DNA of 64,000 nt from assembly GCA_946803715.1 (NCBI GenBank), contig CAMPET010000031.1, positions 62,001 to 126,000 of the forward strand, written 5' to 3'. Below are positions 1 to 64,000 of this stretch, piece after piece (within the stretch, counting starts at the first letter, position 1; each line of letters begins with the position of its first letter). The translations under genes and the position numbers were made by a program. Under the pieces are notes generated by a model. It ran no database searches. It worked only from the letters and a program-made list of their open reading frames with translations, and had not been told where the DNA came from. This stretch comes from Beroe ovata. Its lineage: Eukaryota > Ctenophora > Nuda > Beroida > Beroidae.

Positions 1-210
1 AACTTATTCTCAGACAAACTTATTCTCAGGCTGACGCAAGCCGCTTCGCGGCTTGCATCAGCGGTCTGGCATCGCCCGACAAATAGACCCTGTCGAGAAT
101 TTCGTTTTGCGCGCGCGCGGCGCAAACTTATTCTCAGACTGACGCAAGCCGCTTCGCTGACGCAAGCCGCTTCGCGGCTTGCATCAGCGGTCTAGCATCG
201 CCAGACAAGG
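1..210. repeat. Nested short repeats with hairpin module
   Basis: The 13-base word AACTTATTCTCAG occurs at 1-13, 17-29 and 125-137. A 21-base hairpin (GCAAGCCGC, loop TTC, GCGGCTTGC) lies at 36-56 and again at 162-182, with a broken copy at 144-157. Each full hairpin is followed by nearly the same tail (CATCAGCGGTCT.GCATCGCC.GACAA). The stretch GAATTTCGTTTTGCGCGCGC near 99-118 recurs inverted near 447-466. No coding capacity is apparent. This looks like a non-autonomous repeat family; a related tail is seen near 28955-28996. Confidence 0.8.
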
Positions 211-215
211 AATCG

Positions 216-308
216 TTGTAGGATTTTACCCTACCGTCGGTGCGCGCGATTTTCAATCCGCCCCGACGGATAAAATCCCGCCAGCAAGGGTAGGGTGAAA
301 TCCTACAA
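216..308. mobile_element. 93-bp MITE with 8-bp target site duplication
   Basis: Terminal inverted repeats of 20 bp at 216-235 and 289-308 pair with one mismatch (TTGTAGGATTTTACCCTACC against its complement). An inner pair CCGTCGG (234-240) and CCGACGG (263-269) extends the fold. The element is flanked by the direct repeat AGGAATCG at 208-215 and 309-316, as expected of an 8-bp target-site duplication. There is no coding capacity. An 8-bp duplication fits hAT- or P-like families, but the termini do not settle the superfamily. Confidence 0.75.
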
Positions 309-1180
309 AGGAATCGAAGATCAGAATAAAACAATTTCAATATTCAATTTCATGGCAGCTATTTGAATAAAAACTTAATTAAATTACACTTACAACATTC
401 AATGTTGCATATTGCTTGGCGTTCATAGACCGCTTATGCAAGCCGTGCGCGCGCAAAACGAAATTTTTAATCAAGTCCCGCACTCCCGCCGCGGGCCGCG
501 GCAGCAAAGAAAAAAACACAATTACAACACACAAAATTAATATATCGATGACATGATCTGAACAATATGATTTGTCAAATTTTATCAGCTCATGACCTCT
601 GTTTCTCGCGCGCGCGCAAAATATCGTGGTCAGATGAAATCTAAAAATTATAATGATAATAGTCAAAAACTCTGGTATTATAATTTCCTCTGCGCGCGCA
701 CTCGCTCTTACTACTTTACAGTTCCGTGACAAATCATGAATCAAATCACGTTGCGTCGTCGCAGGTGCTCAGCTGCAGTATAGTAGTCAAACGCTGTTAT
801 AGCGAGTGCGTCGGCCACAGTGCAAAAATTTCAATTTCAATTTTATGTAAATTATAAATCGGCGAAAATAAATGAAAGTGTAAGTTCACATGCATGTTAA
901 ATAATTTCAAATGCTAATTTCTAGGGACTTTGCATTAAGTTCATAGTTATTATCATTATATTATTGTCTCAGTTTCTGAGTAGAAACGTATTCTATTCTA
1001 TTCTATCTCTCAAGTATACTCATACCTTTTGAGTTTCATTCACTTGGCATCATCATATCATCTCGAAGAAAAGATTTATTTCAATAAGATTCTTTTGAGA
1101 CATCAATTTGCAAGACTTTTCTCCAACTCTGTACTTGAACACCAACATTGAACATCCTGTATGACTTTTTCTCAATACAG

Positions 1181-1234
1181 GATGAAAATGTAACAGGAAA
1201 CAAAGTCAAAGGCAGATATTTTAAAGTGCTTTTG
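1181..1234 (+). CDS. Possible internal exon, PH-like start
   Basis: A 54-base open stretch sits between a pyrimidine-rich acceptor (TTTTTCTCAATACAG) and a consensus donor (GTAAGA). Only one frame is open, giving DENVTGNKVKGRYFKVLL. The GRYFKVLL ending resembles the first strand of many PH domains. It probably belongs to the gene whose later exons lie at 1483-2866, but the connecting exon was not found. Confidence 0.35.
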
Positions 1235-1482
1235 GTAAGAGTAAGCTATTGGCTAGTCATTGAAGAGCAGAGGATCTGGAATTCTTATCTGATCAAGATG
1301 GTCTATTATGGAATCTCACAAATCTGTTAACCAAAAGCTTGAAAGCTTCATGAAGCGCAACCTACCATCATCAGACTATCAAAGGTTTTAATTGATAAGT
1401 TCTTTTATTTTATGACTTGAGCAGTAAAAACTTCCTGGCAAAATTGTTTTTTGATGAACCGTTAAGGGGATGAAATGCTCAG

Positions 1483-2866
1483 GATACGATGTTATGAAAG
1501 ATGTGTAGTAGACAAGTCTATGAGACTTGCTCTTGTTACTTCAAAAAACCTCATCATAACTGATTCACCACCAAGAACTATCCTTTACACCCTTCCCCTT
1601 GTGGATTTCATATCTGTCAATTTGGTATGTTATAATTTGCTCTATACCTAATCTCAGTATTTCTAGGACTTAGGTTTGTTGAATTTGTCATAGACTATAA
1701 CTATTCAGGTGCAAGATCTACCTGATTTCCTTCATGGTGATATACAACTTAAAAGTCAGCATATATCACTTAAATTCCGTCAAGATTCTCTTGTGAAATT
1801 AGAATGTCCTCTTGATGACAGCACTAACTCATTATTGAGTGCATCTTCTGATGGTGAGCTCATATCTTCATATCTTCCTAATCAGCAATGTTCAATGGAC
1901 AAAGCTAAAACAACGGTACTTTATATCTATAAGTGTTAACATGGCATTGAATAAACATAGTATTTTCATAGGAGATAAATCACCAAGAAGCACAAAATCT
2001 ATCAGATCATTAGCTGCCTCTCTGTCCTCATTGAGCTCCCCTTCCTGGCATGAATCCCTTAATGGTAGTCAGAGACGATCCTCAAAACTGAAGAAGAAAT
2101 TTGATCAATCACCTGATAGCACTGAGGCACACAAAAGGTATGAATACGTAAATCTGATTTGATACGTAAATCTGATATGATATTTATTGACTTGACTGGA
2201 TTCTTGATGTAATGGTTTCCACTAAACTGCTGAACTCGGAAATGTTGCAGATTGAATTTGAGTGACAGTGGTAGTTCAGTTTCATCCTGGAGTCAGGACT
2301 CTAACCACGACAGTCCGGTGTTCTCTACCGAGCTTGATCTCTTCCTGCTTACTGACTCAACACTGTTCTTCAAACTGTTACAAGCTGCTTCCCTCAACGA
2401 GAAGATAGTACGCTCATCAAGCTAGTTTTACCTGTGTGAGGTCAGTGGTCATGTCAAATCAATCAATCTGCTCGGGTCTCATTAGTTAAACCATCTCCAG
2501 GCTGAAACAAAGAATCTTACCCTAATGGTGCACGGAGACCCCAAAATACCCAAGGAAAGAAAGAAAAGGTATAACAAGTTGGCATGAGTAAAATCCCTGA
2601 AAATTTCATTTTCATTTCAGATATAATTTGATAGTTCTTTTCCTGGGAACAATTTGTCGAGTTCTCATCAACTATGATGGTGTAGCATATTCAGTACGGT
2701 CCAGTGTCAGCTCTTCACACAGCTCTCGTCCGACATACACGCCACTGATAGATTGGAGCGGCGGTTCGAGCTTGTCCAAGAGTTACAGACTGCAGCTGCG
2801 GGCAATCCTGCTATCAAGAGATATTTTTGGAAGGTTTGGGAGCTTCTGAGTTGTTTGCCTCACTGA
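1483..2866 (+). CDS. Unidentified protein, 3' six exons (282 aa seen)
   Basis: Six exons join in frame: 1483-1624, 1709-1853, 1972-2137, 2251-2407, 2501-2568 and 2695-2866, ending in TGA. The predicted C-terminal 282 residues begin with a beta-rich stretch (LALVTSKNLIITDSPPRTI) that could be part of a PH-like fold. Next comes a Ser-rich linker with basic patches (residues about 85-165), then a conserved-looking segment (TELDLFLLTDSTLFFKLLQ) and a helical C terminus (DRLERRFELVQELQTAAAG, ending FWKVWELLSCLPH). The fourth exon needs the donor GTACGC at 2408; reading through it would hit TAG at 2423. The family was not recognised. The splice model is consistent but the 5' part is missing. Confidence 0.55.
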
Positions 2867-4171
2867 ATCCACATAATGATATTCAATAGGAAAGATAATT
2901 AGATACCCACCACCGATTGCTATGTATTTTCGGACGCTGAATCGATCGAATTACAGCCCTATCTCGCTCCCCCATGGTAAAATCTATGAAGCCTATCGCA
3001 TAGTATGCATACTGACTTTTATTTCAACTTGACAACACTACTTTATACATTATACAATCCATCTTGAGTTTGCCCACGATGAATATCGAAACATACATAC
3101 AAACTAAAGAATCTCATTACTTGTCGACATAATGGCAGCTCCCCCTGGGAACATTATCAGTACATATAACTGATGTACCTATTTGACACATCATTTCACC
3201 AATCACAGAACCTGTCATATGGTGGGAATGTTTGCTACCTCCTTGCGACACATAATATGAAGAGCCATGCCTCCCCTCTCGCTCTCTGTTTTATCCGCGC
3301 ATACATCACCATGGTAACTATAAGTTCGTTGCTGCTGCATAATTGACCATTTACTAAACTTTGTCTACACATCCATATTCCATATGCTCAAAATAGATCA
3401 GGAGTTACATAGGTAAGAGACGGAGAAAAATGAGTTGGAGGTCACATACTCCAATCCGAGTGATATCTTACTCAATAAATGGAGTGTAAATCAGCAAGCT
3501 GATGTGAAACCATATTAAACTTAGTCAATAGTTTAGTCTTTCTATTGTACTATCTTGTTAAAAGTTTACGTAATCGATAGATTGAAAATTGAGTCGTTTG
3601 TTAATGAAACACAAGGAAACATCGTATGCATTATCATATTGCTACACTTTCAGAAAGATACGATTCCACGATGACCATTATTTCACATGATATTCACAAA
3701 AGCTCTCCCTCTCCGGTGGGAATATAGACAATACGATGCGAACACAAACTTTCTTGTACAGCTTTTCGACAAGCACCGTGATGAGCTGATGTAAATCACG
3801 ATTGTTGTTTTTTGGAAATAGATTTGGTCATATGATGCCGCGTAAAAAGTAGTGAAAACACAAAAGAACAAAGCACGTTGAGATAATGGTATTTTGTACA
3901 ATCACGTGCACACTTCACAAAACTATTCATGGAGACATGAACTTGTCACTACTTGCGCTATTTCGACTGTCATAATCCAAGGGAGACAAAATCTTGAGTT
4001 ATACAGTTTCATCACCCTTCCAAAGAGATTTTGCCTGACCTCACCCGTTCCCTCTGTATTTATCATCTCTGTGTAGCGTGTATCACCTGGGTCCCAAATC
4101 ACAGTCTCTCACCCCATCCCCCCCATGTCACCGTGGTCCATGGCCCGTAACCTAACCTCCATGGCCCTCAG
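2867..4171. other. Intergenic or intronic, no gene seen
   Basis: About 1.3 kb of AT-rich sequence. Short open frames here (for example minus 3683-3901) have no splice context or recognisable residues. Confidence 0.5.
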
Positions 4172-4263
4172 GATCAGGGACTGTGCCGGGAGTTAGTGAG
4201 TGACATGGGACGATACAGAAGATTGCGATCCCATAGTCCTAACAACCGAGCCGACGAGATGGA
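4172..4263 (+). CDS. Isolated exon of an unidentified gene
   Basis: A 92-base exon is bounded by a strong acceptor (GGCCCTCAG) and a perfect donor (GTGAGT). Only one frame is open. It reads DQGLCRELVSDMGRYRRLRS and continues HSPNNRADEME, ending in phase 2. It could be an upstream exon of the gene finishing at 9890, but its phase does not fit directly onto the 9115 exon, so at least one more exon would be needed. The family is not recognised. Confidence 0.45.
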
Positions 4264-5572
4264 GTGAGTAACTTACTCCTTCATAAATTACGGTATTATG
4301 ATTCGGGTGGATTGGGTCTAAGGGGGGTCAAGTTAGGGCAGGAATATGTGTAATACACATTGTGTGTGTGTGAGTGCGTGGGAGTGTGCAAGTGTGCTGT
4401 ATTATAGGTAGTGTATATCATCCAAACTAATCATCGGCAAATAATTGAATTATAGATTTAGTGGTCTGTTTCTTTTTCCAGTAATTGTTCTTAGTTACAA
4501 CATAACATCACAGTATCATCTTTTATAGTTGTAACTTTATAGTTTTAAGATCATCTGCCGTATTATTGTTGTGATGTATTTAACTTTAATCAAAGTTATT
4601 GAAGCGATTTGTATTTTCTCTTATTAACTTTTGTACAGCACACATAATATGCTAGGGCGGTAATTGTTTAAGATTAAGACAAATGATTTGGAAGAAACGA
4701 GGGACTCTTCTTGAATTTTCGCGGAAGGACAATTCTAATTGTCTGTGGAGAAGGAATATGAAATATTTAAATCAAGTTGAAAGTAAATTGGAATCTATGT
4801 CGCTTTCACCTTCATCTTAGCTTTTTGTCGCTCAGAAATCCATAATCAAAGCCATTCAAACGTTAAAATGATCATCAAATATAAAGATAAAATGTCATTT
4901 CTCTTCTCATATTTCATCAAAACCTCAGATCCGAAATCTTCAAATTGCTCTAAATATCTACTAACGTCTGAATCATACGTCAAGAAAGCTTTTAACATGT
5001 TGTGGTTGACGTGCCAAACACGAGAGATATGGGTCAGGGGTCTGTGACGTAAAGTCCATTAATATTGTATTGCAGAGTTTAATATTGAGTCGTGCAATCG
5101 CATTAGTTAAATTTTCGAAAATCTGTGAAAATTTTCATCCAGGAACCGATAAGGAGAGCTAGCTAATATAAATAGATATTTCTTCAGTTCTTTAATCTAG
5201 AACAAGAAAGGGTTTACACACACACAACGACATCTTCTCATACCAGCTTTAAAAGTAATTGTGATTCGACTGCACGTCATGGGGCAATTCCGAGTCGCTC
5301 ATGTCCCCTTTCCCGGCAGGTATTTGATACTGTTAGAGTCGTGTGTGGTGTCAATGTTCAGGGAGTCAGAACATCTACCGCACAGAGTAACGTCCCTTGC
5401 TGCGAACAGGTAACACAGACAGACACAGACAGACACAGACACGTACAAACACACACATGATGCATATACACAGACATACACACATGTCACACACACAGAC
5501 ATAAACACACACAGACACAGACGCACACACAGACACAGACATACACAAAAACAGACACACAAACACACACAN

Positions 5573-5624
<52 letters not shown>

Positions 5625-6855
5625 ACATACACACACAAAAAATGGTCCTCCATTAAAACATAAACTTGAGACTCCAAATAATTTCTCACGGCAATGGTTT
5701 TCTATTAAAGACATCGCATATTACTTGTCTCAGATAGAGATAATATCAACCACAATCAACATCGTCAACTTGAGAGAAAATGAAGCAATTACCACACACC
5801 TACATGCAACTGAAATTCATTCAAATTATGTGTTAAAATTGTGAAAATTTGGTGCCTCAAGTTGCATAATGATTTGAGAATTAGATTATGTGACGCATAT
5901 TATGATCGTCAAGAGTTTGAATGAAATTTTATTAAATCTCACCTGGATAAATCTCTAAACGATTGACGAAACATAAAGCACACTTTTCAAACCACCTGAG
6001 AAGTAACTCAATTTCAGCTACGAGTTACTGAGACAGCTAATAGAGAACCTGTCTCTACTCCCTCATATTCCAAATCACCTGACAGCTAATACAGAGGTGG
6101 GTTAACCCTGACTATGTGTTTGGGTGGGTGGCTTCACCAGTTCATTGTTCACCTGTTAACCGCATGATGTATATGACATGTTATGGAAGCAATTTCTGAA
6201 ATGTATCCAGAATAGCGCAATGTGAGTAATCCAGTATCTGGCACAGAAGTCTCAACTCTCCACTCCCACTCATATAGCTGGTAATACATCTCGATTCATT
6301 AGAATATGTCCACTTTGCAAATTTCACCTACACTTCATTCCAATACCCAATACCGATCAATCATCATGCATTCTTACATTTATTTGACGTCATTAATGAT
6401 GGCAATAAACACTTATTCCATACAATCTCTTCTGAGGTACAAGATATTATTGTGTTATGTGCTCAATGACGTCATTCGGTTCACTCCCCCATATTTCCAT
6501 GTTTCTATGTGTATGACATAGATAAACGCACGGCATTGCAATTTCCGTAGCTCAGCTCCCCCACAATTTACATCACACAATTGCACAGTGAATTTCCCCA
6601 AACTGGGGTAACCTGAAACACCTGTTCCTAATTCTTGGCGCTTTGTAACTTACAAAATAAGTACGTAACTTAACCTTGATCGTAGAACTACGCCATGGTA
6701 TAAACATTCGCAGAGTAAGATAATGTTTTGCAAGCAACTATTATATGTCTTCAAACTGGAGGGCGGAGGCAAAATTAGTGTTTATAGTAAGTCAGAGTCT
6801 AGCTATGATCTCTGTTGCGCTTGTAGTCTCCTCTGTTCTCTCTCTCTCCTCCCCC
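4264..6855. other. Spacer with CA microsatellite
   Basis: No convincing exon was seen. A short TG tract lies near 4360-4395. A long interrupted (CA)n tract occupies about 5409-5635 and includes one N at 5572. The Cys/Val-rich open frames across it are microsatellite artefacts. Confidence 0.6.
5409..5635. repeat. (CA)n microsatellite, interrupted
   Basis: CA repeats with CAGA and CATA interruptions and one N at 5572; the purest part is 5573-5619. Confidence 0.95.
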
Positions 6856-8637
6856 TCACTTATCGTGAACCATGCTATTCTGAACAAGTTTCAGACAGGT
6901 TTTCGCAGGCTCGCTCACTCGCTCCTCAATGAGCAAGTCCAGTAGGAACTTCCTCTCATACGCCAGTCCATACGTACACAACCTCAGCATCTTGAATATG
7001 TTGAAACATTCGTATTCCCTCTCATACGTGAAGGAGATGCTGACCCCGTCCACCAGAGTAGTTGGGGTCGTCTCCGGGTTGGTCGTAGAGAGTACAACGT
7101 CCCCGTTTGCCGTGTATCGTATCTCGATGATTTTGGGGGTCACTTTCCGCTCGTGCCACAGCAACTCTATCATCTGAACCCAGCTCATGTGCTCCAGCTG
7201 GAGGTCTACTGTCATATGACCCAGGATGCACTTTTTAACAGGGAGCAGTTGTCTGGTGTGGCCCCCTGGGGTCGCCAGTGGTCGGCGTGGTGGTTTACAA
7301 CCCAGTTGAGAAGCGAGTGTGTAGCTGGGGTTGTCACCAAGTAGGTGAGATATTCCATGAAGCGTCGTGTTGTAGAAGGATGTGAACATGTCTGCGATCC
7401 TGGGAAAATGTTGGTCTAACTGCCACTCCTCCCTCATCAAAGTGGTGACAAAAGTGGCGTTGTGAGCCACTCTCCAAGCATGTGGTGCCACTTGGTTCCT
7501 ACCCATTTCAAGGAGAGTGGCTGCTGGAACCAGCTTCAGCTTCTTGTAGTTGTCAGGGTGATGGAGGATGCAATGCGCGCCATGCCGAATGTTGCACGTG
7601 CATTCATAACCTGGTAGAATGAACAAATCGTCCCATCCTCCTGCTGTGCTTGTGGCAAGGATCCAACCAGCTCTACCTCTATACCAAGCGTGAGTAACTT
7701 TGGTAGTTTTGGGGTTGAACAGAATGACTGCGGGTGCGCCTCGTGCCTGTGCCATCGCCGCTCCGAAATGTGCGATGGCGCCTGTACCGCCGCCACACCT
7801 CTGGATCATTCTGAGAGTGATATTCCTGGTCTGATAATATCGCTCCACATCTTCACACCACACCCCCATTCTCTCTCTACGGTGTGCTATCATGGGTGTG
7901 GAAACATATCCTATCCTCCCTATACTAAAGTAAGTCTTCTTGACATTGTGATATGCCCATTCTAGCTCTTCATCAGTCACTCTGGCGCCAATAACATGTC
8001 TCATATGCCAGACTGACATCTCATAAAACTCACCAAAGAGCCGGCCCTCCTCTGCCCACCTCACAAACTTGTTATACCGAGTTATACCATGCAGGACCGG
8101 GCTATTTCCCTCCGCCCACGCGGTATAGTGGCCCTGTCCGACAAACGGGGGCGGTACCCAAACCTCTGAAGCAAAGGTGAGGGCGGTGGCGACCGCCAGA
8201 TTGAGTTTCCAGGCGGGCATTTCTCCCCCACTCTCCCCCGAGAGAAGTGTCTCGAGAATGTTAAGTGCGTTGCACATGTTACCACACTCACCACTAAATA
8301 CCAGCAGTTCCAGTATCTCACGACTCTGGAGAATATTATCCAGAAATGCGGGGTTGTACGTGTTGGTTTTGTGGATGAATATGTCGACCCCGACCAGTGT
8401 TTCTTTGTGGTCGACGCGCGACCTCTCACATTGCTCCGCTATGGCGTGTCTCATTGCCGAGATGGTAACCTCCTCGGATGATAGGAAGTTTCTCATTTCC
8501 TCTGGTGTGCGGATTTTCTTTATCCGAGCTCGTAGTGTCTCCTCTTCGTTCAGTAGAATCATGTTGGGATGGTGCTGAGAAGTAAAGCTGTGAGTGGGGA
8601 GCCAGAAAAAAGAAGAAAATGGTTGAGAGTGTGACAA
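6856..8637 (-). CDS. Transglutaminase-like domain protein, intronless
   Basis: A single 593-codon frame has no introns, unlike nearly all its neighbours. A second Met, at codon 26 (position 8562), is as likely a start because codons 1-25 are low-information. The core carries a papain/transglutaminase-like triad layout: Cys281 in RCGGGTGAIAHFGAA, then ARGAPAVI, His316 in THAWYR, and Asp336/337 after AGWILATSTAGGW (long-frame numbering). This matches the C, H-A-W, W..D pattern of the transglutaminase-like superfamily, whose members cut or cross-link amide bonds or have lost activity. There is no signal peptide or membrane helix, so a cytosolic location is likely. The rest (residues 30-270 and 370-593) is not recognised. 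The substrate is unknown. Lack of introns suggests a retrocopy or horizontal origin; neither is shown. Confidence 0.75.
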   Translation of the reverse strand: MSHSQPFSSFFWLPTHSFTSQHHPNMILLNEEETLRARIKKIRTPEEMRNFLSSEEVTISAMRHAIAEQCERSRVDHKETLVGVDIFIHKTNTYNPAFLDNILQSREILELLVFSGECGNMCNALNILETLLSGESGGEMPAWKLNLAVATALTFASEVWVPPPFVGQGHYTAWAEGNSPVLHGITRYNKFVRWAEEGRLFGEFYEMSVWHMRHVIGARVTDEELEWAYHNVKKTYFSIGRIGYVSTPMIAHRRERMGVWCEDVERYYQTRNITLRMIQRCGGGTGAIAHFGAAMAQARGAPAVILFNPKTTKVTHAWYRGRAGWILATSTAGGWDDLFILPGYECTCNIRHGAHCILHHPDNYKKLKLVPAATLLEMGRNQVAPHAWRVAHNATFVTTLMREEWQLDQHFPRIADMFTSFYNTTLHGISHLLGDNPSYTLASQLGCKPPRRPLATPGGHTRQLLPVKKCILGHMTVDLQLEHMSWVQMIELLWHERKVTPKIIEIRYTANGDVVLSTTNPETTPTTLVDGVSISFTYEREYECFNIFKMLRLCTYGLAYERKFLLDLLIEERVSEPAKTCLKLVQNSMVHDK

Positions 8638-9114
8638 AAAGTAGTGGCCTCACAAATTTAAACTATGAACCATGTCAGAGCCTCTGTAAAACTCTGAAAG
8701 ATAACAAATGATCAATTATAACTAAACAGTAAACAATGTTTTGAAATAGAATGTAGTTAGTCAATAAAAGAGGTTCAAAAACAAGAAATATACTTTTCTC
8801 GGGTTTGGAAATCGATAATTAGTGTGGTTAGTGGAACAATGGATCATAATTAGTTTTCCTATTGTTTTTCACGACATAGAATAGTTAGAGGCCTGATGAT
8901 GGATAACCTGCAATCGGTGATTGTTTGGAGTTTTTCCACTGTACCTATTCATCAACAATGGGTACAATAAATGCTCTAAATGCAATGAGACAAGCCTCAT
9001 ACCCCTCCCTCTCCCCTATCATTTCCTATCCTACCTCACCCCCGACCCCTCTCCTCTCTCCCCCTCACCCTTGAACTCACTCTACCCTTCACCCCTGACA
9101 CCTCTACCCTGCAG
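8638..9114. other. Spacer ending in long pyrimidine tract
   Basis: AT-rich up to about 9000. From 9000 to 9114 the plus strand is almost purely C/T and ends CTACCCTGCAG, a very strong splice acceptor for the next exon. The upstream exon it pairs with was not found. Confidence 0.5.
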
Positions 9115-9890
9115 ATGGAAGGTTTGGTGAACGAGCTACTTGACACCACCATCAGTCTCCTGTTTGAGATAGTCCTGGCAGCCTCCGAACACCCCACATT
9201 CGGTACTGATCTCACACTGTCGCATGTTGTCAAGATTGTGGAGAACAATGCCGTCAACTTTGTGAGTAGCGACCTGTGACATTGTGTCAATGAAACATGA
9301 CGCCATGTGTCATGAAGATATGATGCGTGTTTTTTGCATCATCTCATCATGACATACTTCACGACATAATTCTCTTCTGGTATCCTTACTCGAGGTGCCT
9401 ATGTACCGTATTTCAGCAACGAATATATTCTTATCTTGACACCACCCACTCTTCGTTAGGTGACACTGTACAGCAAGGTTATAGACCGAGGTCTGGGTGT
9501 CATATCGCGGACGGTGTCAGTGAGCTCCACTTTCCTCGTCTTCATGTTGTTCTACGTGGTGGAGGCACTGTCGCGCAGTAGTGGTGTCTGTGGTGGTGTC
9601 ATCAAGTCAGATCACCTTGAAGATATCAGGTCAGTGCCTAATTTATGTCAACGAGTTTGTGTTTCATCAAGGGCTGTTGTAAATATTAAAGGATGAAATG
9701 GACGGGATTTAATCGATACGAGACGAAGAAAGATGAACTGGAAATTCTTACTGACAAGATTTCGTCCCCCTCACCACTCCCATCCCGCAGGTATTACTGC
9801 AAGAACCCGGAGTTACGAATAACACGATACTCACCTCTCCAGTCCCTCGCCATTCAGAAAGTTAACGACCTCCTTGAGAATATATCATAG
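9115..9890 (+). CDS. Unidentified protein, last three exons
   Basis: Exons 9115-9261, 9460-9629 and 9791-9890 join in frame and end in TAG, giving 138 residues of a C terminus. The predicted sequence is largely helical: MEGLVNELLDTTISLLFEIV, then HVVKIVENNAVNFVTLYSKV, a hydrophobic stretch STFLVFMLFYVVEAL, a Cys-containing turn (SSGVCGG) and YSPLQSLAIQKVNDLLENIS at the end. Donors GTGAGT and GTCAGT and acceptors TTCGTTAG and CATCCCGCAG are good. The first exon starts with ATG but sits behind a long acceptor tract, so it is probably internal. The family is not recognised; a large scaffold or trafficking-complex subunit would fit the helical character. Confidence 0.6.
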
Positions 9891-11596
9891 ATCATCCTGC
9901 GGTTCAGGACTCAAATATGATGCCTAGCTCACCACTTCTTTCATTCACCTTGGGGACCAAGAATTCTGTTTTGAGATGAAATTTACCCAATCTATAGAGC
10001 TATAGAAATAAATCGTTCCAGTCATCAACCTTTTGATTGTTAGAAAGTTAAAGTCATCCCGTTTTTGTTTCGTAAGACACAGGCCTTACTTACCAAAACG
10101 TGCTGCTTACTTTCATCCAATAAATCCATTCCAGTGCTTGCCAATTCATGCGTCAGCTACTGCTGAAGCCAGTTGTCCGCACTTGTATTGACGTAGACGA
10201 CTCTGATTTGAAGCTTGGAAAAAAGTATCTGCGAGATGATTTAAAAGTTTTATAAAAAGAAAAACCCGCAAGTCGCGCGATTTTGACTTATCGCAGATCG
10301 TAATATTCCAGTAGATGGAATAAATGAGAAGTAAACAAACACATATCAACGCTTTTGTTTATCATGGTTTCTAAGGAGCAGTGTTTAGTTTTACGTCAAC
10401 CAACCGTCAGGTGAAAGATATAAAATGCATAAGATGGCAGAGAAATTGAAAGCTATTTACGAAATTATTGTGAAATTCTAGTCACAAGGGTTGTTGGAAA
10501 GAATATGATATCTGACAGTGATGCTGTTCCGATGTTGTTACTTGGTAGATTTGTTATGATGGGTTATTTGGTACCGTTACTCATCTGATTTGGGCAAAGT
10601 TGCTGGTGCAGTTTTATCATAATGAAACAAGAATTCATATTTTTCGGTACAATATTATATTGAGATTTTTATCGCGATTTTCAACTTTTCAAGATTCATT
10701 TTAGATTTTATTACATATTTAGATCGTTATTCAAACTGGATCTAAAATGTTTTATCGACCCTGCTCGTGTGAGAGTGGGAAATGAGGATTGTGTTTCTGC
10801 AAAAGTTTTTGAAAAGGGCATGGTTTTTTCCTCACTTTGTTACCAATGCTCGGCAACGAATGGTTTTCCCGATCCCCTTATCAATGTTTGGCAGAGAGTA
10901 GATTGATGTGATAAAGTTGTGGTTTGATTCGACAAAGTAGAAAGGAACTATTCAGATTATTGATATTAAATTTGATAATTGCTCAATCGGCCAAGAAAAG
11001 AATTGCCGGGAACAGCAATTTATAACTAAACTTGATTTCCCGAAAAATCGACAGTTTTCATATTATTACGTGTTTGATACACACTGACATCAAAATCAGG
11101 GTTTATTGAGATGTTTGTAATAATAATCATATGTGTACATACTTTTGATGAGTGTTTGTTGTATAATAATGTAAGAATAATTGACACGCTGAACATTCCT
11201 ACAACCTCAATTTGTGTCCAAATGTGTCGAATTTTTTGCTCGAATCCAGATACTCTGTAATGGTACCTATCGATTTCTGAAATACTTCTGATACAGATCC
11301 ATACCTTATAAATTGACCTCAGTAACAAGAGTAATGTTTCGAAGAGTAATTCCACCATCATCATTAATCTGTAATACCTACGTTATTTGCATGCATCAAT
11401 AGCTAAATATTCTGGGGTAAAATTGGGACTTGGGTTACTCCTACACAAATTTGTAACTTCATACGTCTTACATGCAGACTGACACAGACACACAAACACA
11501 GACACGCAGACACACTCGCGTCTCACACTCACACATTGATACATAGACACACACACACACACACACGCACACACAGACGCACACACAGACACAGAN

Positions 11597-11637
<41 letters not shown>

Positions 11638-12134
11638 ACACACAAAGATACATGGAGACAATGTGTCGATAGTCGTGTATTAGATCACAATCTTATCAAG
11701 CACAATTATTGTGACTTTTCATACTGTTATTATCGTCAACTTTGGGTTACCATAGTCTCAGAAAATTGGCGGGAATAGAAAGAATAGATTTGAAGAACTT
11801 TGAGTTGTGGTCGATCATTGACATCCAAATGATTTTCTTCAGCATCAACAAGGGTCAGGGCTGGTTGACTGATATCTATAGGACTATGATGGTTGCTTCC
11901 AACTCCTGAATCTCTTTGCAATCTCATCAGAGCATATGTTTACCTGTATTATGCGAGTTTCCTGTATTATATCACAAGATCTCGATTAATCAGACTGTAA
12001 CTTGAGATGTGATAACAAATCCTAATACAAACTCAGTCACCGTGTTTTCTGTCAGAAGTTCCCTTTCGTCTTCTCTTCCTCAAATACTCTTTGTTTGACA
12101 CCGCTATTTGCTCGACTGACACCTATTGGAGGTT
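9891..12134. other. Spacer with CA microsatellite
   Basis: No gene is supported. An interrupted (CA)n tract lies at about 11470-11645 with one N at 11596. Open frames over it are repeat artefacts. Confidence 0.6.
11470..11645. repeat. (CA)n microsatellite, interrupted
   Basis: CA repeats with CAGA interruptions and one N at 11596. Confidence 0.95.
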
Positions 12135-14470
12135 ATGGAGTCAGACACCACTCTTCACTGCTGCTATTTGGAGTACTGTGTCAACAGCCAACTTGATAGT
12201 TGGGAGTGGTGTCAGGCATTCCTTCTTCAAGCCAGTGAGGATACTAGACAGAGTGATGTTCTGAAACTGCAATTTTGGGGAAGTCAAACAGAGGTTTTTC
12301 TCGTAACAGATGATCAGTATGATAAGGAGTTCGTTGACACCAGTGCTATTGAATTTCTTGACACCACTTCTGACGGAGAGTGGGACATTGACACCGAAAA
12401 ACACTACGAAAACGTCATACCAGTCGGCAGTCAAGTCCTCCTTTTCGAATTCACATTCAGTGTTAAGTGCTGTGTTGTTGGAATACGGACTCGATCTCAT
12501 TTCATGTTCAACACTGTGCCTAGTGAAGTTGCTGGCGACTGGTTATTCGTGGTAAATGAGGATAACCTTGTTAATTTGAGAGGGGGTGAGAGTGGGGAAT
12601 TGGTACAGGTTATTCAGAGCAAGAGGTAAGAGATCTTGTTTACACTCAGCCATAATTTCACAGGATTCAGACAAACCCTGCTCCATTTCCTTCTCATACT
12701 TGATATCACGAATAACAAGTTCATAATGTAGCTGTTGTATTTTTACAGATGCATAGAACATGTTGACCACACCCATGCCTGTAAACTGGACAGAGTTTTT
12801 TATGTCTGTACCGACATAGGAGAGGTAAGTCATCCTAGTTTGAATGACTTTTCTAGTCGGATTTTGGACCAGTTTGATAACAATTCTGTACATAAAAGGT
12901 CCCATGATGACTCCGTTTAGAAGGATCACTGTTCGCTCACTTATTATACCAATTAATAATCTGCCATCACCCATTTAATCGATCAAATTGCCTACACAAG
13001 TCGTATTCTAAATATAGACAGCTGCTTGCTCACGCTCATTAATGCTTGCCTGGTCAATTACGGTCACACTTTAAGCTCAAAAAATTCAAATTTTGCGTAA
13101 CGCGCAAAAACAATTGGATGAATCAGTTGGCGTAGCACGTGAGTAGATCGCGGCGCGCGCATATGCTTTATTATATTTCAAGCTGAGAAAATATCTGTCG
13201 CAAAATGGCAATTTTTTGTCAAATGAAATTCCTCGCTAATGCGACCATTCATTAGTCAGGAAACACACGATTTACACTCGTCATCTCGTACAATCAGAGG
13301 TGTAAACTGGAGGATACATGACAATACAAATATCCACAATCAGGTTGATAGTGATGAAACTGAGTTTCTGTTGGTAGTTACACAATCAGATGTAAGTGTA
13401 GTGTCGTTACAGAGACATTGCATTACCAGACTCATGCCATTCACAAAGATAAAAACGTGAGTTTTAATATGAAAGTATGTGAATAATAAACAACTAGACT
13501 GAAACATTTTATGTCATACTATTGTTCAACTTCCCACAGATTTTCTCGAGACAAATACGATCCCACGACAGTAATTCTAGAACTTGGCAACATGAAACAC
13601 GGCAGTAGGACATACTCATTCCGATCTAAGCGAGCAGGCGACATTCTGTCAGCAATCAAAGATCAGATCAACATTATCTCCAGTATCATCGTAATGAGAC
13701 GAGAATCAGACGGTAAAGTGGACAGAGATGAGACAGTTTCGCTGGACAAAACTACTATTTCTGCACAGACAACTCCGGACGCGGATTTGAGAACGATTCC
13801 CGAATGTGGGACTGAGTATTCTCGTCTAACATGCCCAAACCTTGATCCATATCAACCAACTTCACTAGTACAGCCTAATCTAAACCCTGAACTATCTGAT
13901 CAGCAAGATTTTGTCAGTGGAGGGTATGTCCAATCAGATGGCTCCATCGATATATACCCACATTTCGATCAGACATTCGATAGAGCAGCGGCTTGTCATA
14001 CCCTTGAACAGGGGGTGAGATCTAGATTCAGTGAACAGAATATGCTTGCACAAAACTCGTCAGAAATAAGTTACGAGTTGAGTTACGACTCACGGGTGTC
14101 GAGTTGTAACTCAGGTGCAGGTGATGTGGGACGTGAGTTGTGCTACACACTAACGGAACCATGTGCTAATGTGATCTATCAGGAGGTCGATATCGATGTT
14201 TCATCCCCTCGACACAGCACACTACTCAGACGAAGATCAAGGAAATTCTCGAAACCGACATTTGTTTCGTATGTTATCGGAGGGACAGACGCGCTCGTTT
14301 CTCTGGATAGACGAAGAAGGAGATCGGCTCCGGTTATTCACGGGACAGTCTCGGATTATGAGGGTCCAGGTGTGTATTCGAGATTATTCGATCCGACGTT
14401 ATTCATCGGGGAGGAACAATCGAGAAACGAGGGAGAAGATGAAGCATATGATTTGCTCATCAGGAAATGA
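12135..14470 (+). CDS. IRS/DOK-type PTB adaptor, four exons, 564 aa
   Basis: Exons 12135-12625, 12749-12824, 13260-13456 and 13540-14470 join in frame to a TGA. The N-terminal 165 residues are beta-rich (EWCQAFLLQASED, VLKLQFWGSQTEVFLVTDD) and may form a divergent PH domain. Residues about 205-292 read like an IRS-type PTB domain: EFLLVVTQSDVSVVSL, then TRLMPFTKIKTFSRDKYD and a final strand and helix ending YSFRSKRAGDILSAIKDQI. The remaining half is a disordered tail rich in Tyr (YSRL, YELSYDSR, YQEVD, YVIG, YDLL) and a basic patch (LLRRRSRK, DRRRRRS), as in docking proteins that are phosphorylated by receptor tyrosine kinases and recruit SH2 proteins under the membrane. The first ATG at 12135 is assumed; an upstream exon is possible. 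Family assignment rests on pattern, not alignment. Confidence 0.6.
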
Positions 14471-14722
14471 ACAATTCTAATTGTGAGAATTGGGTTGTTT
14501 TGGAGCTATTCGCGACTTCACTTCTCAGCCACTCTATTGAGCAACAATAATTATCAACAATGATATGAACAGTTAACCACGTATCAACAGCTATCTAACA
14601 GTATATTAATTAGTCCTGATGTCCTTCTAACCGACCACATACAATCTCAGATCGAGTTCTTAAGGTTCTTATTTGTCAGACATATCTTAAGATTCTTATA
14701 TATGTATCGTATAACTTTCAAC

Positions 14723-15426
14723 TCAAAGTATAGTACACACGGAACTGATAGTTCTGAAGAGCTCGCTGTCCTTCGCGGTTCTTATCTTAGAAGGGCGTGA
14801 ATTATTTCCCGGATCGACATCACTCTCATCTCCCACGTCATGATTCACTGCCACCACCCCTTTGAGTGGATTGATCTGGCGTTGGAGGGCTGGGTTGTTC
14901 CCTAGCTGGGTCAAAACATCAGAGGAAATTGCACCTTCGTTTACCTGAGGAGGGTTTGGAGTGATGTAACTGGGTGTGTGCGCCAGTGAATGAGCATAAA
15001 CAATAAAATACTCTCACAAATGGTTGCTTGATAGAAATGTGGTAATTGTCACATGATCCAGTACTTATTCTACACTGATCTCAACTATACCATCGATCTC
15101 AACTATACAGATTTTGTTGTACATGAGAAACGTATCTCGACTATACCTGTTCAAGGACCTGATTGACCTGTTTCTTAGCCTCCTCTTCCATCATTTCTTC
15201 CTTCGTGTAGGATGTGAGGATGTTGTCACCCTGACCGCACAGCCAGTACGTGGGGAGCTGGCCCTTGCCTTTGTGAGTGTGCCACCCACGCTGCCGGGTG
15301 ATGTAATTGCCTGCAGAAAGAAGGGGGAGGCGTAATACGGTAATATTTGACAGTGGAGATCCCTGCTACTGTGTGTGTGTGTGTGTGTGTGTGTNNNNNN
15401 NNNNNNNNNNNNNGTTTTTGTTTGTT

Positions 15427-15477
<51 letters not shown>

Positions 15478-18400
15478 GTGTGTGCGTGCTTTTCGTTCGC
15501 ATCTGAGAAGAAAAGTTCCCATAAACAAGCCCCCTCTCTTACCGTATCGCTTGAGATATTCATTGGTCGAATCGCTGATGTGAACTTTCAGTGCTTCACT
15601 CGATGACTCCATCCTAGAAGCCGTGTTGACAGTGTCACCAAATAGACAATAACGCGGCACTTTCCAACCCACCACACCTGGATTATTGACAATTGGGACT
15701 GAGATGAGACTTTGGAGTAATTCAATCCTCACACAGTGAATCACAGCCCTCACTCAATATAATAGTCTGTGATATTGCGCTAGGCTATAAGGCTTCACCC
15801 CTACCTGCCACAACAGGTCCAGAATGTATGCCGAGTTTGACCGTCAGCGGTTCCTTCAGGAAGTTTATCCTAACTTTCTGTATGGCGTGTATCATGGCTA
15901 TTGCAATGTCAGCAGCGTGCTTGGCGTGATGTTCGGTTCTTTCGGGGAGACCAGACACTAGCATGTACGCGTCTCCGACAGTCTCTACCTAGAGCCGCAC
16001 CATCATGGTTAAGTTATTTTCACGGAGCAAGTTGATACGATAAAACTAACATAGATACTGAGACGAATAGACAACACACCTTGTACACGTTGGTGTGGCT
16101 ATCGGTCAGGGTGTCAAACGCCATGTACATCCTGTTCAGAAGTCCAGCTACCTAAAATGGTGTCAATAAGCAAACGTGTCCTAAAGCCTTAATTAGGGAA
16201 TCAAGCCACCATAAATCGTCGGCTTGACAAAAGCTGTAGCAGACGAGAGAACCACTTCTTGTCTGTGGCTGATGACAGATTGACTCATATACATATCTGA
16301 GCATAATACCTGCATGGGTGATAGCGTGCTACACAGCTCAGTGAATCCCACCAGGTCACTGAACAGAACAGTAGCCTCCCCAAACTCCTCACACGTGTTC
16401 ACAAAGGGAGTTCCTTCTCGGATCTACAGGGGGGGGGGAGAGAGGATTCATTCACCGAGTCACAGCAGATATATATAGAACAATGTTAAATTGTATCATG
16501 TGTGCAGGGGATTGGAACCCAACAACCAGTTTGTTTTGCCCCTCCTCACTGAGTATTCCGCATATCTGAATCTCTAAACACCCCCATTCTTTTTCTCCAA
16601 CCCTTGCGGCCCCTCGGCCACAAGTGAGGATTTTGACCGAATAGATGAGGGTCGGAATAGCACAAACCTGCAGTGCAACATCCCTGGGCATAATCTGTTC
16701 AATGAGTCCCTCTGTGATGCGCATCTCAGTGCTCAGCACGGAGAGATACTGGTTCTGTACGATGCTCTGTTCCCGCTCCTCATCCAGCAGACGACGCACC
16801 ATGTGGACTCTGAGGGAAGAATACCCATACATTATACATTATACAGTATACACTGTACCATGTATATACATGTGCACACGTTGCGCGCGCCCCTTATTTT
16901 ACTCTGTGATCTGAAAGGTCTTAAATTACAGAGCACGCCGCAGCGCGGGAACATGTATACACTACCAAATGTAGATTATTCCAATCATTGCACAATTATA
17001 TGTATTCAACGTACTACCTGAATTGACATTCCAGTAGGAACGTAGTATAGAATGATTTCAAACTGAAACGTATATGAACTAAATCCACGTGGCTAATATG
17101 CTCATATTCAGCTTCACCTCAGTGATGAAGATAGTAGCTGCGCTTTGGTACTGTCATGCGCCTCAAAGTCGCCCAGGAACACAGTTTTACACGCCTGCAT
17201 CGACTCTAGACGGGGAGAACACAGGAAGATGACGTCACCCGTCTCTTCAAACACCACCATCTGACCCTGTGACATGTTACTATGACATGTTACTATGACT
17301 TGTTACTATGTGACATGTTACTATGTGACATGTTACTATGTGACATGTTACTATGTGACATGTTACCATGTGACATGTTACTATGACATAACTCTGATAA
17401 TGGGTGAGTGGTGACACGCCACCATGATTCGACCTGACGTCACCACGACGTCATTGCGATCTTGTGTGACGTCACCAGCAGTACCTGTAATCGCAGGTGA
17501 AGGTCCACTACAGTTTCTTCATTCCTCAGTAGTTGTACACCCCCCTCACTCGCCTTACTACACAGCTCAAATACCTGGAAACGTCACATGGTCAGTGAGG
17601 ACCTCAATCTCATACACTAGCTCAGGGTAGAAGGCATTTCCTTCGAATCTTATTGTCGCGTTTAGAGTCTGATTTGCAGACAGTTGAACCGGAATATGAA
17701 TCCGGATCTTCCAGTCGATTTACCTGATGCTGATTACTCCGAATGTAGTTCCAAGTTAGGGTTCCTAGCCGCGGTTTCCGCAGGTTAAAGTTCTTGTTTA
17801 TCTTGGTCCTCACCAAATTGGGAATGATTTGCTCGAGGGTATGACCAACAGAATGGATCTCATTGAATCTGGTAAGAAATGACAGTGTGAGCATAACAAA
17901 ACTTATACGGGAGCAAAAATTGAGGATAGAGACGGAAGAAGAGGACACTTCAGATTTTCTTTAGAGAGTGGACGGAACAAGGCGTTGTAACCTATCGAAA
18001 TAGATGAAGAACGGGAACAGACTTAGGACAGTCATGGCAGAGGTTGGAATCACACTGTCCAGGTTAGTGTCGATAGCATCCCCCACCTCGAGAGGTTCAA
18101 ACCAGCGTGAATTGTCGAACTGGAGCCGGAAATTGGTGTGGAAAATGAATCCGTCGATTTGCTGCGGTTCCTGTACGATCTGGAGACTCTCTTCAGGCAC
18201 GGAGAAGAGGATTTTCAGCGTGTTCTTGATTATTCCTGTGGTTAATAATAATGAGTTAGTGATTGGAAAAGATAATCGAAAGAAAAATTCTTGCGAAGAT
18301 GAGTGAGATCACGCTAAATAGAATGATTTGATCAGCACTTCATATTATCAGTGTAGTACTGGTACAACCGATTTCTGATGGTGAGATGTGTAAAACGCCG

Positions 18401-19131
18401 CGCAGGGCGGTGACTGGAGATTTATGCACGACAGCCACTCACCCAGCCCGAAGTAAGCCATGTTGGGTGCCCAGCATCTCATCGCTACATCAAATCCTTG
18501 ATTATCCTCGTGACTCACAATAAACGAATCGTACATCAACCCAGCATACTCATACGCTTTGTAATCGTAGAAATCACTCCACGTTCGGAAAAAGTCAGCT
18601 GGCGTTCGGCCAAGAAGCTGAAAATAACCGAATGTAAACCGGAAGAACAAAGAAAAGAATGAATGACGGGAAGTTATATCGAGCAAATTGCAAGACTTTG
18701 CTCCTCTCACCTTCATATTCCATTCTTTGATCATGAGTTTGATATACCACTCCCCAAATCTCTCAACCACCCTGTTCACGTCCAGTTTCGCATGCTTGCT
18801 CACGCCTGTATGATTTGAGCATTGGTGAAAACTGTTTCAGTGATCGATGTGTTATACTTGTAGTAATCGATGTTGGCAGAAAAACATCTTTGAAGGATTT
18901 CATCTCTCTATGACCAAATTATAACCGTTGAATCCTGTGTCAACTGATGATTGAAAAAGAGTTGAATAGTCAATTACCGACTGCGAGTTCGAGGAAGAGT
19001 TGGTCCTCATAGTCGATGTAGTCGTCATAATCCTCAGGGACGTTAGCAGAGGTACATATGATATACCAGGACCGCTTCTCAAAATCGCTGTAGAACCCAA
19101 GTTTGATAGCGTTGAACACGTATCCATACAT
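14723..19131 (-). CDS. Soluble guanylyl cyclase, atypical, 690 aa
   Basis: Fourteen exons join in frame: 18978-19131, 18711-18805, 18443-18617, 17992-18235, 17724-17868, 17485-17574, 17118-17266, 16668-16809, 16310-16423, 16080-16151, 15805-15988, 15543-15677, 15159-15310 and 14723-14944. Order: H-NOX (1 to about 190, starting MYGYV), HNOBA/PAS (about 220-340, containing [18 protein letters not shown]), coiled-coil (about 350-398) and cyclase domain (about 405-600). Catalytic residues all sit in one chain: metal Asp421 (FSDLVGF) and Asp466 (VETVGDAY), guanine-selecting Glu462 and Cys532 (RYCLFGD), Asn539 and Arg543 (TVNTASR). The enzyme should make cGMP in the cytosol as a homodimer. The haem His is replaced by Tyr100 (SDFYDYK) and the YxSxR motif is absent, so NO sensing is unlikely. 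The C terminus CTIL is a class I PDZ ligand. Receptor-cyclase-like [10 protein letters not shown] closes the domain. Confidence 0.93.
15371..15481. repeat. (TG)n microsatellite with 19-N gap
   Basis: TG repeats run on both sides of 19 N (15395-15413), inside the intron between the last two cyclase-domain exons of the guanylyl cyclase gene. The tract length is therefore not reliable. Confidence 0.95.
17266..17395. repeat. Minisatellite abutting a splice acceptor
   Basis: About seven copies of a 15-17 base unit (TGACATGTTACTATG, often plus TG) fill 17268-17395. On the minus strand the array ends in CATGTCACAG, which is the acceptor of cyclase exon 17118-17266, so the repeat unit itself supplies the sequence just upstream of the splice site. 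Confidence 0.9.
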
Positions 19132-20528
19132 AATAGGGTTGAGGGGTGGATGGCTGGGGTGATGGTGTTAGGGTGCGAGAAGTTACTAAGGGAGAAGTAA
19201 CGATGAGAAACACGGACGGTTTTGCAGATCCGAACTGAATTAATCAAAAAATTAATTCGGAAGCGTTGTGAGAGGAAAAAGAATGTCGAAAATCGGATGG
19301 AAAAGTGATTTGGGATCAGCCCTATCATGTAAAACCTCAGCTCGTGCTAGAATATTCGGAAAATAACAATAAAAGCAACAGTACCATAATTCCGGCTCAC
19401 GTAAAATGGACACACAAAACTTCACCCCAATCTCCTGTCGAATCACGTGGTGCGCTGGTCACGTGACAAGGATGTGTTGCCACGTGACAACAATTGACAC
19501 ATCTCCTTCATTAGCGGGATGGTACAACTTCAGCCGTTCATCCGAGCAGGATGCATTTACACAAAAACCATCGCCCGACTATACCATAAACTCCACCACT
19601 ACTCAATCTAATGGATATATATTGGTATCATCAGTAAAATAGAGGGGGCGGGCGGGCGGCGAGACTTTTAAACTTTCATGCAGACTACTCAGCAGATAAA
19701 TCAGTCAATGACTATATCTGTTGAGTAGTTATAAGTGGAGTACATATATAAAGTAACAGTGACTATTAATTCTCAATAAATTCAAATAGCGAGAGCGCTA
19801 GAAAGGATGGTAATGGTATGATAGGTACAGCCATTATACTTCTCTATGAACTTTTAAAGATGGAGCATGGATTACGGGGTCTTCTGCCGAATACAAACTT
19901 GGACATTCGCGTGCTTGAAATGTGGCTACCAAGGTAAGTTTACATCGGGGATGGTACAGGGAGGAAGAATACTTCTTGGGCACTATTATATTGCGAAAAT
20001 ATGTGTATAGTGCGTCCATGCATATACGATACAACTGTCATAAATTGTCCATCCTCTCAAAGAGAAGTTATATTCATCGTTGTCCCGAAATACTAAATAG
20101 GCGTGATGTTACTGGACTTCTAGAATAATCGTCGAGTTGGTAATGGTCTAAATTTAGGGCAAATGTCTGAGTATGTCAGTTCATTGACTTTATTGGGTTG
20201 TGATAGGAGATAAGTCCTCATTAGAAGGCCAACATGGTGTCATGTAAAACTAAGTAACTACGAACTCGTACAAAAATCTGATAACATAAATTAACTGATA
20301 TCAGTGATTAAAAACTATCTCATGTTGTTCAGTATTGTTTAGGACATCAAAAATTTAAAAAATAAGTGTTCCACTTTCTGTCAACAAAATCAAAACCATC
20401 AATTAATTAATCCCACATCTCAAAGTTAAAACTTGAAACCCACTCAAACAAGGAGACGAGTTTTACTGTCATATTTATGTGATACCTAAAACTCAGATTA
20501 TGACATAACCTAAAATCAAACCTAACCT
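19132..20528. other. Spacer between cyclase and GALK2
   Basis: Holds the cyclase 5' flank and the GALK2 3' flank. No exon is supported. A GC-rich run (GGGGCGGGCGGGCGGCG) lies near 19643-19660. Confidence 0.5.
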
Positions 20529-23500
20529 CTAGATGCGTAGGACACACGCTCCTTGGCACGGAGAAGAAACGAAGAGGTGAGTTTTGGTAGCTTCCGACAG
20601 GGATACGCCCCTCGCTTCATAGTACTCCTTCCACACAGTGTTTATGAAGGAGTCGACCTGGGGGAGCAAAGGCTATGAGGGGTGAGGATGGGGTTATCAA
20701 AACAGGGTTCTCAGGGCCAATTGAAAAGTTAGGAGTAAGTCTATATGATACATATTTTACAGAGCTCGACATAGTTCTGCTTCTCATACCACAACAAAAG
20801 TGGAGTTTAGTAAACTCACGATGGAAACAGGGACCATGGACATAGTACATCCTCCAAACCCAGCTCCAACAAGCCGTGATCCGAGGGCCCCAGCGTCCCT
20901 ACACATCTGATGACAGGAGGAATAGTGAACATAAGTCAAGAGTGGGAAATCGATGTCCGGAAAGGGGGCAGAATGTGAAAAACGTGCAGGTTAGCTCAAG
21001 AATTTCGGTCACTTTCATGATAATAATAAAATAATGAAACTGACCTGTGTAAGCTGATCAAGTTCATCGATACTGACGTTGTACTTGTCCTTCAGACTCA
21101 TGTGTGATTCGTTTATCAACCTACCCAGCTCCTGGGGTCAAGTGGTTTGATAAACCTCATGTTAGGCGAGGTCGACTCAGCCATTTGTCATGTGTTGAGT
21201 GGTTGAATCAATTATGTCTAAAAATTGATCGCGTTCATATTGTTGAATCAACAAGAAGATTTTGTAGAGGGAAACTTTATCCTTCACCTGCACATCAGGA
21301 TCTGCCTTGTCACAGAGCTCCTTGAATCTTGCAACTCGGGTTGCTTCTCCGGTCACGTGAAGTGCTCTGAAAAAGTGGTGTCAGTCACCAGGAAAAGTGG
21401 TCTCAAAGGAAAGTGGTGTCAGTCATTAAGGAGAAGTGGTGTCAAGGGAGAGTGATGTCAGTCATTGGGGAGAAGTGGTGTCAAGGGAGATTGATGTCAG
21501 TCATTGGGGAGAAGTGGTGTCAAGGGAGAGTGATGTCAGCCATTGGGGAAAAGTGGTGTCAAGGAAGAGTGGTGTCAAGCAGTTATTAATGCCTCAGAAA
21601 ATGGTGTCAACGATGTCTCGAAGCGGTGTCAGCATGTCAAATGGCGTCAAGGATAAAATAAAGTGTCGACGGAATAAAGTGGACTTACCTATCATAGAGA
21701 CGATAAAGTTGGTTATCACTCTTGCCGATAATTTCAGCGAACTCTTCCGTAGAACATTCCAATATTTCCTGAGCATCAGAGCTAGTTGAGACATGAACTC
21801 GTGCCAAATGTAGGCAACGACGATCAAGAATTAATGGATTTTATTAAAATCACCATAATCTCATCCTGTGTGTATGGTTCCTGGTGAATGTGCTCCTTCA
21901 CTGCACTCAGCAGAGAAACTGGTTCCATCCCGTTCACTGTCATGAGGTTATGATAGGTCTTGATATCACGCCAAGCCACACCCAGTTTCACAGCTAAAAC
22001 CTACGGCAATCCGACTCGAATGAGCCAGTTGCATCAATAAACTGAGCTAATATCGCGAACATCAAAGTAGAGTAGTATCATTCGCATTCAGAGCGTAATC
22101 TTCACTCACCCTCGCCCCTATCTTACACTCAGCAACCCTGTTATTAAAATCAGTTCCGTCCGCTTTCCACTTGTTCACCATACAGTTCGCAACAACAAAC
22201 GTCGCGGAAACAGGCAGCACAACTGGTTCACAACGTACAGGATTGAAGTTGATGAGCTGTGCTTTACCAGCCACGCCCAGGAATGATATCGCCTGAGATT
22301 CAATTATATATACGTGGTTATAGCAAGGCCCATTCCAACTAACCGAATGTGAAATTATTTCAGAGAGGGAGGGAACGCCGTAGTTTGGAATGATCGGTAA
22401 GGGGGAGTTTGTACCTGGTCCATACCTCCTCCCAGAGTACCGACATATCTCTCGGAACGAGCGCATAACTCCGCAATACTCTCACGAGTCAACGTCCTGT
22501 CCTGTGAAAATATAAGATGTGGTGCATTCTCGCACGCTACACAAAGAATCGCATGTTTTCAGTGTCAGGAATGGCGTGACGCTCAATCAGATTTACTCAC
22601 GTTAAGGAATAGAGCAGCCATGAGGGCCGAGGCACAGACCAGAGCTGAGGAGCTGGATAGACCCGCTGACATTGGCACCTTGCCATCAACCATGACTTGC
22701 AGCCCTGGGGAACGAGGATGGATAGTGTTTAAAACACTGTGTTTTCACTCGGGTCGGGGGAGAAATGAGGATCCACGCCATTAACAGAACTAACATATTA
22801 TTCCCACCCACTTATATAACATCCAGTGAAATCAGTAGTGTGGTAATCTACTGACCGGGGGCCAGAGTGTTCATTCTCTCTGCTATACCAAGATACCCAG
22901 CCAACACGTACGAATACCACTTTATCTCGTTAAACTGAGGATGACAATTGCTAACTAAGAATTTTTTTAGAATTTTGTATTTCGGGTGCCTTATATCATC
23001 TTCCTCATTGTAACAGAAGGTCGGGGAGTAGGACGCATGCCAGTATCATGACGTCGTCACATGACCCAGTGAATATTTCAGACACAAAGATAGCTGTTTG
23101 ACACCTGACACTTGGAGCATTCTCCAGGATGGAAATACCAGCTCAACTCTTTCCGAGCACCATTTTCATCATGGCCATATAAGGTCAAATTACCCTGCCT
23201 TTTTCCATCCCAAGACCCATTACCTAATGGACAGTTTACAACTTTGACGAGATGCACTTTTAGCAAGATACCTGAATATTCCTGATGGGACAGGAGAAGT
23301 CGGGAAACTTGGGGTCGGAGTTGGTGATGGTTATGTCCCGTTTCTCGCTGTCCTTCCTCCCAGCTATCATAACATCCTGAGGCGGGGGGAGGCAGTGGAG
23401 ATGAGGGAATGTCAGAAAGTTAAACTTAATATAAAACGAACGAGGGCAACTGTATCATCTTGTCTACATCTCGTCCTATGTATTACCTGCTTGATGGAAA

Positions 23501-23831
23501 TAGGAAGGACTGGGAATCCACAATAGTCCACGTGTTCTCCGATCAGATTTACACGACCTGGTGCCCTGAGACGGAAACACGAGTTACTTTTCATAACCAG
23601 AGTCAGCCACTCTCACACATGTATTCGGTTATATAAAATGAATTTTTATATTCCAGAGAAGTAAAGAGTTTTTCCCGATGTAAGTTGATTAAACCTGACG
23701 ATATGATTAAACCTGACGAGGTAGTCCGGTCTAGTCCCGAATTTCGTCTCGAACTTCCTGACGAGCGCGTCCACTCTGTCCGTATCACAGACATCTGTAC
23801 TGATGTCTCTGGGATCTAATAGTCCCGACAT
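20529..23831 (-). CDS. GALK2: N-acetylgalactosamine kinase, 454 aa, 13 exons
   Basis: Exons 23713-23831, 23487-23565, 23272-23376, 22856-22934, 22601-22704, 22415-22501, 22110-22292, 21854-22000, 21689-21768, 21288-21366, 21045-21131, 20820-20906 and 20529-20657 join in frame; 454 residues is close to the usual GALK2 length. It is a cytosolic GHMP kinase that phosphorylates GalNAc (and galactose) at C1 using ATP, for salvage to UDP-GalNAc. The sugar-binding motif [17 protein letters not shown] is at 40-56, the ATP loop [12 protein letters not shown] at 138-149, the catalytic base is Asp190 in GGGMDQ, and the third motif [10 protein letters not shown] is at 397-406. GEHVDYCG rather than GEHTDYN points to GALK2 instead of GALK1. 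Intron 21369-21688 carries a 39-bp minisatellite. It lies 691 bp downstream of GMPPB on the same strand. Confidence 0.96.
21361..21590. repeat. 39-bp minisatellite in a GALK2 intron
   Basis: Tandem units beginning GAGAAGTGGTGTCAAGGGAG and containing TGATGTCAGTCATTGGG repeat every 39 bp from about 21431, with degenerate copies on both sides. Because 39 is a multiple of three, the array stays open on the plus strand and gives a spurious repetitive frame. Confidence 0.9.
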
Positions 23832-24522
23832 CGACTACCTATATTTTCGGGGTGTGATTAGGTTATGGAACATATGTAGGTCCTCGATTCATTGGTGAAA
23901 TGTATCAATGTTAGATACCATGGATCAGGGAGACTGAAATATGAGTTTCGTACCAAGCATCATCATTGGTCTTCACATTATATATCCGAACCAGTCAGAA
24001 GACAAAATCCTATCAATCGACTGAATTGCGTAATCATACAATAATCACCGTAAAAACTGAATTTAACTTTATACATTCGGTAGATTAAAAGAATTTAACT
24101 AAAATAATCAAAATTAAATATGTTCATACGTTAGGGAATTACATACGTTTCTTGTTCCAGATCTATGCTTCAATCATTCTAACACTACAAGACTCATTTA
24201 GAATTAGGAATCTGTTACCATATGAACTTACCAAATAGACTTTACATATTATGTAATAAAACAATCGAGAATTTACTAACACACTATATAACTCTGACTT
24301 GAGAATCATTATGATACCAAAATGCCCACTGAACGATGCCCAGCCTGTTTAGAGAAGACAGACGCTCGGTGAATAGATCACCGAGGGACACAACTTCACA
24401 GCTACAAACGGGAACAAACACTACTTTACTGCTGAGAGCTGAGGGACTCTTTCTTGCTAACCGTTGGGTAACATCACTTTCTAAAATGGAGTCCCTCGAA
24501 ACCCTCGCTTCCTCTGATCTTA
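23832..24522. other. GMPPB-GALK2 intergenic spacer
   Basis: 691 bp of AT-rich DNA between the GMPPB stop codon and the GALK2 start codon on the minus strand. It should hold the GMPPB poly(A) site and the GALK2 promoter; no specific site was recognised. Confidence 0.5.
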
Positions 24523-27500
24523 TCACATGATTATAGCGGGATTCGGTACAGATTCACCTGGGATACAGACGATTTAATCAAACGGTGATAAGAAAGACGC
24601 ATGAATAATGAGATAATAGACCACAAAGTTCTATGAAAATGTGGTCTTTACAACTTTTCATATATTGATAAACTGGAAACTAACCGATTTCTTTGTGTGG
24701 AAGGATTCTGCCCCCGTTGATGTACAATTCGTCTTTGATTGTTACGTCTTCACCCAGCACACTGACCCCTTCCATACGAACCTGTTCATTGTGACTGTCA
24801 TTTGTTGTCTGACGCTGACAATCCGTATTCCGTTTTTAATTCCATTTGAATCCATGCGATGAATGAACTAAACAATGTGTGAAAGTAGAAATTCATTCTA
24901 GTTCCTACATCACTCACCCATCGACCCAGCTTGCATTTCCACCCTACTATGGAATTGTTGATCCACGTGTGAGACCCAATCTTGCTGCCCTCCATGATTG
25001 TTGAGTTTTGTAAACAAACACCTGAGACATGGTTTTTGTTGAATAAACAATATTTGAATGTTAATTGTTAATTGTGAATTGCAAGGGTCCAATTTAATAA
25101 TAACGAGATTCAATTTACACGTGTAGAGATATTAAGATAACGCGCCGCGCGCGCACCGTGATAATTCAATCACGCGCGCGCAAAACTCGAACAAGAGACA
25201 TCGCGCCATACGTAGATGAGTATCTTTGTTTGTGTCACACAAATATTGCCACATTGTGACACATGTTTTGCGAATCGTCAGACTTGTGTTTTATCCACAC
25301 TGCAACATCGAAATAAGTCTATCCCGCTTAACAAGTTCGATTATACTGCGAGCTTTACAGGGCACACTGTCACTGGGTATCTAATTTTGAAATTGCTGCC
25401 TTCAGCACAAGTTTTGAAATTCAGTGTGCTCTCAAGTCTCATCAGTACATAATAACATACCATCTTCAATGACGCAGTTAGGCCCAATCACAACATTGGG
25501 TCCGATTTGACAGGTTTTACCAATCGTTGCCGATTTATCAACCAAAACATTTCCTGAGAAATGAGTCAAAATGAATCGGTCCAACGGGAAATGCAAGGAA
25601 AACCATTATATTACCAACTTACCAGAACATGATTCATGCTTGCACAACAAGTCAGGTTTTGTTCTCGATAAATGATCCAAATACAACCTAGATCCGATCA
25701 CGAAGTCCTTGGGTTGACCTACGTCCATCCAGTAGCCTGAAATTTGGGTGAAATTTGGTTATTCAGGACCACTGATACAATTAACTTGCTAGTTCACAAA
25801 TTTCCTATAACAAAATGTAATAACACCAGGAGTATCAATATATTGAAACGCTCATGCTTGCCAACTAATGCAATAACAGAATAAATCCCTTGTAAAGAAA
25901 GTAATAACGAATGGGAACAAATGTAGCGATCGTGAGGTCTCACCGGGGAGCTCCATAGCAAATAGTTCACCATCGGAGCACATTTCGGGAAACACCTTCT
26001 TCTCAATGCTGGTCGGTTTCAACTGCGGGGTGTTTTAACTTGCATATATAAGTAGATAAAGCTATGACCGCTCCACTAGTCACTGTAATCTGCTCGGGAG
26101 CAATTAGGTCCCACCAGCGTTCCTTATGAATAATCGAACCCTTGTTGAATGGTTGCTTATAATGCTAGTTTTCTCTATTTTCTTACCTCTATTCTGGAAA
26201 GAATGGTAGTGTTGAACAGATACAGCCCGGCGTTGATCTTGTTTGACACGAAAGTGGACGGTTTTTCAACAAATCTGTCAATCTTCCCGTCACTCTCATA
26301 TACCACAACACCATAGCGTGACGGTTCCTCCACTTTTGTGACCTGGTAGATGAATGGGTGAGATGTTGTAGAGAGCAAGACGCTAGCACAAACATATATT
26401 TCAAATTTTCTCTTATGTTTGTCAAGAGACGCATCTCTAGTGACTGTTTCTATGAACTAGTATAATGACCATCTATTTGAATTGTTTTTTCATGATGCAT
26501 TGTTTTTCATGATGCATTGTTTTTTATTGTGTACTATTCAAATTGTTGTCTTTGTTCATTGTAGAACGACCCCCTTACTCAATACTCAATGGAGAAGGTG
26601 GTCATGAATTATGATATATAATAAGAACGAGGGCGTGGCCCAGACATAATGGGAGTCTGAAATTTGACAACCTCATGGCTCATAATATGTGAAGTCATCT
26701 GCGTATCCACAGCAACTATGCTCTGTTTTAGAGAGGCCAAGACCATGAAAAATAGAAGTTATCGCAAGGTTTCATTGAGTGGATAGAAGCTATTTCCATC
26801 TGTCAGAAGATTGCTAGTTCGAGTCTCGGGGAAAGCCTCACCCATAAAAGCAGTAAACGTGCCAAGCTAACCTAGGCAGTCCACCTCTATATGAAAATTT
26901 AATAATAGAAGTTTTAGGAAATATGTCTCATGAGGTCGATTTCCCATTAATACCCTTCATACTTTCAAGAATCTCAATGTCTCAATACACACTGTGTCTT
27001 ACACAGCACACACTGAATTGTACTTTGCTATATGTGTATTTCATAGTTGAAATTGGAAAGCTCCTCCAAGGAGTAATGATCTTTACCAATTTGAGAAGAA
27101 GCTAACTTCATATCTTTAACATGATTATACACAAAACAGCTGTTTAGTGTTTATTTACTAAATTGAGCTCTCTCTAGTGTACTTTGCACCAATAGACTCT
27201 CAATAGGCAAGTTGTATTTGAAGTATATGGGAGTAAATGGAAAGTTGACTGTTGAGGGCCCAGTGCTTATAAGTGCCACGTGGGAGGTGGACTCCACATT
27301 GCGTGAAAATACTTGAAAAGGCAGTGCACTTTTGCTGCTGCGATTCAGAAGCTGAAAAGAATAAAATTCATGACAAATGGAAAACTTACACAGATAGTTC
27401 CTTCACATCCATGCTTCTTATGGAATTCCAGCATGGTTTTAAAGGGGTATGGGCACACAACATCTGCATTGAGCACAAAGAATGGTTTTTCAGGATTCTC

Positions 27501-28001
27501 CATTAACATGTCACAGGCCAAAGCCAGAGGACCAGCTGATAAGGGCAGTTAGGTAGAGCTTTAGATCAGATCATTCTATTTGCATTGTATCAAAAGGTCT
27601 AGTATTGGCAGAAGTTCTTGATAAACATGTAGTCATCTCATTTCTAGATTCACCTGTTCCCAGAGGTTCATCTTCATAAGAAAGGGATATTTTAATACCA
27701 AGTCTTTCTTCATGCTTCTTGAGCTCTGTCTCCATTACATCAGCTCTGTATCCCACCCCAAGAATTACATGAGTGACCCCTGCTTCAACTAGTGCTTCGA
27801 TCTGTGGATTTTGGATCAATATGATTTATATGGCCATACATAAATCTTATTGTTCAATCCAATAACAACTGTGACCCCAGAGAGATTTACCTGGTGGACT
27901 ACTGTTGGTTTGTTACAAAATTCGACTAAAGGCTTTGGGAGGCTGAGAGTAAGAGGACGCAGTCTTGTTCCAAAGCCACCGACTAGAATCAAAGCTTTCA
28001 T
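24523..28001 (-). CDS. GMPPB: GDP-mannose pyrophosphorylase beta, 360 aa
   Basis: Ten exons join in frame: 27891-28001, 27654-27801, 27390-27535, 26187-26342, 25944-26022, 25623-25736, 25461-25553, 24918-25021, 24685-24781 and 24523-24557. The 360-residue product has the standard GMPPB length. It makes GDP-mannose from mannose-1-phosphate and GTP in the cytosol, feeding N-glycan, GPI-anchor and O-mannose synthesis. The nucleotidyltransferase signature [11 protein letters not shown] is at residues 8-18, with KP at 23-24, the metal-binding Asp111 in FFVLNADV, and [10 protein letters not shown] and [12 protein letters not shown] downstream. Hexapeptide left-handed beta-helix repeats follow ([20 protein letters not shown] onward), ending [11 protein letters not shown]. 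The last exon is only 35 bases. The 1.05-kb intron 26343-27389 is the longest. Confidence 0.97.
25138..25186. repeat. GC-rich palindrome in a GMPPB intron
   Basis: GCGCGCGCACCGTGATAATT followed by CAATCACGCGCGCGC can fold into a hairpin with GC-alternating arms. It ends in GCGCGCGCAAAA, a word shared with repeats at the left end of the window. Confidence 0.6.
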
Positions 28002-28639
28002 CCCAGATAAATACTATATAAAGATAAATTTGCAATGGAAAGACTTAACCCAGGAAAATTATCATAGAAATAAAGGCTAAGCTTGCTTGAGATGATAGTG
28101 GTCAATGGCACAATGTCATTGGAATGAAACCCACTCAATTCACCCCAAAATTCTATGATATTTTCACAATATTAGTCTTTTCACCAGAATTTTCACAAAG
28201 TATGACCCTGACTACTCAAACAGAGGCCTCGGGTCCTGCTAGTATTTATAAATCAAATTAGAGCTCTTACCCAGCACTGAAGGGCACAAACAAAATTGAA
28301 TTTGCTAATTATGATTTGCAGATTATCAAGTTCTGCAAGAGCAAATAAATGATGAATAGAATAATGGAGCTATATGAAACTTTTCAATCAATGAGACATT
28401 CATTTAGATCTTGCTGTTCACCACAATGTTTACTTAAAGTGATCTTGTTGGGGTTCAAGTACAGAGTTGGAGAAAAGTCTTGAAGATTGATGTCTCAAAA
28501 GAATCTTTCTTTTCTGAAATATATCTTTTCATGAAGTAATGAGTATTATGGTGAATTATTTGGTTCATATTGATGCAATCATATAACAGAATATATGACA
28601 TTTAAAGAATAAAAAACTCGAAAATACTTTAAGTGGATA
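28002..28639. other. GMPPB upstream flank
   Basis: AT-rich flank upstream of the GMPPB start codon. No exon is supported. Confidence 0.4.
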
Positions 28640-29010
28640 CTCTGAGAATAATTTGTGGCGCGCGCGCAATGACAAATGAAATCCTCGACAGGAGCTATCA
28701 TTGACAGCCAACACGATATCGCTTGTTGGATGAGATCTAATATATGTCAACTGTTTTTTGCGCGCAGCAATTTTATTTTGCGTGTTGCGGTTTTGCTTGC
28801 CGGATTTTATTGCCGGATGTTATCTGTCCACTGTTTCTTGCGCGCGGCGCGCACGCCTTCATCGCAAGGATTTTATCAGTCCACTGATTCTTGCGCCGCG
28901 CGCAAGAAACATGAACAGTGGACAGATATAATATAACATCTGGCAATTGCAATTGCGGCTTGCGCGGTCATTTGCAGTTTAGCATTGCCAGACATTAACT
29001 AATTCTTAGC
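28640..29010. repeat. GC-rich fold-back repeat
   Basis: The left arm at about 28812-28853 (GGATGTTATCTGTCCACTGTT, then TCTTGCGCGCGGCGCGC) pairs with the right arm at about 28893-28944 (GCGCCGCGCGCAAGAAAC, AACAGTGGACAGAT, ATAACATCTGGC). A direct partial copy of the TCCACTG.TTCTTGCGC block lies at 28880-28897 between the arms. The right flank (GCGGCTTGCGCGGTCATTTG, then AGCATTGCCAGACA, 28955-28996) resembles the tail of the repeats at 174-208. It lies between the divergent GMPPB and ephrin genes. No protein is encoded. Confidence 0.7.
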
Positions 29011-29893
29011 GATCAGCGCGGCGTACGCGCATCACAGTGCAAGTGCGTTTTTCAATTTGCTGTTTTGATATGGCTACATTGTCAAAATACTTGGACTGTT
29101 AATAATTTGAGTAATGAATGAATTATAGATTATAAAAACTGCATGAAATTTTAATCAGTATCGCTTCACGCTGTGCGAAGAATATTAAAATGTGCATGTA
29201 AATCAGTGGACATTTTTGATTTGCTCAAATTGATATGGTTATTTGAGGTGTCACCTTATTTCATGGCCCTCACCTAGTCATATGGGTAAATGCCATAAAA
29301 TTATAAGTATGGAAGAAAAGGAATTAACATTTATTAAAAGAATTCTTCTTTCCTAGTGATAATGGGTAGTGGACACCTTAGCCAAAGGTGGTGTTTTTCA
29401 GTGGCTGAGATTGTTTTGATGGAATTTTTCTTGAAAAGTGTGATGGTATATACCATAAATTCTTATCTTATCTTATCTTATGGATGAACATGGATCATTG
29501 GAAATGAATTTAAAGGAGTATATGATTTGCACTATTTGATCAGTCTTACTATCATGCAATTGATGCCATTCTTGTTCACATTGAGATCAACTCTAAGTGG
29601 CACCTGGGGCAACTGAAGAGATAGTGATTCTATGTACCCCTTCTATATTAAACACATCTTTGATGCCTACTCTTGGTGACTAACATTTATTCCAAGTGAA
29701 TCGAATTTGGCTATTTAAGAGTTTGTTCTCTGTTGTAAGTTTAAACCTATAGAGGACTTGGACTCATAAGAGATGAATATATAGCTTATGAGGGATAAAT
29801 ATTAAATAATGAGCCTTATATTGAATTATTCTTTCTATACATTTACTGATGATATTGCCAATTAACCTGTTTCTCTCACAGCATGCTGTATAG

Positions 29894-32800
29894 ATGAACT
29901 GGCTAAAACTTATTACTGGCATCCTTCTTATCCTCCAGTCATTATCAGCAGATTACACAATTTATTGGTCAGACTCTAACATTTTTGGCCAGTGAGTATG
30001 GTCTCACATATGTTTTGAACTTTATTACCAAATCCCACTATAAATTTCTTGAAGTAAATTCAACTAAATCAATGAAAAGATTAATTTTTCGTTGAATCTG
30101 ACTAATTTCAGGGACTATCATGTATTATATGGTAGTGCTGTTGAATTTAGGTGTCATAATAAAACAGTTAATAATCTCTATGAGGTATCAAAAGAGGAGT
30201 ATGATAGGTTGGTCAAGATTTTCGACATCTTTTTCTATGGATATCTATCGTGAGGTATATGATGGATCGTTTGTGTTATCTTCTAAAATTTAGCAATCAC
30301 TGCATATTTCAGCTGTGAGCTCCAGCAATATCATCGGAGCATGTTGAATTGCACAAGAGACATAAAAAGAGGACGTGATATCACAACTGTCCTATTCAAG
30401 CAGCACCTTGTCCCTATCCCTAACTTCAAAGACTACCTGAAGGGGCATAGCTATTATTTCATATGTAAGTACTATCATGTACCAATTGAGTCAAAGTTCT
30501 TTTTTCAAAATATTCCCCAGGTAATAAATGCATTTTATTCATTACAATACCAATGAAAACTTTCTTAGCCACAGTGATATGAGAAGGCAAATATTCTTAT
30601 CTCTCCTGATTCTTTCTAAAAGTGAAAACATAAGACTGTCCATTTTAACACAAACTTGCTCCTAGATGAGTATTATGTACATGTGCCAGATGTTCCAACA
30701 GACTCTTCCATAGCTTTCTTTTCTATTTAGACTCTTGAACAATGAAATGAGTACAAGTTTATTAATCATCATAGAAGGAGAATTTCTTCGTTTCAGAAAA
30801 CTGGAGATCATGTGATATAAGGAAAATTTACCATCATGATTATAATAATGTCATATTGTATTTCTACGGCATGAATGTATTATATCTTAGGATACAGGTT
30901 AAAAAGCAGTCAGTAGGCACTGTACGGTGTAGGTAGTACTTTTTTCGATAACCTGCTTTGAAACATTACATAAGATTACATCGAAATAATACAACTATAT
31001 GTACCTACAATTTAATTCTTCTTAGAACACATTGAAGGTATAATGTTTGACCCTTTTCACTCTGTGTTCTGAGTAGAGTACTTAACCTTCCTTGTGGATG
31101 TGCTATCAAACAATGAAGCCCTTTGTTTTCCTTTGTCCGAACTGCTTCAATGAGTGCTCAGTATTATAGGGGTCATTTATCCATTCATCATTCAATCTTA
31201 TAGCGTGTGTTTGAATAATTAGAATGAGGCTGGAGATTCACCAGTTTGATTCAACATATCCAGTCACCTGACTCTATTTCATTAGAGTAGGACAATATTT
31301 CTGTGCTCTAAGCGTTACCATACCACCAAAGAAGCGGGTTATAATAAGGCAGATTGAGATGTAAAGTTAATGTGCAGTTTGAATAATTATCAATTTCATT
31401 CATAGAACTATGCCCTATGGCCTGATCATATTAGATGGGCCCTTATTAAATCATTTAGCAAAATGTTGGAAATTCGACCCCTAAACTTTCCCTAGTAGAG
31501 GAAATATAGAGAAATTTTAATGTTTTCATGACTAATCGTGATTTAATTGTAATTGTGGTACCGTACAAGTGTATGATGATAGATGTAGTTACTATAGTTA
31601 TAGTTGTCATAGTACAACACTCTGACCTATCATATACCTTTGTTCCAGAAATAGGCAATTGCAGTGTCATTACATGACAAAAACATGTTCCCAGGCTCCA
31701 TGACGTCATGTCATCAAATCTCTCTCTCTATGAATATTGTATATTGCTCTACCCACAGAGGGTTATCATCTTATTATACAGGTTTGATGATGAGATAGCA
31801 TGGCTGAAGTTTTGAATTTATCATCAGATATAAATAAACCTCCTGGTTATTGCTCAGATATCTCATCAGAGAGGATATGTTTAACCCGGTTTAACATATG
31901 TGTTTAGGATGGAGAATGATAAGGCAAGAAACTTTATAAAAGTTAATTAACGTTTGACGGCGTAGTATAATTTAACCGAAATTTTACAATTATAGTTTAT
32001 TAGTGCACTATTACATATTCATCGTTACTTTATGAAGTGAGGAGTGAGCCATGTGTGTGCTTGTGTATAGCTTTTTCACGATGATGAATAATAACAGTGT
32101 ACAATAGTGGCCACTCATGTAATACATGCTGATAAGATATCACATTTTAATGTACATATTATTCTATGCAGCTCTGCAAGGATTGTCCTGATAAATCAAA
32201 TCAAGAGACAGGTTGCTTTTAGGTGTGGTACATTGGAAAACGATAAATGGCATGTAAATTATTCTCATTGTCCGGCGTACATTGCACATACTGAATCACA
32301 TTAAGCTATGTAATATCGAGGAATGTTTTTGTTCCTATGACCTATTGATCTGTGTCTGCGGACCAAAGCTTGTCCAGGATTGAACCCTGCGAAAACTCGC
32401 TATACAGATACTTCCAGACTTCAATGTAAGAATGAATTGGTGCCATCATATTGATTTACGACAACATTACCTTCTCAGATATTAACTTCACCAAAAATTA
32501 ATATTGGAGCATTTTTCTTGCTTTCAAAGAATCTTCAGATGACTATGAACGTTCGCATGCTGCCCCATTTAACTATAATCTTGCTTATCGAAATTTTTCT
32601 CGTTCGTGCGTGCGTGTTGTATGCAGAAATTGAGCTGTGTAATAATTGTGGAACCCTTTGCCAAAAGAAATGATACAGCACTTCACAATAATCTAGGTAA
32701 TCCAATTAGCAAATGTGAGCTCCGAATCATCATTTAGCTCATCATGAACGCTAATAAGCCTTGAGATACAAAATCAACTTCATATTTTGAAATTTTTAAA

Positions 32801-33098
32801 GACCAGTGATATTATATACCTGAGGATGTTTAAAAACTATGGGCTGTCTAGACGACTTACACAGTTTATCTTGAACTTATTTGGAATTGTTTTTTTAATA
32901 TGCAACCAGCATACTCCAGTTTATTTTCTAAAAAATCTTCACTGATGTTTAAAACTTAGCAGTTCTCTCTTTCCTGCGACTCATATCAGCTACCATTTGG
33001 CCCACTCAATGGCTGTTCAATCCGTAGACCTCACGTATGATGATCGTTTGGTGCTTATCTGAGTCTATTAACCCAATGTCACGACGAACCATTAATTC

Positions 33099-33134
<36 letters not shown>

Positions 33135-35340
33135 TTTTATTGTGTTGTCTCTGCGTCTTGGGGACGCCATCTTCATGTTTATTCAGAGTGTCAGTCGCCA
33201 TAGATCTCTATAATTGTGGTGGTCTGGCTGGTCTGTTTCAGCGAGCTATACTGCTCAATCGGTAATGATAAAAACAATTGTTAGAACCCGATTTATAACC
33301 TTCGTAGGAATGAAAATGAGGGAAAACTCGTCTCTCATTCAAGCAACGTAGAAAATTTTGTTGTAAACCATTGGGAAGCATAGTTAATTTTCGACGACTG
33401 AATTAAAGCAAAGAGCTTGTATTTTGTATTCATATTTGAGACGCCATGAGAGGAGCTTACAAAGATTATTACGATCATTTTGTATTGCAGTACCTTTTAT
33501 ACAGTGGGTATGGGTGTTGAGTGTGTGTTTTGAACTTTTGATGAACAGACTGAAGCATACCTACGACCTACGTCCTACATGCATACATAATGAGAATTAT
33601 GATGCAGGGACTTGTAGGTGTTAATTATCGGGGACATATTATTATTGTCCACAAACCAATAATTGTAGTCACCGAACACGCAATAGTCACCTGAGTAGAT
33701 ATACAATAAACTTGGTAACCAAGCCTAAACAAGATCATGCGTCATGATTACCAATATTATCTTCGAAAGATGCCCACATCCCTCTGATGTTATAAGTGAC
33801 TGTGATGAGTGACTGACAAGTGACTGTGATGTGATAAGTGACTGTCATTTTGATCAAGATATTATCTGCTGATCTATATATCTCCCCTCTCAACTATATT
33901 ATATCTCATTGGCAAGGTATTATAATGCTTGTAGCATGCACATTGCTCACTCAGTGTCAATTGTTAGTAGAGTAATAATGGATATGAGTTGTCTAATACA
34001 TGTGCGTGTCTGGTGAATGTAATAAGATTGTAATGGAACTTATCTGTGAGTGCACCATTTAATAAGGTGCTGAAGACAATGTTGATACGTGTAACTGTGT
34101 AATGAGTTCTGAATGATGTCAAACGCTGTCGAGTTGTATCAGAAGTATCGAGTTTTATCAGAAAGTAGAACTTTTCCATGACATTATGTCTCATATGACG
34201 TCGAAAATAAGGTTCTCAAGGCCTCGGATCGGAAGCTACGTCGCTGTTATAATTTTCAATTGAGAAATGTTAAATTTGTTTGAGATTGTGATGGAAAAGC
34301 ACAATTATCACTGGATAAAACATGGTGCTAATTACATTTACACATTGTTATCTTACAATTCATGCAATTATCCCAGATTTTCTACAAGTCTATTTCTATG
34401 AGGCATTTTGATGTCTTTAACAACAACAGCAAGTGCTGGAACTGCCAGTATCTGTATGTTGTGTGTGTCTGTTTGTATGTGTATGTGTGTGTCTGTTTGT
34501 GTGTGAGTGTGTGTGTGTGTGTGTGTATGTGTGTGTGTGTGTGTTTGTGTGTGTTGATGAAATGAGTGTCCATGTTGTGAAATCTGTTCATTGGTAGGCG
34601 TACCTGTTAGTGTCAATCAGTTTGAATGAATTTTTACTTGTTTGAGGTATGATCTGTTTGGCATGTTTGTCAACGTCTCGAGTTGACCGAGGCCATGAGT
34701 GTATCAACTCATCGATGATTAATGGTAAGCGTCAACGGTTGAAATGGTGATAATAATATTGTGTTTGTATAGAGAAAGTGTTATTATCCATGATCTCAGT
34801 ATGACGACAGGAGATGAATTTGGGGATGTATAATTTGTTGTGTACAATGCTCCGAGACACCATGATTTGATAGCAAACTATAAAATGATGATTGTAAAGC
34901 CTTGACGTGATACCCTTGTACCTTATCAAGGTCGTTGAATGTTGGTCTTTACTATCTATGCAGTAGTGGTCTTTGTAAGTCTAAAAGCTGTGATACTGAG
35001 ATATAATATTGATACCTTTTGGGGCACTGAGGTACACGAAGAGACTTCAAATTTAGCGATTCATCTAGTCTTTAGATAATCAAGCTGTTGAGTTGATGCA
35101 CCTTACCTGAAGCACACACACACACACACACACACACANNNNNNNNNNNNNNNNNNNNNNNNNNNNNNNNNNNNNNNNNNNNNNNNNNNNNNNNNNNNNN
35201 NNNNNNNNNNNNNNNNNNNNNNNNNNNNNNNNNNNNNNNNNNNNNNNNNNNNNNNNNNNNNNNNNNNNNNNNNNNNNNNNNNNNNNNNNNNNNNNNNNNN
35301 NNNNNNNNNNNNNNNNNNNNNNNNNNNNNNNNNNACACAT

Positions 35341-35374
<34 letters not shown>

Positions 35375-38300
35375 GCACACACACACAGACGCACACATAC
35401 ACAGAGACACACGCACACACACAGACACGCACAATTTGAGGGGCTCTCCCACGCTTGTACTAAGTGTATGGGGGAGATTTCTCGTTAGGATGTAATGGAC
35501 CATAAAGGAATCAATTTCCTATTTTGTGACCGTTATTACACAATTACACGTGAAATAAAGAAGTAAATAAATCTATTAAAAGATCTGGTGTGAGAGTGTG
35601 TGAAATACATGGTTACGTTTAATGACATGTGTTAACTGTAAAATTGTGCTTGGTGGTGGCACAAAATATAGATTCGTGTCTATAACACACGGTGATGGTC
35701 AGGTATTGGCAATTCCACAGCGCCAGTGCCCTCTGAAATAAGGGCAATGATACGCTCATTCTGGACAATATTCTTCACAATCGGGCCAATAGTATCCAAC
35801 AGTTTTCAACTTAGAGAGCCTGCAACACCTCCTATTTTGACACCATGACACAACCGAATCATGGCTGTAACCCAGTATACATCCATGCGAATTAGATACA
35901 TCCATCTCTCAATGGTGTCAGTTTCAGTTCGCATGGAAGAGGCTTTCAGTCTACCTCTATAGCTGTATTATGATAGCTGTATGGACTATGGTTACCGATC
36001 ATTCTTGAGCAGAAAGTCTCCATTGTTCAGCAGATGGTCTCAAAACAATATACGTGGTTTTCCCAATTGTGGGGCCTCAGTTACAATGAGATAGTTTTTA
36101 CTCTGTCAAACCGTATCAATTTCATCTGAGTTGTTACCCTGTGCTACTATGCTAGGTCCCTTGTTTAGAATATGTTACTAACCAACGGTTCTTATTCTAA
36201 GTCTAATGATGCTGGGTAAGCTTTAGTTAAAACATTACCTGCGTTACTGCATTGCTCAGTATCGGGATCTATTTGGAGGTATGGACCAATAAAGTGTCCT
36301 GGGTACTGATAATTGTTGCAAATGTTGCTAAGTGGTCCGGTTGGGAACAGACTCCTTTTGTAATGTCAGACTCATAGGAGCTGGGTCCCAGATCATGGCC
36401 GATCACCAATCACGGCTAGATTCCTTTTTTATTAGAACATATCGATTTAGAACATATCGATTAGAACATATCGATTAGAACATATTGATTTAGAAGTGAA
36501 AGTGTTTGTCCATTGAGACATTTATTTAGCCCCATCCACTTGTCCCTTGTGATGATATTCAGAATGCATGTATCTGGCGAGGTATAAATGGCAGTAGAGT
36601 GGTTGTATCATACGTGACATGCAGACCATTTTCATATATTGATTGTCATCATCCCTTATTGCATGATGACATACGCCTATTCAATTAGGAGACCTGCTGA
36701 CTCTATCATGGAAAGCAGAGTCAACCCCCACGGATTCTATTGCATCAGTCAACTTTAGATGAAGTCCAGAATACATGCACAGTGCACACTCACATAGAGA
36801 CATTGGTTTAAATCTCGTAAGGCGTTTCCGTTAATAAAACGAAGTACAAGTCGCCTCCATCTCTCTCAGGTCACTTCTTTTCTTCTTGCGAAATGGTTAA
36901 TAAGCGTCCTAAACAGCACTTCCCCACTGTGGTATACATGTTTTACAGTGTAATATGTTACAAACCAATCCTCTTTGCTGAGCTTCACGTTAGTGTTACG
37001 TCATAAGAACGTCAAGGATTTTATATTTGTGTGTGTGTTTCAAACTCTGGATTGCTATAGCATACAATCATGGCCTAGTACAATGATATTAAACCGCCGG
37101 AAAGTGGCAACTTGAAACCTGCAATCATTCGTCTTTCATTCAGTTGGATATAAAACCAGCCAAAAATCGTGTTGATAATGTCGGTGGTATGCATGGGGAC
37201 TTCGGAACAAGTCGCTATGGCAACTTCCCGAAATCTTCAGATATAACTCAAAGCTATACAGTCTAGCAATCTGTGACACGCAGCTTATAGCTACATCTGA
37301 GTTTCGTCTAGTTCCTGCACTCCCTTGATCTGACAGTTTGCTGGAACCTCTCCACTTCTCAAGCAGGGCGTCTAAACAATATCCTGTGTCACAAGTTGTC
37401 TAGCATGACAGTAGCAATCACACACTCATGTGTCAAATTCCTCGCCGGATGACAGATATAATATGTTATGCTTAATTATGCTGACGATGGTGGGAGAATT
37501 TCTCCTTTGTTCAAAATTGGAATGGAAAGAAGCAGTTCATGGAGGACTTCCATGAATGACGAAGATGTGATTGTTGAGCATCATGGAGTACCATGAATAT
37601 TATTTAGATTATTATCATCTAGATGTGGTTTCGTTCGGGATTTCTCGGAAATATATGATAAATTTGAACGTCATTGATTCCCTCTTGAAGATGAAAAAGA
37701 ATGCTTGAATTCAGGGAGGTTGTTATCTCAAGTTAGCATCTACTGAGATACAGAGAATCCACACTTTGTATTATATGATGCAGTACAGAATGGAGATGAT
37801 GAAAATAATGTGATAAAAGCGTCTGTGTGTATGTGTGTGTGCATGCCTGTGTTAAGTTTTGTCATCAGCCCCCCCATCCTCTTTTTCTGCATGTATACCA
37901 TCATGGTGTATGCCATCATATCATGAATTAATGTACTTTCTCTTTTTCTCTGTATTATATAGAGAATTTTAATGTGAGTCTGTGGGATGGACAATAACCA
38001 TGCACACATCCTAATCTGCTCTCAAAAAGGTAGATATAGGAAAGTCAGCATCTTGTATCATCCATTATGAGTAAACATACACCAACTTTAACTGTGCATG
38101 AGTGAGTAGTCATCCTATATTCAATATTTGAACGTATGAAATATATGAGCGTTTAGAAAAACAAAATCTTTAGTTCCATTACCCATTTCCTATGTACAAG
38201 GCCAGATCATTCTTTAGTGAGCATGAACAACAATATATGATATGCAGTGACTGTTCAAAAGCGATTCAGGGAATTGGTGCTAAGGATTTGTGCTGATATG

Positions 38301-39929
38301 CGCAGCGATATCCAACATTCCTTATATCCTTGGTAGGTCATGTTTATGACCAATTTGAGCATAGTATCTATAATCTATATCATCATAGCTATATTATCAT
38401 GGTAACGTACCAAGAGCGCAACATATCATACTCATACATTGTACAAGTATGATCTATGTGTATAAAATGAAGGTTGGTTTTGACCGCCAGAGTGTTGACC
38501 ACATTGTAACATAGTACTATTGTAAACACTGATTCTACCAATACCTAGTTCTAAAATAGTTAAATATAATGTTCCTAAATTTTAGAACATAGCAAACTGA
38601 TTTGTAGGCATACAATTCGGAACTAACTGGGAAGTACTATAACTCATGCACTCGATTTCTAACCACTAGGTATTAAAGGGCCAAAGTGCTTTGTGATTAG
38701 CGCACTTTGGATATACCCCATGTTGCTCTCACCAACAGCGAGGAGGTTTGACCGGAGGCTAATTACAAACTCAATAATGCTCGTTTTCTGAGATAATATT
38801 CACATTGAACTCAATTATCATACCCCATAGAAGCCATGCATGTGCATTGTGCAGAAGCCTTCGAAGTAGTGAAACATGGGAACCATGTTAGTAGCCTAAT
38901 TCACCCTTTGTCTGATGTGTCCGGTGGCAGAATTAATAGGGCCACCAGTGGCCATGTGGCCATCTTAATCCACTACCAAATTAGGTAATTGTGATGAAGT
39001 AACTGAGATATTCTAAGATACAACAGAAATTCTCGACTTACACAAAACTTTGAATCTCTTCTTATGACTGATGATCGAAGGCGAATATATACCTACCTTG
39101 TATGGTGTCTAATGAATAATTGGGCATATGCTAAGTTGAGGAACCAGCTTAGTGCCGAGCGAGGGGAATAAGTGTCCATATTACCAGTCAAAGACGTTGG
39201 CAGTTGGCACTTGAGGAGAAAAGTTTGGTACCTACCTATTACGATCCCTTCTTTACATTTATTACGGGATTACAAATGAAACACAGTTATTGGGTTGTCT
39301 TTACTTTAAGTTTCATGGTTGAGACCAATCGTCAGAAGACATTTCAATATGGTGTATATCACAGTTAAGGTCTGAACTACTCCTTCACTTTTTAATAAAG
39401 TTCGAGCACTTTGCAAAACTTTGTCTTTGACACTCTTGCATATATATTACGGAATTAAAAGTTTTATTCATTTTCAGCCACTGCATCCGACAGAGGCACC
39501 GATTTGGAGAGGATAAGCAATGTTGCTGGAGGAAATTGCAAGAAGAACAACATGAAGATAACTGTGCATGTTGTTTCAAAAAGTACGAACATATCCCTGT
39601 ATTCAGTACTATCGTTTCCATATGTTCTAAGTTTCTAATAACACCACCCAGTCCTTGTCTCTCTCCCTTGCTAACACCTGTCCCCGACAGTCGTTGCACC
39701 CTCGCCCGAGGAAGACGATAACAACCCGGATCCTGGGGGACAGTACATATCGGGGGGAGGGGGAACCGTCACCCAGGACGAATACAACATCACAGAGGAG
39801 GACGAGCAGGCGTCGGCCTCCGCATCGGCAGGGAATGACGGCGCCAAGAGCGCTGCCCCGTGCCGGTACCACAGCTCACAGGTGCTGGTGATCCTGTTAT
39901 TAACGCTATTCTACATGCTTTACTCCTAA
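29894..39929 (+). CDS. GPI-anchored ephrin, 243 aa, five exons
   Basis: Exons 29894-29991, 30112-30249, 30313-30464, 39478-39582 and 39691-39929 join in frame to TAA. The chain has a signal peptide (MNWLKLITGILLILQSLSA, cleavage after residue 19) and an ephrin receptor-binding domain (about 20-163) beginning DYTIYWSDSNIFG. The four canonical cysteines are Cys47, Cys80, Cys92 and Cys150, and the hallmark GHSYYFIST lies at 123-131. An acidic, Gly/Ser/Ala-rich stalk follows (165-225), then a C-terminal hydrophobic tail (VLVILLLTLFYMLYS, 229-243) after small residues, typical of GPI attachment. Ephrins bind Eph receptor tyrosine kinases on neighbouring cells and guide adhesion or repulsion. The tail makes it A-type in anchorage, though deep invertebrate ephrins need not be orthologous to vertebrate EFNA. 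Intron 3 is 9.0 kb, far longer than any other here. Confidence 0.93.
32165..32303 (+). CDS. Doubtful exon in ephrin intron 3
   Basis: Behind an acceptor-like TTATTCTATGCAG, one frame reads SARIVLINQIKRQVAFRCGT and then LENDKWHVNYSHCPAYIAH to a stop. The C..W...C spacing recalls small extracellular modules, but there is no donor or partner exon, so this may be chance. Confidence 0.2.
35113..35430. repeat. (CA)n and (CATA)n tract with 196-N gap
   Basis: CA repeats, then 196 N (35139-35334), then ACATACATACAT grading into CA repeats. It lies inside ephrin intron 3. True length is unknown. Confidence 0.95.
36428..36497. repeat. 14-15 bp tandem repeat, four copies
   Basis: TTAGAACATATCGA is repeated four times with small changes (one copy ATATTGA) within ephrin intron 3. 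Confidence 0.85.
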
Positions 39930-42857
39930 ACTTGGACCTCCTCAAACCACAGAGAGGAATTGAGACCTGGTCCTCTCGAGAGTACTTTCCTCAGCTGATG
40001 ACCATGAGTGCACACAATTTTTATCTCAATGTCCTCCCGTATTATCCCGGATTTATCATCATTATCATGGTAACGCGTTGTTTGGTGCCTGTGCGTTGCC
40101 CCTTACGCGTTGCCCCTCACGCGTTGATCATCACGCGTTGTTGACAAGGATGATGAGATTAGTAACTGGTAAGAAAACTCATATTCCGGGATGAAAGGAA
40201 AGACAATGATGATTCAATACTCCAATAATGACTATGATCAGACGACCATAATATATAGTAGGTTACAGACACACATATACGTATTGTCCTGAGACAACTA
40301 TACTAGCTTCACATTGTCCATTTCATAGCAATGACAGAATCGTAATTTGTAGGAGTGTCCCTGAAAATGGTCGGCTTCTGGAGCTCTGTTCTAGGGATGT
40401 GTATGGCAGATTGACTCTTTAGAAGTGTTGACACCTGATGAGCCACCTTTAGGTCAATGTCAAGCGCTTTTGATGATGCGTCCCTTTCGCCGAATAAGAG
40501 AAACATACATAGACAACAGTAGCGTTCGATTGGACCAGAATTGACACTACATAGTAATAGTGTCGTTAGGCAATTTATTTGTTTCGAGTTGCTTGTTTAT
40601 TTAAAAGATATTTATCTAAGTAATATGATAATTTTAATGAGCAAAAATTTGCTGGATTTGATGATTTATACACCAATAATTATAATAGTAGAATGAGTAG
40701 TGTGTGTGCGTGAATCTTAGCAGCCGCGATAGCTGCTGTCTCAGCTTGCAAGATTGCTTGTTTGTTTTCGCTACCTGCACAAGAAGGTGGAAAATTGGTG
40801 ATCCTTAAAATTTGAATTTATTCCTGGCAAGACTTTGGCGGGAAATTTTCCGATCGCCAAGTTTCTTCCTCGATGTCGCGGTATATCTAGGGATAATTCC
40901 TTGAGTAGTATTTTTCATGATAACCAGTTTGATAACCAATTCCTAGCAGCAAAATGCTTTTTCTTGCAGCGAAATGATAAGGGCTTTTGTAGATCCCTCC
41001 ATTTTTCTGAGGAGCGTTTTTTCTTCCTTAAATAATTTATTCGTTGGGAATTGCAGTATGAATATTATATGCAGATCAGTGAAAAGATATACACAATTAG
41101 AATACTTAGTGGATTAATAATTGTGATACATAGAATCAAGCAAGACTCGGCTGTAATTGAAGATAGGATATCCTCAAATGCATCGGTTACATTGATTTGT
41201 GCCTAGTTAATTCATTATATCAAAAGGGCTTGATAGGCTATTTACACATATCCGGCCATCTACAATTTATGATAGAGGAGATTGTTAATAATCATTATAT
41301 TATAAGTGCAATGCTGTCATCAATAATGTGAATTAGCTAATTCATATTTTAGATAATCAATATATCAGTTAGTAAACCTAGGGGGTTCTGTTTTAGTATT
41401 ATAATGATTAGGATTGCCCTAGATTCAGCGTTTGTAATGGCCATTACAATCACTAGTGATAAATATGAAATAACTTTTTTATGAATTGAGTAGGTTTTTG
41501 TGTCATGAATCATTCTTGCAGCAGTTGCTGACCAAATTCTGTCTTATCGTTCACGATTCCTTCATTACACCTTCTGGTAATCCGGAGTTTGTCTGGGCCA
41601 TTGTTATGGCTTACGCACCACACAACACGAAAACAGAAAAACACTCACTTTTTAGGACTATGAAAGTTCTCCAATGCTCGCTAAAATTCAGAACAATGAA
41701 CCTCAGCAAGTGCCAAGTAAGATATTTGATTCATAGACACAATTTGGTTACACATAACTTATAAGTTATAAATGCCCGGTTTTCTCTCTTCTATATTACA
41801 GCTAATATTCTAGTTTGTTTTATTAATTCTGGTTGGATATCTATATAGCAAGTTAAAGAAGTTAAAGCATGAAATAAGCTCTTCATTTTGTCTCAGGGCT
41901 TTTATTGATGATATATGAAAACAGTGAGCATTTTATGGTTTTAATGGCGTGACAGTGCGATAGGTTCCCACTTCACAACATTAGTCAATACCCAAACTTT
42001 TATACTTTGAAGTGAAATTTGGCTTAGATTTTTGGAACGTTCGGATCAAGTAAGAGGAAAATTTCATTAACAAGAAAGGTTAGATCAGCTTGTTGATGAG
42101 CATCAGTTAGAATCTTCTTTATAGCTCTTCTCGCACTATTTCTTGTTTTCTTCATTCTCAAGCAAGTTTTCTCTTATAAATCCCTGGACATTCCAATGTA
42201 GCCCTTCTTAATGATACAATAACAGTTAAAGGTGCCTTCTCCTGTGGCCCAGCTGAAAGAGACCCGGCTAGCAACCTTAAATGACTAGGAATATTCATTC
42301 ACACCACATGGAACAGTTTCATGTGGGCCCTAGTCAAATTTTGCCTGATTCAGAGACGGTCATGATCAAGATTTGATACCCCCATCATTGTTCAACACTG
42401 AGTATTCGTGAGCTGCTTATTAAGTTATTAATGCAACTCGCGAATTCCATGATGTTGAATAGAAATTTTGCAAAATAAAGCGTCTTATCAGGCCCTAGGG
42501 TCCTTTTATTTTCGTTCATTTGACGACCAACATTGGAATTTCAGGGATTTCTTTTTTAATACGCATAAGAGTGGGCATGTATCACGTGACAGTTCCATAT
42601 TATTCGATAATTGGAATAATTGAGTAGACAACACCTTTCTCTGTCTTATCATAGCCGAGTCTGTGGTTATGTTCACTTATTTATTTGTTATTGTTGTTTA
42701 ATTCCGTACTTTTTGTAATTACTTTTAAATTGCTCAATATCCCGGGTTTCAATTTTCGTAGTCCAGGTGAATTTAACGGAACTTCAATGTTTAAAATCAT
42801 ATCGCATGTTATCACGTCATCAAGTGTTGTGCCATAATGTATTAACCTACATTTCAG
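39930..42857. other. Ephrin 3' flank and spacer
   Basis: Four copies of ACGCGTTG lie at 40073-40140 in the ephrin 3' flank. Otherwise AT-rich with no supported exon; the frame at 41486-41764 lacks splice sites or recognisable motifs. Confidence 0.5.
40073..40140. repeat. Cluster of ACGCGTTG words
   Basis: Exact ACGCGTTG occurs at about 40073, 40105, 40120 and 40133, with a partial copy at 40092, just 3' of the ephrin stop codon. Confidence 0.8.
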
Positions 42858-43339
42858 GCTCCTATCTAATACCTACTTACCTACCTAATAGTGTCGAGGT
42901 AACCATCGGAATGAAGTGTCCTCACAGTGAGCAGAAAGTCGGTGAGTTTGAATTTTAATGGAAGTTTTCTTCAAAGGTTTACGGGATTGTTCAACTGAAC
43001 TTTTCGGGGTGAAGGTATCTTGGAATCCTTGCCATGTATTTGGTACCCATGAGTCAAAGGATTTTTACCAATGTTTGATCTGTTTGTTTTTCTTCAGTTA
43101 TGTTCAACTCATTCTCACTTCTGTCAACAAACCCTCTCAGACACAGTTCAGTGCAATCTAATGAGATTTGCACATTTTTGTGTGTATTCAGTATTGAATA
43201 CCCCGTATTTGTTGATTTTCAGGGCAAATCCCTCTTTCTGGACGACCACCTACAGTATATCATTTACACGATGACGTCACGTTGTAAAAGTCAGTGTCAG
43301 GGCGTGGTGATCTATCATGGCAGCTGGTGTTATACATGA
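42858..43339 (+). CDS. Candidate two-exon gene end, unidentified
   Basis: An exon candidate at 42858-42941 (acceptor ACATTTCAG, donor GTGAGT) reads SYLIPTYLPNSVEVTIGMKC, then PHSEQKV. It connects in phase to 43098-43339 (acceptor TTTTTCTTCAG), which stays open to TGA and ends FLDDHLQYIIYTMTSRCKSQ and then CQGVVIYHGSWCYT. The Cys-rich end suggests an extracellular protein. The middle (SNEICTFLCVFS) looks less protein-like, so an extra intron may exist. No family is recognised and no upstream exons were found. Confidence 0.3.
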
Positions 43340-45371
43340 ACACAGTGTCATGCTTAACCTTGACACCTTCAAGCTCCACCCACATTCCCTGGGTTCAAAA
43401 CCCTTCATTTGGGTCAAATATTCATAGCAGTAGACCGTGTCATGCTATGATATCAAGAAGGTACGTATTTGATTGCAATCGAAGGTGATGCAGTCACAGT
43501 TGATTCGTCAAACCTTGAATAACTTATACTCCAGTATTATGTCATCTTTGATCAAACTTTATGAACGGTTGACAGATGGGTTGATATCATCAAATCATCA
43601 TTCGACTGAATCTCCACTGCAACTTTAGAGGTGTCAAATGAATCAGTAGAACTATCATGGTTCATCACATCATGTTGTAATCATCGCAAACAACTGCAAC
43701 CTAGCTACATTAGGTATACTCCGAATGCTCTGGACTAACCACCGTGAAAGTCAAAAGAGAGTTGATTTGTGATGTAGTGTTGTACATTGGACGTCGGATC
43801 AACAGTCTCGTGTAATGTGACGTACTCGAAGATATGTCTGGATGCCGGTGTTGACTGATGACTAACCGATCCTTATGAGCAAAGTGCGCTTGGCACCTGC
43901 ACATTTACCGTGCCGACTTACAATGGGCTTGGCCATCATCCTGCAAAGTTATCTCATGTGACAGTGTGTAGTGTGTGTTCATGCATGTAGGAAGTTGAGT
44001 TCTCGTATTGAAATGCTGCTTCTCTGTCTCAAAAGCTCAAAGTTTCAAGAACCTTGTGAAATGCCCTGTGTCTTTTGTCTCATGCTGATCTATGTCTTGA
44101 TTGATATTTTGTACGGTCCATAGCTAACCAGAATTATTGTTTCCTCCTCTTTTTCACAATTATGTACTGTAGGCTTGAGCCCATCATTTGATCTCCCATA
44201 TGATAAACGTAACCAGATTGGACAGTTTCAAGACTCAGTTAATACTTAAGTGATCTAAGTTGCTGAGAATGTGAGTCATCCACTCGTGAGGACCATTTGA
44301 CCAATAATGCACATTACACACGTGTGAAAAACAAGATATTTGACCAATATACAAGCCATTATGATCTAGGTATATATTTTCTACATGTTTGTCAATGTTT
44401 CATTAAAAACTGAAAGCCTTCTCCTTCTCATATCATGACCACAATTGCTGTTGACCACTGATCGTCTCGAGGTGACCTATTCTCCGCTGTCATAACCACA
44501 GTCAGATGACCAACAGCCTGAGCTAGTGGTTACGTACACGTGAGTTAATGTTCTGTCACAAGAGGGCTGATTGCTTGCCAATAATGTGGAGGGAGACCAA
44601 TCCAAGGAGAGAATCAAGGTGAAATTTAGGTAGAAAACTGGAATGAAATGCTGGAGTGCACCTTCATAATGAATAAATAATGTAAAAAACCTATGACTCC
44701 TTTCTTGGAAGATATTACACCTTATCAAATAGACTGCAGCGTCTTGGCTACAGCGTTCATTGTTTACGAAAATTCGTAAATTCATTCATGATAACCTAAA
44801 TATCTTGATATCTGATAATTCCAGCATGCAGTCATTGTTGATGTTGTTAATGGATTTGCTACATTACTTACAATTTATACCTTCCATGATAGTGGACAGT
44901 TTCCACTGGACACATTGCACTGACAGATGGTTATTGATATTGCATTAGGGGGAGTATAGGGTTGACCATGTTTTCATGCCAGGAATTTGGTCCCTAGGAG
45001 AATTTCGACGTATTGTTGACAAATTACTCATGTGGATGTAGAGCTGTCTGTTTGGTTCAATTGTTGTGTATAATACCTATTCGGGATTATGTTCTTTTGT
45101 ATTGAATGTATTGTGTTCCCTATTCAGGATGGGAACACAGATTAGCATGACGTCAATGAAAATCATCAGCACCGTTTGGTCATGACAATTGCATATTCTT
45201 ATAGATGTTGCTCAAAGAAGCATAAATGCTACCCAAAATACTTCATACATCATACAATACTGATCTCTGTGGTGAAGATTCTAGAAGAATATGGACATGC
45301 CCATATATGGAAGTTTAACTCTCCTAATATGGAATAAATGCATCTATGTGCTTATGTGGAGGAGTTACCCA
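43340..45371. other. Gene-poor spacer
   Basis: AT-rich, with no supported coding or structural feature. Confidence 0.5.
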
Positions 45372-45572
45372 TCACAGCAGTTTCATATCATCAGGAATCA
45401 ATATCTTTATGAGGGATGAGTGAAATTGAGTACATGAGAGACGAACTGTAGCCTGTGGATCGTGGGAGTTAACTTCATGTGAGGTGAGGGAGGGGTCTGA
45501 AATTGAGGTGATGTATGTTTGAGAGTGGAGTCGGAATTCTGGGTTCTTCCTCCTATCAACCACTATAACAGT
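45372..45572 (-). CDS. Candidate last exon, unidentified
   Basis: A 66-codon frame runs from a good acceptor (ACCACATTGCAG on the minus strand) to TGA. It reads TVIVVDRRKNPEFRLHSQTY, continues with a Ser-rich middle and ends SLIKILIPDDMKLL. Composition is protein-like, but the family is unknown. A possible upstream exon at about 45993-46145 does not share its phase. Confidence 0.3.
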   Translation of the reverse strand, partial: TVIVVDRRKNPEFRLHSQTYITSISDPSLTSHEVNSHDPQATVRLSCTQFHSSLIKILIPDDMKLL

Positions 45573-48369
45573 CTGCAATGTGGTTAGATTATTTTAGAAT
45601 GAATTATGGGTATCATCTTTTCAACAAGTAAAAGCTTAAAAACTCGATAAAGATTTGTTCATCGATAAGAGGATTGAGGTATATGATGGGAGATGAATAA
45701 CAAACTTATTAATTTGTCAGTGGCAATGAATTTCAATTTAATTATGTCCAAATCACTGGGGTAATTGACCAATTATCAATTTATTTGGTCAAACTTCATT
45801 GTCTTTGATATCAATACTGATAAGCAGTATCTTTGACCTACAAACAAGACCCATTCTATACCGCGTCATTCATACTATGCCGCTAAGCCCTTTCTTCCAG
45901 AAGACTACAGGATGCTCCTAAAAACTCGACTTAAGCATACTGAGCTGGTACATTGTTCCAAATTCCACACATCCAACATACCTATAAGAATTAAGTATAC
46001 ACTGACGGAATTGCATCACATCTATCGCGGAATCCCTATAGGTATGGTCGGTAGGTTTATATAACACCCCTGGGCTGAGGTGACGACATGTTGCTTGTGC
46101 CAGCAGCAACTGCAGTGCGTGTTTCCCCACGGGAATTGAACTGCTCAATGTTATAATATCTTATTAGTATGACTGTATGCTGCTGCTGCTTCTGTTGTGT
46201 GATAATACTTCAATACAATAATACAGTAGTGGGTGCGGGAATGATAAGATGATATAATTAAGAAGCACAAGTAGTAAGTTCTTGACATTTGATGTTCTGT
46301 CATTTGGAGGATATTAAATAGGCTAAGATCATGGATATCTTTGTATCGATGATCGATATCTGCCCCTCTGTTAGTAGGTACCGAATACATCTAGGAAGGT
46401 CTTTTGTTGATCCTTATTAACTTGTGTAAAGGATCTAGTAGAATATTTTAATGATCAGGTCTTGATCACCTACCAAAATATGTCAACTCGACAGGTTTCG
46501 AAATCTTTGGTTTATTCATCAATCACTCTGACAGAAATTAATCACTGACAGCTCTAGATAATGACTCTGGGAGGTCGACTGCAACCACACCCCTTATTTT
46601 CATTATACCATAGATGTTGCGATAAAACTACTTTTACTGTAGTAGCAGTGAGATATTTGACAGTTCACCGCTACAATGAGTTGAGTTGCGATTCATTTTA
46701 CACAAAGATTTTATAGGTGAGCAGAAATAAAGTGTGATAAGTACTCAATCGCCATGGAACGTCATTCAAAAAGGAGGCACGCAGTTGTGATCGTTCAAAT
46801 GAAAAAGTAACGACCTTTATGCGTAAGAACGCACGCATAATCTCTGTGCTTGCTTCAGAAGGTGAGGCTTTTTAGAAGACTTTAGTACGTAGCCCCATTT
46901 TTCAGCTTTTGTGTGAGTTCAGTGTGTGCAAAATGCAACTGGGATGACGTTATGATCCCGTTATGATTGTATGATTATACTGGCTGTATCTTGAGTGAAT
47001 ACTCCCTCATTATTCACTCAAGATTCGCTAGATAATAAGTAAATCAATATTATTAATTTGATCGCTTTCAACCGGAATCCAGATCAATGCTGGACAGTGT
47101 GTTGATATGACCACATTGGCGTGACCACATGACCCATCCATTCGCCAAGATGAACCTTTCATAATCGTACATGACCGTCTCTCTTGAGTTATGCTACTCG
47201 TCAAGTAATTTGTTGAGAGACCCTCCCCCTTACAACCAATTGTTCGTTATTGAACGACGCTAAAATCTTCATGATGGAATGCTACACTCGCCGTACACAA
47301 TAAACTAACAATACCCAATCTGGTCACGTGATGGAATCTGGTCCCTTTGTTTCGGATTCTGGGTATATTCCCTTAACCACCACGAAAAACAGATATTATT
47401 AACAATTGGTGTAATTAACTTTGGCTGAGTTTACGAATTGACTATTGAAGGTATTTTGTTGTAAAAAGTAGGTATTGGCGAGCAATTGACTAAAAGTAAT
47501 TAACGAAGGAGCTCTTTATACATTGATGAGTGTAAGGGTTATTTTATAAAGGAGTAAGTGTGTGTGGGGGGAGTCGGGTTCATTAAATAGGTAGACGCTT
47601 CGCTAACGTATTGACCAATAGGAATCGTGTATCAGATTATCACTGTTATGTGATTCTGTGGTGCTGGCGATCTTTATCTTCGTGAAAACTGGTTTTATAT
47701 TTTACCTCAAACTTTAAATAATTGCTCAGATAGTAAAAAATTGATTTCAATAAATAATGGTAAAAAGATGGTCCTAATTATGCAGCTACATTATGACATT
47801 TCTCAACGACGTTTTCAAAATGACGTCATGGTATCGGATTGTTATGTCATCGATTAGGTAATTAACCAATTACCTACCATTCTGTCTCTCCCTATCTCTG
47901 TCTGGAATTTACTGAGGAGTAAATTTATAGCTTTCTTGGTACGACTAGAATAGTTACTGGCAACGTTTACATTGATTATTTAATAGTTCAGAATGATATA
48001 GAACAGCCAACAATACAAGCACATACATAAATACCTACCAATATAAATGATCTGAATTAATAACTTAAAATAATTCCTCCATTGCTCTCAAGGCCATGTA
48101 CAGCAACTTGGCTGTACTTCTAGGCAGTTATCTGTACAACTCACAAACTTTCACACACACGAATAATAACAGAACCGTGGAAAGAAAGTAGAAGTTATCA
48201 TCAGTCATCGACGGTTTTGCTTGACATTATCGGTGATTAGATCTAGAATCAGTGATTAGATTTGTGATTAGAGTCAGTAGAGTGGATGAATAGGTGAAAA
48301 ATGGGAACACATGTCAAAATTGATGAGATGATGCGGTTATATTTCAGTAGAAAAACGTTGGTGTTCGTA
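45573..48369. other. Gene-poor spacer
   Basis: Apart from the weak minus-strand candidate at 45993-46145 (HALQLLLAQATCRHLSPGVL within it), nothing is supported. Confidence 0.4.
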
Positions 48370-48696
48370 CTAAATACATCCACCGGGCTTCAATTCCCGG
48401 GGGAATATCAGATGAGGTCCTTCTCTAATTTTCACATTCTCTTCCCACTTCATTATCACTGCTGGAATGTGAGGGTCGTGAGAATTATAGTGATGCAACA
48501 GCTCTAGAATAATGGACTTAGTATGATCAATCGACTGATAACCTTTGCATTCTGTTACAAGCCCAACCTCATATCCAGATACACGCGAAACTATAATAGA
48601 CGTTTTTGGGAGGAAAAATTTACCATGAAGCCCAAAATTTCTTCCAGATTCGGATTCTACGTCAAAAATATGCCAGGAACACCTATTTCCGGTCAT
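48370..48696 (-). CDS. Candidate small coding exon, 108 aa
   Basis: One frame starts MTGNRCSWHIFDVESESGRN, just behind an acceptor-like TAATTTTCTCAG, and ends PRELKPGGCI with TAG. The sequence is varied, not low-complexity, with segments such as FFLPKTSIIVSRVSGYEVGL and IPAVIMKWEENV. It could be a short intronless gene or the last exon of one. No family is recognised. Confidence 0.35.
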   Translation of the reverse strand: MTGNRCSWHIFDVESESGRNFGLHGKFFLPKTSIIVSRVSGYEVGLVTECKGYQSIDHTKSIILELLHHYNSHDPHIPAVIMKWEENVKIREGPHLIFPRELKPGGCI

Positions 48697-51326
48697 CGCT
48701 CTGAGAAAATTATTCTGTGCTCGAAATCGAAGTGTAAAAGTGTGGAATCACTCACTTCATAGGTACACTTCATATCACTTTCTACCGATACTTTGATCAG
48801 AAATTTGATGAAAAATTTTTGTGCCATTATTATCCAAGTACCATGAATTCTCATGTATTTTTGGATGCTAATTCGATTCCCGGTCGAAATTTGCCCCCTT
48901 CTCGCTTCCTTTTTCTACTGGCACTTAAATAACTGGTACTTAATTACGATTCTATATTCATCCAAAACATCTGTGTTGATTGTAAGTGATTGTGAGTGAC
49001 CCCTTAACCATTATCAAATCTACACCACGGATCTTAATAAGACAACACGTGGCGTCTTATTAAGGCATTGTGTTTGAACACTTTAGGGACAGCTGGTTCA
49101 CCATCAGTTACTCTTTCATTCCCACATTGTACAGTTTAGTAAAGATATAAGGCACGTTACTTTGAATAGTTATATTAGCTTTTATGACCATGATTGAGTT
49201 TCAGTTTCTTTCGTTCATACTGTACTGGAATAGCAATTCATGGAATGTGATTTTGTTTTGCTCTCCTTCATTTTCACGTTCCATTTTCTGGGTTTTTAAC
49301 TTTTGTGTCGAGGCCTCCGTTCAAACTTTGATATAATGTAGAGTATATCCTTTCCCGGCTTAAACGGCCATCAGATGTATCATCATGCGCGCGCGCTGCT
49401 GTAACTCACGTGATGCATCACGTTGCCATAGAAACGTCACGTGACTAGAGACACGCTGCTCTCTGTGAGTGTGAGTGTGCGTGTGTGTACTCTTTTCTCT
49501 TGAAAATCCACCTGGTGCGTATTCTTTCTTCTCTCATTTCTCCTCTCCCGTGTGTTTGAGATATAATATACAAACAAAAGCGAGAGAGAAGGAGAGTCTT
49601 TGACCGCAGTAAAAAGTTCCTGTAAAAATACAACATGGACAGAAAAGGCCGAATGAGGAAATTTTGACGATCAGATTATTTGGCGGTTTTTTATTTATGC
49701 AGACAGCAGGCAAAACTGCTGGATGCAACAATGTTACATTACAATATAACTGTTACAAATCAGATCAGAGAATACCAAGCCCTTCCTTTTATTTCCAAAG
49801 TAAAATAGGGTCAGACAAACAGTGCGATAACTAGATGATTTTGAGGACTTTGAACTCAAGAAATCATATACATCCCGTCCTACTTTCAAAGCTGGTCATG
49901 CACTGCCGGAAATCGTACTTTCTGTGATAAACAGTGGAAAACTCTCGTTTTTTCTGCCTGAATCACTCCGGATTGCAGCTGGTTTCACCACCCTATTATC
50001 AGAATGACGCCTCCCTATCGTTGCCAGGTGTCCATGTCATTAAGTCATTAAACTCATTAGTGCTATCACCTGCGTGCACCTCATTCAATGGTGAATCTCG
50101 ATACACTAGTTTAGTATTCACGAAGAGGCAGCAATCTTGAAATATTATCACTAATTTTGGGGGAGGACATCCGATTTTTGCATTAATTCTGTCTGCGGTT
50201 CTGAGTGGCTTGTTCTTAGCGGTGAGACCAGTTATATATTACATTCGCTGTTGACTGACGTGTGACAAGCTTTACACAAGTAAGATTTATCTCAATGTGT
50301 GCAGCGTACCACTGTACCAGCTTTCAGTCAAATAAGGTCTAAACTGATCTGTACGAAATTTGTGTGTGGGTGTGTTTGTGTGTGTCTGTGTTTGTGTTTG
50401 TGACCGTGTCTGTGTGTCTGTGTTTCAGGCATCTGTGGCTGTGCCAGTGTGCCTGTGTGATGCCGAGTTGTAAGACTGTGAATTTTATCTTAACAATCAC
50501 TGTTCTTATGATAAGATGACAAACCAACATTATATCTGGGCGAAGCATTTTGTTCGTAATTTTTGTCATTCCGTTATCTCAAACAATGGACTTCAGTCCT
50601 TCAGTACACATAAGTGATAAAACCACTGATAACGCTACCAGGGGGAAGCTGGCCATTTCCACTCAGCAATGACATCTCTAGCACACTTCAACTCTATTCG
50701 AGCGCATCGCGCGTTCTGCGCACGCATCTCCTCCGGCAATAATCTCTCTCTATATATTATCACACTACAATATTACACATCGATATATTATATATATTAT
50801 CCTCCTTTCCGACCTGATAGATATTGTACGAGCATTAGTCTTACTGTATAACACAATATATAGTGAGCCGCTTGTCTGAATTGTGGTATACAAGAGAGGG
50901 AAAGATATTATATATCTGAAAAAACGGTGGTTGATGATTTTTTGAGTGTATGGAGTGGTTGGTGCGACTGTGTGTTTAAGTGGTAATGATTGGATATATT
51001 CGTAGTTAAAGACCAGAGGATATAGATTTAGAATCAATTTCACAGTCTGCGGTTTGATCAACAGCGAATAATTACACGCAGGTATGTGAGTGTCGTATGT
51101 GATTTCAATGCATATTGTAGCTAATATCATCCAATTGGGCGATTATTTACCAAGATTTATCAATTGACTGATAAGATCATGGTATACACATCGCCCCAAA
51201 CACAATGTACAAACGTTAAATTGTAATCAGTGAATGGACTGTGGACACGCTTGGTGATTCTGCTGATGAACTATTGCGGGACCCCCTCATTAATATTTGT
51301 TCCGTTAATTATATTGCGTCATTCAG
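48697..51326. other. Gene-poor spacer
   Basis: Contains a GCGCGCGCGC run near 49387, TG-rich stretches at 49460-49490 and 50360-50450, and AT-rich filler. No exon is supported. Confidence 0.5.
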
Positions 51327-51496
51327 AATTACAGAGTCGGAACTTTCCGGGCTCACAAAGTGGAATATTTGATGTTGCCGACTTCGAGAACCATTCTGAT
51401 TTTGGGGAACCTCGCCGTCTATTTTCCTCCCGAACCCTAGACCTCTCCCTCTCAAATCTGAGTTTCCACATTTTCCCGCCGGCTAGCTCCATCCAG
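51327..51496 (+). CDS. Candidate internal exon, unidentified
   Basis: A 170-base open stretch lies between acceptor TGCGTCATTCAG and donor GTGATG. It reads LQSRNFPGSQSGIFDVADFE and continues with a Ser/Leu-rich segment ending FPPASSIQ. No neighbouring exon with matching phase was identified. Confidence 0.3.
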
Positions 51497-52685
51497 GTGA
51501 TGATCTGCCTAATTGCTCATTATTGTCCTCCCTAATGAGGCACTCTGATGCACATGACACAACTCTCCTACTACTATGGCCTATGTTCCAATTTCCCACG
51601 AATTAATAAAACTGGTGAGCGCGCGCGAACTTCTTTTCGTGGACATTTATTGGTTTTTTAGCCACGCGCACGCGCGTTTATTCTCTGAATTCTGTAGATT
51701 TGTCTAGCTGCACAAACGAGCGGCTTCCAAATCAGCGGATGTTCCATCAGGCTGTTATCATCCTGTCTGCATCTGTTTCTTGACCGCTCCTGTTAAGTAA
51801 TCAATTTCGATTCCCAAGGAAGTGGTTCAGACCATACAAAAGCATTGAGATCTTGAAAAGGAGATGAAAATCTCATTGTCTGATGACTCATTCCCTCCCT
51901 GACCCAAAACGCCCTGTGCTCAAATTTGAATGAGCGGTGTCATTCACACTAGAATGTCGCTCTCAGTTCTCACAGCAGTTGTGTCACGCGAAACAGCTCG
52001 TCAACAATCCTATTTGATGTTAAATTATTTTTGATATAATTTCACTGAATCATTACTAGTAACGGGAACACGGCCTATATTGAGTTTCAGTCATGCGTCT
52101 GTCCGTATATCATCAGATGCACCGACATGCAACTTGACACCACTACCCCATCATGTTATTCCCATAAGTTCGATCCCCTGAGATATAAATAGAATGAGAT
52201 TCTGGTGTAGAATCACACGGCCCTTGTTGATATCTGTGTATGTGATTTTTCTTCCTTGGCTTTGTGTACTCTGACTTCTCTGACTGCTACTGTCCCTTGT
52301 TATACTAGAATTTTATCCAGCAATTGCCGTCATTAACCTAACTTTCTGAATACTTGTTCATCCCTACTGAGCAAATTTTGATCGCACCTCGTACCACGTA
52401 CTCATGTTACCTCAGCGGAAGCAGTAAGTCACTGGGAATGTTCTAGTCCATGACCACCCGCAGCCATCTTTAATTCATTACCGCGTGTTATCAGTATGAG
52501 AATTCTCGACATCACATACACCTCTTTATTCATCGGAATAGCATTCAGAACCGTTACTGCTTGTAATTTCACTTGTTATACCTACGAGAGAAACTTTGAG
52601 TTCGATTTGATATAATTAGCATTTCCCAGGATCTTAACCTAAACCCGTATACGTAATCGTACAACGAGATCCCAGGTTTAGTACA
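51497..52685. other. Upstream flank of the 7TM receptor
   Basis: Contains GCGCGCGC-type words at 51618 and 51664 and AT-rich DNA. No exon is supported. Confidence 0.4.
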
Positions 52686-54811
52686 ATGGACCAGCACTCA
52701 ATGAGTTTCCAGTACCCCTCTCTGGTCATGATGGCATACGGCTCGGGAAACCTCACCCCTCCCGAGTCAGTTTACAACACCACCCTCACCGCTCAAGTCA
52801 TTACCCTATCCGGACTTCCGCTGGGGGTGCTGGCTATACTCATCAATCTTGTACTTATTGTCAGTGAGTACTATAATTGTGATGAAGAGCGATAGAATGT
52901 GATTCTTGACAGAATGGCATTTTCACACGAAGTAGTTTTAGTTCATATAATCATAAACTTCAGTTTTGAGTCCCTACTTAGCAATGTTCAGTAGGGAATC
53001 AAAACTAATACTCAATAATATTCTCAATTTCCCCTAATTTCACTACTAATACTATAATATTCCCCCCTCTATAACTCTCTACAGGTATAATTCGTAACGG
53101 GACCTTCACCCCAGCCACTTACATTCTCTACTTTCACATTGCACTCTGTGATATGTTGAACGGGGCCATCGGGATTGTAACATCAGCTTTCATGTTACAG
53201 GTATCAGCTTCACAGTAAATTATTTGGTTTGAATTTCAGATTTACGTTTTTACGTTATTCCAGTATCTGCTATTCCTCAAATTAAGTGAAAAAACGGATA
53301 TGAGAATCATACTTAAAACCCAAATTTCCTCAGAACATGCGGAAACCGATACAGCCAGAAGTAGCGGATGCGTTCTGCCACTACTTTGCCGCGATCCCCA
53401 CGTGCCTAATCCGTCTTCTCCTCTACCTCATGACTACCATGGCAATATTCCGGGTAAGTCACGTGATTCAGCAAGTGTTATATTCCGTTAAGTGCACGTG
53501 TGCTTGTCTCTTTTATAGCTGGAATGGATTTTCAGGGAAAAAGTCATTTTACGATCATTAACTCCACACCTTTCCCATGAAATCAAATGATTACACGTTG
53601 ATATCTGCGGCGGGGTTATGATTTTAAATTCCTGTTGCGAAGGTTTCACCACGTGTGTCATGATTCATATTCACCACTTGTACGGGTTGTTGTTGCAATT
53701 TTTAGGAGCAAGTCACGTGATTACCGCTTCTGCTGCGATAAGAATATTCTGATTACTCACGTTCATGATAGCAGGAAGAATATTTGTAGAACTATTCGAA
53801 GAGCCAAAAACCATTAAATTCAAAGTTCAGACTCGGAAAAGTAGTACGGAACTAATCTATATTTTGGTAACCCTGCGAATATAATATGCAGGCGTACATA
53901 GCATTCAGACCGGACGCCAGAGTGTCCAAACTGGGAGTTAACTTCTTCACCAGTTTCTCTTACCTTGCGGCAATAGGACTGGTATTTTGGTTCAAACAAA
54001 CCTCGGGTAGGTGAATATAGCTATAGGGCAGTTAGATTTTATTCTCGCAGTATAGTACCTACATGTACGCCAATTTGCCCAATATGCTCATCATATATCC
54101 TTCCCTCGTAATCCCTCTGACACTGATATCCCCAATGTGGCACACATTGACAATTGTGGCATTTTCTCAAATATGACTATTGTTAACACTGTGCACGTCA
54201 CGCATACCTCAATGACACGCACTTCCCCAGTCCAAGTTATCGCTCTACCAGATGGTTGGTGCGCCTACTTTACCCCTATCTTCTCTCTTAACGACATCCT
54301 CTACGCTGCAATCATCGACTCTGGTCCAGCAATCATCTGCTCTCTCATTATCATCATATCCCTCTCCCTCGTGACATGCCGCCTCAAAGCGGCAGCCAAC
54401 CACCACGTGCCTGACAGTCACGTGACAGACGGCCGCGGTATCCATGGCGACAGCGAAAACACCCAGCCACTGCTTGTTCATTCCTACGCAAACACCCAGG
54501 TCAGGACAGCTAGGAATATTATCACCCACATTATCCTTACGTTCCTGGTGTGTTACAGTGCGGCGCTTTACATTGAATTCCGGCAAATTATCATGGCGTT
54601 CGGTGGCGCTCGGTATGATTTCGTCACGTTCCCTGACGAGGATGGTCCGCCGAATTTCGCGACACACCGTCTCATTGTTTTCCGGCTGAAGTTCACGTTG
54701 ACGATCATATTCTCGATAATAAACCCCATCCTCGTGTTTAGGGGCAGTTACATCTTCAGGACAAGTATTGGGAATGTGTTTAACGATGACTTTTCCTATG
54801 TCATCTCGTGA
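52686..54811 (+). CDS. Divergent 7TM G-protein-coupled receptor, 369 aa
   Basis: Exons 52686-52863, 53085-53200, 53334-53453, 53892-54006 and 54231-54811 join in frame to TGA. The N terminus has NLT and NTT glycosylation sites and no signal peptide. Helices: TM1 VITLSGLPLGVLAILINLVL, TM2 ATYILYFHIALCDMLNGAIG, TM3 around IRLLLYLMTTMAIFRAYI, TM4 FTSFSYLAAIGLVFWF, TM5 SGPAIICSLIIIISLSLVTC, TM6 IITHIILTFLVCYSAALYIE and TM7 FTLTIIFSIINPILVF. TM7 carries NPxxxF rather than NPxxY, and the DRY box after TM3 is replaced by FRAYIAFRP. A rhodopsin-like receptor at the plasma membrane is the best guess; the ligand cannot be inferred. Intracellular loop 3 is short and His/Asp/Ser-rich. Confidence 0.8.
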
Positions 54812-56008
54812 GGGAAATACGTTTTGGTTGGTTGTTGATTGAAACTTGTTCTGGTTATTTGATTTTGACAGATATTTGTCCATCAAGGTGGGTGTGGTCG
54901 CGGCGAAATTATGTACCGATTCGAAATTTGATAGACATTATGGAAGTGTTCTGCCATCATGACCTTGAATGAAAATTTGACCTGATTTCATTCAATTAAA
55001 TATTGAAATTCTGAAGTTATTGTCTACTGCAGCACTCAATCCTATAAATAGCTATGAGACTAAAGCACTGGTCGAAGGTAACTGGAATAGAGGATTGGAC
55101 TTTGGAAACTTCATTCCTTGGAGCTAAAGGATCCCACGGATTATAAGACTAAAGAAAATCTGGCGTCCTTGTATCTCTGGAAAATCCGCCAGGTATATTG
55201 AACTCAGCGTTTAACTTTTCCAGTTTTGTGCGATCATGACAATATATCAATGCAAACAGAATGAAACAAAGTCTACCTAACTCAAGAAACCGTGATACCA
55301 AGAAATCCACTCAAATACGATATTACTGTCAACTGTCAAATAAAATGACTTTTTCCCCTGATCTTTAGGGTGAGTCATGTAAATTATTCTAAGGCATCCT
55401 CCACTAATAATGACTCTTATCTCCACTCTCAGGCGTCATTCCCCGCGGTCACGTATCCTGTCATTATCGTTGTCATGGCAACACTCGAAATTCCTCGTCA
55501 TCTTCTCGGAAAGGGGAGGCAATTCCGGACGAACTGATCCAAGTTCGGAGAAGAGGTGGACACTGAAGCCAGGGGGAGCAGCAGTCAACAAGAATCATGG
55601 GAGAGAGAGATATAACACGACTTCGGAGAAAGGGTGAGTTTTGACATTGAAACAGGGTCTCTCGATGTATATAAAAGAGGTGAGATGGTGAGAGGGGGTC
55701 AGCAGATGTTTGTTCGCTAAAGTGCTTCAGTACTAGCGCTCTGGGGAATGAACATTGTATCCCGCATTGAATCTACCCACATTCGTGTTGGATATGTCTA
55801 TGAATATGATGATACCATTGTTGCGCATAAACATTTAGACGGTGTAATATTTTGCTGCTCTTTTATACATAGACGAGATAAATCTAGGGATATTGAAAGT
55901 AGTTACTTACCGTAATAATAATTTGTTTTTGCATTTAATTACTAATTAGTTCACCTATCTAACCCTCTATACTCCTCCCATGACAGCAAGTAACCAAGCA
56001 CAACCAAG
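54812..56008. other. Spacer with possible non-coding exon
   Basis: An open block at about 55434-55634 has good splice edges (CACTCTCAG and GTGAGT) and could be an untranslated or leader exon of the small gene that follows. It is Ser/Arg-rich in its open frame, with no recognisable motif. Confidence 0.35.
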
Positions 56009-56416
56009 ATGAGCAACAACAACTTCGACAAGTACTGTTCCAGACTCGGTTACCCTAGCAACATGGCACGTGACGCGAAGTCCAAACTCGGGAATCAGGC
56101 ATCGACAAGCGAGCTGCTGGCTGCGGTACTAACTAATGCACGTGCAAACAATGTTCAACCTAACAGGCTCGCTCAACCCAGCTATCTGCAGAGACAGGTA
56201 CGAATCTTTAGGTTTTCATGTCAATAAATAGTTTCTCATTTCAAAGATTAGGTTCCATGTGAATCTCCAATAAAAAGGTTTTTGTTCACTTCTAGTTCTT
56301 AATCTTATCGCAGTAATCAGTATTTTTACCCTTTCCAGGATTGCTACCAAGGGCACAATGGTGAGCAGAAAGTCCCCATCTGGATCCACAAGAAGGACAA
56401 GAAAGACAAGAAATGA
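56009..56416 (+). CDS. Small UBA-like protein, 88 aa, two exons
   Basis: Exon 56009-56197 starts at ATG (context ACCAAGATGAG) and exon 56339-56416 ends in TGA; both join in phase 0. Residues 5-45 (DKYCSRLGYPSNMARDAKSK, then LGNQASTSELLAAVL) follow the pattern of a three-helix UBA-like module, similar in layout to that at the N terminus of ZC3H12/Regnase and N4BP1-type proteins. The C terminus is strongly basic (IHKKDKKDKK). An acceptor at 56540 suggests a further untranslated exon. A free-standing ubiquitin- or RNA-related adaptor is possible; this is inference from pattern only. Confidence 0.5.
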
Positions 56417-57280
56417 GGTGAGATTCCTTTTAAGAATTAGTGATTGAATAGCTTCTCGAACAGCTAAACACTAAAGCTGAAATTAAAATCTTGAATCGTG
56501 TTTGCATGGTGCCATAATTTTATTAACCGAACATTTTTCAGGCTACAGAGATCTGAATCTGACAAAAAAACAGATAACCACCTTCGCAAGTAACAAGCGG
56601 AACAGAACCCAATCATTGAGCCAGAAAAATAGGCTTCACTTTAAACAGAAACTTAGCTTAGAGTTAGAAAGAACGCTGTAGAATTAAAAACTCAACTAGA
56701 TGTAGACTGCTAAAGTTCGTTTTATACTGTGTTTTTATTTAAATTATTTGTGTACCATACCAGTTTATTGACATCTGCCATCTCGGTTGATGGGAATTAT
56801 GGAAGAAAAAGTTCCTTATATAATGGTACCAAATATATGATTTTGGGCGTGACTTTATTTATTTGATAAGTTAATTCTTGATTCAAATCAAAGTTAACGA
56901 TTAACTTTGAAACGTTTGTCTCCGATTTCAAGGAGCAAGGATGTCGAAAAAATTATCAGCAGCTCTAAATATCTGCCACAGGAAAGCTAAAGTTCCACTG
57001 GCTAGCCAACAATTTCTTCAAAATCCTTGCTCTTTGAAATTGAAGTTAAATGATGGATCGTTAAAATTTCTATTTGTATTGAAAAACTTTTGTTATTTGT
57101 ATTGGACCACTTTTCTATATTTGATAGTGATTGTGAAAGGTTGTAGCAATTTGAACCTTCCAAAACGGAGAAAAAAGCGTCACTAACCGATGAAGGTAAA
57201 ACAAGCCACCAAACAACTTAGGTTTGGTAGTCAAGGTTACGATTACAGTAAGATATGATTATGAATTGAGCCTGAGGCTA
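56417..57280. other. 3' untranslated region and spacer
   Basis: A donor (GTGAGA, 56418) and an acceptor (TTTTTTCAG before 56542) suggest a spliced 3' UTR of the small gene. The frame at 56941-57186 has no support. Confidence 0.4.
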
Positions 57281-59068
57281 TTATTCCCATCCAGCACCAG
57301 CACTGACACATTCTAACGACACTGATTTACCAGTCTTTGCACCACCAGCTCTCTTAGCATGACCACTTTGCCAGCTGCAGAGTCGGCACACAAGAACCAT
57401 GGCCCCGGCTGATATGAGCACTAGAATCAACACTCCTATAACCACTAGGAACATCAACATCCGCTCGCTCGACATGATTCGCGCTGATTGGTCCTTTTCA
57501 CGATCACTGATCATAATGCAGGGTCGTATGATCACGTCACTGGCACACGTGACCAACTGTGTTGAGGAGAAATTGAGCCGTCTCACGCCGTAACCATGGT
57601 AACACTCGATTGTAACTGGAGTCCCAGGGAGGACAAATGGTTGATCGTGTTGGAGTCGGGGTGCACCGTTTCTCAGGCCTGTAAACTGAGAGGCGTAGCA
57701 TGGCCTGGAAACGGGGGTCAGCCTTATGAGGGACACTGGTGTTAGGTCTGATATTATAGCGGGTGGGTAAGCTCGTCCATGTTCCTCCATCACAGTGACA
57801 GTGAAGTTGTGAGGGGACGCCGTAGTGTTGTCATTGTACTTGTGCTGGGTACAACAATGTGCAGTGTCACCAGTAGAACTGTCACCATGGCATGAACCAG
57901 TCTGATTACCAGTTTTGCAACCGGTATGGTTACCATGTGTTTGGGTGTGGCTTTGACAACTTGGACTGGTCAAGTTGCTCATGCTGTCACACCCTGTAAG
58001 TGTATCATTGTCAGCAGGGGATAAATACGCCTGTAAAAATACTTTAGGATCGTCGGAATTTGAAACTGAAATCCCATCGAGACTGTATACCGAGACAGTC
58101 TCACTGGTGTTATGACGACACGTGGCTTGTGAGATGTGCTTATTCTGATCGATGCAGCAGGATGGGTCATCTTTTAGACAGATCTCATAGTATTCCACCA
58201 TAGTAGTTTTGTTGAGTTCACGTGATCCGAGTATCCAAAGTGCAGCTCTTCCACATTCTCCCCATACCAACTGGTATCGGTTTCCAATAGGAGGTTGGAT
58301 AAAACTGAGACACACCTGTGACTGTGAGTGATACTGATAGTGGCCATCGGTCCCCGTTTCAGGGCCGAGCCTCTTCCTCACCCAGAACCCTTGTAATTGT
58401 ATTGGGGTAGCTCTATTCTCCAGTGTTGTGTCACTCTCATTGACATACAGCTGCCTGCCGCCCAATCTGACATCTTCCACTTCAACCCCCTGGCTCACCC
58501 TCCCCATCTCCACGCACTCCTTCACAATCACGATGTTGTGCTCTCTGCTCCTGACTCTCACGTGCCCACCCACACGAAACAGAGTACACTTGCCCGACAT
58601 GGCATTGAACGTAAGTGAGTTGCAGTTCCCGCTGTGTGCACAGTACTCCCAGCACGTGTAAATGCCCCCTCCTGTTGCTGTGAAAGTAGACATGTTGGAG
58701 TAGGTGTGGAAAAGGGAGTTGTGTTGTTTGTCCTTCCTGATGCAGCCACGTACTATCTCCTTCATCATGCTGATCATATCGTCTCCTTTCCCGAGTTGAT
58801 GATGATCCAGTGAAATCTTAAATCCGTGATCCGAGCGATTACCACTAGCAGGTGATTTGTCTGTCGTGTCGAATTCAGTTGCCATGTTTCGATCTTTAGC
58901 AAGGGTTTGAGATGTAGACGGCCACTCTGTGGCTGATTCAGAAAGTGAATGTGATGAATCAAGATTTCTTGAGCTGGTGATCGAGCCAGCTCCTGCATAA
59001 CACGAGTGCTCATGTACCGATATCAGGATTGACGATAGAATATGAAGCATTGCTGAGAATGAGATCAT
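57281..59068 (-). CDS. PAN/Sushi single-pass membrane protein, intronless
   Basis: An uninterrupted 595-codon frame. An N-terminal signal peptide ends near residue 27 (MLHILSSILISVHEHSCYAG). Residues 109-185 form a PAN/apple-like module (CIRKDKQHNS, then YTCWEYCAHSGNCNSLTFNA and SGKCTLF). Residues 222-320 are Trp/Cys-rich (VCLSFIQPPIGNRYQLVWGE, then YYEICLKDDPSCC) and may be a divergent R-type lectin fold. A Thr/His/Asn-rich linker with many N-glycosylation sites follows (360-425). Cys457-Cys517 is Sushi-like (GTPVTIECYHGYGVRR). A transmembrane helix spans 537-560 and a basic tail of about 35 residues ends CVSAGAGWE. A type I cell-surface receptor or adhesion protein is expected. The absence of introns is odd for such a mosaic protein. 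Confidence 0.75.
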   Translation of the reverse strand: MISFSAMLHILSSILISVHEHSCYAGAGSITSSRNLDSSHSLSESATEWPSTSQTLAKDRNMATEFDTTDKSPASGNRSDHGFKISLDHHQLGKGDDMISMMKEIVRGCIRKDKQHNSLFHTYSNMSTFTATGGGIYTCWEYCAHSGNCNSLTFNAMSGKCTLFRVGGHVRVRSREHNIVIVKECVEMGRVSQGVEVEDVRLGGRQLYVNESDTTLENRATPIQLQGFWVRKRLGPETGTDGHYQYHSQSQVCLSFIQPPIGNRYQLVWGECGRAALWILGSRELNKTTMVEYYEICLKDDPSCCIDQNKHISQATCRHNTSETVSVYSLDGISVSNSDDPKVFLQAYLSPADNDTLTGCDSMSNLTSPSCQSHTQTHGNHTGCKTGNQTGSCHGDSSTGDTAHCCTQHKYNDNTTASPHNFTVTVMEEHGRAYPPAIISDLTPVSLIRLTPVSRPCYASQFTGLRNGAPRLQHDQPFVLPGTPVTIECYHGYGVRRLNFSSTQLVTCASDVIIRPCIMISDREKDQSARIMSSERMLMFLVVIGVLILVLISAGAMVLVCRLCSWQSGHAKRAGGAKTGKSVSLECVSAGAGWE

Positions 59069-59845
59069 GCTTGAAATTACTATTAGCGAGTCGGAGAAAC
59101 TGTAAGGCCGGTTTTTTCGGTTAGAGTTTGCGAGATGCGAAGGAGATATTATCTGACGCAGATTTTGAGGCCACCTAGAAGTGGAAGTAGATAACGAAGC
59201 ATTGTGGCAAAAGTTTTACCACCATGCTTCGGTATCTTAATCTAGTTTTACTAAAAGTAAAAGTTAAGAAAATTTCCATACGCGCAAGACAGAATGAGAA
59301 AGCAAAAATCTCTTTTGTCTTCCGTGATCTCGGTGTTTTAGAAACATATATTCATATTGCAGCAGTTGAGGAAGCTTCATTATCTCATGTTTGTGCACCC
59401 GAATCGCCTCAACTTTGATTAATGAATCTAGTGCAAGCTTGCTTGCTAGCCTGCAATTTCACAATGGTCCCAGTAGCGAAAAATTGCGACCCAGCGGCTC
59501 AGTGTTTTCTCCATTCAGCCCACTTCACTCATATGGGCTGAATATGTCTTGAAAGTTATCCCATAGAAATGAGAAAAGGTGTCTTCTGATTTTGAATGTT
59601 ATAATAAACTTATTCATTGACATGTTCCAAACAACGAAATATTATTAATATGTCAGCAAAAACATGTGCAGTGGCATAGAATATAGATAAGCATTGGAAT
59701 TTTAAATCAATCTGATCATCATCAAATTCAAACGATGCAGCTACTTGAACATATTTTATCTTAATGTTCAAAAATCCAATATAATGATAGCATGTCATAT
59801 AATCTGAAATAAGCATTAAGCAAAGTATACATACACTTACAGCCG
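59069..59845. other. Spacer
   Basis: AT-rich DNA between the membrane-protein gene and the spectrin 3' end. No exon is supported. Confidence 0.5.
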
Positions 59846-62800
59846 CTACTTTTCAACAATCGAAGTTGATAGTGATGTGTTCGGTTGAAATACAGTCTGA
59901 GTAAAGTTCCGGTAGTCAAGCGCCCCTGGCACATCGGGATACTTTTCCATTCGGTCGATGCAGTACTTTGCCTGTCACGGGAATGAGCTCGTTAATTTAA
60001 GAACCATGAAACTATGATTATGAATAGCGTGCCAAATTTTCCCTCCATTTTCCACTCATGCCCCAAGGGGAAAGTTCGGATGCTGCGTGGAGTTGGACGG
60101 ATATATCCTCTCTTTTTCATTCGTGAAGTAATTCATGCTGATTTCACTATAAGAAGTGCTGACACCATTTGTCAAATAACCTGGTCTGGCGGCATGGCGG
60201 CGTAAAGTTCCGATGCTGTGATGTACGGCTTATCCTCGCCGTCGGTCAACGATCGGAACGCTTCCGTCAGCTCATCCGTGCTCGCCACGTTTTCAGTCGT
60301 TCTCGAGATCATAAACTGAAGTTCGTGGTTATAATTCATCAAGTTCAACCGAATTCAGCGTAGAACATAATTTAGAAGTGTGCCTCGCAGTCACAGGGCA
60401 TATGATATCGTCACAGGTCAGCGCGAGTAGGACCTTAAATTCAAACATTCAAGTGTCCTGATTTCACTTGTCTGAGAATATATACCTGCATGTATTCCTC
60501 CAATCTGACAAAGCCGTCTCTGTCAAAGTCGACAGAATCGAGGATCGCTTCGAACACCGGATCAGGTTCACCCTCAACCGGAACAGGCAGATCGAAACCC
60601 AGGGCTCTGAGACACGCCTTGAACTCCGTATGATCGAGGCGGCCTGACCTAGGGGGGAGAGGGAGGATAAGTTGAGTCATTCCTTATTTCCTTATCCACA
60701 AAGTATTTCTCGAATGTATAATCGGCATATAACGAATTTGCTTGTACCATGATAGGTAGCAGAGGATTCAAAGCAAGTTAATATAACAAACCTGTCTTTG
60801 TCGTAATAGTCTGGTCAGTTATGCACAAAAATGGCTGACTCTCNCAACGATCGGAACGCTTCCGTCAGCTCATCCGTACTCGCCACGTTTTCTGTCGTTC
60901 TCGAGATCATAAACTGAAGTTCGTGGTTATAATTCATCGACCGAATTCAGCGAGGAACATAATTTTGGGCAGGGCATTTGATAATGATATTGTCACAGGT
61001 CAGCGCGAGTAGGACCTTAAATTCAAACATTCAAGTGCCCCAATTTCACTTGTCTGAGAATATATACCTGCATGTATTCCTCCAATCTGACAAAGCCGTC
61101 TCTGTCAAAGTCGACTGAATCGAGGATCGCTTCGAACACCGGATCAGGTTCACCCTCAACCGGAACCGGCAGATCGAAACCCAGGGCTCTGAGACACGCC
61201 TTGAACTCCGTATGGTCGAGACGGCCTGACCTAGGGGAGAGAGGGAGGATAAGTTGAGGCATTCCTTATTTCCTTATCCACTAAGTATTTCACGAATGTA
61301 TAATCGGCATATAACGAATTTGTTTGTACCATGAGATGTAGCAGAGGATTCAATGCAATACAACAAACCTGTCTTTGTCGTAATGTTTGAACATGAGGGT
61401 GAATTCCTTAAGTTCGTCTTCATCTACCCCTGTTCTGTTTTGAGCCTCAATCTGAAGACGATATCTAGTACTGATAATGCATGCGCTATTAGAATACTGA
61501 ATCTAAGGATGCGATTACTTAGGAATAGGTAATTGTGTGGGAACTACATTGTAGTGCGATAATTCTCATACGAAGGAGAAACTTAGGTCATTGTTTCCGA
61601 ACGCCCAAATAAGGATCGCCGAGCTCAGTGTTCTCAATCAGCCTCTAATGGTCGATTGAACGTCGGTATCAAATATTTCGGCAGTGAAGATCTGACAAAA
61701 CAAACCTGAGCGGTAATGGTGTGATGCATTCTCCTAGTGAACTCGTTAAGCTGGTCCCACTGCTGAGCCAGGGTCACAGTGCTGTGAGACGTGTGCTTGT
61801 TGTCAAATATCAGAGCCATTTCCAGATGTGTTGATAACTCCTGGTGGATAAGGTTAAACATGGTAAAATATCGGGAGAAATTTCGTTCCTGATTCCGTTC
61901 GAGGATTAGGAGATTATAACATAGCCAGTTTTTCCTGAGCCAACTACCTCAATTTCCTTCAAGACTCCTCGCTTCTTCTTTATTTCCTCATGTTTCCTCT
62001 CAATCAACTGTCGCTGCTCCTCTAGTTGGTACTTGTTGTTTGTCAACTGTTCCTTCGTATTTGCCAGCCATTCGCCAAACTTGTTCGCTGGGAAAATGTT
62101 GAGTAAACATGAGATGTGTTTCTGATTGTCCTTTGGGTAAAAAAGTTGATAAAGGGTTCTCAGCAAGCACTTGCTCCTACCTTGAGCAGCGAATGCTTTA
62201 CGAAGATCCTCATTTTGCTCCTGTCGTAGGGTTTCCTGCTGGATCTTCAGGTCTCTTTCCTTGACATTCTTCATTAGAGACTGCCAGGAGTCCTCTAGAG
62301 AGTCCATGGTGAACCACGTGTAGGGGTTGACCGTCACGTGGTATGACCTGACCAATTAGGAGGGATATAGAGAGCAGGGGTAAATAGGAGATAGGGGGTT
62401 ATGGGGGTTATAGAGGATAGGGGTTTAAGTCAAGAAGACACCGGGATATAGATACAGATTAACCGTCGAAGTAGGGTGTCGTGAAATCCTCAACTCACCG
62501 GATATCCTCATCTAGATCAACTAGCTCCTTAAACTCTTCCCTCTTGCTCTGCGTTAGAGTGTCCACAAAAGCCTTGTGTTCTTGTTCCAACTTCTTACAC
62601 TCCTCCAAATTACTTGTGTAGATTATATCCGTCAAATCCTCTTCTGAATTCTCCCACCATCCGTTAAATTCGCTCGCCTTCTCGGCAAACTTGAGGAAGA
62701 GCCCCTCAATTTCCTGGAAATGAGTGAGAGCCACAGCAAGCCGTTTTTTCCTCGCCTCACTCTCGCCGCACAAGTTATGCCACCGCTTCATGACGTCACT

Positions 62801-64000
62801 GTGACGTTGTTTGAGTGAGCGTGTCTGAGCGTGCTGCGATTCGACAAGACGATCTTTGAGCGTCGTCAGGGCGTCAGTTGTTTCCTTGAACGTATTGAGA
62901 GTCGCCATGAAGTTCTCGTGTTGACGAATGAGCGTCTGGCATGACGTTACGTCTGAACCGACATCCTCAGGCATATTCTCTTTCAGAGAGATGAACGATT
63001 CGATGGAGTCGGCTTTCCACGAGAAGTTCAGATGCGCCGCCTCGTCGGTAAGACGGGCTTTATGCGCCGCCACAACGTTCTGCAGCTGTCCGGCGCTTTC
63101 TGTCAGAGTGGCGCTGTGAGCGGCCACTTCAGTGAGATACTGAGTGTTGGATTGCCCAGCAGGCAAGAGAACTTTGTCAATTTGGTTGAGATGGGTCTCA
63201 AGCTCTCGCTCAAGGAGATCATACCTGAGTGGATATGGCGCTGAATAGTGGCTTAGATTAGAGCGAGGAAAGGGGAGCACAAGAAGGGAGAAAGAAAATA
63301 TCTCACTTTTTAAGCAGTCTCGTCACAGCTGGCAGAGAATCACGCGATCCATCCAGATTGAGAGACTTTAACTTCTCTGTTATCCAAGTCTGTTCTTCCG
63401 TCACGTCTAGCAACCAGGAAAAGTACTCCTTAGCCAGCTGAACTTTCTCATGCTTCACCTCGCATGATTTCTTCAACTCGTCCCATTTTGAGAGAAGGTT
63501 AGCGAGAAGTGACGACATTTCTTTGTGAATGAGTTCTGTTCCGTCACTTTCAGCTTTGCATTTGTCACATTGAATACTGGTCGCCTCGATGCTCTCTTCG
63601 TACATGATTATCTGAGAAAGTAGGGTAGATGGAGTGATGAAAGTGGCCTGGAGTGATACATAGGATGGAACTATCAATATATTCTTACCTCAGCTTCAAG
63701 CCGCGTAAGTTTCTTATTCAGTGTTTCGGTGGTTGCTAAGTCACGTGGCATAGTAGCGAGGTTTAGGAATCTGTCTCTGTCATCAACCCAGACCTCACGT
63801 TCGTTAATTTCTCGTATCACGTTGTTTACCTATGTTTGGATATTGTATAGAAAGAAACCTCGAAAAAAAGACTCAATCATCCATCCGTTAATAATTGTAC
63901 CTGCTGGCAATGAGTGAGGTAGTTCTGTCTGTTACCCTGTGATACTTTCACTTCTTCATATCGTTTATTCAGGTGGCCCTGTGGAAGAAATAATAGAATT
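59846..64000 (-). CDS. SPTAN1: Alpha-spectrin, C-terminal 732 aa, partial
   Basis: Exons 63901-63978, 63689-63829, 63307-63611, 62499-63224, 62181-62347, 61948-62087, 61706-61840, 61369-61451, one copy of the EF exon (61068-61230 or 60486-60648), 60181-60315 and 59846-59971 join in frame to TAG; the gene continues beyond the window. Triple-helical spectrin repeats lead into NPYTWFTMDSLEDSWQSLMK and the calmodulin-like tail: EF hands in MFKHYDKD..SGRLDHTEF and DSVDFDRDGFVRLEEYM, then SRTTENV, KPYITASELY and PGALDYRNF. Alpha-spectrin pairs with beta-spectrin under the plasma membrane. The SRTTENV..KPYIT wording fits spectrin rather than alpha-actinin. The extreme C terminus (QPNTSLSTSIVEK) is longer than usual. 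Confidence 0.95.
60247..61384. repeat. Tandem duplication of spectrin segment at a 1-N gap
   Basis: 60247-60807 and 60845-61384 are near-identical and contain the EF-hand exon (60486-60648 and 61068-61230), which encodes the same residues in both. The right copy also has a truncated version of the next exon (60845-60913), cut exactly after the single N at 60844. The left copy ends in the last 17 bases of the preceding exon. Differences are mostly synonymous or intronic. Confidence 0.9.

Follow-up and report, generated by a model that had tools for sequence, protein, structure and literature searches.

We consider it likely, from the residues that the sequence retains and lacks, that the H-NOX cyclase gene in the 64-kb window (the whole stretch of DNA analyzed here) encodes a haem-free, self-sufficient and probably membrane-tethered guanylyl cyclase. 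The usual detection of NO has probably been lost in this protein, since the fold is kept but the residues that hold the haem are gone. The initial annotation of this DNA had inferred that ordinary haem binding is missing from the subunit, and our comparison agrees with it: none of the nine ctenophore sequences that we aligned has the proximal His, Pro118 or the propionate Arg, and comparable published mutants are haem-free.

Gene model and ctenophore relatives

The coding model runs through 14 exons on the minus strand (19131..14723) with GT-AG boundaries at 13 of 13 introns, and its product has 694 residues; of the 690-residue model proposed initially, the gene model stood and the length did not. 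Pfam recognized three domains in a 638-residue version of the protein, all above their curated cut-offs and in sGC order, namely HNOB (residues 2-150; 45.9 bits, with a cut-off of 25.5 bits), HNOBA (207-398; 96.5 bits) and Guanylate_cyc (410-591; 201.4 bits), and in the splice model the chain ends in CTIL. Because the HNOB score lies above its cut-off, the fold assignment is not due to chance. Exon 1 (18978..19131) starts with MYGYVF as in beta1, with no alpha-type N-terminal extension, and exon 2 (18711..18805) continues the H-NOX domain. Exon 3, which had been placed at 18443..18617, lies at exactly these minus-strand coordinates, preceded by an AG acceptor and followed by a GTGAGT donor; it covers the H-NOX domain from helix F to the strands, while exon 4 (17992..18235) holds the end of H-NOX and the start of HNOBA. 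Repeats were also seen in this region: a 15-base repeat (TGTGACATGTTACTA) in eight copies in the intron before exon 7 (17268-17385), a TG microsatellite interrupted by a 19-N gap in intron 12 (15395-15413), and, upstream of the gene, a tandem repeat with a 39-base unit in 4.8 copies (21391-21577).

Relatives were sought in a set of 5.77 billion proteins, of which 3,478 were taken as candidates. With residues 1-380 of the window protein as the query, two were found at E up to 0.001, the better being a Mnemiopsis leidyi protein (P0001, ACHWQZ_G004430) with 73% identity over residues 1-380 and the second an ENA protein with 56%; queries with two paralogues added four further relatives, including a second Mnemiopsis sGC (P0005, ACHWQZ_G013311). 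Searching the genome itself (77.8 Mb, 534 contigs) gave three H-NOX genes: the window gene, one on contig C81, and one on contig C31, about 0.3 Mb away. These three genes and the six homologues make up the nine sequences compared below, which we sorted into group I (the window protein, P0001 and P0002), group II (the C81 protein, P0003, P0004 and P0005) and group III (L047 from the genome, and P0006). The C81 gene (C81:50400-55000, 956-3034) is one unbroken frame of 693 residues, intronless where the window gene has 14 exons, and is possibly a retroposed copy or the product of wholesale intron loss.

Using PF07700, human beta1, the window protein and P0006 as queries, we detected no gene for a haem-binding partner subunit in the genome. 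Our count of three H-NOX genes depends chiefly on two queries, the window protein and P0006, each of which recovered all three, and the sensitivity of the search was limited: the PF07700 profile missed all exons of the window gene, and the human beta1 H-NOX query recovered a single known gene out of three, that on C81 (25% identity). There may thus be a fourth H-NOX gene, strongly split or absent from the assembly; a true beta1 gene should nevertheless give a stronger match to the human query than the C81 gene does. C99, C42 and C245 gave weak matches to HNOBA, but these were rejected as H-NOX genes, as their frames look by eye like receptor cyclases. Two receptor-type guanylyl cyclase genes that closely resemble each other stand in tandem on C99 (C99:130000-139500), about 4.56 kb apart, and C87 carries a further cyclase, perhaps of a NIT-like class.

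Residues of the haem site

In whole-chain phmmer alignments, Tyr100 of the window protein (codon at 18567..18569) lies opposite His105 of both human and Manduca sGC beta1. The same pairing, which the initial annotation had read from an ungapped match, was obtained when a seven-sequence profile was aligned with the human, Manduca and Nostoc H-NOX domains, and again in the multiple alignment; aligning the protein with human and Manduca sGC beta1 and with human alpha1, part of a check that had been proposed with it, revealed no His at the haem position. Further changes accompany this one in exon 3. Asp113 (18528..18530) stands where the haem-contact Pro118 is conserved, and residues 129-133 (MRCWA; 18468..18482) occupy the position of the YxSxR motif (human beta1 residues 135/137/139). 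The earlier reading that RCWAP replaces this motif was right about the loss and one residue off in register, the ungapped counterpart being MxCxA. The window protein is therefore changed at 105, 118, 135, 137 and 139 together.

The loss extends to the relatives. His105, Pro118 and Arg139 were each kept in none of the nine ctenophore H-NOX sequences, so that the genes on C81 and C31 also lack the His, and position 105 is occupied by Tyr, Phe and Asn in group I, by Leu, Leu, Leu and Phe in group II, and by Leu and Met in group III, with Phe in both Mnemiopsis proteins. Other parts of the site are kept in places: Tyr135 in three of nine sequences, Ser at position 137 in one (with Thr in four), and the haem contact at position 5, which is Val in the window protein, in six of eight. 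Two replacements are common to all nine sequences, Leu101 to Trp (Trp96 of the window protein; 18579..18581) and Ile145, in the distal pocket, to Phe (Phe139; 18450..18452).

We then counted the columns that are shared with haem-binding H-NOX domains, leaving aside P0004, the N-terminus of which is missing. Among the 49 columns identical in the human, Manduca and Nostoc domains, 10 are identical in eight of eight ctenophore sequences (M1, G3, A8, W22, I25, Y43, L51, G71, F97 and G148), and His105, Pro118, Arg139, Leu101 and Asp102 are kept in none of the eight. New invariant aromatic residues, Trp or Phe, stand at human positions 6, 73, 82, 98, 101 and 145. In the H-NOX domain the aligned sequences share no invariant His or Cys, and the only invariant Tyr is at the position of human Tyr43, which is also Tyr in haem-binding H-NOX domains. 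At the level of these alignments, the fold signature is largely retained, but neither the ligand nor the propionate Arg survives.

Between the window protein and P0001, identity is 77% in the H-NOX domain, 77% in HNOBA and the coiled coil, and 88% in the cyclase, from which the H-NOX domain is apparently under constraint, with no evident decay. AlphaFold was run on P0001 (six sequences), giving a mean pLDDT of 65.3 with blocks of 54-90 in the first 160 residues, the lowest block being residues 101-110 (pLDDT 54). In this model residue 100 falls within a helix spanning 89-103, where helix F would be expected; P0003 was predicted with a helix at 89-104 (mean pLDDT 57.2). The top Foldseek match was to human sGC beta and spanned 621 columns, with a TM-score of 0.26 and an rmsd of 27.7 A, values that reflect a different domain arrangement over a multidomain chain. 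In a VIA-align comparison the matches came mostly from the cyclase domain, and the list tells little about H-NOX.

Catalytic site, phylogeny and alternative readings

Both the window protein and P0001 carry, in a single chain, Asp421 (in FSDLVGF of exon 9; 16310..16423), Glu462 and Asp466 (in VETVGDAY of exon 11; 15805..15988), and Cys532, Asn539 and Arg543 (in exon 12; 15543..15677), and NTASR is present in the cyclase of the window protein. Asp421 and Asp466 are the metal-binding residues and Glu462 and Cys532 the guanine-reading ones, and the chain thus holds the full set that GTP cyclisation usually requires, as in homodimeric receptor cyclases; such a set in one chain defines the atypical homodimeric sGC class. 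In group II, Cys is replaced by Ser or Gly and Arg by Ala or Val in four of four sequences; in group III, Cys, Asn and Arg are all missing from P0006, and Cys is also missing from the gene of the genome. Among the sequences seen, the complete site thus occurs only in group I (P0002 ends upstream of the Cys/Asn/Arg motif), and since group I alone is complete, its members could act as homodimers or as the active half of a pair with group II or III. We hypothesize that group I pairs with group II or III much as beta1 pairs with alpha1.

The last exon (exon 14; 14723..14944) encodes a tail ending in SSVCTIL-stop, which is of CaaX type. Such an end was found in six of the seven chains with a complete end, leaving out the truncated P0002 and the third genome gene: CTIL in the window protein and P0001, CKVQ in the C81 protein and P0003, CRVQ in P0004 and CSIC in P0005, with P0006 lacking one. 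A C-terminal extension with an isoprenylation site is described for sGC beta2 in the part of PMC8200204 available to us. From the sequence we infer prenylation, membrane tethering and homodimers for the window protein.

The alternative that bears most directly on the phylogeny is that the window protein is an sGC alpha-type subunit, a known pseudo-H-NOX in which a missing His would be ordinary. In our alignment, the residue of human alpha1 opposite His105 is indeed Leu, and Foldseek also matched sGC alpha chains, lower in its list. However, the window protein has the MYG start of beta1, with Met1 aligned on Met1 and no N-terminal extension, it matches beta1 over residues 1-590 (235 bits) and human alpha1 only over 202-571 (158.5 bits), and its cyclase site is complete, whereas alpha1 lacks the Asn and Arg. 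In a free tree of human alpha1, two beta1 sequences, the ANPR1 cyclase and all ctenophore proteins except L047, the eight ctenophore proteins fell on one side of a branch (100/99), away from alpha1 and beta1, which were joined (95/93); alpha1 and P0006 form long branches. An H-NOX tree that included L047 and omitted P0004 gave the same ctenophore group (100/100). In the AU test, the grouping of alpha1 with the ctenophore proteins survived (p 0.068), but that of beta1 with them survived equally (p 0.073), neither being rejected at 0.05. Taken together, we judged alpha-subunit identity to be quite unlikely. A single loss before the ctenophore paralogues diverged is the simplest reading of these trees, which contain few outgroups. 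That the His sits instead in an alternative exon 3 hidden by an error of gene model or assembly seems scarcely credible: the model was built by hand, but P0001 is colinear with the window protein through this segment, introns 2 and 3 (93 and 207 bases) leave scant room for a second 175-base exon and led us to reject one, and the His is missing at two more loci of the genome. The Mnemiopsis orthologue lacks it as well, so an error of assembly does not account for its absence.

Two other readings concern what the pocket holds. Tyr ligates haem iron in some other folds, and the initial annotation had raised as a side idea that Tyr100 might do so here, as in catalases; this, or ligation by another residue, would leave haem bound. 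The retention of Val5 in six of eight sequences would suit such a reading, as would the reported porphyrin refilling of H105F mammalian sGC (PMC3157391, seen in part). Against it, Tyr is replaced by Phe in the closest orthologue and by Asn, Leu, Phe or Met in other relatives, variation that counts against Tyr ligation; the difference between Tyr and Phe in a domain under constraint makes an iron-ligating Tyr less likely and a role independent of haem more likely. There is moreover no invariant His or Cys that could substitute among the aligned sequences and no new invariant Tyr, the one at Tyr43 being common to haem-binding domains, and the propionate Arg and the Pro are gone as well, which makes us regard haem binding through another ligand as very improbable. 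Re-use of the pocket for another hydrophobic ligand or a metabolite would be compatible with a haem-free cyclase and is a more specific form of it; the 77% domain identity between two ctenophores and the newly invariant Trp and Phe residues speak for it, but the aromatics at 101 and 145 could fill the cavity instead, and we consider it a minor possibility.

Published mutants indicate what a haem-free enzyme might do. Mouse sGC beta1 H105F is described in excerpts of PMC4699393 as haem-free and NO-unresponsive, with raised basal activity, and in those of PMC3157391 sGC Y135A/R139A is haem-free and impossible to refill with porphyrin, while refilling of H105F sGC is possible; because H105F sGC takes up porphyrin again, loss of the His alone is no bar to haem. 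Residue rules alone are also imperfect, as moth alpha has the His without haem, by implication of the part of PMC8196705 at hand, where the H-NOX domain of sGC alpha is haem-free and its N-terminal extension fills or blocks the pocket. By analogy with these mutants, the haem-free cyclase of the window is expected to behave as a permanent apo-sGC. It would fold as sGC beta1 does, pair with itself or with catalytically incomplete paralogues, be prenylated and tethered to the membrane, and make cGMP without haem-based control by NO or O2. Such a natural apo-sGC could be de-repressed, or could be controlled through contacts that the H-NOX domain makes with the PAS part and the coiled coil; other possible controls are phosphorylation, a further ligand or the choice of partner.

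NO signalling in ctenophores and comparison with known systems

A 2023 survey called ctenophore sGCs canonical haem NO-binding proteins, counted four in Mnemiopsis and two in Pleurobrachia, and inferred canonical NO-cGMP signalling in the animal ancestor (PMC10073611, in the portion available); its main text, as far as that portion extends, was found to contain no mention of histidine. The residues of two of the four published Mnemiopsis sGCs contradict the canonical haem claim. According to the available part of PMC10272528, NO donors at 20-200 micromolar inhibited the comb cilia of Pleurobrachia and Bolinopsis; the effect was reversible, set in within 1-2 minutes and was also seen in high Mg. 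The part of PMC10073611 just cited reports suppression of Bolinopsis swimming over tens of minutes at 2-20 micromolar and no effect noticed in Mnemiopsis below 1 micromolar. Since NO donors stop ctenophore cilia, some NO target exists; the micromolar doses fit the absence of a high-affinity haem receptor without proving it.

Queries with PF02898 and with NOS proteins gave no match to a nitric oxide synthase in the genome at E up to 10. This suggests that NOS has been lost, and it does no more than suggest it because the positive controls for the family search (two of 14 control genomes) were prokaryotic and none was intron-rich. Loss of NOS is reportedly known from Pleurobrachia and Beroe. For ctenophores in general, we hold it to be evenly balanced whether they have no haem-binding sGC at all, the stem lineage having erased the haem site and made membrane-tethered cGMP enzymes with other input, with NO acting via another receptor.

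Among the titles and abstract openings returned by our searches of the open-licence literature, we found no report of haem-ligand loss in ctenophore sGCs. As far as these searches reach, what is new is the loss across nine sequences, together with the lack of a detected haem-binding partner gene and the complete cyclase with a CaaX-type tail; a haem-free H-NOX domain as such is already known from sGC alpha. If the loss is true of the whole phylum, the NO-haem-cGMP pathway could not be traced to the animal ancestor through ctenophores. Pfam still labels the domain HNOB although the haem-defining residues are gone, and the assumed NO receptor becomes a testable question about which input the ctenophore cyclases sense. 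Apo-sGC is of medical interest, and these cyclases could provide a natural model of that state.

Compared with known systems, the window protein shares with metazoan sGC beta1 (GUCY1B1, Manduca beta1) the order of H-NOX, HNOBA, coiled coil and cyclase, the MYG start and an alignment over the whole chain; it differs in lacking His105, Pro118 and YxSxR, in having the cyclase complete in one chain, and in its CaaX-type tail. With sGC alpha1 (GUCY1A1) it has in common a replaced haem ligand (Leu in human alpha1) and an H-NOX domain without haem, as described for alpha in the excerpted PMC8196705, but it lacks the occluding N-terminal extension, it retains the cyclase Asn and Arg, and no haem-binding partner subunit was found in the ctenophore genome that was searched. 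The atypical homodimeric sGCs (Manduca MsGC-beta3, Drosophila Gyc-88E, and C. elegans GCY-31 to -37) are NO-insensitive or weakly NO-binding according to the part of PMC1435932 available, with Manduca beta3 and Gyc-88E reported active as homodimers, and the window protein has the complete catalytic set in one chain of the MsGC-beta3/Gyc-88E class; unlike the window protein, they are reported there with the haem His, and several bind O2. The isoprenylation-type C-terminal tail recalls sGC beta2 (PMC8200204, in part), which is nevertheless described as NO-binding in the same portion of PMC1435932. In the engineered apo-sGCs (mouse beta1 H105F; Y135A/R139A) the site of the change is one that is altered here too, and both Mnemiopsis proteins carry the very residue of the H105F mutant; those are laboratory mutants of a haem enzyme, whereas here the change is natural and common to nine sequences.
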